Source: Sphingobacteriales bacterium 44-15 (lineage in GTDB: Bacteria > Bacteroidota > Bacteroidia > Chitinophagales > Chitinophagaceae). Taken from it: 63,947 nt of DNA. Both the position numbers and the translations under genes were made by a program. Where the stretch lies: the NCBI GenBank assembly GCA_001899685.1, contig MKWG01000037.1, positions 1 to 63,947 of the forward strand. Direction: 5' to 3'. Positions 1-63,947 of this stretch are shown one piece after another; positions within the stretch are counted from its first letter, which is position 1; each line of letters begins with the position of its first letter. Under the pieces are notes generated by a model, which saw only the letters and a program-made list of their open reading frames with translations, did not search any database and was not told where the DNA came from.

Positions 1-1
1 C

Positions 2-3000
2 GTGCAGGTAGATATTACGGATATAAATGGTGAAACAAGAAGTGAAACTTCGGTTATACCTGTTGGTTATAAATCAGTAGTACTGAACATTGACCTACCG
101 GGTTCACCGGTAGCTACAGACAGCCTGAAAAATATTTTTGTCGGAAGTGCTAACCTGTCAGGAGAACCGGAAAAACTGAATACAACTGTAAAGATATACC
201 CCTTACAGGCGCCGCAACGTTTGATCAGGGAAAGGTATTGGGATAAGCCTGACAAATTTGTTTTCAGCGAAGCTGAATACATAAAACATTTTCCGCATGA
301 TGAGTATAAGGATGAAGCCGACTACCACAACTGGGTAAGAGGGAGCAGTATATATTCAGCAACAGATACAACAAACAAAAAATTTCAGATCTCAAACCAG
401 TCCACCGGAGCGGACATCAAATTCCCCCCCGGCTGGTATGCAATAGAAGCCATCGCGAAAGATAAAGACGGCAATGACATTAAAGCTATTGAATATGTAC
501 AATTATATGATGCGGCAGCAAAAACAATTCCTTTGCCTGAGTATAATTGGTATACAGATATTAAAGCCAATACCCAGCCGGGTGAAACCGCTGGTTTTAT
601 TACGGGAACTGCTGCCACTGATGTATTTCTTATTCAGCAAACAGATAAAACCATTGAAGGGCGCAATGAAAGCAATCAACAAATCTCTTATCAATTCTTT
701 AGCATAAATAATGAAAAGAAAAATTTCAGTTTTCCCATTACAGAAGATGACCGCGGAGGTTTTGGTATAGTACAGCTTTTTGTAAAAGACAACCGCGTTT
801 ATATCAAGAACGCTATCATTTCCGTACCCTGGACAAACAAACAACTTGCTGTTAACCTGTCAACCTTCAGAGAAAAAATGGAGCCCGGCAGTGAAGAAAA
901 ATGGCAGGTAAAAATAAGCGGCAGCAAGGGAGAAAAAGTAGCAGCAGAAATGCTGGCTTCCATGTATGATGCATCATTAGATCAGTTTAAGCCGCACCGT
1001 TGGGTTGTGCCCAATATCTGGACGCAATATTATGCCATTAATTATTGGGATGGCAGGCAGTCATTTACTAATATACAATCTGAGGAAAGAAATACATTTC
1101 CGGTTGATAATGTATATTATGAAAAAAGTTATGACAGGTTAATAGCAATAGAAGCCCGGAGATATGCAATGGCTATGATGAAAAAAGAAGACGCATCAGG
1201 TTTTGCCGGAGCCCCCAGAAGATACTATGATAACAGGAATGCTAATGCCGCTGAAGCAGTAGAAGAAGAGAGTGCAGATTCTGCAACAGTAAAAAGATCG
1301 TTGACAACAGCAGTTGTTACGGTAAAAACAAAAGGTTCTCCTAATGGGAATAGTCAAACAACCACCCGCAAAAACTTCAACGAAACCGCCTTCTTCTTCC
1401 CTGACCTTAAAACAGATGAAGCCGGTAATATCGCTTTCAGCTTTACGATGCCGGAAGCGCTCACCCAATGGAAGATGATGGCTATTGCACATAGTAAAGA
1501 ACTTGCTTTCGGTTATGCGCAACAGTTAGCTGTTACACAAAAAGAGCTGATGGTGCAACCAAACGCGCCGCGTTTTGTAAGGGAAAAAGACAGCATTGCT
1601 TTCAGCGCCAAAATTGTGAATATAGGCGATAAGCCCCTGAATGGCTTTGCCAAACTGGAGTTGGTTGATGCGGCAACGCTCCAACCGGTTGATCATTTAT
1701 TTAACAATGCCGTGCCGGTAAAAGAATTTACGGTTGCCGCCGGGCAAAGCACGCCGGTTCAATTTTTGATCAGCGTGCCGCAAAATTTTAATACAGCGCT
1801 GCAATACCGCATTACCGCCACAACCAATAGCAGCGATGGTAAAACCTTGTCTGACGGAGAAGAAAATATACTGCCGGTGCTGACCAATCAAATGCTGGTT
1901 ACCGAAACGCTGCCGCTGAATATGCGTGGCAACGGCACTAAAAATTTCACCTTTGAAAAATTGCTCAAATCAGGCTTAAGCCATTCGCAAAAAAATTTCG
2001 GGCTTACGATTGAGTATACTTCAAACCCTGCATGGTATGCAGTGCAAGCGCTTCCTTATCTTGCGGAATTTCCCTATGAATGTGCGGAACAAACCTTTAA
2101 CCGGTATTATGCCAATATACTGGCAACCAATATCGCGAATAGTTCACCCCGTATAAAAGCCGTATTCAGCAAATGGCTTACTGATTCAGCCGGCGGTAAA
2201 GGATTGGTTTCCGCGCTTGAAAAAAATGAAGAATTAAAAAGTGTTGTCTTGCAGGAAACGCCCTGGCTGATGCAGGCAAAAAGTGAAACAGAACAAAAGA
2301 AAAATATCGCCCTGCTTTTTGATATGGTACGCATGAGCAATGAAGCAACTTCCAACTTTAATAAGCTGAAAGATATGCAGGCCTCCAATGGTGGTTTTGT
2401 ATGGTTTAAGGGCGGAAGAGATGATCGTTTTATCACACAGTATATTATAACGGGTATCGGGCATCTTCAAAAATTACATGCATTGCCAGCAGAAAGCATG
2501 GCTGAGTGGAAGGATATAGTATCACAGGCATTAGCATATACAGACAACAGCATAAAGGAGGAATATGATCTGCTTGTTAAAACAAAAGCAAAGCTTAAAG
2601 AAAACCAGCTGAGTAATGCAGCCATTCAATATTTGTATATGCGGAGTTTTTTTACAGACAAAAAAGTAACAGGCACTGCTGCTGCAGCTTACAATTACTA
2701 CATGGACCAGGCAAAAAAATACTGGCTTAAACAAAGCAGGTATATGCAGGGCATGATAGCACTGGCTTTATTCAGATCCGGAGACATAAAAACAGCGAAT
2801 GCAATCATTGGTTCATTAAAAGAGCATGCGGTTACGCATGAAGAAATGGGTATGCACTGGAAGGATATCCGCGGCGGGTATTACTGGTACCAGGCGCCCA
2901 TAGAAACGCAGTCATTACTGATTGAAGCATTCAGTGAAATAACAAAAGACAGCCAGGCAGTTAATGATATGAAACTGTGGTTGCTGAAACAAAAGCAAAC

Positions 3001-3736
3001 TCAACATTGGGGTAATACAAAAGCAACCGCCGAAGCCTGCTACGCGTTGCTTCTGCAGGGCAGCGACTGGCTGGCAAATGAACCGAAGGTATCTGTTACA
3101 CTGGGAAAAACAACCGTATCAAATGACAACAATGCAGAAGCCGGCACAGGTTATTTCAAAGCAAGTATTTCTACGGCAGATATTAAACCAGAAATGGGCA
3201 ATATAAAAGTAGCTGTTAGTGCTTCCGCCAAACAAACATCAGGCAGTTGGGGCGCGGTATACTGGCAGTATTTTGAAGACCTTGATAAGATCACACCGCC
3301 TTCAGGAGAAACAATGCCGTTGCAATTAAAGAAACAATTATTCATTCAAAAAAATACAGACCGCGGCCCTGTGCTGGAACCGGTAAACAATAATGCTCAC
3401 CTTAAAGTCGGCGATAAATTAATGGTGAGTATAGAATTGCGGGCAGACAGGGATATGGAATACGTACACATGAAAGACATGAGAGCGGCGGGCACAGAAC
3501 CGGTGAATGTATTAAGTTTCTTTAAATGGCAGGGAGGTTTGGGTTATTATGAAAGCACAAAAGACGCGTCAACCAATTTCTTCTTTAGCTGGTTATCAAA
3601 AGGTACTTACGTTTTTGAATACCTAGTGTTTATTACCCACGAAGGAAATTTTTCTTCAGGTGTTGCAACCATTCAATGCATGTATGCCCCGGAATATATC
3701 TCCCATTCCGAAGGGATAAGGATCATAGTAGAATGA
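2..3736 (+). CDS. alpha-2-macroglobulin family protein (5' partial)
   Basis: This is the C-terminal 1244 residues of a bacterial alpha-2-macroglobulin; the reading frame is open to the window edge, so the true start lies upstream. Such proteins sit in the envelope and are thought to trap attacking proteases by a bait-and-thioester mechanism. Seen here: beta-rich MG-type domains at the N-terminal side, a family-typical alpha-2-macroglobulin block near residues 465-525 (FPDLKTDEAGN ... LTQWKMMAIAHSKELAFGY), and the thioester motif CAEQ at residues 694-697, followed by a helical thioester domain (about 700-1000) and a C-terminal receptor-binding-like domain. The intact CxEQ argues for a thioester-active member rather than the thioester-lacking type. 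No pbpC neighbour is visible in the window. Confidence 0.93.
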   Translation: MQVDITDINGETRSETSVIPVGYKSVVLNIDLPGSPVATDSLKNIFVGSANLSGEPEKLNTTVKIYPLQAPQRLIRERYWDKPDKFVFSEAEYIKHFPHDEYKDEADYHNWVRGSSIYSATDTTNKKFQISNQSTGADIKFPPGWYAIEAIAKDKDGNDIKAIEYVQLYDAAAKTIPLPEYNWYTDIKANTQPGETAGFITGTAATDVFLIQQTDKTIEGRNESNQQISYQFFSINNEKKNFSFPITEDDRGGFGIVQLFVKDNRVYIKNAIISVPWTNKQLAVNLSTFREKMEPGSEEKWQVKISGSKGEKVAAEMLASMYDASLDQFKPHRWVVPNIWTQYYAINYWDGRQSFTNIQSEERNTFPVDNVYYEKSYDRLIAIEARRYAMAMMKKEDASGFAGAPRRYYDNRNANAAEAVEEESADSATVKRSLTTAVVTVKTKGSPNGNSQTTTRKNFNETAFFFPDLKTDEAGNIAFSFTMPEALTQWKMMAIAHSKELAFGYAQQLAVTQKELMVQPNAPRFVREKDSIAFSAKIVNIGDKPLNGFAKLELVDAATLQPVDHLFNNAVPVKEFTVAAGQSTPVQFLISVPQNFNTALQYRITATTNSSDGKTLSDGEENILPVLTNQMLVTETLPLNMRGNGTKNFTFEKLLKSGLSHSQKNFGLTIEYTSNPAWYAVQALPYLAEFPYECAEQTFNRYYANILATNIANSSPRIKAVFSKWLTDSAGGKGLVSALEKNEELKSVVLQETPWLMQAKSETEQKKNIALLFDMVRMSNEATSNFNKLKDMQASNGGFVWFKGGRDDRFITQYIITGIGHLQKLHALPAESMAEWKDIVSQALAYTDNSIKEEYDLLVKTKAKLKENQLSNAAIQYLYMRSFFTDKKVTGTAAAAYNYYMDQAKKYWLKQSRYMQGMIALALFRSGDIKTANAIIGSLKEHAVTHEEMGMHWKDIRGGYYWYQAPIETQSLLIEAFSEITKDSQAVNDMKLWLLKQKQTQHWGNTKATAEACYALLLQGSDWLANEPKVSVTLGKTTVSNDNNAEAGTGYFKASISTADIKPEMGNIKVAVSASAKQTSGSWGAVYWQYFEDLDKITPPSGETMPLQLKKQLFIQKNTDRGPVLEPVNNNAHLKVGDKLMVSIELRADRDMEYVHMKDMRAAGTEPVNVLSFFKWQGGLGYYESTKDASTNFFFSWLSKGTYVFEYLVFITHEGNFSSGVATIQCMYAPEYISHSEGIRIIVE

Positions 3737-3847
3737 TGTGTTAACTTATATCAACCTGAAAACATTAAAAGATCAGTGTAAACAAAGATCGCAACTTAAA
3801 TACCCTGTAACAAGCGATAAGAGATAACCCTTATCGAATCAAAATGA

Positions 3848-3858
3848 CCGAATATCGG
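3848..3858. promoter_or_regulatory. palindromic site upstream of candidate sRNA A
   Basis: CCGAATATCGG has perfect CCGA/TCGG arms around a 3-base centre. It lies in a 25-base block (3841-3865) that is identical in the second unit (4232-4256), and the distance to the presumed -33 element is the same in both units (26 bases between). This fits a binding site for a dimeric regulator; no regulator can be named. Confidence 0.35.
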
Positions 3859-3884
3859 GAAAACGATCACTGCTGCCGAATAAA

Positions 3885-3916
3885 GTTCCTTTCCGGCTTA
3901 AACCATCGCATCTTTA
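3885..3916 (+). promoter_or_regulatory. candidate promoter of sRNA A
   Basis: GTTC, 20 bases, then CATCTTTA. It resembles the Bacteroidota -33/-7 arrangement and the better matches elsewhere in this window (TTTC-N19-TATCTTTA at 22247-22277; GTTTC-N20-TATCTTTA at 27353-27385). It lies in a 53-base block (3877-3929) identical to 4268-4320. The implied transcription start is about 3922. Confidence 0.4.
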
Positions 3917-3921
3917 CATCA

Positions 3922-4090
3922 TCAAACAAGAACAAAACATTATTAGGATAAAGGATCACAGGCTGTAATGAGCGCAGCCCAAAACACCAAGGTTGTTTCA
4001 ATCAATCGCCAAATATTGAGTACATCATTCACTCTTTGCCCTATTGGGAATTTTTGGTTACAGAGCCGGTCTGCAAAGACCGGTTTTTTT
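3922..4090 (+). ncRNA. candidate small RNA A (tandem copy 1)
   Basis: Predicted transcript of about 169 bases from a promoter-like block to an intrinsic terminator, with no convincing open frame. It contains the hairpin GGCTGT-7nt-GCAGCC (3961-3979), a conserved unpaired segment ATCAATCGCCA (4001-4011), a GAGT...ACTC pairing (4018-4034) and the terminator stem. A second copy lies 391 bases downstream. Between the copies the first hairpin keeps its 6-7-6 geometry while the third pair changes from C-G to T-A and the sixth from T-G to C-G, which is compensatory change. No known RNA family is recognised. A repeat element without transcription is the alternative. Confidence 0.5.
4066..4090 (+). 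terminator. intrinsic terminator of sRNA A
   Basis: The stem CCGGTCT/AGACCGG closes a GCAA tetraloop and is followed directly by seven T residues. The same stem family recurs at 4442-4470. Confidence 0.85.
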
Positions 4091-4238
4091 ATTTGATTGA
4101 TAAATATCATTACCATACTATTCAACGTACAGGCTTCACTGCACCAAAAACCTCACTGATTTTATACAGAGATAATCCTCTCAACCGGGGAAAGCTTTTA
4201 ATCCTGCATAAGAGATTACCCCTATCGAAATAAAATGA

Positions 4239-4249
4239 CCGAATATCGG
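4239..4249. promoter_or_regulatory. palindromic site upstream of candidate sRNA B
   Basis: Second copy of CCGAATATCGG, within the 25-base block 4232-4256 identical to 3841-3865. The following 11 bases (4257-4267) differ completely from copy A yet keep the same length, so the spacing to the promoter block is preserved. Confidence 0.35.
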
Positions 4250-4275
4250 GAAAACGGCATCGGCGGGCGAATAAA

Positions 4276-4307
4276 GTTCCTTTCCGGCTTAAACCATCGC
4301 ATCTTTA
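4276..4307 (+). promoter_or_regulatory. candidate promoter of sRNA B
   Basis: GTTC-N20-CATCTTTA inside the 53-base block 4268-4320, identical to copy A. The implied start is about 4313. Confidence 0.4.
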
Positions 4308-4312
4308 CATCA

Positions 4313-4470
4313 TCAAACAAAATCATTAGGATAAAGGATCACAGGTTGCTTTGAATGCAACCAATATTATTGAGGTTAATCTGAATCAATCGCCACGAGT
4401 AAAGATATTTACTCACTGACCCATCAGAATTATTGGATACAAACCGGTCTCAACGACCGGTTTTGTTTTT
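4313..4470 (+). ncRNA. candidate small RNA B (tandem copy 2)
   Basis: Predicted transcript of about 158 bases. It carries the hairpin GGTTGC-7nt-GCAACC (4344-4362), the shared 21-base block 4325-4345, ATCAATCGCCA (4385-4395), a perfect stem GAGTAAA-GATA-TTTACTC (4397-4414) and a terminator. The second stem is longer than in copy A, but the outer GAGT/ACTC pairing is kept. Unpaired blocks are the most conserved and stems vary with compensation, the pattern expected of a structured RNA. It ends 78 bases before the start codon of the 4549 gene, so a leader function for that operon is possible, but the terminator favours an independent RNA. Confidence 0.5.
4442..4470 (+). terminator. intrinsic terminator of sRNA B
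   Basis: The stem AACCGGTC/GACCGGTT closes the loop TCAAC and is followed by TTGTTTTT. It separates the small-RNA unit from the operon beginning at 4549. Confidence 0.8.
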
Positions 4471-4548
4471 ATGTAGTATAAGAAAAATTATGTACAGATA
4501 CCGGTTTGGTAGAAAAGAAAAATAGTTCTACTTTAAACCTTTTTTCAG

Positions 4549-5313
4549 ATGAGCTCATTTGTTCCCGGGAGAAATATATGTTCCTTGCGCACAGCAGGTA
4601 TAATTGCTATTCTGATGCTATACAGCCACCCGGGTGCATGGGCACAGAGCATGGATACCGCATTAACTTCCTTACAGAAAAAAAATGCCATATCGGTTTA
4701 TTACCGGTCATTACAACAGCAATCCGGGCTGTATAATGGAAGCGAATATGTGCCGTACGTAGATATGCTAAAAGAAAGTCATCCCTATTTTGACACTTCA
4801 AAAATGGTAAATGGCAGCGTATATTATAATGGCATAAGCTACACAAACGTACCGATGGTATATGACATTGTCAGGGATGAGCTGATCATCCTGCATTTCA
4901 ACAAAGTATTTTTCCTTCAATTGATCAAAAGCAAAACAGAATCATTCGAGATACTGGGACATTCTTTTGTGCACCTTGGACGGGACAGTACAAAAAAGGA
5001 AGGAGTTCGTGATAGTTTTTACGACCTCCTCTATAACGGGAAGATAAAACTATATGCTAAACGGGAGAAAATGATACTGGAAAGCATTCCCAATATGACC
5101 ATAGAGCGGAAAACATACAGCAAAAACAGGTATTTTATCTTTAAAAAAGATCGCTATACCGAGGTATACAGCAAAAAGTCTTTGCTGTATTTTTTTAATG
5201 ATAAAAAGAGCATATTGAAGCAGTCGTTAAAAAAACAAAAGATCAAATTCAGGAAACAGCGCGAGCAGGCAATTATTGCAATGGTTGAGCAATACGATTT
5301 GATAAATCCCTGA
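4549..5313 (+). CDS. secreted protein of unknown function, first gene of a TonB receptor operon
   Basis: 254 residues. The N-terminus has a hydrophobic segment ending in SHPGAWAQ (residues about 16-33) that looks like a cleavable signal peptide, so the product should be periplasmic or surface-exposed. The mature part is rich in Lys, Tyr and Phe, strongly basic toward the C-terminus (SLKKQKIKFRKQREQA) and has no motif I recognise. Its stop codon is separated by one base from the start of the downstream TonB receptor gene (5315), which indicates translational coupling and a shared role, perhaps as an accessory envelope protein of that receptor. An earlier in-frame start exists upstream but would not place the hydrophobic segment near the N-terminus. 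Confidence 0.75.
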   Translation: MSSFVPGRNICSLRTAGIIAILMLYSHPGAWAQSMDTALTSLQKKNAISVYYRSLQQQSGLYNGSEYVPYVDMLKESHPYFDTSKMVNGSVYYNGISYTNVPMVYDIVRDELIILHFNKVFFLQLIKSKTESFEILGHSFVHLGRDSTKKEGVRDSFYDLLYNGKIKLYAKREKMILESIPNMTIERKTYSKNRYFIFKKDRYTEVYSKKSLLYFFNDKKSILKQSLKKQKIKFRKQREQAIIAMVEQYDLINP

Positions 5314-5314
5314 C

Positions 5315-8095
5315 ATGAAATTTATTTTGCACACATTTATATCTATATTCTTTTGCACAATAATCTGTATAACCGCCAGAGTAAATGCACAGGCAGTATA
5401 CCCCGTCATTAACGGGGAATACAGGAATATACCTGCCGGCGAATGCATGGAACGGCTTGAAAAAGAAACCGGATATCATTTTTATTTTGACACTACTGGA
5501 TTTGACAGCCTGAAAGTTGATCTGAGCATTCGTTCTGCTCCTTTATCACAGGCGCTGGATATGATCTTTGCCAATACAACTTATAAATATTCCATCTACG
5601 ATCGCCAGGTATTCATAACAAAAGACATTGCGGTAATAACAGCGCTTCCGGGTGACTTTTTTGAAAAGCGGGTATCCCGCTCCGATAGTGTGCAGACCCG
5701 GTATATCATCACCTCTGTTGGCGAAGAAGAGGATAAGCCGAAGGATAACACATCTGAAAACAAGCTGTATGAAATTGGTATAAAGACCAGCGCTCCTTTA
5801 CAGGGCGTTGCCAAAATAGCAGGGTATATTAAAGATGTAAGCACAGGAGAGCCTGTGCCCGGGGCGGCAGTATTCGTGGAAAAATTAAAGATATCCGTAA
5901 ACAGCGACCAGTTTGGCTATTATTCTATCACCCTGCCTAAAGGGAAGCACCTGATCAATATTCAAAGCCTTGGGAAAAGAGATACCTGGCGACAGGTAAT
6001 GTTATATGGCGATGGATCGCTGAATGTAGATATGAAGGATCATGTGCTTTCTTTGAAAGCAGTGGTGATCTCCGCGAAAAAAGCTTCCAATATCAACAGC
6101 CTGCAGATGGGTGTGGAAAAAGTGGATATCAGAACCATTAAGCAGATCCCGGTAGTCTTTGGCGAAGCAGATGTATTGCGGGTAATACAAACATTACCCG
6201 GTGTAAAAACAGTGGGAGAAGCAAGCACCGGGTTTAACGTGAGGGGTGGATCTGCCGATCAGAATCTTATCCTCTTTAATGATGCTACCGTATACAATCC
6301 TTCTCACTTTTTTGGTTTCTTTTCGGCTTTTAACCCCGAGGTGGTAAGCAGTGTGGAACTGTATAAAAGCTCTATTCCCGCAAAATACGGAGGGAGATTA
6401 TCCTCTGTTCTTGATGTAGAAAGCAGGGAAGGAAATAAGAAAAAAATTGCAGGTTCTGCCGGCATTGGCCTGCTTACCAGCCGTCTTAATATTGAAGGTC
6501 CTCTTATCAGGGACAGAACCTCTTTCATACTTGGCGGGCGTGCCACCTATGCTAACTGGCTGCTGAAGTATCTTCCTGATGAATACAAGAACAGCAAAGC
6601 CTCTTTTTACGACATCAACCTGTTGTTAAGTCACAAGATCAACGATAAAAATGACCTGTACCTGACGGCCTATATGAGCAACGATCTCTTCAATCTTAAC
6701 AGCGACACGGTATATGGCTATGGCAATAAAAATATTGTATTAAAATGGAAGCATGTCTTCAATAACAAATTCCAAACCCTTTTTAGCGCCGGATATGATA
6801 GCTACGGATACAGGATTTACAGCGATAATAATGAAGTGAATGCCTATGATATGAAATTTAATATTAGCCAGTCAAATATCAAGTTTCATTTTAATTATTT
6901 TGTCAACTCAAAACACACGCTCGATTTTGGGCTGAGCTCCATCTACTATACCCTGCATCCCGGATCTTTTCAACCGCGGGGAGCCAAATCACTTGTGATT
7001 CCTGATATAATAGACAAAGAGCAGGCTCTTGAAAGCGCGCTCTATCTCACGGAGAAATATAATATCACGCCTCAGTTCTCTGCTCAGGCAGGTATCAGGT
7101 TTTCTCTGTATAATTATCTCGGTCCCCAAACAATATACCGCTATGCAGAAGGCATACCAAAAGAAGAAAACAATATTACCGATACGCTTCTATACGGTAA
7201 AGGTAAATTCATCAATACCTACAACGGACCGGAATACAGGATATCCCTACGCTATGCTGTTACCGATAATTTCTCTGTAAAGGCAGGATATAATTCTATG
7301 CGGCAGTATATTCATACGCTATCCAATACTACAGCCATGGCGCCTACCGATATCTGGAAGCTGAGCGATCCTAATATCCGCCCCCAGTATGGCGACCAGC
7401 TTTCGATAGGATTGTACAAAAACTTCAGATCAAATACGATAGAAACATCTGTAGAAACCTATTACAGAAAAATGCAGGATGTGCCCGATTACAAAAGCGG
7501 CGCCCAATTAGTGCTCAATCATCATATCGAAACCGATGTTTTCGGCACTAACGGTAAAGCATACGGCGTGGAGCTGATGATCAAGAAATTAACAGGCAAG
7601 CTGAATGGATGGATCAGCTATACCTGGTCGCGGACTTTCCTGCAGATGAATGATTCAACAAAGGGTCTTGTCATAAACCGCGGAGAATACTATCCCGCTA
7701 ACTACGATAAGCCCCACGACGTAACTTTTGTAGGCAATTACAGGTTTTCCCACCGCTTCAGCCTTTCATTAAATACGACTTACAGCACGGGAAGACCCAT
7801 CACTATCCCCATAGGAAAATACTTTTACGCCGGTAGTATGCGGGCACTGTATTCAGACAGGAATGCATACCGTATACCAGACTACTTCAAAGTTGATCTT
7901 TCTATGAATATTGAGGGCAATCATAAAGTGAAACAAAAAACACATAATTCCTGGACTTTCGGTGTGTATAATATGCTTGGAAGAAAAAATCCCTACTCTG
8001 TCTACTTCGTTTCTGAAAACGGCGTGATCAATGGGTACAAGTTATCCATTTTCGGGGCAGCTATCTTCTATGCCAATTTTAATATCAGGTTTTGA
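5315..8095 (+). CDS. STN-domain TonB-dependent outer membrane receptor
   Basis: 926 residues. Domain order: signal peptide (to about residue 26, ending NAQA), secretin/TonB short N-terminal (STN) domain at about 35-110, carboxypeptidase-regulatory-like beta domain at about 165-255 (IAGYIKDVSTGEPVPGAAV), plug domain at about 275-370 (FNVRGGSADQNLILFND) and a 22-strand-type beta barrel to the C-terminal FNIRF. It imports a ligand across the outer membrane using TonB energy. The STN domain normally contacts an anti-sigma factor, but no ECF/FecR pair lies beside it. The coupling to a DUF4249 gene is typical of Bacteroidota loci of unknown substrate. It is not a SusC-type receptor, because no SusD follows. 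Confidence 0.92.
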   Translation: MKFILHTFISIFFCTIICITARVNAQAVYPVINGEYRNIPAGECMERLEKETGYHFYFDTTGFDSLKVDLSIRSAPLSQALDMIFANTTYKYSIYDRQVFITKDIAVITALPGDFFEKRVSRSDSVQTRYIITSVGEEEDKPKDNTSENKLYEIGIKTSAPLQGVAKIAGYIKDVSTGEPVPGAAVFVEKLKISVNSDQFGYYSITLPKGKHLINIQSLGKRDTWRQVMLYGDGSLNVDMKDHVLSLKAVVISAKKASNINSLQMGVEKVDIRTIKQIPVVFGEADVLRVIQTLPGVKTVGEASTGFNVRGGSADQNLILFNDATVYNPSHFFGFFSAFNPEVVSSVELYKSSIPAKYGGRLSSVLDVESREGNKKKIAGSAGIGLLTSRLNIEGPLIRDRTSFILGGRATYANWLLKYLPDEYKNSKASFYDINLLLSHKINDKNDLYLTAYMSNDLFNLNSDTVYGYGNKNIVLKWKHVFNNKFQTLFSAGYDSYGYRIYSDNNEVNAYDMKFNISQSNIKFHFNYFVNSKHTLDFGLSSIYYTLHPGSFQPRGAKSLVIPDIIDKEQALESALYLTEKYNITPQFSAQAGIRFSLYNYLGPQTIYRYAEGIPKEENNITDTLLYGKGKFINTYNGPEYRISLRYAVTDNFSVKAGYNSMRQYIHTLSNTTAMAPTDIWKLSDPNIRPQYGDQLSIGLYKNFRSNTIETSVETYYRKMQDVPDYKSGAQLVLNHHIETDVFGTNGKAYGVELMIKKLTGKLNGWISYTWSRTFLQMNDSTKGLVINRGEYYPANYDKPHDVTFVGNYRFSHRFSLSLNTTYSTGRPITIPIGKYFYAGSMRALYSDRNAYRIPDYFKVDLSMNIEGNHKVKQKTHNSWTFGVYNMLGRKNPYSVYFVSENGVINGYKLSIFGAAIFYANFNIRF

Positions 8096-8097
8096 TC

Positions 8098-9246
8098 ATG
8101 AAAGATTTTATAAAAAATAAATATATATGGCTTGCAGCGCTGCTGATCATTACGGAGCTATGCTGCAAAGAACGGTATAACCTGCCGCAGGAGGTGGCAG
8201 CTAACCGGTACTTAGTAGTGGAAGGCTTCATCAATGGAGGTGCTGACAGCACATTTATCCGGCTAAGCCGTACCGCTAACCCTGCAGATTCAGCCATCAT
8301 ACAGGCAGAAAGCGGCGCCATAGTAAGCGTGGAGGGAGAAGACGGGAATAGCTTCTATCTCAATGAAACAGAAAAAGGGAAATATGCCGCCGGTATATTA
8401 CCATTCAATAATAATATTAAGTACCGGGTGAATATCACAACAGGCAATGGCAGTAAGTATGTTTCAGATTTTGTAAGCATCCAGAGAACACCGCAGATAG
8501 ATAGCATCAGCTGGAACAGGGAAAGCAACGGTGTGCAGATATACGCCAATACTCACGATCCACAAAACGACACCCGGTATTATTCCTGGGGATTTACTGA
8601 AACATGGGAATTCCACTCTGCTTATATATCGAGATGGGAATACAGGAATAAAAAAATGGTGCTCAGAAGCTATCCCGATTCTTTGTACACATGCTGGCAG
8701 TCCTACACCTCGCCCAATATCATTATAGGGTCTACGGCTAAGTTGAGTGAAGATATAGTCTACCTCCAGCCGCTGACTTTTATCCCGCAGGACTCATGGA
8801 AGATCGGAAGCAGGTATAGCATTCTTGTAAGGCAAAGAGCCCTGAGCAAAGGGGCATATGAATATTTTGAAAACCTCCGGAAAAATTCAGAACAGTTAGG
8901 TTCAATATTCGATCCGCAACCTTCTACCAGTATTGGCAATATCAGGTGTGTAAACAACCCGTCAGAAATTGTGCTGGGCTATATCTATAGCAGTACGGAA
9001 GTAGAAAAAAGAATCTTTATATCAAGAAGTGAAGTACCGAAATGGCAATACGTCTTCTTTTGTGAAGAAATATCTGTTAAAAATGTTCCGGATAGCCTCG
9101 AACAGGCATTTGGAGGAGGCGCCTATCTTCCAACAGATGATGTAAGATCATCGGTTACAGGCATCATAGAAAGATATGTAGGATCTTCTAAATCCTGCGT
9201 AGACTGTACACTGCGGGGAACAAATAAAAGACCGGATTTCTGGTAG
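8098..9246 (+). CDS. DUF4249 domain-containing envelope protein
   Basis: 382 residues from the ATG at 8098, which overlaps the end of the receptor gene by no bases but sits 2 bases after its stop. The family is known as the usual partner of TonB receptors in Bacteroidota and is assumed to be a surface-exposed accessory protein. The N-terminus has a short hydrophobic stretch ending in two cysteines (ELCCKE), which may be a non-canonical lipidation site. Family-like features are the opening LVVEGFINGG, the IQRTPQIDSISW segment and a Cys-rich C-terminus (SKSCVDCTLRGTNKRPDFW). An in-frame TTG at 8092 would add two residues. Substrate unknown. Confidence 0.85.
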   Translation: MKDFIKNKYIWLAALLIITELCCKERYNLPQEVAANRYLVVEGFINGGADSTFIRLSRTANPADSAIIQAESGAIVSVEGEDGNSFYLNETEKGKYAAGILPFNNNIKYRVNITTGNGSKYVSDFVSIQRTPQIDSISWNRESNGVQIYANTHDPQNDTRYYSWGFTETWEFHSAYISRWEYRNKKMVLRSYPDSLYTCWQSYTSPNIIIGSTAKLSEDIVYLQPLTFIPQDSWKIGSRYSILVRQRALSKGAYEYFENLRKNSEQLGSIFDPQPSTSIGNIRCVNNPSEIVLGYIYSSTEVEKRIFISRSEVPKWQYVFFCEEISVKNVPDSLEQAFGGGAYLPTDDVRSSVTGIIERYVGSSKSCVDCTLRGTNKRPDFW

Positions 9247-9275
9247 CTTTTTAAAACAAAAGCGAAAAATAAATA

Positions 9276-11687
9276 ATGCGCTTATATAATTACATATTCC
9301 GCTGCACACCAATAATAGCCGCCGGCATAGCTCTTCTTATCAGCCGCTCCAATGCCCAGACAACATTTGCACAGCAGATACAACAGCAATTTGTGCAATA
9401 CCAGTCTCAGGCGTTTACAGAAAAAATATACCTCCATACCGACAGGAATTTTTATGTGGCAGGGGAGATCATGTGGTTTAAAGCGTATATAGCAGACGGC
9501 GCTTCGGGATATCTCTCAGAGATCAGCAAAGTTGCATATATAGAAATCATCAACAGGGAAAACAAACCGGTACTGCAGGCTAAAATCGCAACAGGCAGGG
9601 GTACAGGCAATGGCTCTTTTTATATTCCTGTCAATATGCCTTCGGGCAATTACAGGCTCAGGGCCTATACCAACTGGATGAAGAACTTTGACGCCGGCTT
9701 TTATTTTGAAAAAAATATCACCATAGTCAATACACTGACCGGCACAGGGCTTCCGCCGGCAGACAGCACATCAGCAGAAGACCTCCAGTTCTTTCCCGAG
9801 GGCGGCAATCTTATACAGGATATCCCATGTCGCATAGCATTCAGAATGACAGACCATAATGGAAAAGGCGTGGAAGATTATTCCGGGGTCATTATTAATG
9901 ACACAAATGATACGGTGGCACATTTTGCCCCGTTGCACGCAGGTATTGGAAGCTTTGCATTCACAGCATCGGCAGGTCATCAATATATGGCTATCGTAAA
10001 AGGACCAGGACAAATTCCGTTAAGGAAACAGCTACCGCAAGCTTTACTCAAAGGCTATTCGATGCACCTGTCTAAACCTTCTTCTCAAAAGATCATGATA
10101 GAAGTAAAGACAAACCCTGGTAATATTACAGGGAATGATGAAGTATACTTATTTGCACATACAAGAGGAGTGGTACAACTGGCTGAGGCAAGAAAAATAC
10201 AGTCAGGCAGTGCGATATTCAATATAGAGGAAGCAGCTCTTGGAGAAGGTATTACCCATTTCACCCTGTTCAACCGTAGCCGTCAGCCGGTATGTGAAAG
10301 GCTGTATTTCAGAAAGCCGGGGCAGCCGCTCATTATTTCCGCTGGCACTAACAGCAGTACATATACAACGAGAGATAAAATTACCCTGGACATCAGTACG
10401 AATGCCCCTCTTACAGTTGCGGCCAATATGTCACTTTCCATATACCGGGCAGACTCCCTGCAGGCAAAAGAAAATTCAGATATATATAGTTTTCTTTGGC
10501 TAACCTCCGATCTGCAGGGAACAGTGGAGGATCCATCCTATTATTTTACCCACAACGACGCAAAAGCCAATGAGGCGCTCGATAATGTAATGCTTTCACA
10601 TGGATGGAGGAGATTCAGATGGACTGACATACAAAATAATATATCGCCTGCCTTTACATTCCTGCCGGAATATGAAGGGCATATTGTGACTGGTAAAATA
10701 ACCGATACCGTCACAAAAAAGCCCGTTCCCGAAGCAATAGTATTTCTTTCTTTCCCCGGGGAATATACTCAGTTTTACTGCGGAAAGTCTGCAGTAGATG
10801 GCAGCCTTCGTTTTTATACAAGAAATGTATACGGCCCCGGAGAAATGGTAGTCCGGGGAGAAGGATTAAATGAAACAAAGTATAATATTGAGATCAATAC
10901 GCCTTTCAGCAATACATTTTCACAAAGAAATATACCGGTGCTCTCCTTATCGCCTTCGTTAAAATCCAGCCTTGAAACCAATAGCATTGCTGCACAGGTA
11001 CAGCGGAAATTTGCGGGAGAGCTTTTAAGGCAATACAGCTTCCCGCCGGTAGATACATCAGCTTTTTATGGCAAAGCCGATGAAAGCTATCTGCTTGATG
11101 ACTATACCCGCTTTACGACTCTGGAAGAGGTATTACGGGAGTACGTCCCGGGAATAATGGTGGGAAAATCAGGAGGTAAATTTCATCTTACTGCTTTTGA
11201 TTTACCCAACAACAGGTTTTTCCGGGATAATCCCCTGGTATTGCTGGATGGTGTCCCTATAGCTGATATGGATAAAGTAATGAGCTACGATCCGTTGAAA
11301 ATAAAAAAATTGCAGGTAATAAAAAGACGTTACTATTATGGCCCACTCTTATTGAATGGCATCATGAATATGATCACTTATAAGGGCAATATGGAAGGAC
11401 TTGAAATGGATCCTTCTGCCATTGTAGTTGATTTTGATGGGATGCAACTGCAGCGTGAATTTTACATGCCGGTATATGATTCTCCTGAAAAACAACAAAA
11501 TCATCTCCCGGATTTCAGGAACCTTTTATACTGGTCGCCGGATATAACGACAAATGATGACAATGGCAGGGCTACAATTGATATATACTCTGGTGATCTT
11601 GAAGGGAAGTATATCGGCATAGTGGAAGGCATGACTCCGGGGGGAAAAGCCGGCAGCGCTACTTTTTCATTTGAAGTAAAAAAATAA
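9276..11687 (+). CDS. MG2-like / TonB plug-like secreted protein
   Basis: 803 residues with a signal peptide (about 1-27, ending SNAQ). The start of the mature part matches proteins whose macroglobulin-type MG2 domain opens with KIYLHTDRNFYVAGE and continues WFKAYIADG (about residues 50-75). A carboxypeptidase-regulatory-like domain follows at about 470-550, and a plug-like segment (LVLLDGVPIADMDK, about 650-690, then MNMITYKG) lies near the end, but no beta barrel follows. It therefore looks like an envelope protein assembled from receptor and macroglobulin modules, not a transporter on its own. It ends the four-gene operon starting at 4549. Its function is unknown; it may act with the DUF4249 protein in handling a surface ligand. 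Confidence 0.8.
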   Translation: MRLYNYIFRCTPIIAAGIALLISRSNAQTTFAQQIQQQFVQYQSQAFTEKIYLHTDRNFYVAGEIMWFKAYIADGASGYLSEISKVAYIEIINRENKPVLQAKIATGRGTGNGSFYIPVNMPSGNYRLRAYTNWMKNFDAGFYFEKNITIVNTLTGTGLPPADSTSAEDLQFFPEGGNLIQDIPCRIAFRMTDHNGKGVEDYSGVIINDTNDTVAHFAPLHAGIGSFAFTASAGHQYMAIVKGPGQIPLRKQLPQALLKGYSMHLSKPSSQKIMIEVKTNPGNITGNDEVYLFAHTRGVVQLAEARKIQSGSAIFNIEEAALGEGITHFTLFNRSRQPVCERLYFRKPGQPLIISAGTNSSTYTTRDKITLDISTNAPLTVAANMSLSIYRADSLQAKENSDIYSFLWLTSDLQGTVEDPSYYFTHNDAKANEALDNVMLSHGWRRFRWTDIQNNISPAFTFLPEYEGHIVTGKITDTVTKKPVPEAIVFLSFPGEYTQFYCGKSAVDGSLRFYTRNVYGPGEMVVRGEGLNETKYNIEINTPFSNTFSQRNIPVLSLSPSLKSSLETNSIAAQVQRKFAGELLRQYSFPPVDTSAFYGKADESYLLDDYTRFTTLEEVLREYVPGIMVGKSGGKFHLTAFDLPNNRFFRDNPLVLLDGVPIADMDKVMSYDPLKIKKLQVIKRRYYYGPLLLNGIMNMITYKGNMEGLEMDPSAIVVDFDGMQLQREFYMPVYDSPEKQQNHLPDFRNLLYWSPDITTNDDNGRATIDIYSGDLEGKYIGIVEGMTPGGKAGSATFSFEVKK

Positions 11688-11765
11688 AAAAGCTGCTTAC
11701 GGTAAATTAAAAACGTCTACCATTTATTTTTTCTTGTCTCAGCGTGCTTGCCTCCCGCTTCTTCA

Positions 11766-12992
11766 CTATGATGCCCTCTTGTTTCCTCCGGGCCGCCTTT
11801 TATAAAACTTCTTCTTGTTGCCGTCGTTCCTCCGCTTTTTACGGGGAGCATAGTCGGGAGCGGTTCCCAGCGACTGCGGTATAACAGCTTTCTCCACTTC
11901 CCTGCCTATCAGTGTTTCAATGGCAGCAAAGCTGTTTTGCTCCTTCTCTCCCACCAATGTGAAGGCAATACCATCCGCTTCTGCCCTGGCAGTTCTTCCA
12001 ATGCGGTGCACATAATCTTCCCCGTCTCTCGGCACGTCATAATTGATTACCAGGTCAATGGTGTCAATATCTATACCGCGGCTCAGTATATCTGTTGCAA
12101 CAAGCACATTGATCCTTCCCCCGGTAAAGCTTGTAAGCACATTTTCCCGTTGGGACTGTGTCAGGTCGCTATGCATTTCTTCTATCAAAAAGCCGCTTTG
12201 CTTCAACGATCGTGTAAGTGTTTTTACGCTTTGCTTCCTGCTGCAAAATACCAGAGCGCTTTTGTAAGGTGTTTTTTTGAGCAGGTATTGTATCAGCGGC
12301 AGCTTCTGTGTTTCATATACTACAAAAGCCTTCTGTACTATCTTTTCCGGCGGGCGGGAAATAGCAATATTGATCTCTACGGGATCCTTAAGTATTGTCT
12401 TGGCGAGAGTACGTATACGCGGGGGCATTGTTGCAGAAAAAAGAAGATTCTGCCTTTGCTCCGGGAGCGCGGCAACGATCCTGTTGATATCATCCTGGAA
12501 GCCCATATCAAGCATGCGGTCTGCTTCATCGAGCACCAAAAACTGGAGTTCCTTCATTGACACATATCCCATGTTGAGATGTGCGATAAAACGGCCCGGC
12601 GTACAAATGATGATATCGGCGCCCATCTGGAGCGCCTTTCTTTCTCCGACAAAATTCTGTCCGTCATTACCACCATAAATTGCAAGAGAGCTGATATCCG
12701 TGAAATAGGTCAAGCCTTCCAGGTGCTGTGCTATCTGTATGGCCAGTTCCCGTGTGGGTACAATAACCAGTGCTCTTACAGACCCGTTGGCGTGATGCAT
12801 GAGCAGGCGGTTGATAATTGGCAGCAGGAAGGCAGCGGTTTTACCTGTACCTGTTTGTGCAGATGCAATAATGTCTTTGCCGGAAAGGATAGGCGGAATG
12901 ACCTGTTCCTGGACAGGAGTAGCGATCTCATAGTTACTCGCCTCAATGCCTTCCATAAGGGCAGGATGAAAGTTGAATTCAGAAAAAAACAA
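11766..12992 (-). CDS. rhlE: DEAD-box RNA helicase, RhlE type
   Basis: 408 residues. ATP-dependent RNA unwinding in ribosome assembly or RNA decay. Motifs visible: Q motif TPVQEQ (25-30), Walker A AQTGTGKT (45-52), PTREL (about 79), DEAD (155-158), SAT (186-188), and the C-terminal helicase signature HRIGRTAR. The tail after about residue 370 is a short Lys/Arg-rich RNA-binding extension ending GGNKRAS. The only start that gives the family's usual N-terminus (FSEFNFHPAL) is a TTG; no in-frame ATG exists upstream before the frame loses similarity. It is convergent with the 9276 gene. Confidence 0.93.
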   Translation of the reverse strand: MFFSEFNFHPALMEGIEASNYEIATPVQEQVIPPILSGKDIIASAQTGTGKTAAFLLPIINRLLMHHANGSVRALVIVPTRELAIQIAQHLEGLTYFTDISSLAIYGGNDGQNFVGERKALQMGADIIICTPGRFIAHLNMGYVSMKELQFLVLDEADRMLDMGFQDDINRIVAALPEQRQNLLFSATMPPRIRTLAKTILKDPVEINIAISRPPEKIVQKAFVVYETQKLPLIQYLLKKTPYKSALVFCSRKQSVKTLTRSLKQSGFLIEEMHSDLTQSQRENVLTSFTGGRINVLVATDILSRGIDIDTIDLVINYDVPRDGEDYVHRIGRTARAEADGIAFTLVGEKEQNSFAAIETLIGREVEKAVIPQSLGTAPDYAPRKKRRNDGNKKKFYKRRPGGNKRAS

Positions 12993-13050
12993 GTGATGAT
13001 ATGTTTGGGTTAGACAGTAGTTGTTTTACAACAGGGTAAAGATAATAGAT

Positions 13051-13500
13051 TTAATTCATTCTTTTGATCATGCCAAGCATCAGGTTGACAATATATATTA
13101 TCTGGGTAAGAAAGATCAATGCTCCCAGCGCAGGTAAAAGCGCCCATACATTCCCCGGAGGCGCATCAGTTTGAGCAAGCTGCTGTAAAGGCTGTGCATC
13201 ACTGTTCATTATCTTTCTGAACAATAATACAGCCATAGCGATGGCAACCGCTATTGTACTTATCACATGTATCCAAACCAGGGTATAGGAAAACAGAAAC
13301 CGGTAGGTAAAGAGATAGAGCAGCCATGACAGCAGCAGCAACATAGCAACAGCACGGAGTATAAAAACCGCATCCCTCAAGACAAGTGCGCTATAATCAG
13401 GGCTGTTTTCACTCCCGGCATGAGAAACAAGACTGAACAATACACAAAGGGCAGCCATCATGAGCAAAAGGTGATATGGTCTGAACCTTGAAGGTTTCAC
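13051..13500 (-). CDS. small integral membrane protein of unknown function
   Basis: About 149-155 residues with four predicted membrane helices: LLLMMAALCVLFSLVSHA, FILRAVAMLLLLSWLLYLF, a segment around VWIHVISTIAVAIAMAVLL and VWALLPALGALIFLTQII. There are no catalytic motifs. The start is unsure: GTG at 13500 (used here) and TTG at 13518 are in frame, and the nearest ATG is in a different frame. Its topology resembles small four-helix membrane proteins often seen in Chitinophagaceae, but I cannot name a family. It lies just downstream of the fusA terminator. Confidence 0.65.
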   Translation of the reverse strand: MKPSRFRPYHLLLMMAALCVLFSLVSHAGSENSPDYSALVLRDAVFILRAVAMLLLLSWLLYLFTYRFLFSYTLVWIHVISTIAVAIAMAVLLFRKIMNSDAQPLQQLAQTDAPPGNVWALLPALGALIFLTQIIYIVNLMLGMIKRMN

Positions 13501-13533
13501 ACTGCGAAGAAATAACAATCATGGTATAAAACA

Positions 13534-13565
13534 AAACCCGGTCTGCCTTGCAGCAAACCGGGTTT
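13534..13565 (-). terminator. intrinsic terminator of fusA
   Basis: AAACCCGGT/ACCGGGTTT stem with an inner CTGC/GCAG pairing. On the minus strand it is followed by TTTGTTTTAT. It lies 43 bases after the fusA stop. Confidence 0.8.
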
Positions 13566-13608
13566 ATATTATCTGCAATGTGTTAACATTGCCTTCTATC
13601 AGGATTAA

Positions 13609-15753
13609 CTATGCTGTTACTTTCCCCTTCACTTTCGCGATCACTTCCTCTGCGATGTTGTTTGGCGCAGGGTTGTAATGGCTGAACTCCATAGTAGAAG
13701 TAGCACGACCGGAAGTCAGCGACCGGAGCTGTGTTACATAGCCAAACATTTCGCTCAAAGGCACTTTAGCTTTGATCACCTGCAGGTTGTTGCGGCTGTC
13801 CATACCTTCCAGGATGCCACGGCGGCGGTTGATATCGCCTGTAACATCACCCATGTACTGATCAGGCGTCAGCACTTCCACTTTCATGATAGGCTCCAGC
13901 AATACAGGCTTTGCCTTGCGTCCTGCTTCCCTGAACCCGCTTTTTGCGCAAAGCTCAAACGACATTGAGTCAGAGTCTACATCATGGTAGCTTCCGTCAA
14001 ACACACGTATTTTCATGTGCTCCAGCGGATAATTAGCCAGCACACCCGTACCCATCGCAGATTCAAAGCCTTTCTGTATCGCAGGTACAAACTCACGGGG
14101 AATAGAACCACCAAAAATATCATTCACGAACTGGAATGATTTACCCGCATTTTCTTTCAGCCATTCTTCATCGGCAGGCCCGATCTCAAATACGATATCG
14201 GCAAACTTACCGCGACCGCCCGTCTGTTTCTTCAGCACTTCACGATGCTCAACAGTAGCTGTGAAAGCTTCTTTGTAAGCTACCTGGGGAGCACCCTGGT
14301 TTACTTCTACTTTAAATTCGCGGCGCATGCGGTCAACGATGATCTCAAGATGCAACTCACCCATACCCTGGAGGATAGTCTGACCCGTATCTTCGTCGGT
14401 TTTTACACGCAGCGTTGGATCTTCTTCAACCAGCTTACCGATGGCCATACCCATTTTATCCACATCCACCTGGGTTTTAGGCTCAATGGCAATGGAGATC
14501 ACAGGTTCAGGGATGAACATGTTTTCCAGAACGATAGGATGCGCCTCATCGCAAAGGGTATCGCCTGTTTTAATTTCCTTGAAACCAACTGCTGCGCCAA
14601 TATCTCCCGCTTCAATAAAATCAACGGGATTCTGCTTGTTGGCAAACATTTTCATGATACGGCTGATACGCTCTTTCTTACCACTTCTTACATTGAGCAC
14701 GTAAGAACCTGCATCAAGGTGACCCGAATAGGCACGGAAGAATGCAAGACGTCCTACAAAAGGATCCGTCATGATCTTGAAAGCCAATGCCGCAAAAGGT
14801 TCTTTGGGATCCGGCCTGCGTTTAATAGTTTCGCCGGTATCCGGATCTGTACCTTCAATAGCATCAATATCTACCGGCGAAGGCAGATAACGGCATACTG
14901 CGTCCAGTGCGGTCTGCACGCCTTTATTTTTGAAGGAAGAGCCGCACATCATCGGCACAATGCTAAGATCAACAGTAGCTTTACGGATAGCTTCATGCAT
15001 CTCTTCTTCAGTGATGCTATTAGGATCATCGAAGAATTTTTCCATCAGCTTATCATCATACTCTGCCACTGCTTCCACCAGGCTGGCTCTCCACTCGTTC
15101 ACTTCCTCCAGCATATCTGCAGGAACATCTACCTCATCGAAGGTCATTCCTTCTGTTTCCATATGCCAGATGATACCTTTCATCTTGATAAGGTCAACCA
15201 CCCCTTTGAAGTTGTCTTCCGCACCTATAGGCAACTGTAAAGGAACAGCTTTTGCACCGAGCATTTCTTTTACCTGCTTAACTACATTCAAGAAGTCAGC
15301 GCCGGCACGGTCCATCTTATTTACAAAACCGATACGTGGAACCATATAACGGTTAGCCTGGCGCCAAACGGTTTCGGACTGGGGCTCCACACCGTCCACA
15401 GCAGAGAACAATGCAATAAGCCCGTCGAGCACACGCATGGAACGCTCTACTTCAACAGTAAAGTCCACGTGCCCCGGAGTATCAATAATATTGAAATAAT
15501 ATTTTTTTGTATCCGCAGTCACTTTCCCTTTATCTGTAGGGAAATTCCACTGGCAACTTACGGCAGCAGAGGTAATAGTGATACCTCTTTCTTTTTCCTG
15601 CTCCATCCAGTCGGTAGTGGCAGCGCCATCATGCACTTCCCCGATTTTATGAATCATACCCGTATAGCGCAGGATACGCTCCGTAGTAGTGGTCTTACCG
15701 GCATCAATATGCGCTGCAATACCAAAGTTTCTTTGAAATTTTAGATCTGCCAT
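13609..15753 (-). CDS. fusA: elongation factor G
   Basis: 714 residues, full family length. It is the GTPase that translocates tRNA and mRNA on the ribosome. G1 loop AHIDAGKT (14-21), switch-2 DTPGHVD (91-97) and G4 NKMD (about 145) are intact, followed by domains II-V with the expected segments ([30 protein letters not shown]). It lies downstream of rpsL and rpsG in the order of the streptomycin operon, but a DUF2490 gene and a terminator separate it from rpsG, so it probably has its own promoter in the 200-base region 15754-15953. Confidence 0.98.
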
Positions 15754-15953
15754 AAATTATGATTTGGAATAAATTTTAAAACGAAAAAAACAAATATTTG
15801 AAAACTTCCCGCAATTACGGGGAATCAGCATTATAATATAGTGGGAGATACTCTCATAGTATGCCAAATCAAAGGAAGCACATCACAATATCCCATTATC
15901 CTTTTTTGGCGGCGCAAAAATAAGAAGAAATAATTAACCCGCAAAGCTGATTA

Positions 15954-16682
15954 TTAATCTGCCAGCTCAATCATTTTGGGTGAATTATCATTCCGGCTGA
16001 GCTGCAATAATAAAGAAAGGTGTATAAAGTGCTTGCCGGTGGTTGCGGACGGTGAATAATCATATTGGTACAGGTATCCTGCCTGCAGTGTCACCACCTT
16101 ACTACAAACATAGCCGCCACCGCCGAATATCCTGTTGCGTTCAAAATGAGGAGCTTTATCCGTGAGGAATATTTCATCGAAAGAAGTAAGATAAAAAGTA
16201 CGCGGGGCAAAAGGCTCATGCCCCAGAGGCAATACAATATTGAACCTGTAACGAAAACGGTTGCGGTAAATATGATTGCTCATAAACCGTTGTTCTGTCC
16301 TTAGCCGGTAATCTATCCGCAACCGGCCAAGCCGGTCATTGAATGACAACTGCTGCCATATCCTGAACTCTTCCCCGGACAGGGGTTTTTCATAATTATC
16401 ATCGCCGGAATAGGTAACATATCTTCCTGCGGCAAGGAGCGCAGAAAAACCGGGCACTACATTATACCCTACCCCTCCTTTTATTTCATAATAGTAAAAC
16501 TGGTCTGCCGGTTTCCTGGAACGGGTTTGCAGCTCTGCAAATCCCATCCACTTCTTTTTAGTACTTAACTGCAGGTTAACGGTATGCCACGAGCCTGCAT
16601 CCTTTTGCTGGGCACAAACCCATACCGGAACCAATAATATCAACAAACTTTTCAATAAACGATTTCCCACGGCAGAATACAT
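15954..16682 (-). CDS. DUF2490 domain-containing outer membrane protein
   Basis: 242 residues from the ATG at 16682. The N-terminus is a signal peptide (VGNRLLKSLLILLVPVWVCAQ) and the rest alternates aromatic and polar residues as in a small outer-membrane beta barrel, ending in repeated strands. The DUF2490 family is common in Bacteroidota and has no known function. A GTG at 16697 would add five residues, but it lies inside the terminator stem of rpsG, so the downstream ATG is preferred. Its position between rpsG and fusA interrupts the usual rpsL-rpsG-fusA order. Confidence 0.8.
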   Translation of the reverse strand: MYSAVGNRLLKSLLILLVPVWVCAQQKDAGSWHTVNLQLSTKKKWMGFAELQTRSRKPADQFYYYEIKGGVGYNVVPGFSALLAAGRYVTYSGDDNYEKPLSGEEFRIWQQLSFNDRLGRLRIDYRLRTEQRFMSNHIYRNRFRYRFNIVLPLGHEPFAPRTFYLTSFDEIFLTDKAPHFERNRIFGGGGYVCSKVVTLQAGYLYQYDYSPSATTGKHFIHLSLLLQLSRNDNSPKMIELAD

Positions 16683-16714
16683 AAAAAACCCTGTCACAGG
16701 ATGATATGACAGGG
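16683..16714 (-). terminator. intrinsic terminator after rpsG
   Basis: The perfect 8-bp stem CCCTGTCA/TGACAGGG with a 10-base loop is followed on the minus strand by six T residues, which run directly into the ATG of the DUF2490 gene (16682). It should end the rpsL-rpsG transcript. Confidence 0.85.
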
Positions 16715-16739
16715 AAAAACTAAAACAAATATTATATGC

Positions 16740-17207
16740 TTACACTCTGAAATGTGCAAAAGCCTTATTGGCATCTGCCATACGGTGTGTATCTTCTTTC
16801 TTTTTGAATGCGGCGCCTTCACCTTTGCTGGCTGCTATAATTTCATTAGCGAGCTTATCTGCCATAGTTTTACCGTTTCTTTCACGGCTGTAACGGATAA
16901 GCCATTTGATGCTCAGTGAAATTTTCCTGTCGGGGCGAACTTCAGCAGGGATCTGAAATGTAGCGCCACCTATCCTGCGACTTCTTACTTCTACTGCAGG
17001 AGTTACGTTATTTAATGCTCTTTTCCATATTTCGTAGCCATTCTCTCCGGAGATGCCTGACACACGGTCTATCGCATTATAGAAAATTTCAAATGCTGTG
17101 CTCTTTTTACCGCCCCACATCAGGTTATTTACAAACCGGGTAACCAGCTTGTCATTGAACTTTGGATCAGGTGCTAACGGTAATTTTTTGGCTTGTGCTT
17201 TACGCAT
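16740..17207 (-). CDS. rpsG: 30S ribosomal protein S7
   Basis: 155 residues, normal length. It is the primary 16S rRNA-binding protein that nucleates assembly of the 30S head. The N-terminus ([17 protein letters not shown]), the [20 protein letters not shown] segment and the C-terminal [18 protein letters not shown] are typical. It follows rpsL by 49 bases in the same direction, as in the str operon. Confidence 0.98.
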
Positions 17208-17256
17208 ATTATTTTAAATTGTGACTTGCTTTGACTTATTGATTAATGCCGGAATA

Positions 17257-17637
17257 TTATTTTTTCGCTTTATCCCTCTTGGTACCATACTTGGAACGGC
17301 TTTGCTTGCGATCCTTCACACCGGCAGTATCAAGGCTTCCCCTTACAATATGATAACGCACTCCCGGCAAATCTTTCACACGACCACCACGGATCAATAC
17401 GATAGAGTGTTCCTGGAGGTTATGGCCTTCCCCTGGTATATAGGCGATCACCTCTACCTTATTAGTTAAACGCACTTTTGCGACCTTACGAAGCGCGGAA
17501 TTGGGCTTTTTAGGAGTAGTAGTGTATACACGCGTACACACTCCACGGCGCTGCGGACAGCTATCCAGCGCCCTCGATTTGCTTTTTGCCCTGATAATCT
17601 CTCTACCTTTTCTTACTAATTGTTGTATTGTAGGCAT
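17257..17637 (-). CDS. rpsL: 30S ribosomal protein S12
   Basis: 126 residues, normal length. It is part of the decoding centre of the small subunit. The two loops that carry streptomycin-resistance mutations in other bacteria are present with lysines ([12 protein letters not shown] and [13 protein letters not shown]), so the allele looks like the sensitive type. First gene of the minus-strand rpsL-rpsG unit. Confidence 0.98.
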
Positions 17638-17725
17638 TATAACCTTTTATTTTTGGGACGGCAAAGGTAAGCGCCTTATGGGAAAATGCAAAATTTTAAT
17701 AATCAATTTCGGAAAAATATGGAGG

Positions 17726-17788
17726 AGTCAGCGGTCAGCTATGAGCTTGGGGCTATTAACCGCTGACGGCTGGTAGCTGATAACTCAG
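17726..17788. repeat. intergenic degenerate repeat R1
   Basis: Upstream of rpsL. It contains TCAGCGGT and, further on, ACCGCTGA as an imperfect inverted repeat, with GTCAGC/GGTAGCTGATA steps. It is similar in style to the other intergenic repeats in this window but shares no long block with them. Confidence 0.4.
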
Positions 17789-17791
17789 ACC

Positions 17792-18259
17792 TCACTCTAT
17801 ATCTCCCCGAGCCTGCACATTCGCACCGTTTAATATCTTAACGTAATATCCGTAAGGCCCCACCAATTCATTGTATTTTACAGGAAGGTTAGTACCGCTT
17901 GATAGTACCGGATTGACAACGAGACTGCCGGAACCGCCATTGACTAATCCAAGATTGGAAAGCACCAGTTCATTCCCTTCACTGTCTTTTTTATTTACAG
18001 AAGCCTGAAAACCAGTCCCATCCTGGCGAAATGGTTCACTGATCAGTATGGTTATCTTCGTATTGCCATCCTGAAGCTCATCTATCCTGAAGCTTCCTGC
18101 ATCTACAGAACTGCCACCTGATATATTAAAAAGCCTGTATTCCTTATAATTTATACTCGGGTTAGGATCTTTTTTATCCTTTTTGCAGGCGCCTGAAAAA
18201 AAGGCCAACCCAAAAATCAATATCATTCCAATCCCGGTGGTTCTGCAAGTGTTGCTCAT
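17792..18259 (-). CDS. lipoprotein of unknown function
   Basis: 155 residues from the ATG at 18259. The signal peptide ends in the lipobox FFSGAC, followed by KKDKKDPNPS, so the product should be a lipid-anchored envelope protein. The mature domain (about 110 residues) is beta-rich with repeated Gly/Ser turns (GGSSVDAGSF, NGGSGSLVVNP). No family is recognised. Longer upstream starts would put the lipobox too far from the N-terminus. Confidence 0.7.
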   Translation of the reverse strand: MSNTCRTTGIGMILIFGLAFFSGACKKDKKDPNPSINYKEYRLFNISGGSSVDAGSFRIDELQDGNTKITILISEPFRQDGTGFQASVNKKDSEGNELVLSNLGLVNGGSGSLVVNPVLSSGTNLPVKYNELVGPYGYYVKILNGANVQARGDIE

Positions 18260-18347
18260 AACTGAATAATGTTTTATCCGGTTATATACCAAAATATCGT
18301 ACCAGCCAGGGATAAAATACAAAAAACTGATAATCAATATACTACAT

Positions 18348-18383
18348 AACAAGAAAGCCTTCCACGAGAAAGGCTTTCTTGTT
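18348..18383 (-). terminator. intrinsic terminator of ilvE
   Basis: A long perfect stem (14 bp, arms 18348-18361 and 18370-18383) built from AACAAGAAAGCCTT and its complement closes an 8-base loop. It lies just after the ilvE stop at 18401. The T tract is weak (ATGTAG follows), but the stem is strong and could act in both directions. Confidence 0.7.
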
Positions 18384-18400
18384 AACGGGGATATTTTTCC

Positions 18401-19465
18401 CTATACGTTTACTAACCAATTATAGGTATCGGGAACTTTTCTTTCCCTGATATCGTTCATAGTTTGTTTTACCCGGGCGCTCAGCTTCCAGTTACTTTCG
18501 TTGAACTCCATCACATAATCCCGGTATTTCAGTTTCTGGATCATGGCGATAGTAGCGGCAGTACCTGTTCCGAATACTTCCTGCAACCTGCCCTCTTTGT
18601 GAGCGGCTATTACTTCGTCAATATTGATCCGGCGCTCCTCTACCTTTACGCCCATATCCTTCAGTATGGTAGCCACGCTGTTGCGGGTAACGCCGTTAAG
18701 TATTGTTTCCTCTTCAAGAGAAGGAGTGATAGCTATATTGTCTATTACAAAAAATACATTCATCATACCCACTTCCTGCAGCCACTTATGTTCAAAGGCA
18801 TCTGTCCACAGCACCTGGTCGTAGCCCTGCTGTTGCGCAATAGTAGCCGCAAGCAGGCTTCCGCCATAGTTACCTGCATTTTTGGCAAAGCCCACCCCGC
18901 CGGGGGCTGCACGGGTATATCTTTCTTCCACCGCTATTTTCATTGGTTTTGCAAAATAGGGACCTGTAGGGCTAAGGATGATCAGGAACTTATAGGTCTG
19001 TGAAGGGCGCACACCAAGCAACTGGTCCGTAGCAAACATAAAAGGACGTATGTACAACGAATGATCTTTCTTTGCCGGGATCCAGTTTTGATCCAGCGCT
19101 ATCAGTTGACGCATACCTTCTATGAATATTTCTTCCGGCACTTCCGGCATATTCATCCGCACAGCCGAAAGATTGAACCGCCTGAAGTTATCGTAAGGCC
19201 TGAAAATAAAAGCAGCGCCGCCGGCATCCTTATAGGCTTTAATACCCTCAAAAATAGATTGCCCGTAATGAAGTGCAGCCAGCGAAGGATCAAGGACCAA
19301 TGGCTGATAAGGCTTGATTTCCACATTCACCCATTTACCATCTTCATACTCTGCTTCCAGCATATGATCTGTAAAATACTTTCCAAAAGGCAGGTTTTCA
19401 AGCTCCATATCATTCAGCTTACTCCTTTCTGCTTTTGTAACCTTAATATCCATTGCGGCAATCAT
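18401..19465 (-). CDS. ilvE: branched-chain amino acid aminotransferase
   Basis: 354 residues, the length of the longer (type II, eukaryote-like) branched-chain aminotransferases. It transfers the amino group of Leu, Ile or Val to 2-oxoglutarate using PLP. The PLP lysine is K195 in GFAKNAGNYGGSL. Other family segments are LHYGQSIFEGIKAY (about 65-78), VLWTDAFEHKWLQEVG and GTGTAATIAMI near the C-terminus. A second in-frame ATG four codons downstream (19453) is equally plausible as start. Confidence 0.95.
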   Translation of the reverse strand: MIAAMDIKVTKAERSKLNDMELENLPFGKYFTDHMLEAEYEDGKWVNVEIKPYQPLVLDPSLAALHYGQSIFEGIKAYKDAGGAAFIFRPYDNFRRFNLSAVRMNMPEVPEEIFIEGMRQLIALDQNWIPAKKDHSLYIRPFMFATDQLLGVRPSQTYKFLIILSPTGPYFAKPMKIAVEERYTRAAPGGVGFAKNAGNYGGSLLAATIAQQQGYDQVLWTDAFEHKWLQEVGMMNVFFVIDNIAITPSLEEETILNGVTRNSVATILKDMGVKVEERRINIDEVIAAHKEGRLQEVFGTGTAATIAMIQKLKYRDYVMEFNESNWKLSARVKQTMNDIRERKVPDTYNWLVNV

Positions 19466-19534
19466 AAAACACTATTTTTGTCACAAAGAAACGAAAAAAG
19501 TCTGTGGCCGCGAAGCCGCCTGTAAGGAAAAACT

Positions 19535-20041
19535 ATGAGTTTACAAAATCTACAATTATCCCGGGATACGATTGCCCGCTTATATACCGCTCCGTTGGTA
19601 GATATGAATGCTGAAAGAAACATCAGCGCTGCAGTAAAAGAGGACCCGCAGGAATGCAGGTTCCTGGGCTCCAACAAAAAAAATATTACTATCCTTGTAA
19701 ACGCCGGGGATGCTTCTTTCCTCCCGGACCATTCCTTCCATTTCCTGACAGGAATACTCAATGCCTGCAAACTGACCATGGAAGATGTGGCGCTCGTTAA
19801 TATCAACAACCTGAAAGATGCCGGTTATACCGGCATTTATAAGATCACCCGGCCGGCGGTCAGCCTGCTTTTTGATGTATCGCCTAACGACATAGGATTA
19901 CCGCTTCAGTTTCCTCATTTTCAGGTGCATAAGTATAATAGTATCACTTATCTTTCCTCACCTTCCCTTGTATCACTTGAAAATGACAAAGCGGCTAAAG
20001 CTGTATTATGGAGTAGTTTGAAAACAATTTTTCAATTGTAA
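19535..20041 (+). CDS. conserved protein of unknown function, upstream of rdgB
   Basis: 168 residues, cytoplasmic by appearance (no signal or membrane helix). It has a middle section NITILVNAGDASFLPD, a segment HFLTGILNACKLTMEDVALVNINN and a proline/hydrophobic C-terminal part. The pattern suggests a Rossmann-like alpha/beta fold, but no motif assigns a function. The stop is 7 bases before the rdgB start, indicating co-transcription. Confidence 0.7.
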   Translation: MSLQNLQLSRDTIARLYTAPLVDMNAERNISAAVKEDPQECRFLGSNKKNITILVNAGDASFLPDHSFHFLTGILNACKLTMEDVALVNINNLKDAGYTGIYKITRPAVSLLFDVSPNDIGLPLQFPHFQVHKYNSITYLSSPSLVSLENDKAAKAVLWSSLKTIFQL

Positions 20042-20048
20042 AAATGCA

Positions 20049-20633
20049 ATGAAGCCAACATTAATCTTTGCTACCAATAACCAGCATAAGGCGGAAGAGA
20101 TCCATTTCATGCTGAACGGAAAATTCAATATCATTACCCTTAAAGAAGCTGGTATCACTATAGATATTCCCGAACCGTACCTTACACTTGAAGAAAATGC
20201 GGATACTAAGGCATCCACCATTTTCAATCTTACGCAAAAATCCTGCTTTGGAGAAGATACGGGACTGGAAGTACATTCCCTCAACGGGGAACCTGGCGTA
20301 AAAAGCGCCCGCTATGCAGGCGAGGATCGCAATTTTAAAGCCAATATTGATAAACTGCTGGATAAATTAAAAGACAAGGCAGACCGGGAAGCCCGGTTTC
20401 GCACAGTAATTGCATTGATAGCAGGTGGCAAAACATATCATTTTGAAGGTATCTGTAAAGGCCGTATACTTGAAGCCGCAACAGGCACCGGGGGATTTGG
20501 CTACGACCCGGTATTTGTGCCCGAAGGCGCCGGCCGCAGCTTTGCAGAAATGACGATGGAGGAGAAAAACCGCTATAGCCACAGAGCCAAGGCGATACAA
20601 CAGCTCATAGATTTTTTATTAAACAGGAAATAA
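20049..20633 (+). CDS. rdgB: non-canonical purine NTP pyrophosphatase (ITPase, RdgB/HAM1 family)
   Basis: 194 residues. It hydrolyses ITP, dITP and XTP to monophosphates to keep deaminated purines out of nucleic acids. Family signatures: FATNNQHKAEEI at the N-terminus (residues about 6-17), GEDTGLEVHSLNGEPGV (about 64-80), a GFGYDPVFVP loop (about 150-160) and SHRAKAI near the C-terminus. Confidence 0.96.
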   Translation: MKPTLIFATNNQHKAEEIHFMLNGKFNIITLKEAGITIDIPEPYLTLEENADTKASTIFNLTQKSCFGEDTGLEVHSLNGEPGVKSARYAGEDRNFKANIDKLLDKLKDKADREARFRTVIALIAGGKTYHFEGICKGRILEAATGTGGFGYDPVFVPEGAGRSFAEMTMEEKNRYSHRAKAIQQLIDFLLNRK

Positions 20634-20693
20634 CCATCCCGCCTGCACAATGCAGGCAAGGGCTTTTACCATAGCTCAATATTTATTAAAAAA

Positions 20694-21254
20694 ATGTCTA
20701 TACAAAGCAACCATACCCTGGCCGAGAGCGACTTAATTAAAGGCTGTCTTGCCGGCGACCGGCGTATGCAGGAAGCTTTGTATCAACGGTTTTCTCCAAA
20801 AATGTATGCTGTTTGCCTCCGGTATTCAAGCAATGCAGATGATTCGCAGGATATATTGCAGGATGGATTTGTAAAAGTTTTCAGGAACCTGCACATGTTC
20901 AGGAACGAAGGATCTTTTGAAGGGTGGCTGAGACGGATCTTTGTCAACACGGCAATAGAACATTACCGCCGCCAGGTGAACATGTATCAGGTAACTGAAG
21001 CGCACGAAAACACTTTGGAGACCAAAGAGACATCAGCCTTCGATTCGCTGAGCATGAAAGACCTGGTAAAGCTGATACAACAGCTATCGCCGGGGTACAG
21101 GACAGTATTTAATCTTTATGTAATTGAAGGCTATTCACATAAGGAAATTGCGGAAATGATAGGCATTAGTGAAGGCACCAGCAAGTCGCAACTCGCAAGA
21201 GCAAAAAGTATTTTACAAAATATTATCCGTACCAAGAAAACACTATCCGAATAA
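20694..21254 (+). CDS. ECF-type RNA polymerase sigma factor
   Basis: 186 residues. Region 2 (about 20-90) includes DDSQDILQDGFVKVFRNL and WLRRIFVNTAIEHYRR; region 4 (about 125-180) includes SPGYRTVFNLYVIEGYSHKEIAEMIGISEGTSKSQLARAK. It probably directs RNA polymerase to a small envelope regulon. The next gene (21273, 18 bases downstream) encodes a single-pass membrane protein and is the likely anti-sigma or co-regulated partner. Confidence 0.93.
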   Translation: MSIQSNHTLAESDLIKGCLAGDRRMQEALYQRFSPKMYAVCLRYSSNADDSQDILQDGFVKVFRNLHMFRNEGSFEGWLRRIFVNTAIEHYRRQVNMYQVTEAHENTLETKETSAFDSLSMKDLVKLIQQLSPGYRTVFNLYVIEGYSHKEIAEMIGISEGTSKSQLARAKSILQNIIRTKKTLSE

Positions 21255-21272
21255 CGCTATCCTGGTTACACT

Positions 21273-22244
21273 ATGAGATGGAATAAGCAATTATATGAAC
21301 ACGAAGTAACCCCACCCGAAAACGCGTGGAATAATATAGTCCATGACCTGGATAATGACCATATTATATTCAGAGATAAGCTTAAGCATGCAGCCGCTCC
21401 TCCCCCTTCCCATCTTTGGGACAATATATTGCACGATCTGGAGAACGATCACCTTATATTCAAAGAACAGTTAAAGCATGCAGCAGTTTTACCGCCCGAT
21501 ACTGCCTGGCAAAATATTACAGAACAGCTAAATGCACCGGCAGAACAGAAAGCAAGGATTGTAAGGATACCCGCCGTTATCCGCATAGCTGCCGCTGTTG
21601 CTATCATCGGGGTATTGTTCTTTACCGCTAATTACTATATCAGCAATAAAGCAGTTGAGCGCAAAACGGCCGGGGTACAACCCCATAATTCGTCAACTGC
21701 TCAACCAATTGCCCCATCAGCCGGGGAAGAAGCTGCAGTTCCACAGGCTGAGAAGAAATATATTGCTTCAGCCACAGCTATCAGCAAAAAACATAAAGCA
21801 GGCAGGTTGACTAATGACGTTACAGAATCTTACAGTGAGCAGAACTACAGGCTCCCCCTACCGGCAGCGGTCTCTCCTGTACCTGCGTCAGTAACAGACA
21901 GATATGACGTGCATGAAGGGTTTGGAAAATATGTTCGCAATCTTAAAGGGGAAATCCGGGAAGATGTAACCCTCATGGATCTTCCCAACAGCTATTTTTA
22001 TACGACCGGTCCCGACGGGCAATCCATCCGGGTGTCTTCCAAATTCAGAAATACCATCCAGTATCTGAATGGCAGCAACACGGAAGAACTGCTGGACGTC
22101 ATTTTAAGGGAAAGCCGGTATTGGAAGAACCGCTTCAGGACATGGAAAGAAGAAGTAAACAATGCTTCTTTTGTACCGGCGCCTTACAACTTTATGGATA
22201 TTTCCGAGCTCATGCGTCTTCTTGAGCAAAACAGCCCGAAATAA
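21273..22244 (+). CDS. putative anti-sigma partner with triplicated N-terminal motif
   Basis: 323 residues. The first 80 residues hold three copies of a motif near 30 residues: PPENAWNNIVHDLDNDH, PPPSHLWDNILHDLENDH and LPPDTAWQNITEQL, with IIFRDKLKHAA and LIFKEQLKHAA linking the first two. One membrane helix follows (about 95-120, VIRIAAAVAIIGVLFFTANYYI), then a Pro/Ala-rich periplasmic linker and a C-terminal domain. The layout (cytoplasmic repeats, one helix, periplasmic domain) fits an anti-sigma factor for the sigma factor encoded upstream, but no anti-sigma family signature is certain. Confidence 0.75.
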   Translation: MRWNKQLYEHEVTPPENAWNNIVHDLDNDHIIFRDKLKHAAAPPPSHLWDNILHDLENDHLIFKEQLKHAAVLPPDTAWQNITEQLNAPAEQKARIVRIPAVIRIAAAVAIIGVLFFTANYYISNKAVERKTAGVQPHNSSTAQPIAPSAGEEAAVPQAEKKYIASATAISKKHKAGRLTNDVTESYSEQNYRLPLPAAVSPVPASVTDRYDVHEGFGKYVRNLKGEIREDVTLMDLPNSYFYTTGPDGQSIRVSSKFRNTIQYLNGSNTEELLDVILRESRYWKNRFRTWKEEVNNASFVPAPYNFMDISELMRLLEQNSPK

Positions 22245-22277
22245 TTTTTCTTCCTCTCCGGCGCGGGTTTATCTTTA
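22245..22277 (+). promoter_or_regulatory. promoter of the thioesterase gene
   Basis: TTTTTC (22245-22250), 19 bases, TATCTTTA (22270-22277): a good match to the Bacteroidota primary-sigma promoter. The start codon at 22293 gives a very short leader. Confidence 0.6.
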
Positions 22278-22292
22278 CCCAAAACCCATTAC

Positions 22293-22721
22293 ATGGCAAG
22301 AATAAAGCTTGAGATGCCCCAAACATTTCTTTTTCAAACCGCTATCCCTGTCCGTATCACCGATATCAATTATGGCGGACATGCAGGGAACGACAGTATA
22401 CTTTCCATTATTCATGAAGCAAGGATGCAGTTTCTGAAACACTGGGGATGCGATGAGAAAAATTTTTTTGGTACCGGGCTTATTATGAATGATGTAGCCA
22501 TACAATTCAAAAAGGAAGTGTTCTATGGTGATATATTAGAAGTATCAGTTACCATACAGGATATTGAAAAAGCAGGTTTCGATATAATATATAAATTAAA
22601 TATAACAAAGGCTGACAGGACCGAAACAGCAGTAATAGCCAAAACAGGCATGGTATGCTTTGATTATAATACAAAGAAGATAACTGCAGTTCCACAGGAG
22701 GCCAAAAAAAAGGGGCTTTGA
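22293..22721 (+). CDS. acyl-CoA thioesterase, hotdog fold (4HBT family)
   Basis: 142 residues, the size of a single hotdog domain. It hydrolyses acyl-CoA thioesters; the substrate range cannot be read from sequence. Family-typical elements are RITDINYGGHAGND (about 20-33, with the active-site Asp region), the EARMQFLKHWG helix, the IQFKKEVFYGDILEV strand and a C-terminal KTGMVCFDY strand. Confidence 0.85.
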   Translation: MARIKLEMPQTFLFQTAIPVRITDINYGGHAGNDSILSIIHEARMQFLKHWGCDEKNFFGTGLIMNDVAIQFKKEVFYGDILEVSVTIQDIEKAGFDIIYKLNITKADRTETAVIAKTGMVCFDYNTKKITAVPQEAKKKGL

Positions 22722-23014
22722 TAGAAATCAATGCCCATTTAATCCAATATCTTATGAAAAACCTGAGCAATATTACATTACTTGCTGCCTTATGTCCGAA
22801 CTCATTGAGTTTTTGGTAGTAAAATTTGAGTAAACAGCAGGTTTTCCGGGATGATTTGCAGGCGTATACCACAAATTAAGGCTTGCGGAGAACCTATCAG
22901 ATCTTTTTATTTTGATCATTGAGATGCAGGTATGCCTAACCGGTGAAGTAAACATTAAATAAGAACAGGGCATGGCATTAAAAATATTATATTTATCACC
23001 ATGAAATTAGTCAT

Positions 23015-23935
23015 ATGAAAAAACTGGATCGTCGACAATTCCTGCAGGCGGGCGTATCCCTCCTGCCCCTTGGAGCCTTCGCTTCCAATTACAATTATTT
23101 TAAAAAACAACCGCTTTTATCATTCTCGACGCTGGGTTGTCCCGACTGGGAATTTGAACAGATCCTTGATTTTGCCGTAAAAAATGAGTACCAGGGCATT
23201 GAGCTCCGGGGTATAAAACGCCAGGTTGATCTCTTTCAATGCCCGCAATTTGCAGATACAGCGGCGGTTGCCAATTCCCGTAAACAATTTAAAGAACGAA
23301 AGCTTTCCATAGTTGACCTGGGCTCTTCCGTAGCTCTCCATCACACCGGAGAGGCTGAGCGCCGGAAAAATCTTGATGATGGCAAAAGATATATTGACCT
23401 GGCACATGCGCTTAACTGCCCGTTTGTGCGCGTTTTTCCTAATAACCTTCCCAAAGATAATACCCGTGATGCCGTGATGCAGCTTATCATCAGCGGGCTG
23501 CAGCAGCTTGGCGATTATGCAAAAGGATCAGGAGTCACCGTATTGATGGAATCACATGGGGAAGTAGTGCGCACGGCAGATATCCTGCGGATCATGGAAT
23601 CTGCCGCTAACCCCCGGGTGGGCATGGTATGGGATATCACCAATATGTGGACTGTGACAAAAGAACCACCGGCCACCGTATATACACAACTGAAAAAATA
23701 TATTCGCCACACACATATCAAAGATGCCAAAATAGACGGTAATAAAATAAGCTACGTGTTGCTGGGGCAGGGTGCCACTCCCATTTTCGAAGCTATTGAC
23801 CTGCTGCGCAGGGATGGCTATCAGGGATACTATAGTTTTGAATGGGAAAAGCTCTGGCACCCGGAAATCGCAGCACCGGAAATTGCATTGGCAGACTTTC
23901 CTGTGGCAATGAAAAAGCATTTTGGCACAACTTAA
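23015..23935 (+). CDS. xylose-isomerase-like TIM-barrel sugar phosphate isomerase/epimerase, Tat-exported
   Basis: 306 residues. The N-terminus MKKLDRRQFLQAGVSLLPLGAFA carries a twin-arginine signal, so the protein is probably exported folded. The rest is an AP-endonuclease-2/xylose-isomerase-like TIM barrel: STLGCPDWEFEQIL, YQGIELRGIKR, the metal-binding-type E of VLMESHGE, GMVWDITNMW, HTHIKDAK and SFEWEKLWHPEI. It likely isomerises a sugar or sugar acid in the periplasm; the substrate is unknown. It ends 80 bases before the bidirectional terminator 24011-24040. Confidence 0.85.
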   Translation: MKKLDRRQFLQAGVSLLPLGAFASNYNYFKKQPLLSFSTLGCPDWEFEQILDFAVKNEYQGIELRGIKRQVDLFQCPQFADTAAVANSRKQFKERKLSIVDLGSSVALHHTGEAERRKNLDDGKRYIDLAHALNCPFVRVFPNNLPKDNTRDAVMQLIISGLQQLGDYAKGSGVTVLMESHGEVVRTADILRIMESAANPRVGMVWDITNMWTVTKEPPATVYTQLKKYIRHTHIKDAKIDGNKISYVLLGQGATPIFEAIDLLRRDGYQGYYSFEWEKLWHPEIAAPEIALADFPVAMKKHFGTT

Positions 23936-24010
23936 CAATTATCACGGGTCAATTTGAAAATGTTATGCATTGGGTTATTACAGGCATCAAGATAATCAAT
24001 GAAATGTAAT

Positions 24011-24040
24011 AAAAAACCGCTCGTAATGAGCGGTTTTTTT
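24011..24040. terminator. bidirectional terminator
   Basis: ACCGCTC/GAGCGGT stem with a 5-base loop, preceded by six A residues and followed by T7, so it can end both the 23015 gene (+) and the 24065 gene (-). Confidence 0.85.
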
Positions 24041-24064
24041 ATGAATGAATACAGCTTCTATTGT

Positions 24065-26743
24065 TTATTGCTTAACTATTTTTATTACTTTTCTGAACTT
24101 GCCATCTACCATTACCTGTACAAGGTAAATCCCCGAAGGCAGTTTAGATATGTTGACGGTCTTACTCACCGAGCCTAAGCCATCTTTATTGAATTCCTGC
24201 TGCTGGAGCATTTTGCCATTGATGCTGTAGATAGCGATATTGGTTTTACCCTTGGCGCTGCCTTTAATCAGCATATTCATATCAGAGATTACAGGGTTGG
24301 GGCTGACAGTGATATCAAGTGCGCTCAGTGGCAGTGCATCAGAAATTACCGGTTCACTGATCGCCGAAATATCATTTATAACTCCTGTGGATGAATCTGC
24401 TGCAGCACTGCTTCTGTTTGATGTAACTGCCGGGTAAACAAATATATAAGTTCCTGTTTTTGACGTATTACCTAAGTTGTCGGTAACAGTGAGGTCATAT
24501 ACATAATACCCTTCCTGCAGGCTGGTCATTGTTGTTTTAGCGCTGTTAGGGCTTGATATATTTCCACCGGCGGGGCCTGATCTTTTAGTCCACAGGTAAG
24601 AAACAATCTTGGTTCCGGACGCTGCTGTTGAGCCCGAGCCATCAAATGTGTAAGTATTGGTTGGCAGAGTAATATATCCGCCTGTTTTACCGGGAATAGC
24701 CAAAAGTTGAGTAGCAGAATACACAAAAATATACGTTCCTATTTTCGAAGATCGTCCTTTATTATCAGTAACCGTCAGATCATATATATAATATCCTTCC
24801 TGGAGATTGGTCATTGTTGTTTTAGCGCTGTTGGGACTTGATATATTTCCACCGGCAGGACCTGATCTTTTGGTCCAGAGATAAGAAGCAATGGTGTTAC
24901 CTGCAGAGGCCGTAGACCCCGATCCGTCAAAAGTATAAGTGTTTGTTGGCAGAGTAATATAACCCGGTTTACCGGCATCGGCGGTAGGAGGATCTGTGGA
25001 AGCAGCGGGATTTGGACTTACTATGATATAAGTACCAATTTTTGAAGATCTTCCCTGATTGTCAGTAACCGTAAAATCATATATATAAGTCCCTTCCTGA
25101 AGATTGGTCATAGTTGTTTTAGCACTGTTGGGGCTTGATATATTTCCACCGGCAGGACCCGATCTTTTGGTCCAGAGATAAGAAGCGATAGTATTACCTG
25201 TAGAGGCCGTAGATCCGGATCCATCAAAAGTATAAGTGTTTGTTGGCAGGGTGATATAGCCTGCTTTGCCGGGATTGGCAGTAGGAGGATCTGTAGAAAC
25301 AGTTACCGGGGCAGGTTTAACATATATAGTGGTTCCTCCGCTCCAAACCGAGCCACGGCTGTCTGTGACATACAAATCATATACATAAGTGCCTTCCTGA
25401 AGATTAGTAACAGTAGTAATCACGCTGGCAGGGCTGGTGATATTGCCGCCTGCAGGGCCTGAAGTCTTAGCCCATTTATAAGAAACAATGGTATTGCCTG
25501 CAGAAGCCTTTGACAGGGAACCATCAAGCGTGAACGTATTAGTGGGCAGCGTTATCGTTCCTCCTTTGCCTGCGTTTACAGACGGCGGATCTGTGGAAAC
25601 ATTTACGGTAACCGTTACAGTTGCCGAGGCTGTACTGCCGTCGCTGGCTTTTACTATAACCTGGAATTTATAAGTACCCGCAGTTGTCAGATTAGTGACT
25701 GATGGTTTGGCGCTGGAGGCACTGGAAATAGTGCTGGAAGACGGACCAGAAACCTGAGTCCAGGCGTAGGAAGCAATAGAACCCGACGAAACTTTAGAAC
25801 CACTGGCGTCAAGCGTTACACTGCTGACAGGGAGCGTGATCACCTGGTTAGCTCCGGCACTGGCAGTGACCACCACCGGGGAAGTAGGCGATTGTGCTAC
25901 AGAACGGGAATGAGACAACATCCATTGATATACATTCAATCCATCTTGCGTAAATGCAGGATCATACGTCTGTGTCCATGCGTCGTGACCAGTGTTATTA
26001 AAAATTGTTATCAACGCTTTAGGCGGAGCAGGAACTGCGCTATTAATAGCATTTACCAGAGCTACAGCCCCGCTTACAGCATTAATAGGATCACCGGAAT
26101 TATTGGTTACCCAAATCGGTAATTGTGATTGCCCGATATTTTGCAATTGTGAGGACCATGTTGATGCGCCCGGGCAAACCAGCAATTCGGCAGCCAGCCC
26201 CTGTCCACGGGCAACAGTGCTTGCACTATACTCCCAGGCAGATACTCCTCCCAGGCTCAGGCCGGTCAAATAAATCCGGTTTTCGTCTACCCTGTAGGTC
26301 TTTTTGCAATAATCAATGACTGCCTGAATGGAATTAGACCAGTCATCAGCACTTTTCATCTGGGGAGCAACTACAATAAATGAATAACTCGCTCCTCCAT
26401 ACGAAAAAGAGGAAGGGAATAAGTTGCCCCACAGCAACCGTGTTATTCCTATACGATGAAGGACATCCAGCGATGAGGCAGATCCATCGCCTAATTCACC
26501 TGAACCATGCAAAAAAACTATCAAAGGATACTTCTTTGTAGGATTTGCTGCATAATCATTAGGTAAAGATTCCAGATAACCACCCACATTGCTGTAGATA
26601 TTAGTAGTTACTGCTTTAAGTGTGTTTTGTGTAGTCTGTGAAAATGCATTGTTAGCGCAGAATACGAAGAGAAAGGCACTTGTTATAACAAGGTTTCGGA
26701 TAAAAGAAATCGGTAGGTTACCGATTTTAAGGTTCTGGTTCAT
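24065..26743 (-). CDS. T9SS-secreted esterase with five PKD domains
   Basis: 892 residues. Order: signal peptide (to about 35), alpha/beta-hydrolase domain (about 40-285) of the PHB-depolymerase/feruloyl-esterase-like type with FLHGSGE (77-83), nucleophile S163 in GLSLGG, D218 and H253 as likely triad partners; five PKD-like beta domains of about 85-100 residues (about 290-790); a Ser/Ala linker; and a C-terminal type IX secretion sorting domain (SPNPVISDMNMLIKG ... SGIYLVQVMVDGKFRKVIKIVKQ). It is expected to be exported through the outer membrane by T9SS and to act on a polymer or ester at the cell surface. Four of the five PKD copies are close relatives at DNA level. Confidence 0.9.
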   Translation of the reverse strand: MNQNLKIGNLPISFIRNLVITSAFLFVFCANNAFSQTTQNTLKAVTTNIYSNVGGYLESLPNDYAANPTKKYPLIVFLHGSGELGDGSASSLDVLHRIGITRLLWGNLFPSSFSYGGASYSFIVVAPQMKSADDWSNSIQAVIDYCKKTYRVDENRIYLTGLSLGGVSAWEYSASTVARGQGLAAELLVCPGASTWSSQLQNIGQSQLPIWVTNNSGDPINAVSGAVALVNAINSAVPAPPKALITIFNNTGHDAWTQTYDPAFTQDGLNVYQWMLSHSRSVAQSPTSPVVVTASAGANQVITLPVSSVTLDASGSKVSSGSIASYAWTQVSGPSSSTISSASSAKPSVTNLTTAGTYKFQVIVKASDGSTASATVTVTVNVSTDPPSVNAGKGGTITLPTNTFTLDGSLSKASAGNTIVSYKWAKTSGPAGGNITSPASVITTVTNLQEGTYVYDLYVTDSRGSVWSGGTTIYVKPAPVTVSTDPPTANPGKAGYITLPTNTYTFDGSGSTASTGNTIASYLWTKRSGPAGGNISSPNSAKTTMTNLQEGTYIYDFTVTDNQGRSSKIGTYIIVSPNPAASTDPPTADAGKPGYITLPTNTYTFDGSGSTASAGNTIASYLWTKRSGPAGGNISSPNSAKTTMTNLQEGYYIYDLTVTDNKGRSSKIGTYIFVYSATQLLAIPGKTGGYITLPTNTYTFDGSGSTAASGTKIVSYLWTKRSGPAGGNISSPNSAKTTMTSLQEGYYVYDLTVTDNLGNTSKTGTYIFVYPAVTSNRSSAAADSSTGVINDISAISEPVISDALPLSALDITVSPNPVISDMNMLIKGSAKGKTNIAIYSINGKMLQQQEFNKDGLGSVSKTVNISKLPSGIYLVQVMVDGKFRKVIKIVKQ
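24420..25590 (-). repeat. tandem DNA repeats encoding PKD domains
   Basis: A landmark segment beginning CCACCGGCRGGRCC recurs at about 24561, 24849 and 25147, and in more diverged form at 25447, spacing about 288-300 bases. Copies two and three are nearly identical at DNA level. This is an internal gene repeat, so copy number could vary by recombination. Confidence 0.85.
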
Positions 26744-27449
26744 GATTTTTCAGGAAATTATAGAAGTTTAAAAAATACTCATTGAAAGATTTGTAAATGA
26801 TGTTCATTCAAATACCTATCAAACAAGCAAAACTCCTATAGCGAGATAAATCTCCTTCCTGTGACCAAATCTCGGGTAGATTTCGCACATAGTTTTTGGA
26901 TTTAGAATTTTTAAAAAATGTTAATTCCAAAAAAGCAAGGATTATACCAAATACCCGGTTTGAGGCATTTAAGTGGATAACTTTAGTCAGAATTTTGAAA
27001 AAAATAGAAAGTTTTTAAAAACTAATATAATTGAGTACTAAATTTTAAATGTAAAAGACAATAAGAACGAAATAATTCTCAATGCTTTAGTGAATTGAAT
27101 TTTAAAAATTTAAAAAAGAATTGTTTTCAGGCTGGTTTTATTTCTTTTCAAAAAATTATCATTTGATAAATAGTAATCTATCCCATCATGATATAGCATT
27201 TATTTTATTTTATTTTATACTAATATTCAAATATTTAAGAATTGACTTGAATAGAAAATAGCTTATCATAATCATAGTTTACACTTTTTTCTATCGCTTT
27301 ACACTAATTTTAATGCGTAGTCATATACTCCAACTCCTTTGAAACTGCCCCGGTTTCTCCCGCTCTTCCAGGGAAGCTATCTTTAAATCCCATATTTATC
27401 AGTCAGTTATATAATATTGTTTTGTTTGAAAAACTAAAACAAAGCTTAT
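26744..27449. other. AT-rich intergenic region without genes
   Basis: About 700 bases between divergent genes, distinctly AT-rich with many A/T runs, especially 26900-27300. No open frame with coding character, no tRNA and no convincing hairpin or repeat was seen. The only recognisable site is the promoter near its right end (27353-27385). Confidence 0.6.
27353..27385 (+). promoter_or_regulatory. promoter of the glycosyltransferase gene
   Basis: GTTTC (27353-27357), 20 bases, TATCTTTA (27378-27385). The implied start, near 27392, gives a leader of about 58 bases. Confidence 0.6.
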
Positions 27450-28382
27450 ATGCAGCAAAAGAACTATATAGCAATTAAGGCCAGGCCGTTGGTATCAGTA
27501 ATTACGCTCAACTGGAATCAAACCCCACAAACCTGCCAGTTCCTCGAGTCAACGCGAAAACTGAAATATGAGAATTACGAAGTGCTGGTATGTGATCTGG
27601 GATCTGCAGTAGATCCGGGACCTGCTATATTCAGGGGAAATTTTCCAAATACGCGCCTGCTGAAAATGGATAATGCCGGACGTACTGCCGGAGGCATAAA
27701 CTGGGCGATGAAACAGGCAAAAGGTGATTTTATTCTTTTCATCAACAACCATACGGAAGTAACAGAAACCCTGCTGGAAGATTTGCTTTCTCCATTTTTG
27801 ACGGACAGCATTCTTGGGGTCACCTGTCCTAAGATCCGGTCTTATCACCAAAAAGATATTATTGAATTTGCAGGGTATAAGCCATTAAATATGGTTACCG
27901 GAAAAAGTCGCCTGATTGGCAATAATAAGAGAGACCGTGGGCAATATGATAAGTTGGCATATACACACGGCGCCTATACTGGCGCTATGATGTTACGAAA
28001 AACCGTAATTGAAAATGTGGGTATGCTTCCACAGAATTTCTTTGTGTATTTTGATGATGCCGATCTCAGCGCACGGGTTATAAAAAAAGGATACAAAATT
28101 CTGTACCAGCCCAAAGCATTAGTATATAGCAAAACAGCCCTTAAAAGTTCGGGAAAGACAGCCATGCAGGTATATTATACCACCCGCAACAGGATTTTGT
28201 ATATGAGGCGTAACAGTAATTTATTCCAGTTTTTTGTGTTTGCCATGTTCTTTACTCTTATTGTTCTCCCTTTCAATTTGCTGAGATTTGGCATTGCCAG
28301 AAAATCAGGGCACATTATAGCTTTAGTAAAAGCCATAATGTGGAATATTAAAACAAAGAAAAACGCTAACAGGTATAATTAG
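27450..28382 (+). CDS. family 2 glycosyltransferase
   Basis: 310 residues. GT-A fold nucleotide-sugar transferase: VSVITLNWNQTP opening (about 14-25), nucleotide-binding DLGS region, GGINWAMKQAKGDFILFINNHTEV (the acidic DxD motif is replaced by INNH), FVYFDDADLSARVIKKGYKI acceptor-side acidic motif, then a hydrophobic C-terminal helix (FFVFAMFFTLIVLPFNLL). It resembles rhamnosyltransferase-type GT2 enzymes of surface polysaccharides. It stands alone, not in a polysaccharide cluster. The start ATG 27450 is the first in frame. Confidence 0.87.
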   Translation: MQQKNYIAIKARPLVSVITLNWNQTPQTCQFLESTRKLKYENYEVLVCDLGSAVDPGPAIFRGNFPNTRLLKMDNAGRTAGGINWAMKQAKGDFILFINNHTEVTETLLEDLLSPFLTDSILGVTCPKIRSYHQKDIIEFAGYKPLNMVTGKSRLIGNNKRDRGQYDKLAYTHGAYTGAMMLRKTVIENVGMLPQNFFVYFDDADLSARVIKKGYKILYQPKALVYSKTALKSSGKTAMQVYYTTRNRILYMRRNSNLFQFFVFAMFFTLIVLPFNLLRFGIARKSGHIIALVKAIMWNIKTKKNANRYN

Positions 28383-28385
28383 TAC

Positions 28386-28481
28386 TATATCAACAATAAT
28401 TTTTCGTATTTCTTTGTGAGAGGTGAGAGGATAAAGGTGAGAGCAATGTTTCACTTCTCACATTTGTCATTTGACACAGCA
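28386..28481. repeat. intergenic degenerate repeat R2
   Basis: It shares a block of about 46 bases (28390-28435) with repeat R4 (37753-37798), differing at only a few positions, followed by GTGAGA and TCTCAC steps forming an imperfect hairpin. It lies between convergent genes. Confidence 0.7.
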
Positions 28482-28504
28482 CTGGTAAGCTTTTTGCGCA
28501 TCTG

Positions 28505-29884
28505 CTATAACTCACTCCATATTTCATGTGCAAAGGATTCCAGTGAAGGATCCCTGGCGCCCATTAACAACAGCACACAATTATTGGTGAGATGACTCCG
28601 CACAGATCGTAAAAAGTTTTCCCGCGCAGCAATAAAAAATGCAGATTTCCCCAGTTGCTGAAGATCATGAATCAGATCCCCTGCAGAAATATTCTTCGTG
28701 GTGGTTCCCCCGGCATAAAATATTTCACTCATCCATATTTCGTCCCCGGGACGCAGGACATCCGCTATTTCCTGTACAAAATCATGCCGCAGAAACCGTG
28801 TCGGACCATATCCGTGCGGCTGGAACCAGGCAATGACTTTAGGAGCTATAGCCTGGCAGGCTGCAATGGAAGCGGCACATTTGGCGGGGTTATGAGCGTA
28901 ATCATCTATCAGCCAGACGCCATTCTTATTGCCTAATACCTGGTGCCTCCTGTATATGCCGGAATAATTCTCCAGCGCTTTAGAACATGCCTCCAAAGAG
29001 ATATTCAGCAGCCCGGCTACCGCAACAGCAGCAAGCGCGTTTTCCATATTATGCCTGCCTACCGTATGCAGTAAAAATGGATAATTATTGATCCGGAACC
29101 GGATATCTAATCCTTCCTGTTTGAACCCGGAAGCAATATAAGCCGCATCCGAGCCGGTATCTGTCGAAAAATTATAGACAACATTTCGTGATAGTTTAGC
29201 CGCCAGCGGGTGAGACTGATTGACTACAAAGGCACTCCGGGTATTATTCCTGAATATATCAAAAATGTCCATCAGCACATCTATTTCCTTATGGTCTTTA
29301 TCAATATTGAGCAGCACACCAATCTCAGGATGATACTGAACGATAGACCCGTCACTCTCATCGGCTTCAATGATCAGCCATTCTCCTCTTCCGGTTGCCG
29401 CATTCCCTATTTTACCCTGCTTTATAAGGCTTACCAACCCTGCGCCGCTGATGATACCGGGTTCAAGACCTGCATATTGTAATATTTCAAAAAGCATGGC
29501 ACTTGTAGTGCTTTTACCGGAAGTGCCGCCTATCGCTATGGTTTTCCTGGTGGCTGCAATTTGCGCAAGCAGCTCCGACCTGCGGATAACAGGAATATTC
29601 AATGCTTTGGCTTTCTGTACTTCAGGCACAGTGTCTTCCACAGCAGTGGATACTACTATTACATCAGTATCTGCCGTAATACCTTCTCCATTTTGTAAAA
29701 AGCATGTTATACCTGCCGCTTCAAGCTTTACTCTTATATCATCTAATGCCTGTGTTTCAAAGCCGCGGTCAGATCCAGACACCTGTTTGCCGGTGCCCAC
29801 AAGATATTGCGCCAGTGCACTCATGCCCGTGCCGCCTACGCCTATAAAGAAAAAACTGTTGGAATTATTGATGTCTATGCTCAT
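28505..29884 (-). CDS. Mur ligase family protein, MurC-like
   Basis: 459 residues. Three Mur-ligase domains: N-terminal UDP-binding fold with FFFIGVGGTGMSALAQYL (11-28) and SGSDRG, central ATPase with P-loop GGTSGKST (119-126) and EADESDGS, and the C-terminal domain with DDYAHNP and GARDPSLESFA. MurC proteins join L-alanine to UDP-MurNAc. The P-loop here has Ser where MurC and Mpl normally have His (GTHGKT), and the gene is not in a division/cell-wall cluster, so it is more likely a paralogue with a different amino-acid or sugar substrate than the essential MurC. UDP-N-acetylmuramate:alanine ligase remains possible. Confidence 0.82.
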   Translation of the reverse strand: MSIDINNSNSFFFIGVGGTGMSALAQYLVGTGKQVSGSDRGFETQALDDIRVKLEAAGITCFLQNGEGITADTDVIVVSTAVEDTVPEVQKAKALNIPVIRRSELLAQIAATRKTIAIGGTSGKSTTSAMLFEILQYAGLEPGIISGAGLVSLIKQGKIGNAATGRGEWLIIEADESDGSIVQYHPEIGVLLNIDKDHKEIDVLMDIFDIFRNNTRSAFVVNQSHPLAAKLSRNVVYNFSTDTGSDAAYIASGFKQEGLDIRFRINNYPFLLHTVGRHNMENALAAVAVAGLLNISLEACSKALENYSGIYRRHQVLGNKNGVWLIDDYAHNPAKCAASIAACQAIAPKVIAWFQPHGYGPTRFLRHDFVQEIADVLRPGDEIWMSEIFYAGGTTTKNISAGDLIHDLQQLGKSAFFIAARENFLRSVRSHLTNNCVLLLMGARDPSLESFAHEIWSEL

Positions 29885-30001
29885 GATAATTAATGGGATT
29901 GCACTGAAAATAAAAAAGAATGCTGCAATATAGTAACGCCTGCATAAGTATATTTTATATTACATTTAAATTTTTATTCTTATTGGCTTGGATATTACAG
30001 C

Positions 30002-31225
30002 ATGAAACGTAAAAGCAGCTTTGAGAAAGTTTTCACTCACCTGAGTTTTTGGGTACTGGTCGCGATAGTTATTGCAGTTTTGCTGGGATATTTTTTCCCG
30101 TCTGTTGCAGTGAAAACAGAATGGATGGGAAAGGGATTTGTAAATCTTATTAAGATTTTCATCGGTCCCATTATCTTTCTCACAATTGTTACCGGCATTA
30201 TCGGGATGGGCAATCTTAAAAAGGTGGGGCGCATCGGGCTCAAAGCAGTAATATATTTTGAGGTGGTGACTACTTTTGCCCTGCTGATAGGAATTACATT
30301 TGCCCATTTCTTTGAACCAGGGAAAATCAATAAGACAGGGCTGCCGGTGCAGGATGCTTCAAAATACCAGCGGGAAGGGCATGCCGATTTCAACTGGCTG
30401 CAGTTTGTAAAGGAAAATGTCACGCTTCAGGTACTGATAGTAGCTATTATTGCAGGGATAGTATTGAGTGCCAGCAGGCACCGAGACCGGGTGATGCCTT
30501 ATCTCGGTGTAGCCACAAAATGGGTATTTAAGGCGCTGAAATATGTAATGTACCTGGCTCCGCTGGGGGCTTTTGGAGGGATGGCATATACTGTCGGGAA
30601 GTTTGGGATCAAAACGCTTATACCGCTGGGTAAGCTGATGCTGACAATGTACGGCACCATGATCGTGTTTGTTTTTATAGTGCTCGGGCTTATTCTTCGT
30701 TATTACAAACTGAGCATCTGGAAGTTTCTTACTGCCATAAAAGAAGAGCTGCTCATTGTGCTGGCTACCTCTTCTTCAGAGTCTGCTCTCCCGTCACTTA
30801 TGAACAAGCTGGAAAAAATGGGTTGCAGCAAACCCGTAGTAGGGTTGGTAGTACCTACCGGTTATTCTTTTAACCTGGATGGTACATCCATTTACCTTTC
30901 CATGGCTATTATTTTCCTGGCCCAGCTTTATAATGTTGAGCTATCCGCGTTTGAAATGCTTTCCGTTATCGGGATATTAATGGTAACCTCTAAGGGAGCT
31001 GCCGGTGTTACAGGCAGCGGCTTTATTATATTAGCGTCTACTTTAACCGCCATACATCGTATCCCCCTGGAAGGGCTGGCTTTTTTGCTGGCAATAGATA
31101 AATTTATGAGCGAAGCGAGGGCAATAACCAATATTATTGGTAACGGTGTGGCAACTCTTGTCATTTCCAAGAGTGAAAAAGAATTTATTCATCCCCTCAG
31201 CCCGGTCATCAACACAGATGCATAG
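30002..31225 (+). CDS. dicarboxylate/amino acid:cation symporter (SDF family)
   Basis: 407 residues with about eight membrane helices and two re-entrant loops. It imports C4-dicarboxylates or acidic amino acids with Na+ or H+. The hairpin-1 motif is SSSESALPSLMNKLEKMG (about 255-275) and the helix-7 motif is YSFNLDGTSIYL; the helix-8 region has a variant of the usual substrate-binding residues (LAIDKFMSEARAITNIIGNG). The N-terminus starts with the basic MKRKSSFEKVF. Confidence 0.93.
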   Translation: MKRKSSFEKVFTHLSFWVLVAIVIAVLLGYFFPSVAVKTEWMGKGFVNLIKIFIGPIIFLTIVTGIIGMGNLKKVGRIGLKAVIYFEVVTTFALLIGITFAHFFEPGKINKTGLPVQDASKYQREGHADFNWLQFVKENVTLQVLIVAIIAGIVLSASRHRDRVMPYLGVATKWVFKALKYVMYLAPLGAFGGMAYTVGKFGIKTLIPLGKLMLTMYGTMIVFVFIVLGLILRYYKLSIWKFLTAIKEELLIVLATSSSESALPSLMNKLEKMGCSKPVVGLVVPTGYSFNLDGTSIYLSMAIIFLAQLYNVELSAFEMLSVIGILMVTSKGAAGVTGSGFIILASTLTAIHRIPLEGLAFLLAIDKFMSEARAITNIIGNGVATLVISKSEKEFIHPLSPVINTDA

Positions 31226-31342
31226 CGCTTACCTAATAACCCAATCAAAATAGCTTAAATATTCGAGCATCAGTGGCTTTGTTGTATTCAAAAAATCATC
31301 CCGCGTTCCGCAGGACGCTGGAATTCGCGGACATGTCCTTCT

Positions 31343-31876
31343 TTATCTTTTTGCTCCGAATACCTGCGTCCAGTAATCGTCTGCTCGACCGGCTCCCATT
31401 TCTTTAAAATTCTTATTCATAATATTTTTACAATGTCTTTCACTTTTCAGCCAGCTGTTCATTACCAGTTGCTCTGATGTTTGCCCCCACGCTATATTTT
31501 CTCCGCAAATGCTCCATATATATCCTTTAGAGGTTATGCGGCCTCTTACATCGCTGCCATCGCTGCCGGTATGCGAAAAATCATTATTGGTTTTCATATC
31601 TTCACTATGCTGGTATGCAGCCAGGGCTAATGTATCATTCCATGTCAGCGCTGTTACAGGGGGCATATAGTCGCTTCCGCAGTTGCAACCGCTGGCGCGC
31701 ACCTGGTTTACCATATCCAGTAATGTTCCGGCTTTTACATTATAGGCAAGATCCGGCTTTTGTACTTCAGCTGCCGGCGTGGTTTTGGGTTGATCAACAG
31801 GCATATCTGCTTTTTTGCAGGACGAAAAGAAGAGCACTATTACAAAAGCAGGAAAAACGCCTTGCCTCATATTCAT
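31343..31876 (-). CDS. CAP-domain (SCP/PR-1 family) lipoprotein
   Basis: 177 residues. The signal peptide ends in a lipobox (FFSSC, then KKADMPVDQ), so it is lipid-anchored. The rest is a CAP domain (about 50-175): MVNQVRASGCNCGSDYMPPV, LTWNDTLALAAYQHSEDM, FSHTGSDGSDVRGRI, ICGENIAWGQTSEQLVMNSWLKSERHCKNIMNKNF. The His and Glu residues lining the CAP cavity (HSEDM, GENIAWG, H of RHCKNI) are present. Its biological role is unknown. Confidence 0.9.
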   Translation of the reverse strand: MNMRQGVFPAFVIVLFFSSCKKADMPVDQPKTTPAAEVQKPDLAYNVKAGTLLDMVNQVRASGCNCGSDYMPPVTALTWNDTLALAAYQHSEDMKTNNDFSHTGSDGSDVRGRITSKGYIWSICGENIAWGQTSEQLVMNSWLKSERHCKNIMNKNFKEMGAGRADDYWTQVFGAKR

Positions 31877-31926
31877 AGCATAAAAGATTTGCTATTTAAC
31901 GTACAGCATGGCATTGTTGTTGCGTT

Positions 31927-31934
31927 TATCTTTG
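31927..31934 (+). promoter_or_regulatory. -7 element TATCTTTG
   Basis: Perfect TAnnTTTG, 32 bases before the start codon at 31967. The -33 part is poor. It lies just inside the divergent region with the CAP gene. Confidence 0.4.
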
Positions 31935-31966
31935 TGATACTATTTCTCTTTCTAAAACAATCTGGT

Positions 31967-32632
31967 ATGCGCTTTCTTATTCTTGCCATGCTGGCTTTTA
32001 TTTCTTTTGAATGCCAGGCGCAGTTAAAAAGTTTTATTATTTCTGTTAAAGGAGATACACTGAACAGGGTTGATAATAACGGGAAAAAACAGGGACCATG
32101 GGTAGTACATACAGATGATCTGCGTGGCGAGCCCGGCTATGAAGAAGAGGGGTATTTTGAAAATAATAAGAAAGAGGGTAAATGGAGAAGATATACGCTG
32201 GCGGGCGACCTTACTGCCATTGAAAACTATAAATGGGGGGAAAAAGATGGTAAGCAGGAGTATTATACCAAGATGGGCGACCTGCTGCGCGAAGAAAGCT
32301 GGTATGCGGCTAATCCTGATAATCCGTATGACAGTGTGCAGGTGCCTGACCCGGTAATACCGAATAAATGGGAAACCAAGATCATTAAACTGGAAGTAGC
32401 TTCTGTGGAGCATGGCACATGGAAGTTCTACGACCCGTCTACCGGCTTTATCATTCGCCAGGAAACATATTTTTTTGGACAGAAGGAAAAGGGAAATAAA
32501 ACATCAGCCGACAGCACTGCGCTTGCTGCAGGAAAAGCGGAAAAAGAAAAGCCAAAGGCTGTGCTGGAGTGGGAGAAAAAGAATTCCGGAAAAAAGAAGG
32601 TAAAAGTGAGGGATGGCAGTACAGGATACTGA
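31967..32632 (+). CDS. secreted YwqK-like (MORN-type) repeat protein
   Basis: 221 residues from the ATG at 31967, which places a signal peptide (LILAMLAFISFECQAQ) at the N-terminus. The mature part has repeated short motifs of the toxin-antitoxin YwqK-family antitoxin/MORN type: NGKKQGPWVV, NKKEGKWRRY, ENYKWGEKDGKQEYY, VEHGTWKFYDPSTG. Such motifs form a beta-repeat sheet; despite the family name, no toxin is nearby. The C-terminus is Lys-rich (KKNSGKKKVKVRDG). A longer upstream reading frame overlaps the CAP gene and lacks an export signal, so it was not used. Confidence 0.82.
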   Translation: MRFLILAMLAFISFECQAQLKSFIISVKGDTLNRVDNNGKKQGPWVVHTDDLRGEPGYEEEGYFENNKKEGKWRRYTLAGDLTAIENYKWGEKDGKQEYYTKMGDLLREESWYAANPDNPYDSVQVPDPVIPNKWETKIIKLEVASVEHGTWKFYDPSTGFIIRQETYFFGQKEKGNKTSADSTALAAGKAEKEKPKAVLEWEKKNSGKKKVKVRDGSTGY

Positions 32633-32650
32633 TCAGGACATATTTATTTC

Positions 32651-32658
32651 TATTTTTG
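32651..32658 (+). promoter_or_regulatory. -7 element TATTTTTG
   Basis: Perfect TAnnTTTG, 16 bases upstream of the 32675 start codon; no clear -33. Confidence 0.4.
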
Positions 32659-32674
32659 CGGGGAATTATATTGT

Positions 32675-33100
32675 ATGATGATAAAAAAAATCGTAGCAGG
32701 CCTGTTTTGCTCAATAGCATTATTTATTGGATGTGGTGAAGGAGATAACTATAAAAAGCCGGATGATCCGCTGGAAGCAGGCCGCGACTTTATCAGGTTT
32801 GCACTGGATGGGAATATGCAGCAGGCTAAAACATTTATCTTAAACGACGGAACAAACAACAGGCTGTTCGATAAAATTTCAAAAAAATATGATGCCGCTC
32901 CCCAGGCAGAAAAGGAAGCATATAAGCATGCAAGCATCAGGATAATCAGGTTCCAGAAAATAGATGATTCTACCGCTATCATCAATTATTCCAATTCTTT
33001 TAAAAAGGAAGATAATGAAATAAAGCTGCTTAAAACAGGCGGTGAATGGTGGGTGGACTTTAAGTATACCTTCACAGGAGATACTGCCACGGAAAAATAA
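32675..33100 (+). CDS. small lipoprotein, DUF4878-like
   Basis: 141 residues. The signal peptide has a lipobox (ALFIGC, then GEGDNYKKPDD), so it is probably lipid-anchored. The mature domain (about 30-135) resembles NTF2-like DUF4878 proteins: DPLEAGRDFIRFALDGNMQQAKTFIL at the start, then IIRFQKIDDSTAIINYSN and GGEWWVDFKYTF at the end. Function unknown. Confidence 0.8.
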   Translation: MMIKKIVAGLFCSIALFIGCGEGDNYKKPDDPLEAGRDFIRFALDGNMQQAKTFILNDGTNNRLFDKISKKYDAAPQAEKEAYKHASIRIIRFQKIDDSTAIINYSNSFKKEDNEIKLLKTGGEWWVDFKYTFTGDTATEK

Positions 33101-33162
33101 TCCCTGTTATTCCTTCATTTTATTATCTTTCCTGATCATATTAAATTTATTTTCATTCAACT

Positions 33163-33711
33163 ATGATGACAGTTGTACATCCCTGGCATGGTGTGGAACC
33201 TGGTGAAAATGCACCTCGTATCGTAAATTCAGTTATAGAAATCCCCCAGGGCTCCCGGCAAAAATATGAGATTGACAAACCCAGCGGATTATTAAAGCTC
33301 GACCGCGTAATTTATTCTTCCTTTTATTACCCGGTCAATTACGGATTTATCCCTCAAACCTATGGCGATGACCGTGACCCGCTGGATATTCTTGTGATCT
33401 CCAGCGTCAGCATTCAACCCTTGTGCCTGGTGCAGGCCAAGGTGATCGGCGTCATGCAGATGATTGACAGCGGCGATGCAGATGATAAGATCATTGCGGT
33501 AGGCAACAATGATCCGGGTGTTAACTATATCAATAATATTGAAGAAATGCCCAAGCACTTCTTCAACGAACTGAGGCAGTTTTTTGAAGAATATAAAAAG
33601 CTGGAAAATAAGACTGTAAGTGTAAATGAATTCCAGGATAAAGCCACAGCACTTAAGATCATAGAAGAAGCTATGCGCTTTTACAAAGAAAATTTCGGTC
33701 CAAAGAAATAA
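33163..33711 (+). CDS. ppa: inorganic pyrophosphatase (family I)
   Basis: 182 residues. It hydrolyses pyrophosphate in the cytoplasm, driving biosynthetic reactions. Family I residues are present: [37 protein letters not shown] (the signature D-x-D-P-x-D), [12 protein letters not shown] and KALDIIEEA-like C-terminal helix. It has its own TATCTTTC-like element at 33124-33131. Confidence 0.95.
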
Positions 33712-33807
33712 CCTGCCCGGGTCTGTTTTATGGAAAAAGCCATGCTATGCATCTAAGCAGGTATAAAATATTGCTTCATCGCTTTGACTGCTTCGCAATA
33801 CAACAAT

Positions 33808-34377
33808 ATGACAGATGCCGCCCTGTTGGAAAATTATTACCACGATGGCAACAATGAGTGGATAGGGGCGCTGATGCAACGGTATACTTTGCTGCTGTAT
33901 GGGGTATGTATGAAGTATCTGAAGAATGAAGAGGCTGCAAAAGACGCCGTTCAGCAAATATTCCTGAAAGCTATTGCCGAATTGCACAAATACCAGGTAA
34001 CTTATTTCAAAAGCTGGCTGTATATGGTTGCCAGGAACTACTGCCTGATGCAGTTAAGAGATAAAGGAAAGATACCTCTCCCGGTTACTGAAAAAATGAT
34101 GGTGACCGGTCCTGATGAAACAGATGACCTGCTTCGGCACAGGGAAAAAGACGAAGTTCTTGAGATGATGGAAGAATCACTTAAGGAGCTGAATGATGAG
34201 CAACGGGCTTGTGTAACTTTGTTTTATCTTCAAAAAAAATCTTACAATGAGATAGCCGACATTACAGGATATACCAGCATGCAGGTAAAAAGCTATATCC
34301 AGAACGGCAAGCGCAATTTAAAAATCATTATGGAGAAAAAAATGCAGGAAAAGAATTCCTACAACGGGAAAGCGTGA
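33808..34377 (+). CDS. ECF-type RNA polymerase sigma factor
   Basis: 189 residues from the ATG at 33808 (a TTG at 33784 is in frame but less likely). Region 2: LENYYHDGNNEWIGALMQRYTLLLYGVCMKYLKNEEAAKDAVQQIFLKA, with SWLYMVARNYCLMQLR; region 4: LNDEQRACVTLFYLQKKSYNEIADITGYTSMQVKSYIQNGKRNLK. The next gene begins 1 base after the stop codon, indicating strong coupling with a membrane protein that probably controls it. Confidence 0.92.
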   Translation: MTDAALLENYYHDGNNEWIGALMQRYTLLLYGVCMKYLKNEEAAKDAVQQIFLKAIAELHKYQVTYFKSWLYMVARNYCLMQLRDKGKIPLPVTEKMMVTGPDETDDLLRHREKDEVLEMMEESLKELNDEQRACVTLFYLQKKSYNEIADITGYTSMQVKSYIQNGKRNLKIIMEKKMQEKNSYNGKA

Positions 34378-34378
34378 T

Positions 34379-34732
34379 ATGAATAATGAATTATTTAACA
34401 TATTGTCAAAGGCTAAAGAAATAGATCAGCAGAAACTGCTCGATTACATGCAGGATAAGCTTTCTCCTGAAGAGCGCTATGAAATAGAGAAGTTGTTGAT
34501 TGACGCTGATTTTGAAAGCGATGCTGCCGAAGGATTATCCCGGGTAGAAGATAAAAAGAAGCTGCCTGTGATAATGAGTGAGCTTAACCGCCGGCTTATA
34601 AAAAAATTATCGAAGAAAAGGAAACATTCCAGGAAAGGACCAATTCCCAATCTTATGATCCCGGCAGTCGCTACTATAATCATACTTTTCCTGATAATGA
34701 TGTTTTACCTGCTGCTTAAAAGATATCTCTGA
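34379..34732 (+). CDS. small single-pass membrane protein, putative sigma-factor partner
   Basis: 117 residues. An acidic/basic cytoplasmic part (LSPEERYEIEKLLIDADFESDAAEGLSRVEDKKKL) precedes a basic linker and one C-terminal membrane helix (MIPAVATIIILFLIMMFYLLL). It is coupled to the sigma gene upstream by a 1-base gap. The pattern 'ECF sigma plus short membrane protein' suggests a regulator of that sigma factor, but no known anti-sigma motif is visible. Confidence 0.72.
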   Translation: MNNELFNILSKAKEIDQQKLLDYMQDKLSPEERYEIEKLLIDADFESDAAEGLSRVEDKKKLPVIMSELNRRLIKKLSKKRKHSRKGPIPNLMIPAVATIIILFLIMMFYLLLKRYL

Positions 34733-34747
34733 ATGGTGAATGGGCAA

Positions 34748-35125
34748 TCAATGTCGTTTCCTTAAGAGGCATAGCGTTTTTAAAGGTAAGTCGTTGATTG
34801 CCTCAAGCCGGTCCCGCCACTTGGTGGGATAACCGGAACGCCGCTGCTTTTTGTCTTTTGAAAAAATATGCTCCGCATTTTTTCAATCCCGCCTCCGGCG
34901 GGACCAGACAAAAAGAGGCGGCTTATCCGGTTACTGGTAAAAATCAAGCCCCCGATGGAGTAAGGGGTGTAGCATTTTATCGCCCTGGTACGTGTCTCAC
35001 GTACCTTTATGCTTAAGTTGACGGCTATGCGCACGTGCGGGACTGGTAACAGTGCGATAAATCTCTGCATTGCTGACAATTTAAAAGTTTTATGATGATT
35101 CTCAAGCTTAAGGAAACGACATTGA
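34748..35125. mobile_element. 378-bp structured element with perfect 19-bp terminal inverted repeats
   Basis: TCAATGTCGTTTCCTTAAG (34748-34766) is the exact reverse complement of 35107-35125. Inside lies nested complementarity: AACCGG/CCGGTT (34831-34836 with 34927-34932), GCCGC/GCGGC (34840-34844 with 34918-34922), CTTTTTGTCT/AGACAAAAAG (34847-34856 with 34906-34915), and within that two hairpins: TTGAAAAAAT/ATTTTTTCAA (34858-34886) and TCCCGCC/GGCGGGA (34887-34903). Separate hairpin: GGTACGTG/CACGTACC (34987-35005). No open frame. It is flanked by TGAATGGGCAAT and TGAATGGACAAT, a possible target duplication. It is either a non-autonomous (MITE-like) insertion or a large structured RNA. Confidence 0.6.
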
Positions 35126-35239
35126 ATGGACAATGGGGGGCAATAGTGAAAGGGATAAAGGACAAACGTGAGCCGTGAAAGGTGAATTCAAGTAGCTCAC
35201 CTCTCACCTCTGACGTTTGCCTCCTTTCATTCACCATTC
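35126..35239. repeat. intergenic degenerate repeat R3
   Basis: Built of GTGAAAGG, ACGTGAG, CTCACCTCTCACC and ATTCACCATTCAC steps with imperfect inverted symmetry (CAAACGTGAG ... CTCACC ... GACGTTTG). ATTCACCATTC at 35229-35239 complements GAATGGTGAAT at 34731-34741 on the other side of the structured element, so the element appears inserted in this repeat. It ends 2 bases before the manA stop codon (35241). Confidence 0.55.
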
Positions 35240-35240
35240 A

Positions 35241-36443
35241 CTATTTTCCTGGCACGGCAGCCTTGAACAAAACCGCCCTTGACGGGGACGTAACCGTATA
35301 TTGCTCTCCTGCTCCGGCAAAAGCTGCTTCTCCCTTTTCCAGCATCAATTCCTTTCCGTTGGATAGGCAGATGACTTCACCCTCTGTTACAATTAAAATT
35401 TCTGCGGAGGAAGCATCATGTGTAAAAGTCTCGTTTTTTGCCAGCCCGATCTTACTGACTACAAAATCAGGCACAGGGCAATGATAAATGGTTTCGGCGC
35501 CACGTGTTTCACCATTCAATATATGCGGAGTAATGCCTTCAAACAAAGTATGATTCAGCAGCTCAGGCACGTCAATATGTTTTGGCGTGAGCCCCCCCCT
35601 CAGCACATTGTCTGAATTTGACATCAGCTCTATATTCTGACCCTCTAAATAGGCGTGAGGGATACCTGCTCCCTGGAATATTGCCTGCCCCGGATGCAGT
35701 TGAACAATATTGAAGAAATAAACAGAAAATATCCCCCTGTCTATGTTGTGATATTTATCGCTGTTGGATGCAATGGCCTTGCATGCCCAATATCCAGCAT
35801 TTGCCCTGGTCAGCTTATTGGCGGTATACTCCGGCATTATTTTCTTCAAAAGAGGGCTCAACATCTCATCCACTCTTTCCTGCGGCAGCTCCATTACATA
35901 TTTGTAAAGCCCGTAGTAGCCTCCTTTTTCAAATATAGGGATCAGTATATTCAGCTCGGGGATTTGCTGCAGTGTTTCCATCAGCAAAGCCCTCTCTTTG
36001 AAACCATGCAGCAGCCAGAATTCGCTTAACGCCACCATCACTTCCGGCTTATGATTATCATCTTTATAATTACGATGGGATGCAGACAAAGGAATACCGG
36101 CCTCATTTTCCCTGGCAAAGCCTTTTATGGCTTCTTCTTTTGTGGGATGCACCTGTATGGAAAGCATTTCCTTTACATCTAATACTTTGAATAAAAAGGG
36201 CAGTCCGCCAAACTGTTTGGTCACTTTTTCGCCCAGGTATCTGGAAGGGTTTTGATGAATAAGCTCTCCAAGCGATATTGTTGTCTGTTCATCCTGTTCT
36301 ATAAGAGAGGGATTGCTTGGATGAGCGCCCATCCAGTACTCAGCAAACGGCTTTTGTTCAGGATTGTCTATACCTAACAGTTCCGGGATATATGTTGTGC
36401 CTCCCCATGTGTAGTGCTGTGCTTTTCCTGTTAATTTATACAT
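35241..36443 (-). CDS. manA: mannose-6-phosphate isomerase, class I
   Basis: 400 residues. It interconverts mannose-6-phosphate and fructose-6-phosphate; Zn-dependent cupin fold. Characteristic segments are QHYTWGGTTYIPELLG, FAEYWMGAHPSNPS, LSIQVHP (Zn-ligand region), NYKDDNHKPEVMVAL (Zn Glu) and the C-terminal YLEGQNIELMSNSDNVLRGGLTPKHID. It may supply mannose units or salvage mannose from polysaccharides. Confidence 0.95.
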   Translation of the reverse strand: MYKLTGKAQHYTWGGTTYIPELLGIDNPEQKPFAEYWMGAHPSNPSLIEQDEQTTISLGELIHQNPSRYLGEKVTKQFGGLPFLFKVLDVKEMLSIQVHPTKEEAIKGFARENEAGIPLSASHRNYKDDNHKPEVMVALSEFWLLHGFKERALLMETLQQIPELNILIPIFEKGGYYGLYKYVMELPQERVDEMLSPLLKKIMPEYTANKLTRANAGYWACKAIASNSDKYHNIDRGIFSVYFFNIVQLHPGQAIFQGAGIPHAYLEGQNIELMSNSDNVLRGGLTPKHIDVPELLNHTLFEGITPHILNGETRGAETIYHCPVPDFVVSKIGLAKNETFTHDASSAEILIVTEGEVICLSNGKELMLEKGEAAFAGAGEQYTVTSPSRAVLFKAAVPGK

Positions 36444-36463
36444 CTTAATGCTTTATTGATTGG

Positions 36464-36937
36464 TCAATCCATACCCTTTTCATAAGGTTCGTCTATTTGC
36501 AGATTTGACCCGTCGGCAGCCGCAGTAGCCAGTTCATCGCAACGGTTGTTATATGGATTATCTGCATGTCCTTTCACCCACACGAACTGTACTTTATGCT
36601 TTTGCGCCAGCTGGTAAAATCTTTTCCAAAGATCTTTATTTTTCTTCCCGCCTTTAAAGTCTGTCCTGATCCAGTTGTTGAGCCAGCCCTGCTGCACAGC
36701 TTTTACCACATACTGGCTATCTGAATAAACTGTGATATGGAGATTCGTTTTTGTCAGCGCCTCCAGGGCGGCAATTACGGCCATTATTTCCATCCTGTTG
36801 TTGGTGGTAAGCCTGTAGCCTCCCGACAATTCTTTTTCTACCTTTCCCCATTTAAGAATAGCACCATATCCTCCCCGTCCCGGGTTACCTCTTGCCGCGC
36901 CGTCTGTATATATGGTCAGCCCCTGTTGTACGCTCAT
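36464..36937 (-). CDS. rnhA: ribonuclease HI
   Basis: 157 residues. It cleaves RNA in RNA-DNA hybrids. The catalytic D-E-D-D set is present in YTDGAARGNPG, NRMEIMAVIAALEAL, VYSDSQYVV and DELA (RCDELATAA); the KGHADN loop is also present. It starts 6 bases after the stop of the phzF-like gene upstream. Confidence 0.96.
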   Translation of the reverse strand: MSVQQGLTIYTDGAARGNPGRGGYGAILKWGKVEKELSGGYRLTTNNRMEIMAVIAALEALTKTNLHITVYSDSQYVVKAVQQGWLNNWIRTDFKGGKKNKDLWKRFYQLAQKHKVQFVWVKGHADNPYNNRCDELATAAADGSNLQIDEPYEKGMD

Positions 36938-36943
36938 TACCTG

Positions 36944-37732
36944 TTATATATTAATTGTTCCCTGCAAATAAGTTACCGCATATCCGCTCATCAATACCCT
37001 GTCCCCGGCAAGCTGACATTCAAGATACCCTCTCCTTGCAGAAAGTTGGATAGCGGTCATGCGCTGCTTATGAAGCTGCCCTGACCAATATGGCACAAGC
37101 AACGTATGCGCTGAACCTGTTACCGGATCCTCATCTATACCGCTTTGCGGGAAAAAACCACGGGATACAAAATCAGATGCGTCGCCCGTTGCCGTGACGA
37201 TAATACCCCTTGATGGTAATGTTGCTATAGTTTTAAAATCAGGTATCAGTTCCTCAACCGTTTTCTGATCCGCTACAACTGCCATATAATCGAATGATCC
37301 TTTATATAGCTCAGATACGGCTACTTTCAGTCCTTCCGTCACTGCCGGAGGGATGGACTGCACTCTATTATATCGGTCGGCAGGGAAGTCGAGCGTAAGC
37401 TTTTTATCATGCTGCCGTATTACTTTCAGCAATCCGCTCTTAGAGTTGAAGGTGATCTGGGGCTCATTATGCCCAAGTTGGTTCATATAAATATGCGCTG
37501 CTGCCAGGGTAGCGTGGCCACAAAGCGCTACTTCCACCGCAGGTGTAAACCAGCGGATATGATATTGGTCGTTTTCTTTTACAATAAAAGCCGTTTCAGC
37601 CAGGTTGTTCTCCATGGCAATGTTTTGCATCGTAGTGTCAGGCAGCCATTCCTCGAGCGGGCATACTGCAGCAGGGTTACCTCCAAATAATTTTTCCGTA
37701 AAGGCATCGGCCTGGTATATAGGAATGATCAT
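36944..37732 (-). CDS. PhzF-family isomerase/epimerase-like protein
   Basis: 262 residues, two-domain diaminopimelate-epimerase-like fold. The family acts by proton transfer through a conserved Glu; the substrate is unknown in most members. Seen: AFTEKLFGGNPAAVC (about 10-25), METNLAETAF-like segment MENNLAETAFIV (catalytic Glu in NLAET), CGHATLAAAHIY (about 77-88) and DEDPVTGSAHTLLVPYW. The family name does not imply phenazine production here. Confidence 0.9.
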   Translation of the reverse strand: MIIPIYQADAFTEKLFGGNPAAVCPLEEWLPDTTMQNIAMENNLAETAFIVKENDQYHIRWFTPAVEVALCGHATLAAAHIYMNQLGHNEPQITFNSKSGLLKVIRQHDKKLTLDFPADRYNRVQSIPPAVTEGLKVAVSELYKGSFDYMAVVADQKTVEELIPDFKTIATLPSRGIIVTATGDASDFVSRGFFPQSGIDEDPVTGSAHTLLVPYWSGQLHKQRMTAIQLSARRGYLECQLAGDRVLMSGYAVTYLQGTINI

Positions 37733-37745
37733 GCGTCAAATGTAG

Positions 37746-37850
37746 TGCTATGTCAACAATAATTTGTCGTATTTCTTTGTGAGAAGTGAGAGGATAAATG
37801 TGAGCAGCTCACATTTGTCGTTTCACGTTTGTCGTTTGACGTAACAGTAA
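37746..37850. repeat. intergenic degenerate repeat R4
   Basis: Homologous to R2 over 37753-37798 (about 46 bases). It then forms a hairpin AAATGTGAG/CTCACATTT, followed by TCGTTTCACGTTTGTCGTTTGACG. Confidence 0.7.
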
Positions 37851-37876
37851 GATACTATTCATGGATAGGGTAGCAG

Positions 37877-38773
37877 TTATTGAATAATGCCGCTCCCTTT
37901 CATCCATTTCATACAAATGCTCATCCAGTCATCAATAGGAATATTTAACACAAACCCGTGATTACCCTTAGGATAAATATGCATTTCCCCGGGCACTTTG
38001 TGATGTCTTAAAGCTTCATAAAAGGAAATGCTGTTATCTACATCCACCACTTTATCGTCTCCGGCATGTATGAGAAAAGCAGGAGGAGTATCGCCGGTCA
38101 CCTGCAACTCATTTGAAAATAATTTTTTTTTTTCAGCAGCAGGCGCTTCACCCAAAAGATTTTTCCTGGAACCGCCATGCCCGAGACTGTCTGTCATACT
38201 TATGACAGGGTAGACCAGGATCATAAAATCAGGTCTCGGGCTTATTCCCTGCGGATCGCCGGCAACAGGCATATTGAAATGCGTACCGGCAGTAGAAGCC
38301 AGGTGACCACCCGCAGAAAATCCCATGATCCCTATTTTACCGGGATTGATATTCCATTCACGCGCATGCCGGCGCACGAGCCTGATGGCCTGTTGTGCAT
38401 CCTGTAATGGTCCGGTGCTTTTATCTTTCATTATCTTATCGTCGGGCAGCCGGTATTTAAGCACAAATGCCGCCACTCCTTTTTCAGCAAAATAGCGGGC
38501 AATAGCATATCCTTCCTTCTCTATCACCAGCACACCATAGCCGCCACCCGGGCAAATGATCACTGCTGCACCTGTAGCTTTTTCCTTCGGAGGAAGGTAT
38601 ACGCTTACCGTAGGGGTAAAAACTTTGAAAGCAAGCCCCCGCGCCGAATCAAAATATTCCTCGCTTGGCGCATTAAGCGCTCCGGGAATAGCATCCGTAT
38701 ATAATGGCATTACCCGCTGTGAAAAAGACGCCAGCGATATATAGCACAGGATAAAAGCAAATAAGAATTTCAT
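37877..38773 (-). CDS. secreted alpha/beta-hydrolase (esterase/BD-FAE-like)
   Basis: 298 residues with a signal peptide (about 1-18, FLFAFILCYISLASF). Hydrolase fold: oxyanion HGGG-type sequence CPGGGYGVLV (75-84), nucleophile S153 in GFSAGGH, and a C-terminal His in GNHGFVLN with Asp at HAGDDKVVDVDN. The profile resembles acetylxylan-esterase-like or BD-FAE enzymes of Bacteroidota that deacetylate hemicellulose. Located between the phzF-like gene and the lactate operon, without a PUL beside it. Confidence 0.87.
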   Translation of the reverse strand: MKFLFAFILCYISLASFSQRVMPLYTDAIPGALNAPSEEYFDSARGLAFKVFTPTVSVYLPPKEKATGAAVIICPGGGYGVLVIEKEGYAIARYFAEKGVAAFVLKYRLPDDKIMKDKSTGPLQDAQQAIRLVRRHAREWNINPGKIGIMGFSAGGHLASTAGTHFNMPVAGDPQGISPRPDFMILVYPVISMTDSLGHGGSRKNLLGEAPAAEKKKLFSNELQVTGDTPPAFLIHAGDDKVVDVDNSISFYEALRHHKVPGEMHIYPKGNHGFVLNIPIDDWMSICMKWMKGSGIIQ

Positions 38774-38785
38774 GAGAGGATAATT

Positions 38786-38905
38786 ATGAAGGTTTCAGGT
38801 TTCAGGTTATATAGGGCGCAAGGCATGCCTTGCGTCTACAATACGCACATCTTACCACTTATCACCTACCACTTATCACTTACCACTTATCACTTACCAC
38901 TAAGA
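38786..38905. repeat. intergenic degenerate repeat R5, with palindrome
   Basis: It holds GGTTTCAGGTTTCAGGTT, the 18-base palindrome CGCAAGGCATGCCTTGCG (38817-38834) and a tail of CACTTATCACTTACCA steps. The last bases encode the final residues of LutC (stop codon in the repeat). R7 (44338-44455) is an inverted relative. Confidence 0.6.
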
Positions 38906-39480
38906 ATAAAAACACACATCGTCTTAGGCCCGTGCGCTCCCAGTACCAGCGACTGCTCTATGTCGGCAGTTTTTGAAGGTCCGGCAATGAATGTTCCAAA
39001 TCCATAATCTTCAGCTCCGATCCTTTGATATGCCTGGTGCATATTATTAAGTATATCTTCCTTTTTTACGATCACTGCCAACTGTTGCGTAATGAAAGGC
39101 AATGCTCTTTGCTGAACTATGTCCTCCGTTACCCAAAGCGCTGCATTCTCAGCAACTGCAAAATGCGCTGTAATTACAGCAAGATCTACATTATCCAGTG
39201 CGTGGGGATCTGCATCCGCTGAAAGATGTTCGCCTGCAGGCAACGCTGCACAGGTAGTGACGATACGCTTCGCCTGCGGGTATGCTGTCTTTATGATGGC
39301 ATTAATTGCTTCATAATCTTTTACAAGATGAGATGCGCCCCCGATACCTGCCAGCGCTTCGATAAATTTATCACACGCCGGCTTCGAAACATCAGGCGGG
39401 AAATCAATATCAGGTAAAGGTGATGCAGTGGCCGGTTGGTTATTTTTTATTGTCTGTAATATCTGGTCCCTGTTGCTCAT
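38890..39480 (-). CDS. lutC: lactate utilization protein C (LutC/YkgG family)
   Basis: 196 residues from the ATG at 39480 (MSNRDQILQTI). Third subunit of the iron-sulfur L-lactate oxidation complex LutABC; it is believed to be an assembly or regulatory subunit. The LUD-domain segments are AVITAHFAVAENAALWVTED, ALPFITQQLAVIV and FGTFIAGPSKTADIEQSLVLGAHGPK. An in-frame start at 39591 would overlap lutB and lacks similarity at the N-terminus. The C-terminus (residues after about VFIL) is encoded by repeat R5. Confidence 0.88.
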   Translation of the reverse strand: MSNRDQILQTIKNNQPATASPLPDIDFPPDVSKPACDKFIEALAGIGGASHLVKDYEAINAIIKTAYPQAKRIVTTCAALPAGEHLSADADPHALDNVDLAVITAHFAVAENAALWVTEDIVQQRALPFITQQLAVIVKKEDILNNMHQAYQRIGAEDYGFGTFIAGPSKTADIEQSLVLGAHGPKTMCVFILSGK

Positions 39481-39529
39481 GAGTATGGTATATGCTGAAA
39501 TATATAGATGTCTCTGCTGTGATGTAAAA

Positions 39530-40903
39530 TTATTTTCGGTTCTTCTTATACCATTCTCCGAATGATTCTTTCGGGGGCGAAGGCATATCACGTTGCTTGT
39601 ACCAGGGATTTAATTTATTATTTATAATAAAAGGAGCAGCCTTCATTGCCCACCTCCCGGCTTTACCGGCAAACTGATAAAAACCGGGATGAGAGAGCGT
39701 AAATGTCATTCCCTTCATGCCCATTTTCTTTATGGTGCTCCCATACCCTTCTTTCATAAGCACCTGCCGCCATTTATACAGCTGGTCATGAATATCAATT
39801 TTTACAGGGCACACATTGCTGCAACTTCCGCAAAGCGTTGACGCAAATGGCAGGTCCGCGTATTTACGCATATCAAGATTAGGTGCAAGAATAGAGCCTA
39901 TCGGTCCGGCAATAGCGGTATGATAGCTGTGTCCCCCGCTCCTCCTGTATACCGGGCAGGTATTGAAGCAGGCGCCGCAACGGATGCATTTGAGAGAATT
40001 GCGGAAATCTTTGCGACCAAGCTGCGTGCTGCGCCCGTTGTCTACAAGCACGATATGCATTTCAGCTCCCTTGCGGGGCTTTTTAAAATGGCTGCTGTAG
40101 GTGGTGATGGGTTGCCCTGTAGCGCTTCTTGCCAGCAGCCTTAAAAAAACTGAGAGATGCCGGCGCTGCGGGATGATCTTTTCAAAGCCCATGCTGGCAA
40201 TATGAATATCCGCCAGGTGAGCACCCATGTCTGCATTACCTTCATTGGTGCACACTACAAACTCACCGGTTTCCGCCACGGCAAAATTGACGCCGGTAAG
40301 AGCAGCTCTCCTGGTAAGGAATTTTTCACGCAGATGTATCCTTGCCGCCTGCGTCAAAAACTGCGGGTCATTGTTTCCCTTTTCCGTTTGAAGATGCTCA
40401 TGAAAAGTATCGCTGACATCCTGTTTTTTAAGATGGATGGCAGGCAGCACAATATGGCTCGGCGGCTCTTTCCGCATTTGCACAATGCGCTCTCCCAGGT
40501 CGGTATCAATCACTTCAATGCCATGCTGCTGGAGGTAATCATTGAGATGACATTCTTCTGTAAGCATGGATTTGCTTTTCACCATCCTGTCTATGCCATG
40601 CTTTTGCAGTAGACCCAGCACTATTGCATTATGCTCCTTTCCATCCTTTGCCCAATGTACGGTTATCCCGTTACGGGTAGCCTGTTCTTCAAATTGTATG
40701 AGGTATTCGCTCAGATTGGCAAGCACATTATTTTTTATCCGGGAAGCGGTCTCTCTTAGTTGTTCCCATTCGGGAATCGACCTGGCAGCCTTATCCCGTT
40801 TTACCCTTACCCACCAAAGTGTTTCGTCATGCCAGTCTACCCGAGGTTCATCTGCGTTGAACTGCTCTGCAAGCTTTGGGTGATCTTTATCGCTATGGCT
40901 CAT
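39530..40903 (-). CDS. lutB: iron-sulfur L-lactate oxidase subunit (LutB)
   Basis: 457 residues. It carries two [4Fe-4S]-binding ferredoxin-type motifs, CIRCGACFNTCPVY (about 305-318) and CGSCSNVCPVKID (about 360-372), and the LUD-type N-terminal domain (HGIEVIDTDLGERIVQ, HLNDYLQQHG). It oxidises L-lactate to pyruvate with LutA and LutC and passes electrons to the respiratory chain. ATG at 40903 lies 7 bases after the lutA stop, so lutA-lutB-lutC is one operon. Confidence 0.93.
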   Translation of the reverse strand: MSHSDKDHPKLAEQFNADEPRVDWHDETLWWVRVKRDKAARSIPEWEQLRETASRIKNNVLANLSEYLIQFEEQATRNGITVHWAKDGKEHNAIVLGLLQKHGIDRMVKSKSMLTEECHLNDYLQQHGIEVIDTDLGERIVQMRKEPPSHIVLPAIHLKKQDVSDTFHEHLQTEKGNNDPQFLTQAARIHLREKFLTRRAALTGVNFAVAETGEFVVCTNEGNADMGAHLADIHIASMGFEKIIPQRRHLSVFLRLLARSATGQPITTYSSHFKKPRKGAEMHIVLVDNGRSTQLGRKDFRNSLKCIRCGACFNTCPVYRRSGGHSYHTAIAGPIGSILAPNLDMRKYADLPFASTLCGSCSNVCPVKIDIHDQLYKWRQVLMKEGYGSTIKKMGMKGMTFTLSHPGFYQFAGKAGRWAMKAAPFIINNKLNPWYKQRDMPSPPKESFGEWYKKNRK

Positions 40904-40910
40904 ATCTGTA

Positions 40911-41645
40911 TTAATGGCTATTTAAAATTTCGGCAATATGCTTAACCTGTACCGGGCTGTTTTGTCTTCGCAAAATACCTTCCATGTGCATGAGGCAGCT
41001 CATATCACCGCCTGTGATATATTCTGCACCATGGCGGATATGGTCTGCCACCCGGTCTTTTCCCATTTTGACACTTACCGCTTCTTCGGCAACACAAAAA
41101 GTACCACCAAAGCCACAGCATTCATCCTGCCTGTCAAGGTCTATCAGCTCAATGCCTTCTACCATTTTCAACAACTGAAGCGGCTTGGAAAAAGGAGGCG
41201 CAACCAGTTCCGACATTTGCGAGAGCTTTAACCCGCGCTGACCGTGACAGCTCTGGTGCACACCTACCTTATGCGGGAATCTTGCATTTAATTGCTTTAC
41301 CTGTAATATATCCGTCATGAATTCTGTAAGCTCATAGATATGCCGGCGGATATGGTCGGCTTTATCTTCTTTATCCGAACTATGCAAATGATCTTTGATA
41401 TGCAGGGTACAACTGCCTGAAGGGCATACTATATAGTCGTAATCGCCGAAATTGTCTGTGAATAACTCATCGCAATCATGTGTTAAGTGCTCAAATCCTG
41501 AATTTGCCATCGGCTGGCCGCAACATGTTTGCCGGGACGGATATACCACTTCAACACCTGCTTTCTCCAGTAATTCAAGGGTGGCAATGGCTACCTGGGG
41601 ATAAAACTGATCAATATAACATGGCACAAATAATGCTACAATCAT
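40911..41645 (-). CDS. lutA: iron-sulfur L-lactate oxidase subunit (LutA)
   Basis: 244 residues. It has two CCG domains typical of this subunit: CCGQPMANSGFEHL (about 41) and CCGFGGTFCV (about 190), each coordinating a cluster; the second is preceded by DLDRQDE. It belongs to the heterodisulfide-reductase-subunit-B-like family. Start ATG at 41645. First gene of the minus-strand lutABC operon. Confidence 0.93.
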   Translation of the reverse strand: MIVALFVPCYIDQFYPQVAIATLELLEKAGVEVVYPSRQTCCGQPMANSGFEHLTHDCDELFTDNFGDYDYIVCPSGSCTLHIKDHLHSSDKEDKADHIRRHIYELTEFMTDILQVKQLNARFPHKVGVHQSCHGQRGLKLSQMSELVAPPFSKPLQLLKMVEGIELIDLDRQDECCGFGGTFCVAEEAVSVKMGKDRVADHIRHGAEYITGGDMSCLMHMEGILRRQNSPVQVKHIAEILNSH

Positions 41646-41852
41646 TAATTAAAAAGAATTAAAAGGAGGGAAAATCTAAAATCTGCCCCGAAATTAATAC
41701 AAATTTCAGCTTAGCCGGCCTGCACCTTCCTGCCCGGGAAACATTTACTGCTTTTTGGCATGCAGAGCGGGCACTATGTACGGGAGCTTATTATCCCCAT
41801 TTTAACAGATCGTATAATAATTTGCATAGGCAATTACGTTAATATTGGTACC

Positions 41853-42761
41853 ATGGGAGAAAACGGGCATACAAATTTTTTCGCGAAGAATATTGTTTTG
41901 AATACAATAGGGCTTCTTACTATTCTCCCGTTAGCCCCGCTTATCAACCGCTTTATTCCCCCTGTTATCATTGGTTACTGGAATGTTGATCTTTTGGTAT
42001 CTATCATCATAGCTTTTTTGCTGGTACGGTTAGTACTATGGCTCTTCCGACCGCTTATCATTCCCGCATTTATGCTTGTGGCAGGCGTAATTGTATACAA
42101 TACTTTTTCAGATGGATACCAGCTTCGTAATATGCTGATGGATTATAAGAATCTCGTGGAAAAAAGCTGGGATGTTAGGGATAACAAAGAAAAAGATCTC
42201 TATCTTATAAAACCTGACCTGTTTGATACAGGGGTTGAAAAAGCGGTAAAAGGGCTGAAATCAAAGATCGCTCCCAAAGATTCGGTGGTAAGGAATTTTG
42301 CGGTAAAACATTCTATTGAATACTTCGACGATTATCATTCCAAATATGGCCCGACAGTCAGATATTTATCTTTATTCAAATATATCAACAACAACTTTAA
42401 GTATGTAGATGACCCTAACCGCGATGAATATTTTGCCGGCCCGAGGGAAACCATCCAGGATGGGTTGGGAGGAGATTGCGACGACCACACTATCCTGATG
42501 ATCTCGTGCATGAAAGCCATAGGCGCCAAATGCAGGATGGTATTGACGGAAAATCATGTTTACCCCGAGCTGTACTGCGGTGATAAAAAATCCTTTAACC
42601 TGCTCCAGGAAGCTATTACCCATCTTTTCTCCACTGAAAATTTTACCGGTCTGTATTACAGGGAAGAAAGCGGCAGCTATTGGATCAATCTTGACTACAC
42701 GGCCCGCCATCCCGGAGGACCCTATGTAGATAATAAGGCTTATGCAGTGGTAGAATTTTAA
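41853..42761 (+). CDS. membrane protein with transglutaminase-like domain
   Basis: 302 residues from the ATG at 41853 (MGENGHTNFFAKN). Two to three N-terminal membrane helices (VLNTIGLLTILPLAPLI, LLVSIIIAFLLVRLVLWLF, LIIPAFMLVAGVIVY) are followed by a transglutaminase-like cysteine-protease fold with the active-site Cys in GDCDDH, likely His in TENHVYPE and Asp in NLDYTA. It may act on peptides or cross-links in the envelope. The ATG at 41760 would add 31 residues and is less likely. Confidence 0.78.
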   Translation: MGENGHTNFFAKNIVLNTIGLLTILPLAPLINRFIPPVIIGYWNVDLLVSIIIAFLLVRLVLWLFRPLIIPAFMLVAGVIVYNTFSDGYQLRNMLMDYKNLVEKSWDVRDNKEKDLYLIKPDLFDTGVEKAVKGLKSKIAPKDSVVRNFAVKHSIEYFDDYHSKYGPTVRYLSLFKYINNNFKYVDDPNRDEYFAGPRETIQDGLGGDCDDHTILMISCMKAIGAKCRMVLTENHVYPELYCGDKKSFNLLQEAITHLFSTENFTGLYYREESGSYWINLDYTARHPGGPYVDNKAYAVVEF

Positions 42762-42765
42762 GCAG

Positions 42766-42900
42766 GTCAAAGGGTTTCACGCAAAGAGGCAAAGGAAGCA
42801 AAGGTGAAAGGAAATGCTTTGTGAAACGATAAACGACAAACCATAAATTTCCTAACCTCGTTCTGTGCAACTTCGTGTCCCGGTCTTAGTGGTTCAAAAG
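42766..42900. repeat. intergenic degenerate repeat R6
   Basis: It contains TTTCACGCAAAGAGGCAAAGG, GCAAAGG and GTGAAA steps, and near its end AACTTCGTGTCCCGG. The style (GCAAAG, TTTCACG) is widespread in Bacteroidota intergenic DNA. It lies between convergent genes (42761 + and 42902 -). Confidence 0.4.
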
Positions 42901-42901
42901 C

Positions 42902-43783
42902 TTATCTCTCCTGGAGATGGTCCTTTTTTTCAATCTTCTGGATGGCCTTATCTGCACGGGTATAGGCCTCCTTAACCTTATAATTATACCATTTATCCTT
43001 TAATATCTTTCTCATGGCATTGTCAAAGTTCCTGGTAAATACAAGGTTGCTGAAGCCCACTACCCTGTCGCGGGCTGAGGAAAGCGCTCTCACACTTACA
43101 GAGTACCCGCCGGTGAGGTACTGGATATAATGCCAGTAACCCGCAGGCATGAACAGCGTCTCCCCAAACTTGATGGTGCACTCCCACCCTGTGGTATACT
43201 TCAGGGCAGGGAACCTTTCAAAATCAAGGTTCTTCATATCTCCTATACCGTGAAAATTATAGGGCAGCTTATATAAAAGACTGGAGCTGTGATTGGGAAA
43301 TAAAGTAACTTTTTTCTCACCATGAAACTGGGTAAGAAAAACGTGGGACATGTCTATATCGAAATGATTCCTGGTGCTGGAGCCGCCGCCGCCAAAAAAC
43401 ATAAGCGGCAGCCAGGTAAGGATATTATCAGTGATCTTATTGAATATTAACTGCTTTCTTATCTCCGGCTTTTCGATCAGTAAATTGAACAGGAAAAGCC
43501 TTGATTCTGTAGGCTGGCTCTGAATAAGATCAAGGTATTCACCAAATTTCATTTTGGCTATCGGTGCGCTTTTGACCATATCCGGATGGGCATTTTCGCT
43601 GCCGTGAACCGGCACCATAAGATCGCCCGCTACTTCTTTAAAATAATCATAATTCCACAGATCCAGCGCGGGGCTTCCTTTAATAAAATCTTTGAGGACA
43701 ACAGGAGTTTTGGTTTTTATAAACTGCTCTGTAAATTCCTGCTTAGTCAGTCCTTCAACTCTCCGGATGGGTTGTAGTTTCAT
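42902..43783 (-). CDS. cupin-like (JmjC-type) 2-oxoglutarate/iron oxygenase
   Basis: 293 residues. Cupin-8/JmjC fold: substrate-lid region EQFIKTKTPVVLKDFIKGSPALDLW (about 22-42), Fe(II) ligands in NHFDIDMSHVF (HxD, about 163-168) and later His in GYWHYIQYLTGGYSVSVRA (about 222-240), plus the 2-oxoglutarate-side Lys/Arg. It probably hydroxylates a protein or RNA; tRNA- and ribosome-directed JmjC enzymes of this size are known. The substrate is not readable. Confidence 0.83.
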   Translation of the reverse strand: MKLQPIRRVEGLTKQEFTEQFIKTKTPVVLKDFIKGSPALDLWNYDYFKEVAGDLMVPVHGSENAHPDMVKSAPIAKMKFGEYLDLIQSQPTESRLFLFNLLIEKPEIRKQLIFNKITDNILTWLPLMFFGGGGSSTRNHFDIDMSHVFLTQFHGEKKVTLFPNHSSSLLYKLPYNFHGIGDMKNLDFERFPALKYTTGWECTIKFGETLFMPAGYWHYIQYLTGGYSVSVRALSSARDRVVGFSNLVFTRNFDNAMRKILKDKWYNYKVKEAYTRADKAIQKIEKKDHLQER

Positions 43784-44012
43784 ATTATGACATCAAATTT
43801 AGAACGTCAAAGACGAACAATGTTAAAGATTATTTTTGAAACATAACCGGCAAAGCCTGAATAATTTACCAATAGCCCGCCTGTCATCCCCATAATCATA
43901 TCTAAATTAGGTAAACTGTAAAAAAAATCCAATAGTCATTAATATTTGATCAAAAAAATATATCCTTATGGTTTTAGTGCCGTTTTCGTTTTTACAATTG
44001 CGCTTCATAGGC

Positions 44013-44020
44013 TAACTTTG
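44013..44020 (+). promoter_or_regulatory. promoter -7 element of clpS
   Basis: TAACTTTG (perfect TAnnTTTG) with a T-rich -33 region (GTTTTT, 43988-43993) at 19 bases spacing. Start codon at 44040 gives a short leader. Confidence 0.55.
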
Positions 44021-44039
44021 AAATGAAAATGAAATTGTT

Positions 44040-44330
44040 ATGCCGCGGGAGCAAGCTTTGCCTGAATTTGATACAGAGACCCTGGTAACTACTTCACAGC
44101 CCTTTCAGCTTATAGTCTGGAACGATGAAGTAAATACATTTGAATGGGTGATCGAAACTTTGGAGGAAGTTTGTGGCCACACCCACGAGCAGGCGGAGCA
44201 ATGCGCCTATATTATTCATTTCAAAGGAAAATACGCCGTAAAGCAGGGAGAATATGAAGACCTGAAGCCTAAGTGCGACGCCATTACCGAAAGAGGTATA
44301 GGGGCTACTATAGAAGCTATGGCAGAGTGA
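44040..44330 (+). CDS. clpS: ATP-dependent Clp protease adaptor ClpS
   Basis: 96 residues. It delivers N-degron substrates to ClpAP. The family core is present: QLIVWNDEVNTFEWVIETLEEVCGHTHEQAEQCAYIIHFKGKYAVKQGEYEDLKP, including the NDEVNTFEW pocket region that binds the N-terminal residue and the HTHEQAEQ helix. Confidence 0.93.
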   Translation: MPREQALPEFDTETLVTTSQPFQLIVWNDEVNTFEWVIETLEEVCGHTHEQAEQCAYIIHFKGKYAVKQGEYEDLKPKCDAITERGIGATIEAMAE

Positions 44331-44337
44331 AGGGGGA

Positions 44338-44455
44338 ATGGTGAATAGTGAATGAAACGTGAAATGTCAAATGTGAGAGCACTGCAGGCGCAAGGCATGC
44401 CTTGCGCCCTGCAACCCGAAACCTGAAACCTGTAACCCGAAACATTCCCCTCCTT
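44338..44455. repeat. intergenic degenerate repeat R7, with palindrome
   Basis: It holds GGTGAATAGTGAATGAAACG, GTGAAATGTCAAATGTGAGAG, the palindrome CGCAAGGCATGCCTTGCG (44389-44406) and AACCCGAAACCTGAAACC. Read on the other strand it matches R5 (GGTTTCAGGTTTCGGG ... palindrome), so this copy is inverted. It ends at the priA promoter. Confidence 0.6.
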
Positions 44456-44462
44456 ATCTTTA
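44455..44462 (+). promoter_or_regulatory. -7 element TATCTTTA next to the priA start codon
   Basis: TATCTTTA ends only 4 bases before the ATG at 44467, so a start at the usual distance would give a leaderless or nearly leaderless mRNA. Confidence 0.4.
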
Positions 44463-44466
44463 TTAA

Positions 44467-46950
44467 ATGGAAATTGTTACCGCGGAGGCTGATTTTCCGC
44501 CAGACAAAGCATTATTTGCAGAAATAATTATCCCGCTGGCATTGCCAAAGAACTACACCTGGCAGATACCTCCCCATTTCATCAATAAAGTAAAAGAAGG
44601 ATGCCGCGTTGAGGTAACGTTAAAACATAAGAAGTATGCAGGTATCATCAAAAAGTTCCTGCACAACAAACCCCAGGCTTTTGAACCAAAATTTATACTG
44701 AATGTTCTGGACGCGGAGCCCATCGTTTTTCCCTCCCAGCTCCGGCTATGGGAATGGATCGCCTCCTACTATATGTGCAGCGAAGGAGAGGTGATGACCG
44801 CTGCGCTGCCCTCTTATTTTAAGCTGAGCAGCGAAACCATCCTGACAGTGAATGAAGAATACGGCGATAATTTCTCCTTCCTTGACAATGAAGAATACCT
44901 GGTAGCAGAAGCGCTGCATCTAAAGAAACAACTAAAGCTCACAGAAGTACAGCAGATCCTGGATTCCTCCCATGTATACCCGGTGATAAAACGCTTAATT
45001 GACAAAAGGGTCTGCTTTGTATGGGAATCTTTAAAGGAACACTATGCACCGAAGTATGAGACTTTTATTACCCTTAACCCGCAATACTCCGGTGAAGATA
45101 AATTATCAGAGCTGGTAAATAACTGGAGCAGAGCGCCCAAACAGCTTGACATGCTGCTCAGCTACCTGCATTTACTAAAAACAAAAGGCGAGGTAAGCAG
45201 GACTGCTCTCCTCGAAAAATCAGGCGCCACGGACGCACAACTGAAAGGACTGATCGAAAAAAACATTTTAATACCTGATAAGCGCCGCATAGACAGGCTT
45301 CCCTCACTTCCTAAAAACATCCATATTGATTTCAGCTTATCTGCGGCCCAGCAGGAAGCATTTGAAAAGACCATTTCTTTTTTCACCGAAAAAAGAGTGT
45401 GCCTCTTACATGGCGTTACTTCCAGTGGCAAGACCCAGGTGTATATAAAATTAATAGAGCATTATTTAAACAAAGGAAAGCAGGTATTATACCTGTTGCC
45501 CGAAATAGCGCTCACCTCCCAGATCATCCGCAGGCTGCAAAAGCATTTCGGCGGACATATAGGAATATACCATAGCAAGTTCAATCAGAATGAAAGGATA
45601 GAAATATGGAATAAGATAAGGACGGGAGAGCTGAAGATCGTGCTGGGTGCAAGGTCTGCCTTATTCCTCCCATTCGAAAGCCTGGGGCTTATTATCACGG
45701 ATGAAGAACATGACAGTTCCTACAAGCAATATGACCCGGCGCCCAGGTATCATGCCCGCGACAGCGCTATATATTATGCAGGTTTACTGGATGCAAAAAT
45801 TTTGCTGGGCAGCGCATCACCTTCCGTAGAAAGCTATTTCAACGCCATTCACGGGAAATATGGTTTGGTGACATTGAGCGAAAGATTCGGCGAGGCCACG
45901 CTGCCGGGAATAGAGATCATAGATGTAAAGCAAATCATACAAAAGGAAAAATCCAAGGTCATGCTTTCACCCCAACTGAAAGCAGCCATAGAGGCATCCC
46001 TGGAAGCTAACAGGCAAAGTATACTCTTTCAAAACCGGCGAGGGTATTTTCCTTACCAGGTATGCGCGGCCTGCGGCTGGATACCGCAGTGCAAAAACTG
46101 TGATGTCAGCCTCACCTTTCACAAGCTCACCAATAAACTGGTTTGCCATTATTGCGGAACGGTCTACAGCATTGTGAATACCTGCGCCGTCTGCGGCAAT
46201 CACCAGTTCATTCAAAAAAATTTCGGCACGGAAAAAATTGAAGAGCATCTTGAAGAGATTTTTCCCAAAGCAAGGGTTGCAAGAATGGATATTGATGCCG
46301 TGAGAGGTAAGCATGCCCACGACAACCTGATCCAGCAGTTTGAGCAACGGAGAATTGATATCCTGGTAGGCACACAGATGGTTGTAAAAGGACTGGATTT
46401 TGAGCACGTCAACCTGGTGGGTATACTTGATGCCGACAGCCTGTTAAACTTTGTTGATTTCCGGGTGAATGAACGGGCATTCCAGCTCATGGAGCAGGTG
46501 AGCGGGCGCGCCGGCAGGAAATCCGAAAAAGGAAGAGTACTTATCCAGGTGTCGAATACACGGCACCCGGTATTGCAGTTTGTACAGCAACATAATTACA
46601 AAGCCTTTTTTGAATTTGAGATCGAAGGGCGGGAACGGTTTTTCTACCCGCCTTTTTCGAGGCTGATACTTTTAAGCTTTCGCCATAAGCAGAAAGAGAC
46701 TGCTACCAATGCCGCCATGCAGTTTGCTTCGCTGCTGCACGGCAGCCTGGGAAAATATATCATAGGACCCACCGAGCCGGTCATCAGCAGGATCAGGAAC
46801 CAGTTTCGCATGGAGCTGCTGCTGAAGCTACCCAAGGATTCAGCATTTATTAACCGTGCCAAATCGCTTATCCGGCAACAGATCGCTGTCCTGCAACAGC
46901 AGAAGGCTTTCCGCCCGGTAGTAATCATCCTGGATGTTGACCCGGCGTAA
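44467..46950 (+). CDS. priA: primosomal replication restart helicase PriA
   Basis: 827 residues. It restarts stalled forks by helicase activity and DnaB loading. N-terminal 3' DNA-binding domain (FAEIIIPLALPKNYTW), Walker A GVTSSGKT (316-323), DEEH (412-415), Zn-binding cysteines CAACGWIPQCKNCDVSL, VCHYCGTVY and CAVCG, and C-terminal helicase lobe (GTQMVVKGLDFEHVNLVGI, SGRAGRKSEKG). Starts directly at the -7 element of its promoter. Confidence 0.96.
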   Translation: MEIVTAEADFPPDKALFAEIIIPLALPKNYTWQIPPHFINKVKEGCRVEVTLKHKKYAGIIKKFLHNKPQAFEPKFILNVLDAEPIVFPSQLRLWEWIASYYMCSEGEVMTAALPSYFKLSSETILTVNEEYGDNFSFLDNEEYLVAEALHLKKQLKLTEVQQILDSSHVYPVIKRLIDKRVCFVWESLKEHYAPKYETFITLNPQYSGEDKLSELVNNWSRAPKQLDMLLSYLHLLKTKGEVSRTALLEKSGATDAQLKGLIEKNILIPDKRRIDRLPSLPKNIHIDFSLSAAQQEAFEKTISFFTEKRVCLLHGVTSSGKTQVYIKLIEHYLNKGKQVLYLLPEIALTSQIIRRLQKHFGGHIGIYHSKFNQNERIEIWNKIRTGELKIVLGARSALFLPFESLGLIITDEEHDSSYKQYDPAPRYHARDSAIYYAGLLDAKILLGSASPSVESYFNAIHGKYGLVTLSERFGEATLPGIEIIDVKQIIQKEKSKVMLSPQLKAAIEASLEANRQSILFQNRRGYFPYQVCAACGWIPQCKNCDVSLTFHKLTNKLVCHYCGTVYSIVNTCAVCGNHQFIQKNFGTEKIEEHLEEIFPKARVARMDIDAVRGKHAHDNLIQQFEQRRIDILVGTQMVVKGLDFEHVNLVGILDADSLLNFVDFRVNERAFQLMEQVSGRAGRKSEKGRVLIQVSNTRHPVLQFVQQHNYKAFFEFEIEGRERFFYPPFSRLILLSFRHKQKETATNAAMQFASLLHGSLGKYIIGPTEPVISRIRNQFRMELLLKLPKDSAFINRAKSLIRQQIAVLQQQKAFRPVVIILDVDPA

Positions 46951-47339
46951 ACCGGAAGAAAGGAGTAAGGTATAGGGTTGTGAGAGATATGTACTTAGCA
47001 GCAGTGCTACTATTGGGCTTTGGTTGTGTCACTCTCTTGTACTGCAGCAATGCTATTCAACGATGAACAAAGCACCGAGATATACATCAGAAGTGCCTGA
47101 AGCTCATAGCCCGGACCACTACCTGGCTTTATGTGTAGTATGGGCCCCGGTGCGGAACACATACTTCGATCACAGTATTACGCCGGGTCCTGCCAGCCTA
47201 TCCTATATTGGAGTAATGCAGAGACTCAGCTGGGAAAAAGGATTATTTGTCAATGATCGTTATTCGTGTATCCATGATTGTTACATTTTTAGTGCAACTA
47301 ATAATTGTGTTGCTGGTTTTCATTCACGCAGTAGTTGAA
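46951..47339. other. intergenic region with only a doubtful open frame
   Basis: 389 bases between priA and the ferredoxin gene. One open frame of 104 codons on the plus strand (47024-47338) lacks a domain, a promoter or typical codon use and reads directly through the end of the ferredoxin gene on the other strand, so I do not treat it as a gene. AGCA-GCAG-TGCT hairpins of short stem are present. Otherwise nothing clear. Confidence 0.4.
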
Positions 47340-47678
47340 TCAAAGCAGGTCATCCGGGATATTGATGACGGCTCCGTTTAAGGCATCGTTGATAAATATC
47401 TGGCAGGATAGCCTGGCGTTTTGCCCTACCCTGCCTTTCTTTGCGATGGTTGACTGCTCATTCCGCTCGTGGGTTAACAATCCGCCACCGGGTGCCGTTA
47501 CTTCCACCAGGCAGGTGGCGCACCTGCCCTGCCCGCCGCATTGCCCGAAATCCTCCATATAAATTTTATCATTCAACAGCACCATCAGGTTCCGGTATTC
47601 ATTTTCATAGGTTTGCACCGTATATTCTTCTCCAAACCCGGTCACAGTAAACGAAATAACCTTTCTTTCTCCATTCAT
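47340..47678 (-). CDS. 2Fe-2S ferredoxin
   Basis: 112 residues. Plant-type [2Fe-2S] ligands C47, C53, C56 and C92 are in EDFGQCGGQGRCATCLVEV and ARLSCQIF. It probably passes electrons to a soluble oxidoreductase; no partner is adjacent. An 18-codon open frame (47692-47748) lies 13 bases upstream in the same direction. Confidence 0.92.
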   Translation of the reverse strand: MNGERKVISFTVTGFGEEYTVQTYENEYRNLMVLLNDKIYMEDFGQCGGQGRCATCLVEVTAPGGGLLTHERNEQSTIAKKGRVGQNARLSCQIFINDALNGAVINIPDDLL

Positions 47679-47691
47679 TATATTATTCTAT

Positions 47692-47748
47692 TTACACAAG
47701 CTCATATTCCTCTTCGGATAATGCCATCTTTCCAAATATATCTTTCAT
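47692..47748 (-). CDS. 18-residue small open frame upstream of ferredoxin
   Basis: Reads MKDIFGKMALSEEEYELV and stops 13 bases before the ferredoxin ATG. It lies downstream of a perfect TAnnTTTG element (47785-47792, minus strand). It could be a leader peptide or the end of an older gene. Only position supports it. Confidence 0.3.
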   Translation of the reverse strand: MKDIFGKMALSEEEYELV

Positions 47749-47784
47749 CGCTGCTTCCTTCTCTATGCCTCACTGACACTGATG

Positions 47785-47792
47785 CAAAGTTA
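47785..47792 (-). promoter_or_regulatory. -7 element of the ferredoxin transcript
   Basis: TAACTTTG read on the minus strand. Start would be near 47778, upstream of the small open frame and the ferredoxin gene; the -33 region is weak. Confidence 0.4.
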
Positions 47793-47811
47793 ATAAAAGC
47801 ATGTGCCGGAT

Positions 47812-48101
47812 TTAATGACTAATGATTATTGAAATATCGCTTGCCCGTATCTCCCGGATACGTTCCAAAGTTCATCAAAGCAATCGTTGCTAAAGCGTTT
47901 GCCTTGTTTAAGCCTTTCATCGTCCTATACAAAGCCCTTGATAATGAACTCTCTAAGAGTTTTGATAGCCTCAATTCGAAACTGGGTAGCCTGAAAACTG
48001 TTTACCCAGTAGCCAACGGCTATAATGGAATCAAGACTATAGAAATCCAATGTCCGGTTCACTTCCCTATTACCATGCTGTGATGGGGTGTTATCTTCCA
48101 T
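47812..48101 (-). pseudogene. remnant of RhuM-family protein gene
   Basis: Reading the minus strand gives NREVNRTLDFYSLDSIIAVGY, then WVNSFQATQFRIEAIKTLRE, FIIKGFV, a TAG, then DDERLKQGKRFSNDCFDEL, and after a 1-base shift LERIREIRAS. This is the middle of RhuM (virulence) family proteins, whose intact form reads GYRVNS...TQFRIWATKTLREFIIKGFVLDDERLKQG. The N- and C-terminal parts are missing; one nonsense codon (TTG to TAG is the simplest origin) and one indel break it. It directly follows a methyltransferase remnant, as in restriction islands. Confidence 0.75.
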
Positions 48102-48113
48102 TTCAATGCTCTT

Positions 48114-48395
48114 TTAGTAAGTCTTGATTTGGGGATTTTGCTGATTGTCTACTATGGACAATTGTTTGCCTGTTTTTTGTGCGAGAATTTCTTTGCCTAA
48201 AATTCTTTTTCTACCACTTCTTCAACACGGGCAGGTTTTCACGGAGTTGTTCTTCTGCATCTTCCAGCTTGTCTTCCTATACCAGTCCGTACTTCTTTTT
48301 GGTGTTTACCAGGTTATATTAATCAGGTAGGCCCGTTCATCATCAGAAATGCCCTGCGGTTGTTTCAGTTTGTGCATAAGGTCAGTTTTCTTCAT
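48114..48395 (-). pseudogene. remnant of site-specific DNA methyltransferase N-terminus
   Basis: ATG at 48395 gives MKKTDLMHKLKQPQGISDDE, then RAYLIN; after a shift, LVNTKKKYGLV, a TAG in place of Trp, EDKLEDAEEQLRENLPVLK, and after further shifts VVEKRILGKEILAQKTGKQ. The first 60 residues match the N-terminus of type-III-like adenine methyltransferases of Bacteroidota (…NTKKKYGLVWEDKPEDVEEQLRENLPVL…). All catalytic motifs are missing. The ATG lies 3 bases after the stop of the GmrSD-like gene, so it was the next gene of that operon. Confidence 0.7.
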
Positions 48396-48398
48396 AAG

Positions 48399-50255
48399 TT
48401 AATTCCAGATTATTTGTACTATTTGAGCTAATAGTCTGTGTCTTTCTTCCAATTCAGACGGGCCAAAGCTATCCATTGCTCTAATTGTCAAATTATGCCT
48501 GTATATTAAAGATTGCAAATCGAGATTAGAATGGTAAGTGTCTTTATGAAGAGTGGCATTCCAATACAGGCTTTGAGCGTAGGTTTTCAGCTTATCGGCG
48601 TATGGCTCATTGCCGCTGCTCTGGTTGGCGTTTCCCCTGAGCAATAACAGTCCACCTAAACGGTTCCGCTCCCTTTCAAACACTTCTTCATCATTATTAA
48701 ATGCAGCCAGGTTTTCATCATTGTGTGCCAGTATATGTTCTACATGGTGCCCATTTACGTTGCCGCTATTGCGTACCAGGTTGTCAAAGCTCTGCTGCAT
48801 TTCGCCGCCGGTTTCTCTGGCAATAAAATGTTCTATCCTTGAAAAGAAGTAGCGGCTAAACCGAGTGGGTAAATCATTGTATCCTACATCTTTAAAGTAA
48901 TTATAGCCGAAAGATTCAGTAATAGTTACGTTTTTAATTTCTCCAATTGCAGTCAATAAATGTTTTTCAAAAATACCTGCTATCTCGGAAGCTTCTTTCG
49001 CTCTAATTTCATTGCTTATGGAATAGGTGAGATCGGCCAGCAGGTTATTGGGGTAGGCTTTTTGCAATTGAAGCAATACAAACATCTTGTCGTATTGATA
49101 AGAAATGATCTTTATTTTTTCATCTTCATCGGGATCGTTTAACTTACAAGCACTTAAAATCAAAAGATAGTGGCCGGTTAATTCATTAAGCTGGTTAAAA
49201 TATAAGAACGGATAGTCTTTGTTATGTGCGGAACGCAATGTTCTTATACGGCTATATAAGTTCGTATAATAGATAAAATCGTTTTGTAAAAATTTCTTTG
49301 TGTTGGCTGCATTTCTGTTTAGTCTAAAATATTCTTCCACTTCGCCAACAAAAAGAATGCGATGATAGTTCCTAAAAGTATATTTTTCAGCTGCACTTCT
49401 TGTGGCAACGATCTTTGAGCGGATAAACGTTTCGAAAAAGTTGTCGATTTCATCATTATCTGAGCCGGTATTGGCTACCCCAACCATGCTTATTTGCTTT
49501 TCCCAGATTTCATTGAGTTTAAGCAATTCCAGTTCCTGTTTATCTACCTGCCCCAACAGCTTACCTTTTAGGATTTCATGTGGTTTTAACCTCACCCCCC
49601 GGTCGTTTATTACTTCAAAAACCATTGGTACATCGGTTTGCATTACTTCGAGCTTTACAACTTCAAGGTTGTGAAGCATGTAATATATAAAAGTATCAAA
49701 CTGGTGCAGTGTTTTTAATTCATGTTCCAGCCACGCTTTTATAAACTTTGTATTCTCCGCCATGTTTTTAGCTGTAATGCCGGATTTAACCGGTATATCA
49801 GAAACGGGTAAGCCTTTGAGCAATCCCTCCATAGTAGGCAAATGGTTTTGATGTTGCAGCCAAAAGTTTTTCTTGGCACCGGATGTGCCGTAAATTCTAT
49901 CCTTTATCCAGTCGGTCAATTGGCTATTCAAGCTTTTACCAAGGTGGTATAACTGAATAAGAATAAGCGTAATGGTAGTAAAACGTTGCTGTCCGTCAAC
50001 GAGAAAAACTTTTCCACTGATGGTATTGGTAACATAAGTATTCAGAAAGTAGAAACCAATGCGGTCGCTTGCCAATTCAGGATCCAGTGAAGGGTCAATT
50101 TTTTGATAATCCTGGTTGAACTTATAGAAAATATCATCCAACAGCCTTTCTACTGGTTCTTTAGTCCATTTATACTGGCGTTGGTAGAAGTCAATATAAT
50201 AAGTGGTGGATGAAAATACAGATTCAATGTTTTGAGGAATAGGTGTGATTGCCAT
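48399..50255 (-). CDS. GmrSD-like type IV restriction protein (DUF262 + DUF1524 HNH)
   Basis: 618 residues. N-terminal DUF262 domain with YQRQYKW (24-30) and the nucleotide-binding DGQQR motif (87-91, VFLVDGQQRFTTITL), and a C-terminal DUF1524 HNH-like nuclease motif HVEHILAHN. GmrSD proteins cleave DNA carrying modified (glucosylated hydroxymethyl) cytosine and act against phage; single-chain fusions are common. The reading frame is intact although its downstream neighbours are decayed. ATG at 50255 is 12 bases after the rmuC-like stop. Confidence 0.87.
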   Translation of the reverse strand: MAITPIPQNIESVFSSTTYYIDFYQRQYKWTKEPVERLLDDIFYKFNQDYQKIDPSLDPELASDRIGFYFLNTYVTNTISGKVFLVDGQQRFTTITLILIQLYHLGKSLNSQLTDWIKDRIYGTSGAKKNFWLQHQNHLPTMEGLLKGLPVSDIPVKSGITAKNMAENTKFIKAWLEHELKTLHQFDTFIYYMLHNLEVVKLEVMQTDVPMVFEVINDRGVRLKPHEILKGKLLGQVDKQELELLKLNEIWEKQISMVGVANTGSDNDEIDNFFETFIRSKIVATRSAAEKYTFRNYHRILFVGEVEEYFRLNRNAANTKKFLQNDFIYYTNLYSRIRTLRSAHNKDYPFLYFNQLNELTGHYLLILSACKLNDPDEDEKIKIISYQYDKMFVLLQLQKAYPNNLLADLTYSISNEIRAKEASEIAGIFEKHLLTAIGEIKNVTITESFGYNYFKDVGYNDLPTRFSRYFFSRIEHFIARETGGEMQQSFDNLVRNSGNVNGHHVEHILAHNDENLAAFNNDEEVFERERNRLGGLLLLRGNANQSSGNEPYADKLKTYAQSLYWNATLHKDTYHSNLDLQSLIYRHNLTIRAMDSFGPSELEERHRLLAQIVQIIWN

Positions 50256-50267
50256 TTTACAGTTCGT

Positions 50268-51809
50268 TTAATTATTATCTTCCAGTGTTTCAGTATCCAA
50301 TATTTCGGGTAATATTTTATTTGTTTCCACTGCGGGCAGCGACTCTACATTTTTCAGTTTGCGCTGTATGGCCCTAGTTCGGGTGCCCACTACATCATCT
50401 AACTGTCCAAGGCCGGTTTGAATATTTTTCTGCGCTTTTTCCAGTAAGCCACCAAAGCTTTCAAATTCCTTTTTTACGTCGCCCAGTACTTTCCATACTT
50501 CGCTGCTGCGCTTTTGCAGGGCCAATGTGCGGAATCCCATTTGCAGGCTATTTAAAATAGCCATCAAAGTGGTGGGACCGGCCACGGTAATTTTGTATTC
50601 GTCCCTTAGCTGGTCAACCAGGGCGGTACGCCTGATCACTTCTGCATAAATACCTTCAAAGGGTAAAAACAATATGGCAAAATCGGTGGTGTTGGGCGGA
50701 TCAATGTATTTATCCCGTATGTCCTTGGCCATTTTGCGGATTGTGACTTCAAGATTTTTTGTGGCCGTCTCAATATCATCAGGCACGGCATTTTCATAAG
50801 CGGCTATCAAATGCTCATAAGTATCTTTTGGAAATTTGGCATCTATAGGCAGATACACGGTGGCGCTTTCATCTTCGCTTCGGCCAGGCAGCTTGATGGC
50901 AAACTCTACGGATTCACTGCTACCTTTCTTGGTGCGTACATTAGCCTCATATTGATTGGGCGCCAGTATTTGTTCCAGCAGCATAGCTAACTGTACTTCG
51001 CCTACTCCACCCCTTAGTTTTACATTGCTCAATACCTTTTTCAGTCCACCCACATCAGATGCAATAGTTTGCATTTCGCCAAGGCCTTTCTGTACTTCTA
51101 TTAACTGCTTGCCTACAGTTTCAAAGCTCTGACCAAGCCGTTCGCTGAGTGTTTTCTCCAATTTTTCCTCTACAGTGGCCCTGATGATGTCTAATTTAGT
51201 TTCGGTGCTTTTTACCAGATCATTTTGTTTGGTTTCTAGCAGCTGGAATTTTTCTTTTTGCAGGTCGTTAAATGATTTTACATTTTTTTCAAAAGCCTCC
51301 TGAAAACCTTTGAAAGCATTTACCAGTGCTTCTCGCATTAAGTTGTTATCAGCTTTTGCTTGTTCGTTCAACGCTTTTAGGTTTTCCTCTACCTTTTTTT
51401 CAATTTTCTCCAGTTGCGTAGTATTTCCATCTGTAAATGCTTTAAAACTTTTCTCGTTCTTTTCTATGAGTGCTGATACCTTCTGTTCCAATGTTTGATT
51501 CAGCTTATCCAATGCCTTATTGTTTTGCTCCGTCATTGTTTTAACGGCAGTCATAATTTCTGTTCTAAAATCACCAATGGCCTTATTGAGTTCTTCTCGG
51601 TTGGTTTTTGCATTCGCCGTGTTTTCTTCTCTGTTGATTCGGAAATCATCTTTCAGGTTGGTTTCAATCTTGGTTAAGTTTGATTGTAATTCACCAACTT
51701 TTACTTGCAATTGCGGTAACTCATCATTCTCTTTATTGTGAAATACAATGATTATTATAATTGCTAGAAGCAGCAATACAGCAATGATTATTAAAAGGGT
51801 TAGTTCCAT
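50268..51809 (-). CDS. rmuC: RmuC-family DNA recombination protein
   Basis: 513 residues. N-terminal membrane helix (LTLLIIIAVLLLLAIIIIIVF), a long coiled coil (about 30-250) and the RmuC nuclease-like domain (about 260-460: GGVGEVQLAMLLEQILAPNQYEANV, YLPIDAKFPKDTYEHL, FAILFLPFEGIYAEV). RmuC limits inversions between inverted repeats in E. coli and is a predicted PD-(D/E)xK nuclease. Here it is inside a restriction operon: its start codon overlaps the last base of the regulator gene upstream (TAATG). Confidence 0.9.
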   Translation of the reverse strand: MELTLLIIIAVLLLLAIIIIIVFHNKENDELPQLQVKVGELQSNLTKIETNLKDDFRINREENTANAKTNREELNKAIGDFRTEIMTAVKTMTEQNNKALDKLNQTLEQKVSALIEKNEKSFKAFTDGNTTQLEKIEKKVEENLKALNEQAKADNNLMREALVNAFKGFQEAFEKNVKSFNDLQKEKFQLLETKQNDLVKSTETKLDIIRATVEEKLEKTLSERLGQSFETVGKQLIEVQKGLGEMQTIASDVGGLKKVLSNVKLRGGVGEVQLAMLLEQILAPNQYEANVRTKKGSSESVEFAIKLPGRSEDESATVYLPIDAKFPKDTYEHLIAAYENAVPDDIETATKNLEVTIRKMAKDIRDKYIDPPNTTDFAILFLPFEGIYAEVIRRTALVDQLRDEYKITVAGPTTLMAILNSLQMGFRTLALQKRSSEVWKVLGDVKKEFESFGGLLEKAQKNIQTGLGQLDDVVGTRTRAIQRKLKNVESLPAVETNKILPEILDTETLEDNN

Positions 51810-52114
51810 TATTTCTTTTTGCTCTTTTTAAATTTGATTTTTTCTTCCTTTACCTGAATGGCTTCATTGGCGAGCTTCTCATCTTTTATCATTGCATGTA
51901 TTTGGTCGGCCATCCAAAGGATCAGCAATTCATCCTCATCGGCTTTGAGAATATGGGCAATGGTGGGTATTTGCTCCCGTTTGAGTCGCCGCAATTCTTT
52001 CTCTATTTTACTCAACTGAGCTGTGTCCATTTCAAGCAATGGAGCTACCTGCCGCAAGTACAAATGTTGCTACTCTCTGAGTGCCCGTATTTTCTTACCA
52101 AATTGGCTTTCCAT
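51809..52114 (-). pseudogene. HTH (XRE-type) regulator with in-frame nonsense codon
   Basis: The complete frame starts at ATG 52114 and reads MESQFGKKIRALRE, a TAG (52070-52072), then QHLYLRQVAPLLEMDTAQLS. The stop replaces what is normally a Gln or similar residue in this control-protein family. Without it the gene has 101 codons and a clear helix-turn-helix. Reinitiation at TTG 52063 could still make an 84-residue protein lacking the first helix. It is the first gene of the operon with rmuC and the GmrSD-like gene. Confidence 0.75.
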
Positions 52115-52542
52115 CGTCTTAGTGTTGACTTGTCAAATATTGGCAAACATAAATAAATAAAAGACAGGATGCACCGGCTTATTTTGCAGCATTGCAAAGT
52201 TTGCAAAGCGTGCAACGACCCCCTGAAAGCTGAAACTGCTTGCCGGTTTCAACAGCCTGATGGCGGGCAAACTCTGTTGGCAACGTCTCAAAGAATTTGC
52301 ATTTACTATCGCCTGTTTTGAAGTATAACAGTAGTCTTGACAGTAAAACGATTACCGCAGTGCTGACAAGTTTTTTGAAGGTGAATATTACTGCTCATTT
52401 TGTTGCCTGCTGTTGCTCCATATTGCAGCTTATAGCTGTATGTTGCATGTTTTCTCCCGACTGTTGCCTGATTTATGGACAACAAATAAAAGAAGGATAA
52501 ATCCTATGAAAAACAAGATTTTAGTAAACAAAAGAAAGATAA
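52115..52542. other. 428-bp region between the island and mnmE
   Basis: No coding frame is convincing: short plus-strand frames here run into the 3' end of mnmE on the other strand. It has TTGCAAAG and GTTGCC steps, no inverted repeat of note and no integrase. It is the likely site where the foreign operon joins the chromosome. Confidence 0.4.
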
Positions 52543-53934
52543 TTACTTCCCTATACAAAATTTCCCGAATATCGTTCCCAGAATATCCCTGTCTACTTCC
52601 ACCTGCCCTGTGATCTCACCGAGGTAATGCAGGCAGCGGCGGATGTCGAGAGATAACAGGTCGCCGGGAACATTATTGGCCATACCTTGTTGTATATCAT
52701 CCAGGGAGCGCTGCACTTCCCTGAGCGCTGCATGATGTCTTGCATTGGTGACGATAGTGCTCTCCGACCGGATATCGCCGGATACTGCGATATGGTAGAG
52801 CGCTTCTTTCAGCGCATCAATATGCTGCTTTTCTTTTGCAGAAATAAAAAATATGCGGTCGTCTGCACCTGAAAATTTTTGACGTGCGGTGGCTTCTCTC
52901 CCGCGGTCAATTTTATTGGCCACCAGCAGGTACCTGAGCTGCTCTTTTTCAAACTGCTCCTGTTGCTGTTGCAGTTCTTCCCGAGAAGTTGCCGCAGCAT
53001 CAAAGAGCCCTATCACCACATCCGCGCTACGCATTTTGCTGAGGCTCCTGCCCACGCCTATCTGCTCAATGCTGTCGGCAGTATGATCGCGTATACCGGC
53101 AGTATCTATAATGCGGAAAATAATACCATTAATATTGAGTGTTTCTTCAATAGTGTCGCGGGTGGTGCCGGCAATATCGCTCACAATAGCTCTTTCTTCA
53201 TTGAGCAGGGCATTTAGCAAAGTGGATTTCCCTGCATTGGGTCTGCCGATGATAGCTACGCTTACTCCGTTCTTAATAGCATTTCCCATCCGGAAAGATT
53301 CAATTAACGCTCCTGTCTGCTTTTTTAGCTCCGTGATCAATATATTGAACTGCGAGCGGTCGGCAAACTCCACATCCTCCTGCGAAAAATCCAGCTCTAA
53401 TTCTATCAGCACGGCAAACTCTACCAGCTTACTGCGAAGAACGCCGAGATCGCCGGAGAAACCGCCACGCAACTGCTTCAGCGCTGTTTCTTTTGCAGCA
53501 AAGGTTTGCGAAGCTATTATATCAGCTACCGCTTCTGCCTGGGTGAGATCCATTTTCCCATTGAGGAAAGCCCTTTGCGTGAACTCCCCCGGTCTGGCAA
53601 GCCTCGCACCCTTCTGAATGCAGGTATCAATGATCTGCTGCTGTATGAACGGAGAGCCGTGGCAACTGATCTCCACGGTATCTTCCCCGGTGTAGGATCT
53701 TGGTGATCTGTACAATGCCAGCACAACTTCGTCCAGCACAACTTCGCCGTCCTGCAAAACACCTACATGCAGTGTATGCGACGGCTGGGCTGTTATATCC
53801 TTTGAAGGGAAAAGCGAATGAATGATAGGGAAGCTTTCTTTACCGCTCAGCCTGATCACCGCAATGGCTCCCACCCCGGGAGCCGTAGCTAATGCAACAA
53901 TGGTATCTTCCCAACCGGGCATTTGTACTGACAT
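52543..53934 (-). CDS. mnmE: tRNA uridine-5-carboxymethylaminomethyl modification GTPase MnmE
   Basis: 463 residues from the ATG at 53934 (MSVQMPGWEDTIVALATAPG); an in-frame ATG at 53949 would add five. With MnmG it modifies U34 of tRNAs. The formyl-THF-binding N-terminal domain (DTIVALATAPGVGAIAVIRLSG) and the G domain (GRPNAGKST, DTAGIRD, NKID) are present, as is the C-terminal Cys motif CIGK, which directly ends the gene. The 3' end of mnmE is a known integration site for genomic islands in other bacteria. Confidence 0.96.
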   Translation of the reverse strand: MSVQMPGWEDTIVALATAPGVGAIAVIRLSGKESFPIIHSLFPSKDITAQPSHTLHVGVLQDGEVVLDEVVLALYRSPRSYTGEDTVEISCHGSPFIQQQIIDTCIQKGARLARPGEFTQRAFLNGKMDLTQAEAVADIIASQTFAAKETALKQLRGGFSGDLGVLRSKLVEFAVLIELELDFSQEDVEFADRSQFNILITELKKQTGALIESFRMGNAIKNGVSVAIIGRPNAGKSTLLNALLNEERAIVSDIAGTTRDTIEETLNINGIIFRIIDTAGIRDHTADSIEQIGVGRSLSKMRSADVVIGLFDAAATSREELQQQQEQFEKEQLRYLLVANKIDRGREATARQKFSGADDRIFFISAKEKQHIDALKEALYHIAVSGDIRSESTIVTNARHHAALREVQRSLDDIQQGMANNVPGDLLSLDIRRCLHYLGEITGQVEVDRDILGTIFGKFCIGK

Positions 53935-54150
53935 CCTGCAAAAATACAATTATCATACATGCGCAGCAGATGTCAGGTCCGGGTCATCATTATTCATATC
54001 GGTAACAACCCTATTGATCGTATTCAATCCCGCCTGCAGCCTGTTTCGTTTTTTAAATCCTGTTAGAAATCATCTTTTTAATGATTGCCCTGCTTGTTTC
54101 ATCAATATACGTTTACACAATATCAGTTTCAGATCAAAATAACATTACAA

Positions 54151-54532
54151 ATGAGAAAGATTGTATTCCTTATGCTGTCTGTCATTATTTCATACAGCGC
54201 TTTTTCTCAAAAGCTATCCAAAGAACAAATGCAAAAAGAAGACTGGCTGCAAAAGCGCGCCATAGCGGGTAACCCCGGCAGTACTTACGATACGAACGAA
54301 CGGTTAAAAGAGTTAGGGAAATTTTACGACAAAGAAGATGAATACAAATCAGCCTTGGTATGTGCTGAACCCGGAATACTTTAAACAAAACAGCAATCAA
54401 CCGGAAAAACCCATATTTATGGAAGTGCAGTTTCGATATGAGATAAGTACAGATGGAGGTTTTTCAAAAAGATTATTTGACAACTTTGATATAAACTTTG
54501 ATATAAATGCATTGAGAAAAATGGTGGAATGA
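54151..54532 (+). pseudogene. small secreted protein, probably frameshifted
   Basis: From ATG 54151 the frame gives a signal peptide (MRKIVFLMLSVIISYSAFSQ) and a Lys/Glu-rich mature part to DKEDEYKSALVCAEPGIL, stopping at 54384. From 54338 a different frame continues NQPWYVLNPEYFKQNSNQPE and further sense codons to 54532, with better coding character (QPEKPIFMEVQFRYE). One indel near 54355 would join them. Function unknown. If the frame 54151-54384 alone is real, it is a 77-residue exported protein. Confidence 0.45.
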
Positions 54533-54549
54533 TTTTGTGATCAGAAATA

Positions 54550-55440
54550 TCACCGGATCTTTTTCTCCCTGTATTCATTGGGCGGCAGTCCCATTATTTT
54601 TGCAAACATTCTTGAAAAATAATATTGATCCTCTATGCCTACTTCCTGGGAGATCTCTTTTATTCTCAGCTTGGTGAAGAGTAGGTACTGACAAGCCTTT
54701 TGCACTTTCAGGTGGTTAAAATATTCCATAGGTGAAAAGCCGGTTTTTTTCTTGAATAAATAAGAAAAATGTGAAGGCGATAAATTTACTTCACAGGCTA
54801 TTTCTTCCAGGGATAATATGCTGTGGGTATGTTCGCTCAGAAAATCTATGGCAATGTCAATGGCGTCTTTATTACTTAATTTACCTGAAGCATCGTATTT
54901 GTCGTTGAAAAGAAAGGTTGAAAAAAAATGAGCCAGGCACATATTTGCGCAGATCAGGTTGTCATTGGAGTATCCCTTTTCTAATTGTGTATATATTTCA
55001 TTAAACAGCTCAATATTTTTTTCTTTAAAGCGGATAAATCCTTTTAACCCGTTTTTCTTCCTGATATTAGAAACTATCTTATCAGAGACCATCCCTTTAA
55101 AATGGATCCAGTAAATGCTCCAGGGATCATTTACATCGGCTGTATAGGAATGAGGCATTCCTCCCGGAATGATTATAAAATCATCCGCCTCCATTTTATA
55201 TTCTTTATTACGTATAAAAACCTGTCCTTTCCCATCGTTGCAATAGATCAGTATATGCTGTTCTGCACCATTCGGTCGTTCCATATAATGAAACCGGGCT
55301 TTGGGGTAATACCCTATATCTGTAATATACAGGGCATTGATCATTTCATTTTTTACACATTTGCTGTTAATTACCTGTTTAGGAATTACAATAAGCTTTT
55401 GCCCCTGAAAACCTTCTTTCTTTTTTATTGTATGTTCCAT
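54550..55440 (-). CDS. AraC-family transcriptional regulator
   Basis: 296 residues. An N-terminal cupin-like sensing domain (about 40-155, with IIPGGMPHSYTADVNDPWSIYWIHFKG) is followed by two AraC helix-turn-helix motifs (about 195-290; LSLEEIACEVNLSPSHFSYLFKKKTGFSPMEYFNHLKVQKACQYLL and IKEISQEVGIEDQYYFSRMFAKIMGLPPNEYREK). It is divergent from the DUF5107-TPR gene and so likely controls the PUL genes 55553-63865, answering to a sugar. Confidence 0.93.
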   Translation of the reverse strand: MEHTIKKKEGFQGQKLIVIPKQVINSKCVKNEMINALYITDIGYYPKARFHYMERPNGAEQHILIYCNDGKGQVFIRNKEYKMEADDFIIIPGGMPHSYTADVNDPWSIYWIHFKGMVSDKIVSNIRKKNGLKGFIRFKEKNIELFNEIYTQLEKGYSNDNLICANMCLAHFFSTFLFNDKYDASGKLSNKDAIDIAIDFLSEHTHSILSLEEIACEVNLSPSHFSYLFKKKTGFSPMEYFNHLKVQKACQYLLFTKLRIKEISQEVGIEDQYYFSRMFAKIMGLPPNEYREKKIR

Positions 55441-55498
55441 TTTTGAAGAATAGGTTTAAAAATAGTAAAAAAATCCATCTAATCAGGACGTTACTCCA

Positions 55499-55529
55499 TT
55501 TAACCAACTGTAATAAGAAAATAATTTTG
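55499..55529 (+). promoter_or_regulatory. promoter of the DUF5107-TPR gene
   Basis: TTTA (55499-55502), 19 bases, TAATTTTG (55522-55529): a good Bacteroidota promoter. The start near 55536 gives a leader of about 17 bases. Confidence 0.55.
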
Positions 55530-55552
55530 AGCATAAAATAAATGTGTTTGCC

Positions 55553-58500
55553 ATGAACCGGGAAGAAGTAAAAGCATGGATAGAAAACGTCAGCATCCCC
55601 ACTTATCCTGCAGGCCTGCCGGAAAAAAATCCCATGTTCCTTGAAAGAAGAGTATACCAGGGCAGCAGCGGCGTAGTGTATCCTTATGCTGTGATAGAAA
55701 AAATTGAGGATACCAAAACCGATAAAATTTACAAAGCCGTTTTCCTGGAAAACCGTTATTTAAAAATAATGATCCTGCCTGAGCTGGGCGGCAGGATACA
55801 AATGGCTTATGATAAAGTAAAACAGCGCCATTTTATTTATTATAACCAGGTAATCAAGCCTGCATTGGTCGGGCTTACCGGTCCGTGGATCTCGGGGGGC
55901 ATAGAGTTTAACTGGCCGCAGCACCACAGGCCTTCTACATTTGAGCCGGTTGACTTTACGATTGCAGCAAATGAAGATGGCAGCAAAACCGTGTGGGTAA
56001 ACGAGGTGGAGCGTATGTTCCGGACCAAGGGTATGGCCGGGTTTACCATATATCCTGGTAAGGCGTACATAGAGATAAACGGGAAGCTGTATAACCGGAC
56101 GCCCTTTCCCCAAACTTTTTTATGGTGGGCCAACCCTGCAGTTAAAGTGAATGATCATTATCAATCTGTTTTTCCCCCGGATGTTCATGCGGTTTTTGAT
56201 CACGGCAAAAGGGACGTATCCTCTTTTCCTGTAGCCAAAGGCATTTATTATAAAGTGGATTATGCTCCCGGCACTGATATTTCACGGTATAAAAATATTC
56301 CTGTGCCCACATCGTATATGGCTGTAAGTTCAAAGTACAATTTTATGGGTGGCTACGAGCATGACAGCAAAGGGGGATTGCTGCATGTGGCAGATCATCA
56401 TATCGCTCCTGGTAAAAAGCAATGGACCTGGGGTAATGGTGAATTTGGCCGCACCTGGGATGAAAACCTTACAGATGAAGACGGTCCATACATCGAATTA
56501 ATGACCGGAGTTTATACAGATAACCAGCCTGATTTTTCGTGGATACAGCCTTACGAAGAAAAAACTTTTGTACAATATTTTATGCCTTACCGCGAAGTCG
56601 GTATGGTAAAAAATGCTACTAAAGAAGCAGTAGTCAATCTTGAAATAAATGGCAACGAGGCAGAGATCATATTATATGTTACATCGGCATATGAAAAAAT
56701 AAATGTGCAACTACTGAAAGCTGGTGAATGCCTGTTTACCGAAACCACTTCTTCTTCCCCTGAAAATCCTTATCTCAAAAAAATTACACTTGCCGGCGGC
56801 ATACTGCCGGAGGAAATAAAATTGCTGGTTACCAACCTGGCTACAGGTAAGGAGCTGGTAAGCTACCAGAAGGAGAAATATGTGGAGCAGCCTGTTCCAT
56901 CACCGGCGCAACCCGCAAAAAAACCTGCAGACGTTGAAAATAACGAGCAGTTATTCTTAACCGGGCAGCACTTGGAGCAATATCGTCATGCTACATATAA
57001 ACCTACCGATTATTATGAAGAGGCTCTGAGAAGAGATATCAAAGATGCCCGTAATAATAATGCCCTGGGCTTATGGTATTTGAGACGGGGCTGTTTTGTA
57101 AAAGCCACCCCTTTTTTCAAAAAGGCAATCGAGACAATTACTCAGCGGAATCCCAATCCTTATGACGGAGAGCCTTATTACAACCTGGGATGGGCGCTCA
57201 AAATGCAATATAAAAACGACGAAGCATACGACGCGTTTTATAAGAGTACCTGGAACGATGCCTGGCAACATGCAGGTTATTTAAACCTCGCAAGAATTGC
57301 AACACTGAAAAAAAACTATGAAGAGGCATTAGCGTTTATTGAGAAATCTCTAGTGAAAAATTATCATAGTCATACGGCAAGGCATGCCCGGGTTTTTATT
57401 CTCCGGAAACTAGATCAATATAAAAGAGCACAAACCTTTATTGAAGAGTCGCTGGAGCTGGATCCATTCAATTTTGGTTGCTTATTTGAGAAATACATTT
57501 TGCTGGCAAATGAAAAAGACCAGGCTCAGGCGGCGGCTGATGTACTAAATCACTTAAAAAATATCAGCAGGTATAATGCCAATAATTTTACAGAGTATGC
57601 TTTTGATTATGCCCATGCCGGGCTTTATGCAGAAGCCATTCAACTGCTTTCGATCTATAAAGTACACGATGATCAAAATACATTAATTGAATATTATCTT
57701 GGCTGGCTGAACTGCCAGGCGGGAGATCTGCAACAGGCAACAAAACATTTTCAAAAAGGAGCATTCCTTCCGCCTGATTTCGTTTTCCCAAATAAGATAG
57801 AAGATGTGATCGTATTTAAGAAGGCGATTGAGCTAAACCCTAATGACGCTAAGGCATTTTATTACCTCGGGAATTTCTGGTTCGACAAAAGGCAATATAA
57901 AGAAGCGATTGATTGTTGGGAACAATCAGCTCGGATAGACGATCAGTTTCCAACAGTACACCGCAACCTCTCGCTGGCTTATTACAATAAACGCAATAAT
58001 GCTCAAAAGGCATTAGAATTTATGGAAAAAGCTTTTTCATTAGACACAATGGATGCCCGTGTATTAATGGAATTAGATCAATTGTATAAAAGGCTGAACC
58101 GGGATCATACCGAACGGCTTGATTTCCTGAACAGGTATTTGCCGTTGGTACAACAAAGAGATGATCTCTGGCTTGAAATAATAACATTATACAACCAGTT
58201 GGGAAACTACACCAAAGCCAGATCGCTTTTGAGCGCACGCAAATTTCATCCCTGGGAGGGCGGCGAAGGTATGGTGATTAAACAATACCTTATCTGCAAC
58301 GTAGAACTTGCCAAACAATCCATTGCTGCAGGCAAATATGAAGATGCGTTGGAGTTGTTGAACCTGGCAGAAAATTATCCATCTAACCTTGGTGAAGGCA
58401 AACTGGCAGGAGCGCAGGAAAATGATATTCATTATTGGAAAGGCGTAGTGTATGAGAAACTCGGAAACAATGAAATGGCAAACAAATACTATCATGCGGC

Positions 58501-58888
58501 TGTAAAAGGGATCAGCGAGCCTACCCGGGCTATTTTCTATAATGATCCACAGCCTGATAAAATCTTTTACCAGGGATTGGCATGGATAAAACTGAACAAC
58601 CAGGAAAAGGCTACAGCAATTTTTAAAAGCCTTATATCCTTCGGGGAACAGCATATTGACGACAATATCAGCATAGATTATTTTGCTGTTTCACTGCCCG
58701 GCCTATTAGTGTTTGATGCCGATCTGAATCTCCTGAACAAAACTCATTGTTACTATTTAATGGCGCTTGGAAATCTTGGTTTGGGGAAACCATATGCAGC
58801 AATAGCCGCCGACTTTTTTGCGCAGGTACTTCATCTTGATAATAATCACCAGGGTGCGCTTATTCACAAAACAGATAATATAAGTTGA
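55553..58888 (+). CDS. DUF5107 domain protein with C-terminal TPR repeats
   Basis: 1111 residues from ATG 55553 (MNREEVKAW); a GTG at 55544 is in frame. The N-terminal half (about 1-430) is a DUF5107/galactose-mutarotase-like beta-sandwich: RRVYQGSSGVVYPYAV, ELGGRIQMAYDKV, GLTGPWISGGIEFNWPQHH, WWANPAV, HHIAPGKKQWTWG. After about 490 come TPR repeats to the end (NPNDAKAFYYLGNFWFDKRQYKEAIDCWEQSARID). No signal peptide. Such proteins may process or sense sugars in the cytoplasm; the family is typical of Bacteroidota carbohydrate loci. It sits between the AraC regulator and susC. Confidence 0.85.
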   Translation: MNREEVKAWIENVSIPTYPAGLPEKNPMFLERRVYQGSSGVVYPYAVIEKIEDTKTDKIYKAVFLENRYLKIMILPELGGRIQMAYDKVKQRHFIYYNQVIKPALVGLTGPWISGGIEFNWPQHHRPSTFEPVDFTIAANEDGSKTVWVNEVERMFRTKGMAGFTIYPGKAYIEINGKLYNRTPFPQTFLWWANPAVKVNDHYQSVFPPDVHAVFDHGKRDVSSFPVAKGIYYKVDYAPGTDISRYKNIPVPTSYMAVSSKYNFMGGYEHDSKGGLLHVADHHIAPGKKQWTWGNGEFGRTWDENLTDEDGPYIELMTGVYTDNQPDFSWIQPYEEKTFVQYFMPYREVGMVKNATKEAVVNLEINGNEAEIILYVTSAYEKINVQLLKAGECLFTETTSSSPENPYLKKITLAGGILPEEIKLLVTNLATGKELVSYQKEKYVEQPVPSPAQPAKKPADVENNEQLFLTGQHLEQYRHATYKPTDYYEEALRRDIKDARNNNALGLWYLRRGCFVKATPFFKKAIETITQRNPNPYDGEPYYNLGWALKMQYKNDEAYDAFYKSTWNDAWQHAGYLNLARIATLKKNYEEALAFIEKSLVKNYHSHTARHARVFILRKLDQYKRAQTFIEESLELDPFNFGCLFEKYILLANEKDQAQAAADVLNHLKNISRYNANNFTEYAFDYAHAGLYAEAIQLLSIYKVHDDQNTLIEYYLGWLNCQAGDLQQATKHFQKGAFLPPDFVFPNKIEDVIVFKKAIELNPNDAKAFYYLGNFWFDKRQYKEAIDCWEQSARIDDQFPTVHRNLSLAYYNKRNNAQKALEFMEKAFSLDTMDARVLMELDQLYKRLNRDHTERLDFLNRYLPLVQQRDDLWLEIITLYNQLGNYTKARSLLSARKFHPWEGGEGMVIKQYLICNVELAKQSIAAGKYEDALELLNLAENYPSNLGEGKLAGAQENDIHYWKGVVYEKLGNNEMANKYYHAAVKGISEPTRAIFYNDPQPDKIFYQGLAWIKLNNQEKATAIFKSLISFGEQHIDDNISIDYFAVSLPGLLVFDADLNLLNKTHCYYLMALGNLGLGKPYAAIAADFFAQVLHLDNNHQGALIHKTDNIS

Positions 58889-59014
58889 TCGGATCGGTTT
58901 TTACAAAATCGTAAAATAATCCATCAAACACCAAGTATCATCCATCAATAGAACATTTCCATAAATATAAATTTGACTTTCAATTCTAAAATTGATGACT
59001 AAAACATTGCTGTC

Positions 59015-62000
59015 ATGACTAATCAGAATCTTACTAAAAAAAAATGGACTTTTTCTCAGGGATTTTTACTGATGCTGTTTTTCTCCCTTTCATCCGGCTT
59101 GCTATTTGCCCAGCAAAAAACTATTACCGGCAAAGTGCTGGATGAGCATAACAACCCGTTAGAAAGTGTTTCTGTAACGGTTAGGGGTAATCCCAATGCG
59201 GGCACTACTACCGATGCCAATGGAAATTTTTCAATCGGGGCTTCATCCAACGCCGTTATTGTTTTTGAATTTATTGGTTACCAGAAAGAAGAAGTGAATT
59301 TGAAAGGCAATTCAAACCTCAACGTGGTTTTACGCCTGTTAGATACCAAGCTCAACGAGGTTATAGTAATTGGTTATGGAACTAAATTAAAAGGAGAATT
59401 AACAGGCGCTGTGTCTAAAGTGGATAGTAAAGCGTTTGAGACCAGGCCGCTTACCAATACCATGAATGCTTTGCAGGGCGCTTTACCCGGTGTAACTATT
59501 ACCAGGGGAAGCGGCAGACCAGGCTTTGAAAACTATTCCGCACAGATACGCGGCGCCTCATCGGTGAACGGTAGCAGTGTCCTGGTTCTGATAGATGGTA
59601 TTCCGGGAGATCTCAGTCTCATTAATCCAAATGATATTGCGGATCTCACTGTGCTGAAAGATGCTGCAGCTTCCATCTATGGTGCACGCGCCGCCGATGG
59701 AGTGATAATAGTTACCACAAAAAGAGGTAAGAAAGGTGCGCCCTCTGTTTCATATTCGGGGAACTATGGAATAAAGACTCCTCAGTTTTTAAAGGAGAGG
59801 ACAAACACTTTGCATCTTGCCGAGATGTATGATGAAGGTATGAGGAATGTGAACCTGCCCGGTGTGTCTGAAGAAGTTTTTGAAAAGATCAGGAACAATG
59901 CGGAGCCTGACCCTACAGGATGGCTGAAATACCTGGAAAATTTTCCCGGATTTTACCAGTCGCACGACTGGAACGACGCGGTATATGGTCCAGGCGCTCA
60001 GCAAACGCATAACCTCAGCATATCCGGTGGCAATGATAAAAGCTCATATCTTTTCTCGGCAGGATATGAAAGAAACGAGGGCGTGTTCAGGCATGGAGAA
60101 AACCATTCCGGCCGCTACAACCTTCGCATGAACTATGATTTTAAGATTTCCGATAAGATAAATATTGAAACAAGTACCAGCTTTGAGAACCAGCCTATAA
60201 CTACTCCTACTGCGCTTAGCAGCATATTATATTATGTAAACCAGATGGGCAGCTACGTTCCCATATACAATCCATTGGGACAGTTGTATAAATACCAGGG
60301 AGGTTTTAGAAATGCTGTTCAGTATCTTGAGGAAGGTGGTCTGAATAAGGAGAATGCCTACCGGGTCTCTACTAACGTAAAAGGAAACATTAAGCTGCTC
60401 AGTGATTTGCTGTTGGTAGGTCAGGCTGGTATAATTATAGATTTTAATGACAGGAAGGAAACACGCCCTACATTCGCTCAGCACAATTGGGACGGAAGTG
60501 ATTTTGACATTGTAAATAATCCGAATAGCGCTTTGTTTACAAATTACAAAAATATTTACCAGAATTATACCGCCTACCTGGATTATAATAAAACCATAGC
60601 AGGCAAACACAAGCTGAATGTAATGGCAGGAGCTTCACGGGAAGGGAAGACATACCAGAATCAATCTATTACGGGGTATAATTTTGCCAGCAATGAGATA
60701 TTTACACTGAACCTGGCAGACAGGACAAAAACCGAATATGCCAATTTCAGCGGTGGTGCCTCCGATTGGGCCCTGCAGTCATACTTTGGCAGGTTGAGCT
60801 ATTCTTTCGACAAAAAATATTTGATAGACTTTACAACGAGGATGGACGGCAGCTCCAAGTTTGCAGAGGACAAACGCTGGAGCGCTTTATTCCCTTCTGT
60901 TGCGGTGGCGTGGAATGTAGCGGAAGAAAATTTTATTAAATCACTGAATGTTTTTGACAATCTCAAAGCCAGGTTATCATGGGGACAATCCGGGAACCAG
61001 GAACTGAGCTTTGGCAACTATGACTATATCTCGCTGATCTCTATTTCCGGCACCTATCCCATGGGATCGCCCAATGTAGGGTTACCCGGTGCTGTATCCA
61101 GCATTGCCTCACAAGACCGTACCTGGGAAACCATTGAAACAAAAAACGCGGGTCTTGATTTTGCATTTTTAAATTCAAGGCTGACCGGGAGCTTTGACTA
61201 TTACATCAAGAACAACAGGAACATGCTGGTAAATGACCAGTTGCCGGCAACGCTGGGCGGATCTGCACCCACACAAAATATCGGTAAGCTGGAAACAAAA
61301 GGCTGGGACTTTTCTATAGGATGGAGTGATAAGGTCGGCGGCGTCAGGTATAGTGTTTCAGCAATGCTCAGCGATAGTAAAAACAAATTAATAGAGCTGA
61401 AAGGAAATGATGCTTATGGAGAAGGGCTGATTTATGCACGGAAAGGCTATTCATTGAATTCTTATTTCGGCTATCAGTTTGATGGTATTATTCAAAATGA
61501 AGAACAATTAACTGCTTACAAACAATTAGGTAATGTACCTTCTAACCTGGGTGTAGGCGATGTAATGTTCAGGGATGTTGATGGTGATGGGAAAATTACG
61601 GCTTTTGGAGATGCTTCAAAAGGCACATCAGGAGATATGGTATATCTTGGGAACCTGCTTCCCAGGTATACATATTCATCCAATATCAGCGTATCCTATA
61701 AAGGATTTGACTTAAGTATCTTTTTACAGGGTATAGGAAAAAGGCAGGGTATCAGAACAGGAGAAATCAGCGTACCGCTATGGCAGGTATGGATGCAACC
61801 CCTGGAATACTTCTATGGTAAGAACTGGACTCCTGAAAACCCTGATGCAAAATTCCCCCGTATTATACCCGGCTCCGTTGGCTTTGATGGAATACGCAAT
61901 TGGAACTGGAGGTACTCTTCCATGCGCATGAACAACCTTGCTTACCTTAGGTTTAAGGTAGTGACCTTAGCGTACAATTTACCTCAGTACTTAGTCAGCA

Positions 62001-62170
62001 AAGCTAAAGTGAAAAATATTCGTATATACGTTAGCGGGCAGGATCTGTTTACTTTTTCAAAAGATACATGGAATAAATCGTTCGACCCCGAAGAAACATG
62101 GGAACGCTCTGATGAGCAAACCTATCCTTTCAACAGTGTAATTTCTTTTGGACTGGATATTAAATTCTAA
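59015..62170 (+). CDS. SusC/RagA-family TonB-linked outer membrane receptor
   Basis: 1051 residues: signal peptide (about 1-32), carboxypeptidase-regulatory-like domain (about 38-115), TonB-box-like NEVIVIGYGT, plug (QIRGASSVNGSSVLVLIDGIPGD) and barrel to the C-terminal FGLDIKF. It imports an oligosaccharide bound by the SusD-like partner encoded 18 bases downstream. Confidence 0.94.
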   Translation: MTNQNLTKKKWTFSQGFLLMLFFSLSSGLLFAQQKTITGKVLDEHNNPLESVSVTVRGNPNAGTTTDANGNFSIGASSNAVIVFEFIGYQKEEVNLKGNSNLNVVLRLLDTKLNEVIVIGYGTKLKGELTGAVSKVDSKAFETRPLTNTMNALQGALPGVTITRGSGRPGFENYSAQIRGASSVNGSSVLVLIDGIPGDLSLINPNDIADLTVLKDAAASIYGARAADGVIIVTTKRGKKGAPSVSYSGNYGIKTPQFLKERTNTLHLAEMYDEGMRNVNLPGVSEEVFEKIRNNAEPDPTGWLKYLENFPGFYQSHDWNDAVYGPGAQQTHNLSISGGNDKSSYLFSAGYERNEGVFRHGENHSGRYNLRMNYDFKISDKINIETSTSFENQPITTPTALSSILYYVNQMGSYVPIYNPLGQLYKYQGGFRNAVQYLEEGGLNKENAYRVSTNVKGNIKLLSDLLLVGQAGIIIDFNDRKETRPTFAQHNWDGSDFDIVNNPNSALFTNYKNIYQNYTAYLDYNKTIAGKHKLNVMAGASREGKTYQNQSITGYNFASNEIFTLNLADRTKTEYANFSGGASDWALQSYFGRLSYSFDKKYLIDFTTRMDGSSKFAEDKRWSALFPSVAVAWNVAEENFIKSLNVFDNLKARLSWGQSGNQELSFGNYDYISLISISGTYPMGSPNVGLPGAVSSIASQDRTWETIETKNAGLDFAFLNSRLTGSFDYYIKNNRNMLVNDQLPATLGGSAPTQNIGKLETKGWDFSIGWSDKVGGVRYSVSAMLSDSKNKLIELKGNDAYGEGLIYARKGYSLNSYFGYQFDGIIQNEEQLTAYKQLGNVPSNLGVGDVMFRDVDGDGKITAFGDASKGTSGDMVYLGNLLPRYTYSSNISVSYKGFDLSIFLQGIGKRQGIRTGEISVPLWQVWMQPLEYFYGKNWTPENPDAKFPRIIPGSVGFDGIRNWNWRYSSMRMNNLAYLRFKVVTLAYNLPQYLVSKAKVKNIRIYVSGQDLFTFSKDTWNKSFDPEETWERSDEQTYPFNSVISFGLDIKF

Positions 62171-62188
62171 AATATTAACTAAAGTATC

Positions 62189-63865
62189 ATGAACCATACA
62201 TATTTTAAGGCATTTATTTTTTCACTCCTGGTACTAACAGGTTGTAATAAAGGACTTGACCTTGTGCCCAAAGATGCTATTTCAGACGCCACTTTCTGGA
62301 AAACAAGTGCAGATTTTAAGCTGGCGGCAAATAACCTGTATTTTTCACTTGAAGGATTTAATACATGGGACACTTATGCAGACCTGGCCTACGATGTTCC
62401 TAATTCAGTGAGTAACGGAACCTACCAGACTACTGAAAGCGACAGCAGGTGGACCAATGCATACATCTATATCAGGCGTTGTAATAAGATCATTGCAAAA
62501 ACAGCGGAGTCTCCTGTAGCTGTGGATTTAAAACAATTTTCCGGTGAAGCTAAATTTTTCAGGGCGTATAACTACTGGAGCCTGTACAAGCTTTTTGGAG
62601 AAGTGCCCATTGTCACTAAAGAACTGGATATAGAGGACGAAGAATTATATGCACCCAGGGCTACCAGGAAAGAAACAGTTGATTTCATCTTAAAAGATCT
62701 GGATGATGCTGCAGCCGAACTGCCTGACAAGAGCGCATTGTCGGGCGGCGATATCGGCAGGATCACTAAAGGCGCTGCCAATGCGCTGAAAGCAAGGGTT
62801 GCCCTGTTTGAAGGTACCTGGGGGAAATCCAGGAGCGATGCCAACGCCAATACTTACCTGGACATTGCGATTAGTGCAGCATCAACTGTGATGAACAGTT
62901 CCCAGTACTCCCTGTTTAGTGCCAAAGGTGCGCAGAGCTACCGGTATTTTTTTATTGACGAAGGTGATGATGGTTCTGAAGCAATATTAGACCGCCGATA
63001 CCAGGTGAGCATTTCCAGTCAAACCTTTCCCAGCACCGTTGGTGAAGGTCATCTGCTGCCCACTAAGAAATTAGCAGATATGTATTTGTGCGCTGACGGG
63101 CTGCCCATCAGCAAGTCGGATTTATTCCAGGGCTATGACCAAACAGGTTCGGAGTTCCGGGACCGCGATCCCCGTATGACAATGACATTCGTTGTTCCCG
63201 GTACAGGCGCCATGCAGCTTTGGTACCCTGAACCGGTTGCAAGCTGGCCTTTCTATCCCCAGAGGAATGCAAACACCGGGTATACTACCTATAAATTCCT
63301 GTCTGAAGACCCGGCTTCCAATGCGTCTCCCTTCACACTCGGATATGGTTACGACAACCATATCTTAAGATATGCTGAAGTGCTGCTTATCTACGCAGAA
63401 GCCAGCTTTGAGAAAAATAACGCCATTAGCGATGAAGACCTGAACAAATCAATTAATTTAATTCGCCAGAGGGTTAACATGCCTGCATTGACCAATAGTT
63501 TTGTAAATGACAACGCGTTGAATATGCGTGAGGAAATAAGGCGCGAAAGAACCATAGAGCTTGCGCTTGAAGGTTTCAGATATGATGACCTGCGGAGGTG
63601 GAAAACTGCAGAATACGAAATCCCGACAGATGTGAAAGGGATCAAAATTGTAGGAACTCCCTGGGCCAGTCCTATTGTGGTGGAAGGACAGGATAGAAAT
63701 CCTTATACCGATGAAAGCTGGCAAAACAGAACAGACGCCAATGGGTTTATTATCGTGGAAAGCGCTTCGGGAAGATCGTTTGATCCCAATAAGCATTACC
63801 TGATGCCATTACCTACAAAGGAAATTTTAATAAACCCTGAACTTAAACAAAATCCCAATTGGTAA
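62189..63865 (+). CDS. RagB/SusD-family nutrient-binding lipoprotein
   Basis: 558 residues. Lipobox VLTGC (then NKGLDLVPKDAISDATFW), so a surface lipoprotein. SusD-like segments: KTSADFKLAANNLYF, SGEAKFFRAYNYWSLYKLFGEVPIVTKEL, GRITKGAANALKARVALFEGTWGK, YTTYKFLSEDP, ILRYAEVLLIYAEA, IRRERTIELALEGFRYDDLRRWK. It binds sugars and delivers them to the SusC partner. Confidence 0.94.
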   Translation: MNHTYFKAFIFSLLVLTGCNKGLDLVPKDAISDATFWKTSADFKLAANNLYFSLEGFNTWDTYADLAYDVPNSVSNGTYQTTESDSRWTNAYIYIRRCNKIIAKTAESPVAVDLKQFSGEAKFFRAYNYWSLYKLFGEVPIVTKELDIEDEELYAPRATRKETVDFILKDLDDAAAELPDKSALSGGDIGRITKGAANALKARVALFEGTWGKSRSDANANTYLDIAISAASTVMNSSQYSLFSAKGAQSYRYFFIDEGDDGSEAILDRRYQVSISSQTFPSTVGEGHLLPTKKLADMYLCADGLPISKSDLFQGYDQTGSEFRDRDPRMTMTFVVPGTGAMQLWYPEPVASWPFYPQRNANTGYTTYKFLSEDPASNASPFTLGYGYDNHILRYAEVLLIYAEASFEKNNAISDEDLNKSINLIRQRVNMPALTNSFVNDNALNMREEIRRERTIELALEGFRYDDLRRWKTAEYEIPTDVKGIKIVGTPWASPIVVEGQDRNPYTDESWQNRTDANGFIIVESASGRSFDPNKHYLMPLPTKEILINPELKQNPNW

Positions 63866-63899
63866 GCTACGCGTAAATTGAGCTTCTTTTAAAATTATT

Positions 63900-63947
63900 A
63901 TGAATATTTACGTTATGAAAAGAGGGCGCATTTCAATTTTTCACAGG
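63900..63947 (+). CDS. start of the next PUL gene (3' partial)
   Basis: Only 16 codons are in the window (MNIYVMKRGRISIFHR), starting 34 bases after the susD-like stop; a second ATG is at 63915. It is probably the next gene of the polysaccharide-utilization locus, but its product cannot be told. Confidence 0.5.
   Translation, partial: MNIYVMKRGRISIFHR

Follow-up and report, generated by a model that had tools for sequence, protein, structure and literature searches.

The question raised by this locus is whether two similar noncoding units, lying in tandem behind an alpha-2-macroglobulin gene, encode RNAs of their own and, if so, to what these RNAs belong. The window, i.e. the whole stretch of DNA that was analysed (63,947 bp, Sphingobacteriales bacterium 44-15, family Chitinophagaceae), contains two direct copies 391 bases apart (copy 1 at about 3819-4090, copy 2 at about 4210-4470), which align over 118 nt with 89 percent identity and more loosely beyond, as far as the terminators. 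The spacing of the copies and the shared sequence reported by the initial annotation, i.e. a 53-base identical block, the 21-base block ATTAGGATAAAGGATCACAGG, and ATCAATCGCCA, were all recovered in both units. Downstream follow a 254-codon open frame without Pfam match and a gene with a TonB-receptor plug domain. The units apparently constitute a real, hitherto undescribed small RNA family duplicated in tandem, and the pair apparently forms the visible corner of a noncoding-RNA regulon that seems to be undescribed as well.

Features of the tandem locus (positions in the window) and of related loci in the same genome (positions in the locus named)
Feature	Position	Strand	Basis or remark
Alpha-2-macroglobulin family protein (bMG10, A2M; Pfam)	2..3736	+	Upstream syntenic neighbour of class I genes
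Promoter, copy 1	3819..3918	+	Alignments A7 and A8; R2 match 62.8 bits (sequence itself in the model)
CG boxes, promoter copy 1	C at 3835, 3856, 3877		21 bp apart
CGAATAAAGTT, promoter copy 1	3877..3887		
-7-like CATCTTTACA, promoter copy 1	3909..3918		Preceded by 21-base spacer
Predicted small RNA, copy 1 (class I), about 169 nt	3922..4090	+	Promoter and terminator positions, homologues, fold
Conserved 5' box ATTAGGATAAAGGATC, copy 1	3942..3957	+	Alignments A2 and A3
Hairpin 1, copy 1 (GGCTGT/GCAGCC, 6-7-6)	3961..3979	+	Sequence, covariation
ATCAATCGCCA block, copy 1	4001..4011	+	Sequence, copy-copy alignment
Hairpin 2, copy 1 (GAGT/ACTC, 4 bp)	4018..4034	+	Weak in copy 1
Intrinsic terminator, copy 1	4062..4090 (hairpin 4062-4087)	+	11-pair stem, 4-nt loop, T run
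Promoter, copy 2	4210..4309	+	Alignments A7 and A8; R2 match 56.0 bits
CG boxes, promoter copy 2	C at 4226, 4247, 4268		
CATCTTTACA, promoter copy 2	4300..4309		
Predicted small RNA, copy 2 (class I), about 158 nt	4313..4470	+	Promoter and terminator positions, fold
Conserved 5' box ATTAGGATAAAGGATC, copy 2	4325..4340	+	Alignments
Hairpin 1, copy 2 (GGTTGC/GCAACC, 6-7-6)	4344..4362	+	Covariation, terminator scan
ATCAATCGCCA block, copy 2	4385..4395	+	Sequence, copy-copy alignment
Hairpin 2, copy 2 (GAGTAAA/TTTACTC, 7 bp)	4397..4414	+	Covariation, fold
Intrinsic terminator, copy 2	4441..4470 (hairpin 4441-4463)	+	Terminator scan
Class II relative of the window pair	L097 2434-2533	+	
Class III site	L095 2565-2664	-	
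Class III site	L096 2746-2845	+	
Class III site	L096 10882-10971	-	

The RNA start of copy 1 (about 3922) was placed from the promoter position. About 45 bases of the 53-base identical block precede this likely start, as do the 25-base block and the variable spacer. These blocks, which had been described as parts of an RNA gene, are therefore better read as promoter DNA, and most of the sequence shared between the copies is promoter. The 53-base block extends from CGAATAAAG through the -7-like CATCTTTACA to a few bases inside the predicted RNA. At the other end of the units, the terminator scan of the region returned three hairpins, namely the two that close the units and hairpin 1 of copy 2, against an average of 0.5 in shuffled sequences. 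Each copy does end in a terminator of the same type, as annotated, but the terminators are not unrelated in sequence: a CCGGTC/GACCGG stem is common to both.

The promoter is rigid in layout: across 100 positions, no gap is needed to align 26 of 26 family members (alignment A7, from which G009 was left out as identical to G010) or 68 of 68 sequences of a wider set (alignment A8, i.e. 68 of 76 sites after removal of three near-duplicates and five low-scoring or doubtful sites). Gapless sites are favoured by the way the 76 were picked, i.e. with a matrix that allows no gaps; with model R1, which allows gaps, match length equalled the model span covered in the strong cases checked. The box consensus is near TATCGAAG, and the cytosines of the three CG boxes are present in 75, 76 and 76 of the 76 sites. 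The last box, with the consensus CGAAT(A/T)AAGTT, lies 21 bases before CATCTTT(A/G). It adjoins the -33 region, and its distance from this -7 element of Bacteroidota type is constant. The -7 element of Bacteroidota is TAnnTTTG, which CATCTTT(A/G) resembles. The three boxes are 21 bp apart and therefore lie on one helix face. Direct boxes separated by two helical turns, with an invariant distance to the core promoter, are the layout expected of an activator touching RNA polymerase. LytTR-type regulators bind direct repeats with a spacing of about 21 bp, and such a regulator is a candidate activator, as a lead only. An inverted AAG...CTT element at box 1 (A7 columns 1-16) is found in 20 of 25 class I promoters and is absent from all class II (11), class III (34) and other (6) promoters (classes defined below); it is perhaps a second operator.

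Within the predicted RNAs, the annotated 6-7-6 hairpin and the GAGT/ACTC stem were both located in each copy. Two compensatory pair changes had been claimed for the former; one is a change on both sides (C-G to U-A), but the other is one-sided (U.G to C-G). Both RNAs fold better than most shuffled sequences, copy 1 with a z-score of -2.02 (8 of 200 shuffles as good) and copy 2 with -3.35 (1 of 200). In the clade that retains hairpin 1, the 6-7-6 layout is kept in 8 of 10 sequences. On these 8 chosen sequences, G005 and G002 with a shorter or broken stem being omitted, three of the six pairs have changed on both sides and 91.7 percent of the cells pair. The covariation score is 0.286 vs 0.153, with 2 of 500 shuffles as high, and controls slid by up to three columns scored 0.000 to 0.202. 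For hairpin 2 the covariation is weak: one of five pairs, with three pair types, has changed on both sides, with 34 of 500 shuffles as high, in 8 chosen sequences that exclude copy 1, the copy 1 relative of the metagenome-assembled genome (MAG) SZAS-19 and the more distant members. The predicted RNA structure is kept only in part of the family. Class I bodies without their terminators fold only slightly better than shuffles (mean z -0.68, n 24), and the 5' box is predicted to be no more open than other parts of the RNA (mean unpaired 0.54 vs 0.51, higher in 12 of 24). In the second copies of G006 and G004 (loci L006 and L007), the hairpin 1 loop and a downstream stretch may form an H-type pseudoknot, by eye only; the putative stems are GGTGGT/ACCACC in G006 and GGTGGC/GCCACC in G004, by eye a compensatory change between species.

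A DNA search of 98 relatives, own genome included, gave matches in 12, i.e. 10 within the genus, G034 (promoter only), and G031. The G031 matches cover the -7 region only and were rejected as ordinary promoters of similar protein genes with a signal-like start, as judged by eye. A promoter pattern detected 21 sites in 13 of 394 family genomes, the reversed control pattern giving one match in all. From the 257-Gb GTDB collection, a 42-base pattern retrieved 18 stretches, belonging to Agriterribacter, Paraflavitalea and Terrimonas (all Chitinophagaceae) and to MAG records titled Chitinophagaceae, Bacteroidetes or Sphingobacteriales. Some of these share their sequence with genomes already in the set (Agriterribacter humi YJ03 with G003, Terrimonas sp. 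NS-102 with G006, Paraflavitalea pollutisoli with G306). As G003 and G006 are of the same genus as the window genome, the window belongs to that genus group. No relatives were found in the plasmid collection searched. The 5' box and the GAGGTTG block are kept across species. The search of Chitinophagaceae genomes that had been proposed to check the annotation yielded homologues, and hairpin 1 covaries in the clade keeping it.

The class I genes adjoin the same alpha-2-macroglobulin gene in 9 of 13 class I genomes (the window genome and G001, G002, G003, G005, G007, G010, G011 and SZAS-19), and no homologue of that gene was found in the examined stretches of G004, G006, G008 and G009, some of which reach contig ends. 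In SZAS-19, both copies have relatives, which likewise lie in tandem (484 bases apart); as judged from the alignment, one is nearer to copy 1 and the other to copy 2. As each copy has a counterpart there, the tandem duplication probably predates the split of the window genome and SZAS-19. Class I is a small RNA family duplicated in place, with pairs in five genomes (the window genome G000, SZAS-19, G004, G006 and G007) and a triplet in one, G010; class II genes occur in tandem in G125 and G200. In G010 the three genes (L101 2593-3749, minus strand) lie behind the alpha-2-macroglobulin gene.

Beyond what had been annotated, the promoter is shared and phased and drives several classes of RNA. 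With the sequence-only model R1, sites were detected at E 0.01 in 18 relatives out of 58, and 12 of 12 genomes of the same genus had sites; the matrix scan of the collected stretches gave the 76 promoter sites, with none in the reversed control over 384 kb. The RNAs behind them were assigned to class I (25, including the window pair), defined by the TTAGGATA box, to class II (11), with a GATAGG box or close variant, to class III (34), with at least four CC...G(A/G)AA elements, and to no class (6). Classes I and III are each present in all 12 same-genus genomes. On these alignments and counts, the proposed promoter and RNA classes are well supported. The models place six sites in the own genome. 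Besides the window pair, these are one of class II, C6:241938, and three of class III, C3:346064, C26:29247 and C26:37378. The last was assigned by eye and falls below the matrix cut, so that class III has two own-genome members by matrix and three by models. Two further own-genome matches to a loose box pattern were attributed to chance, as the control gave 3 and 4. The class III locus at L096 10882-10971 lies just upstream of atpD, likewise in seven other genomes. In all, atpD is found just downstream of 8 of 34 class III loci (G000, beside the C26:37378 gene, G001, G004, G005, G006, G009, G010 and G011), which indicates that this locus is old. In L018, a locus related to the class II locus L097, the neighbouring gene looks by eye like an L,D-transpeptidase.

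Known RNA families do not account for the pair. Rfam 15 gave no match in the window at the gathering threshold, and the five sub-threshold matches of a lax search of 3730-4550 were taken as chance; on 11 loci with other regulon members only a tRNA was recognised. The absence of an Rfam match, together with homologues in which promoter, 5' box and terminator are conserved, supports the annotated undescribed family. 6S RNA (RF00013) was considered and set aside, as it had no match in the own genome in a search positive in 5 of 14 controls, which a very divergent 6S RNA would escape. Neither Hfq (PF17209) nor CsrA/RsmA (PF02599) was found in the own genome by searches positive in 5 and 3 of 14 control genomes, respectively, and four RRM_1 loci were identified (E 1.5e-24 to 1.8e-21).

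According to the accessible parts of the reports, the Bacteroides RRM protein RbpB binds the 14-member sRNA family FopS, repressing susC-like mRNAs (PMC11697453), GibS has a near-palindromic PM2 motif, and FopS has canonical sigma-ABfr promoters (PMC11697453, PMC7366714). Considering this precedent, the four RRM_1 proteins and the searches in which Hfq and CsrA were not found, we judge the window pair to be most likely trans-acting sibling sRNAs partnered by an RRM protein. The full model, in which these tandem sibling trans-acting sRNAs belong to a noncoding-RNA regulon under one activator, appears to us fairly probable. Each class I gene would have its own activator-dependent promoter and its own intrinsic terminator, the three boxes would bind one putative activator, and one signal would switch on all RNAs of the regulon together. 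Class I RNAs would act in trans by base pairing via the conserved purine-rich 5' box AUUAGGAUAaAGGAUC, with an RRM protein, not Hfq, as the probable partner. Hairpin 1 and the 3' part may serve to make the RNA more stable or to adjust its range of targets, and duplicate genes could provide a higher dose or a wider target set.

The window pair resembles FopS and GibS, as far as the accessible text describes them, in being multicopy paralogous, mostly intergenic Bacteroidota sRNAs with a conserved 5' part, FopS moreover being bound by an RRM_1 protein where the window host encodes four. In contrast, the three-box phased promoter is not described for them, nor a class III repeat RNA with them, in the accessible parts of those reports (PMC11697453, PMC7366714), the likeness being one of description. 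Rfp18 of Flavobacterium psychrophilum is likewise a conserved structured noncoding RNA in Bacteroidota, but a shared promoter class or tandem copies are not described in the accessible part of its report (PMC9723704), and it was set apart by description. Among the matches listed for Chitinophagaceae and Bacteroidetes sRNAs in the open-licence literature, the portions accessible do not describe these RNAs or this promoter. OmrA/OmrB, PrrF1/PrrF2 and AbcR1/AbcR2 are tandem sibling sRNAs and, like the window pair, adjacent duplicates with shared control and shared parts that have diverged elsewhere; they differ in belonging to unrelated taxa, and the comparison of sequence, by Rfam search alone, gave no match. 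With Gac/Rsm and BarA-UvrY/Csr (RsmXYZ, CsrB/C), the regulon would have in common one activator for several sRNA genes, and it shares multi-site RNAs and sRNA gene duplication. The RNA element of CsrA-type proteins is GGA and the promoter site of GacA is a palindrome. Here, by contrast, the element is AUCCnnUGAAA, the promoter has three 21-bp-phased boxes, and no CsrA was detected in the own genome. Multi-site repeat RNAs behind a shared promoter, in the Gac/Rsm manner, are true of class III, not of the window pair.

With their terminators, class III RNAs are 223-473 nt long (median 315) and poor in G, and they repeat the element ATCC-n-n-TGAAA, which is present in several spacings. The 32 terminator-bearing members have 214 elements vs 78 in shuffles, i.e. 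6.7 per RNA with a median GAAA spacing of 21.5 nt, a count partly circular since the class is defined by the element. When that filter was dropped and every site not in class I or II (40 in all) was taken, the count of ATCCnnTGAAA was 232 vs 85 in 200 Markov shuffles (sd 14, maximum 122) and 0 on the antisense strand. These features would suit a protein-decoy regulon in the manner of Gac/Rsm, in which the noncoding RNAs soak up an RNA-binding protein, class III being the main sponge and classes I and II binding the same protein in an accessory or specialised role. Such a reading, which we regard as unlikely, gains further from the poor folding of class III (mean z +0.81, worse than shuffles), from the four RRM_1 proteins and from a 3' block with (A/T)TATTG that precedes the terminator in class I (11 of 24) as in class III (10 of 32; 1.1 and 1.4, respectively, in shuffles), although the element is not enriched in class I (4 vs 4.9 in shuffles, 25 sites; 11 vs 5.5 in the 11 class II sites), the spacing within it varies and the binding protein is putative. 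The common 3' block also suggests common descent of the 3' modules of classes I and III.

Pairing between the classes was considered as another function of the repeats. In an sRNA/sponge circuit, class I would pair via AGGAUA and AAAGGAUC with the AUCC repeats of class III in mutual antagonism, which we find quite improbable. Per RNA, class I has 1.6 GGAT and 0.25 ATCC, and class III 0.3 and 7.3, and certain class I words have more perfect complements in class III than expected (AGGATA 16 vs 2.6, AAGGATC 8 vs 0.7, GAGGTTG 12 vs 1.2). However, the most conserved words show no such excess (TTAGGATA 0 vs 0.1, TAGGATA 1 vs 0.6), permuted words do equally well (TAGGATA ranks 51 of 210, AGGATC 6 of 180), and the duplex energy of -31.3, vs -29.3 in shuffles (sd 0.7), is nearly equalled by reversed class III (-31.0). 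Duplexes fell within the box in 48 of 53 cases, vs 51.7 in shuffles and 53 with the reversed sequence, the duplexes being too long to discriminate. Because the conserved words are unenriched, and permuted words and reversed class III perform equally, class I/class III pairing is not established. A combined reading, for which we lean somewhat to the negative side, is an RNA-only Chitinophagaceae regulon in which an activator on the three boxes would drive structured class I and II and unstructured class III RNAs, joined in one circuit via a shared RNA-binding protein or mutual pairing, as a Bacteroidota counterpart of Gac/Rsm without CsrA or Hfq.

It is also conceivable, if very improbable, that the units lack an RNA function of their own, being only repeated regulatory DNA or leaders of the following gene, as the promoter is the most conserved part, the RNA bodies diverge fast and the transcripts are predicted. 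The terminators, however, precede the next gene, an automatically found terminator lies downstream of 67 of the 76 promoter sites, hairpin 1 covaries, and the cross-species retention of the 5' box and GAGGTTG block also speaks against it. That the units encode very small proteins can hardly be credited, for although the ATG-led frame of copy 1 is open through the terminator and partly aligns by eye with the copy 1 orthologue of SZAS-19, that orthologue stops early and copy 2 and its orthologue use other frames (by eye), the longest stop-closed frames in class I have 1-22 codons (24 RNAs with terminator) or 34 (the one without), and the changes in hairpin 1 keep pairing.

In its accessible portions, the literature found on regulatory RNA of Bacteroidota concerns mainly Bacteroides and Flavobacterium, and Hfq was not detected in this host. 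The rigid 100-bp promoter signature is a simple handle for finding regulon members in any genome; it is also usable to fish the activator by DNA affinity, and it helps to test binding of the repeat RNAs to protein or to small RNAs.

At family level, model R2 matched 22 of 145 genomes at E 0.001. As its class-level background comprised partial matches in 9 of 196 other genomes (E 4e-5 to 6e-4), family-level matches weaker than about 1e-6 were not counted; at E below 1e-6, 11 of 145 genomes from 8 genera remained. In the loci read, most of the 8 genera have class III-like RNAs, three have class II-like RNAs (one by eye), and class I is confined to the genus of the window and SZAS-19. Similar repeat RNAs follow the promoter in other Chitinophagaceae: in all 23 sites of other genera, at a fixed 200 nt, the element was counted 59 times vs 30 in shuffles (sd 8, maximum 55 of 300 shuffles) and twice on the antisense strand; 6 of the 23 sites lacked it, and a subset of 14 sites chosen by eye gave 55 vs 27. 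In L034 (G034) and L037 (G306), the same promoter is followed by terminator-ended RNAs resembling none of the three classes. In G206, of another genus, four promoter sites lie in tandem within about 1.5 kb (L178), and those at 1880, 2383 and 2874 are followed by what look like repeat RNAs of the class III type.
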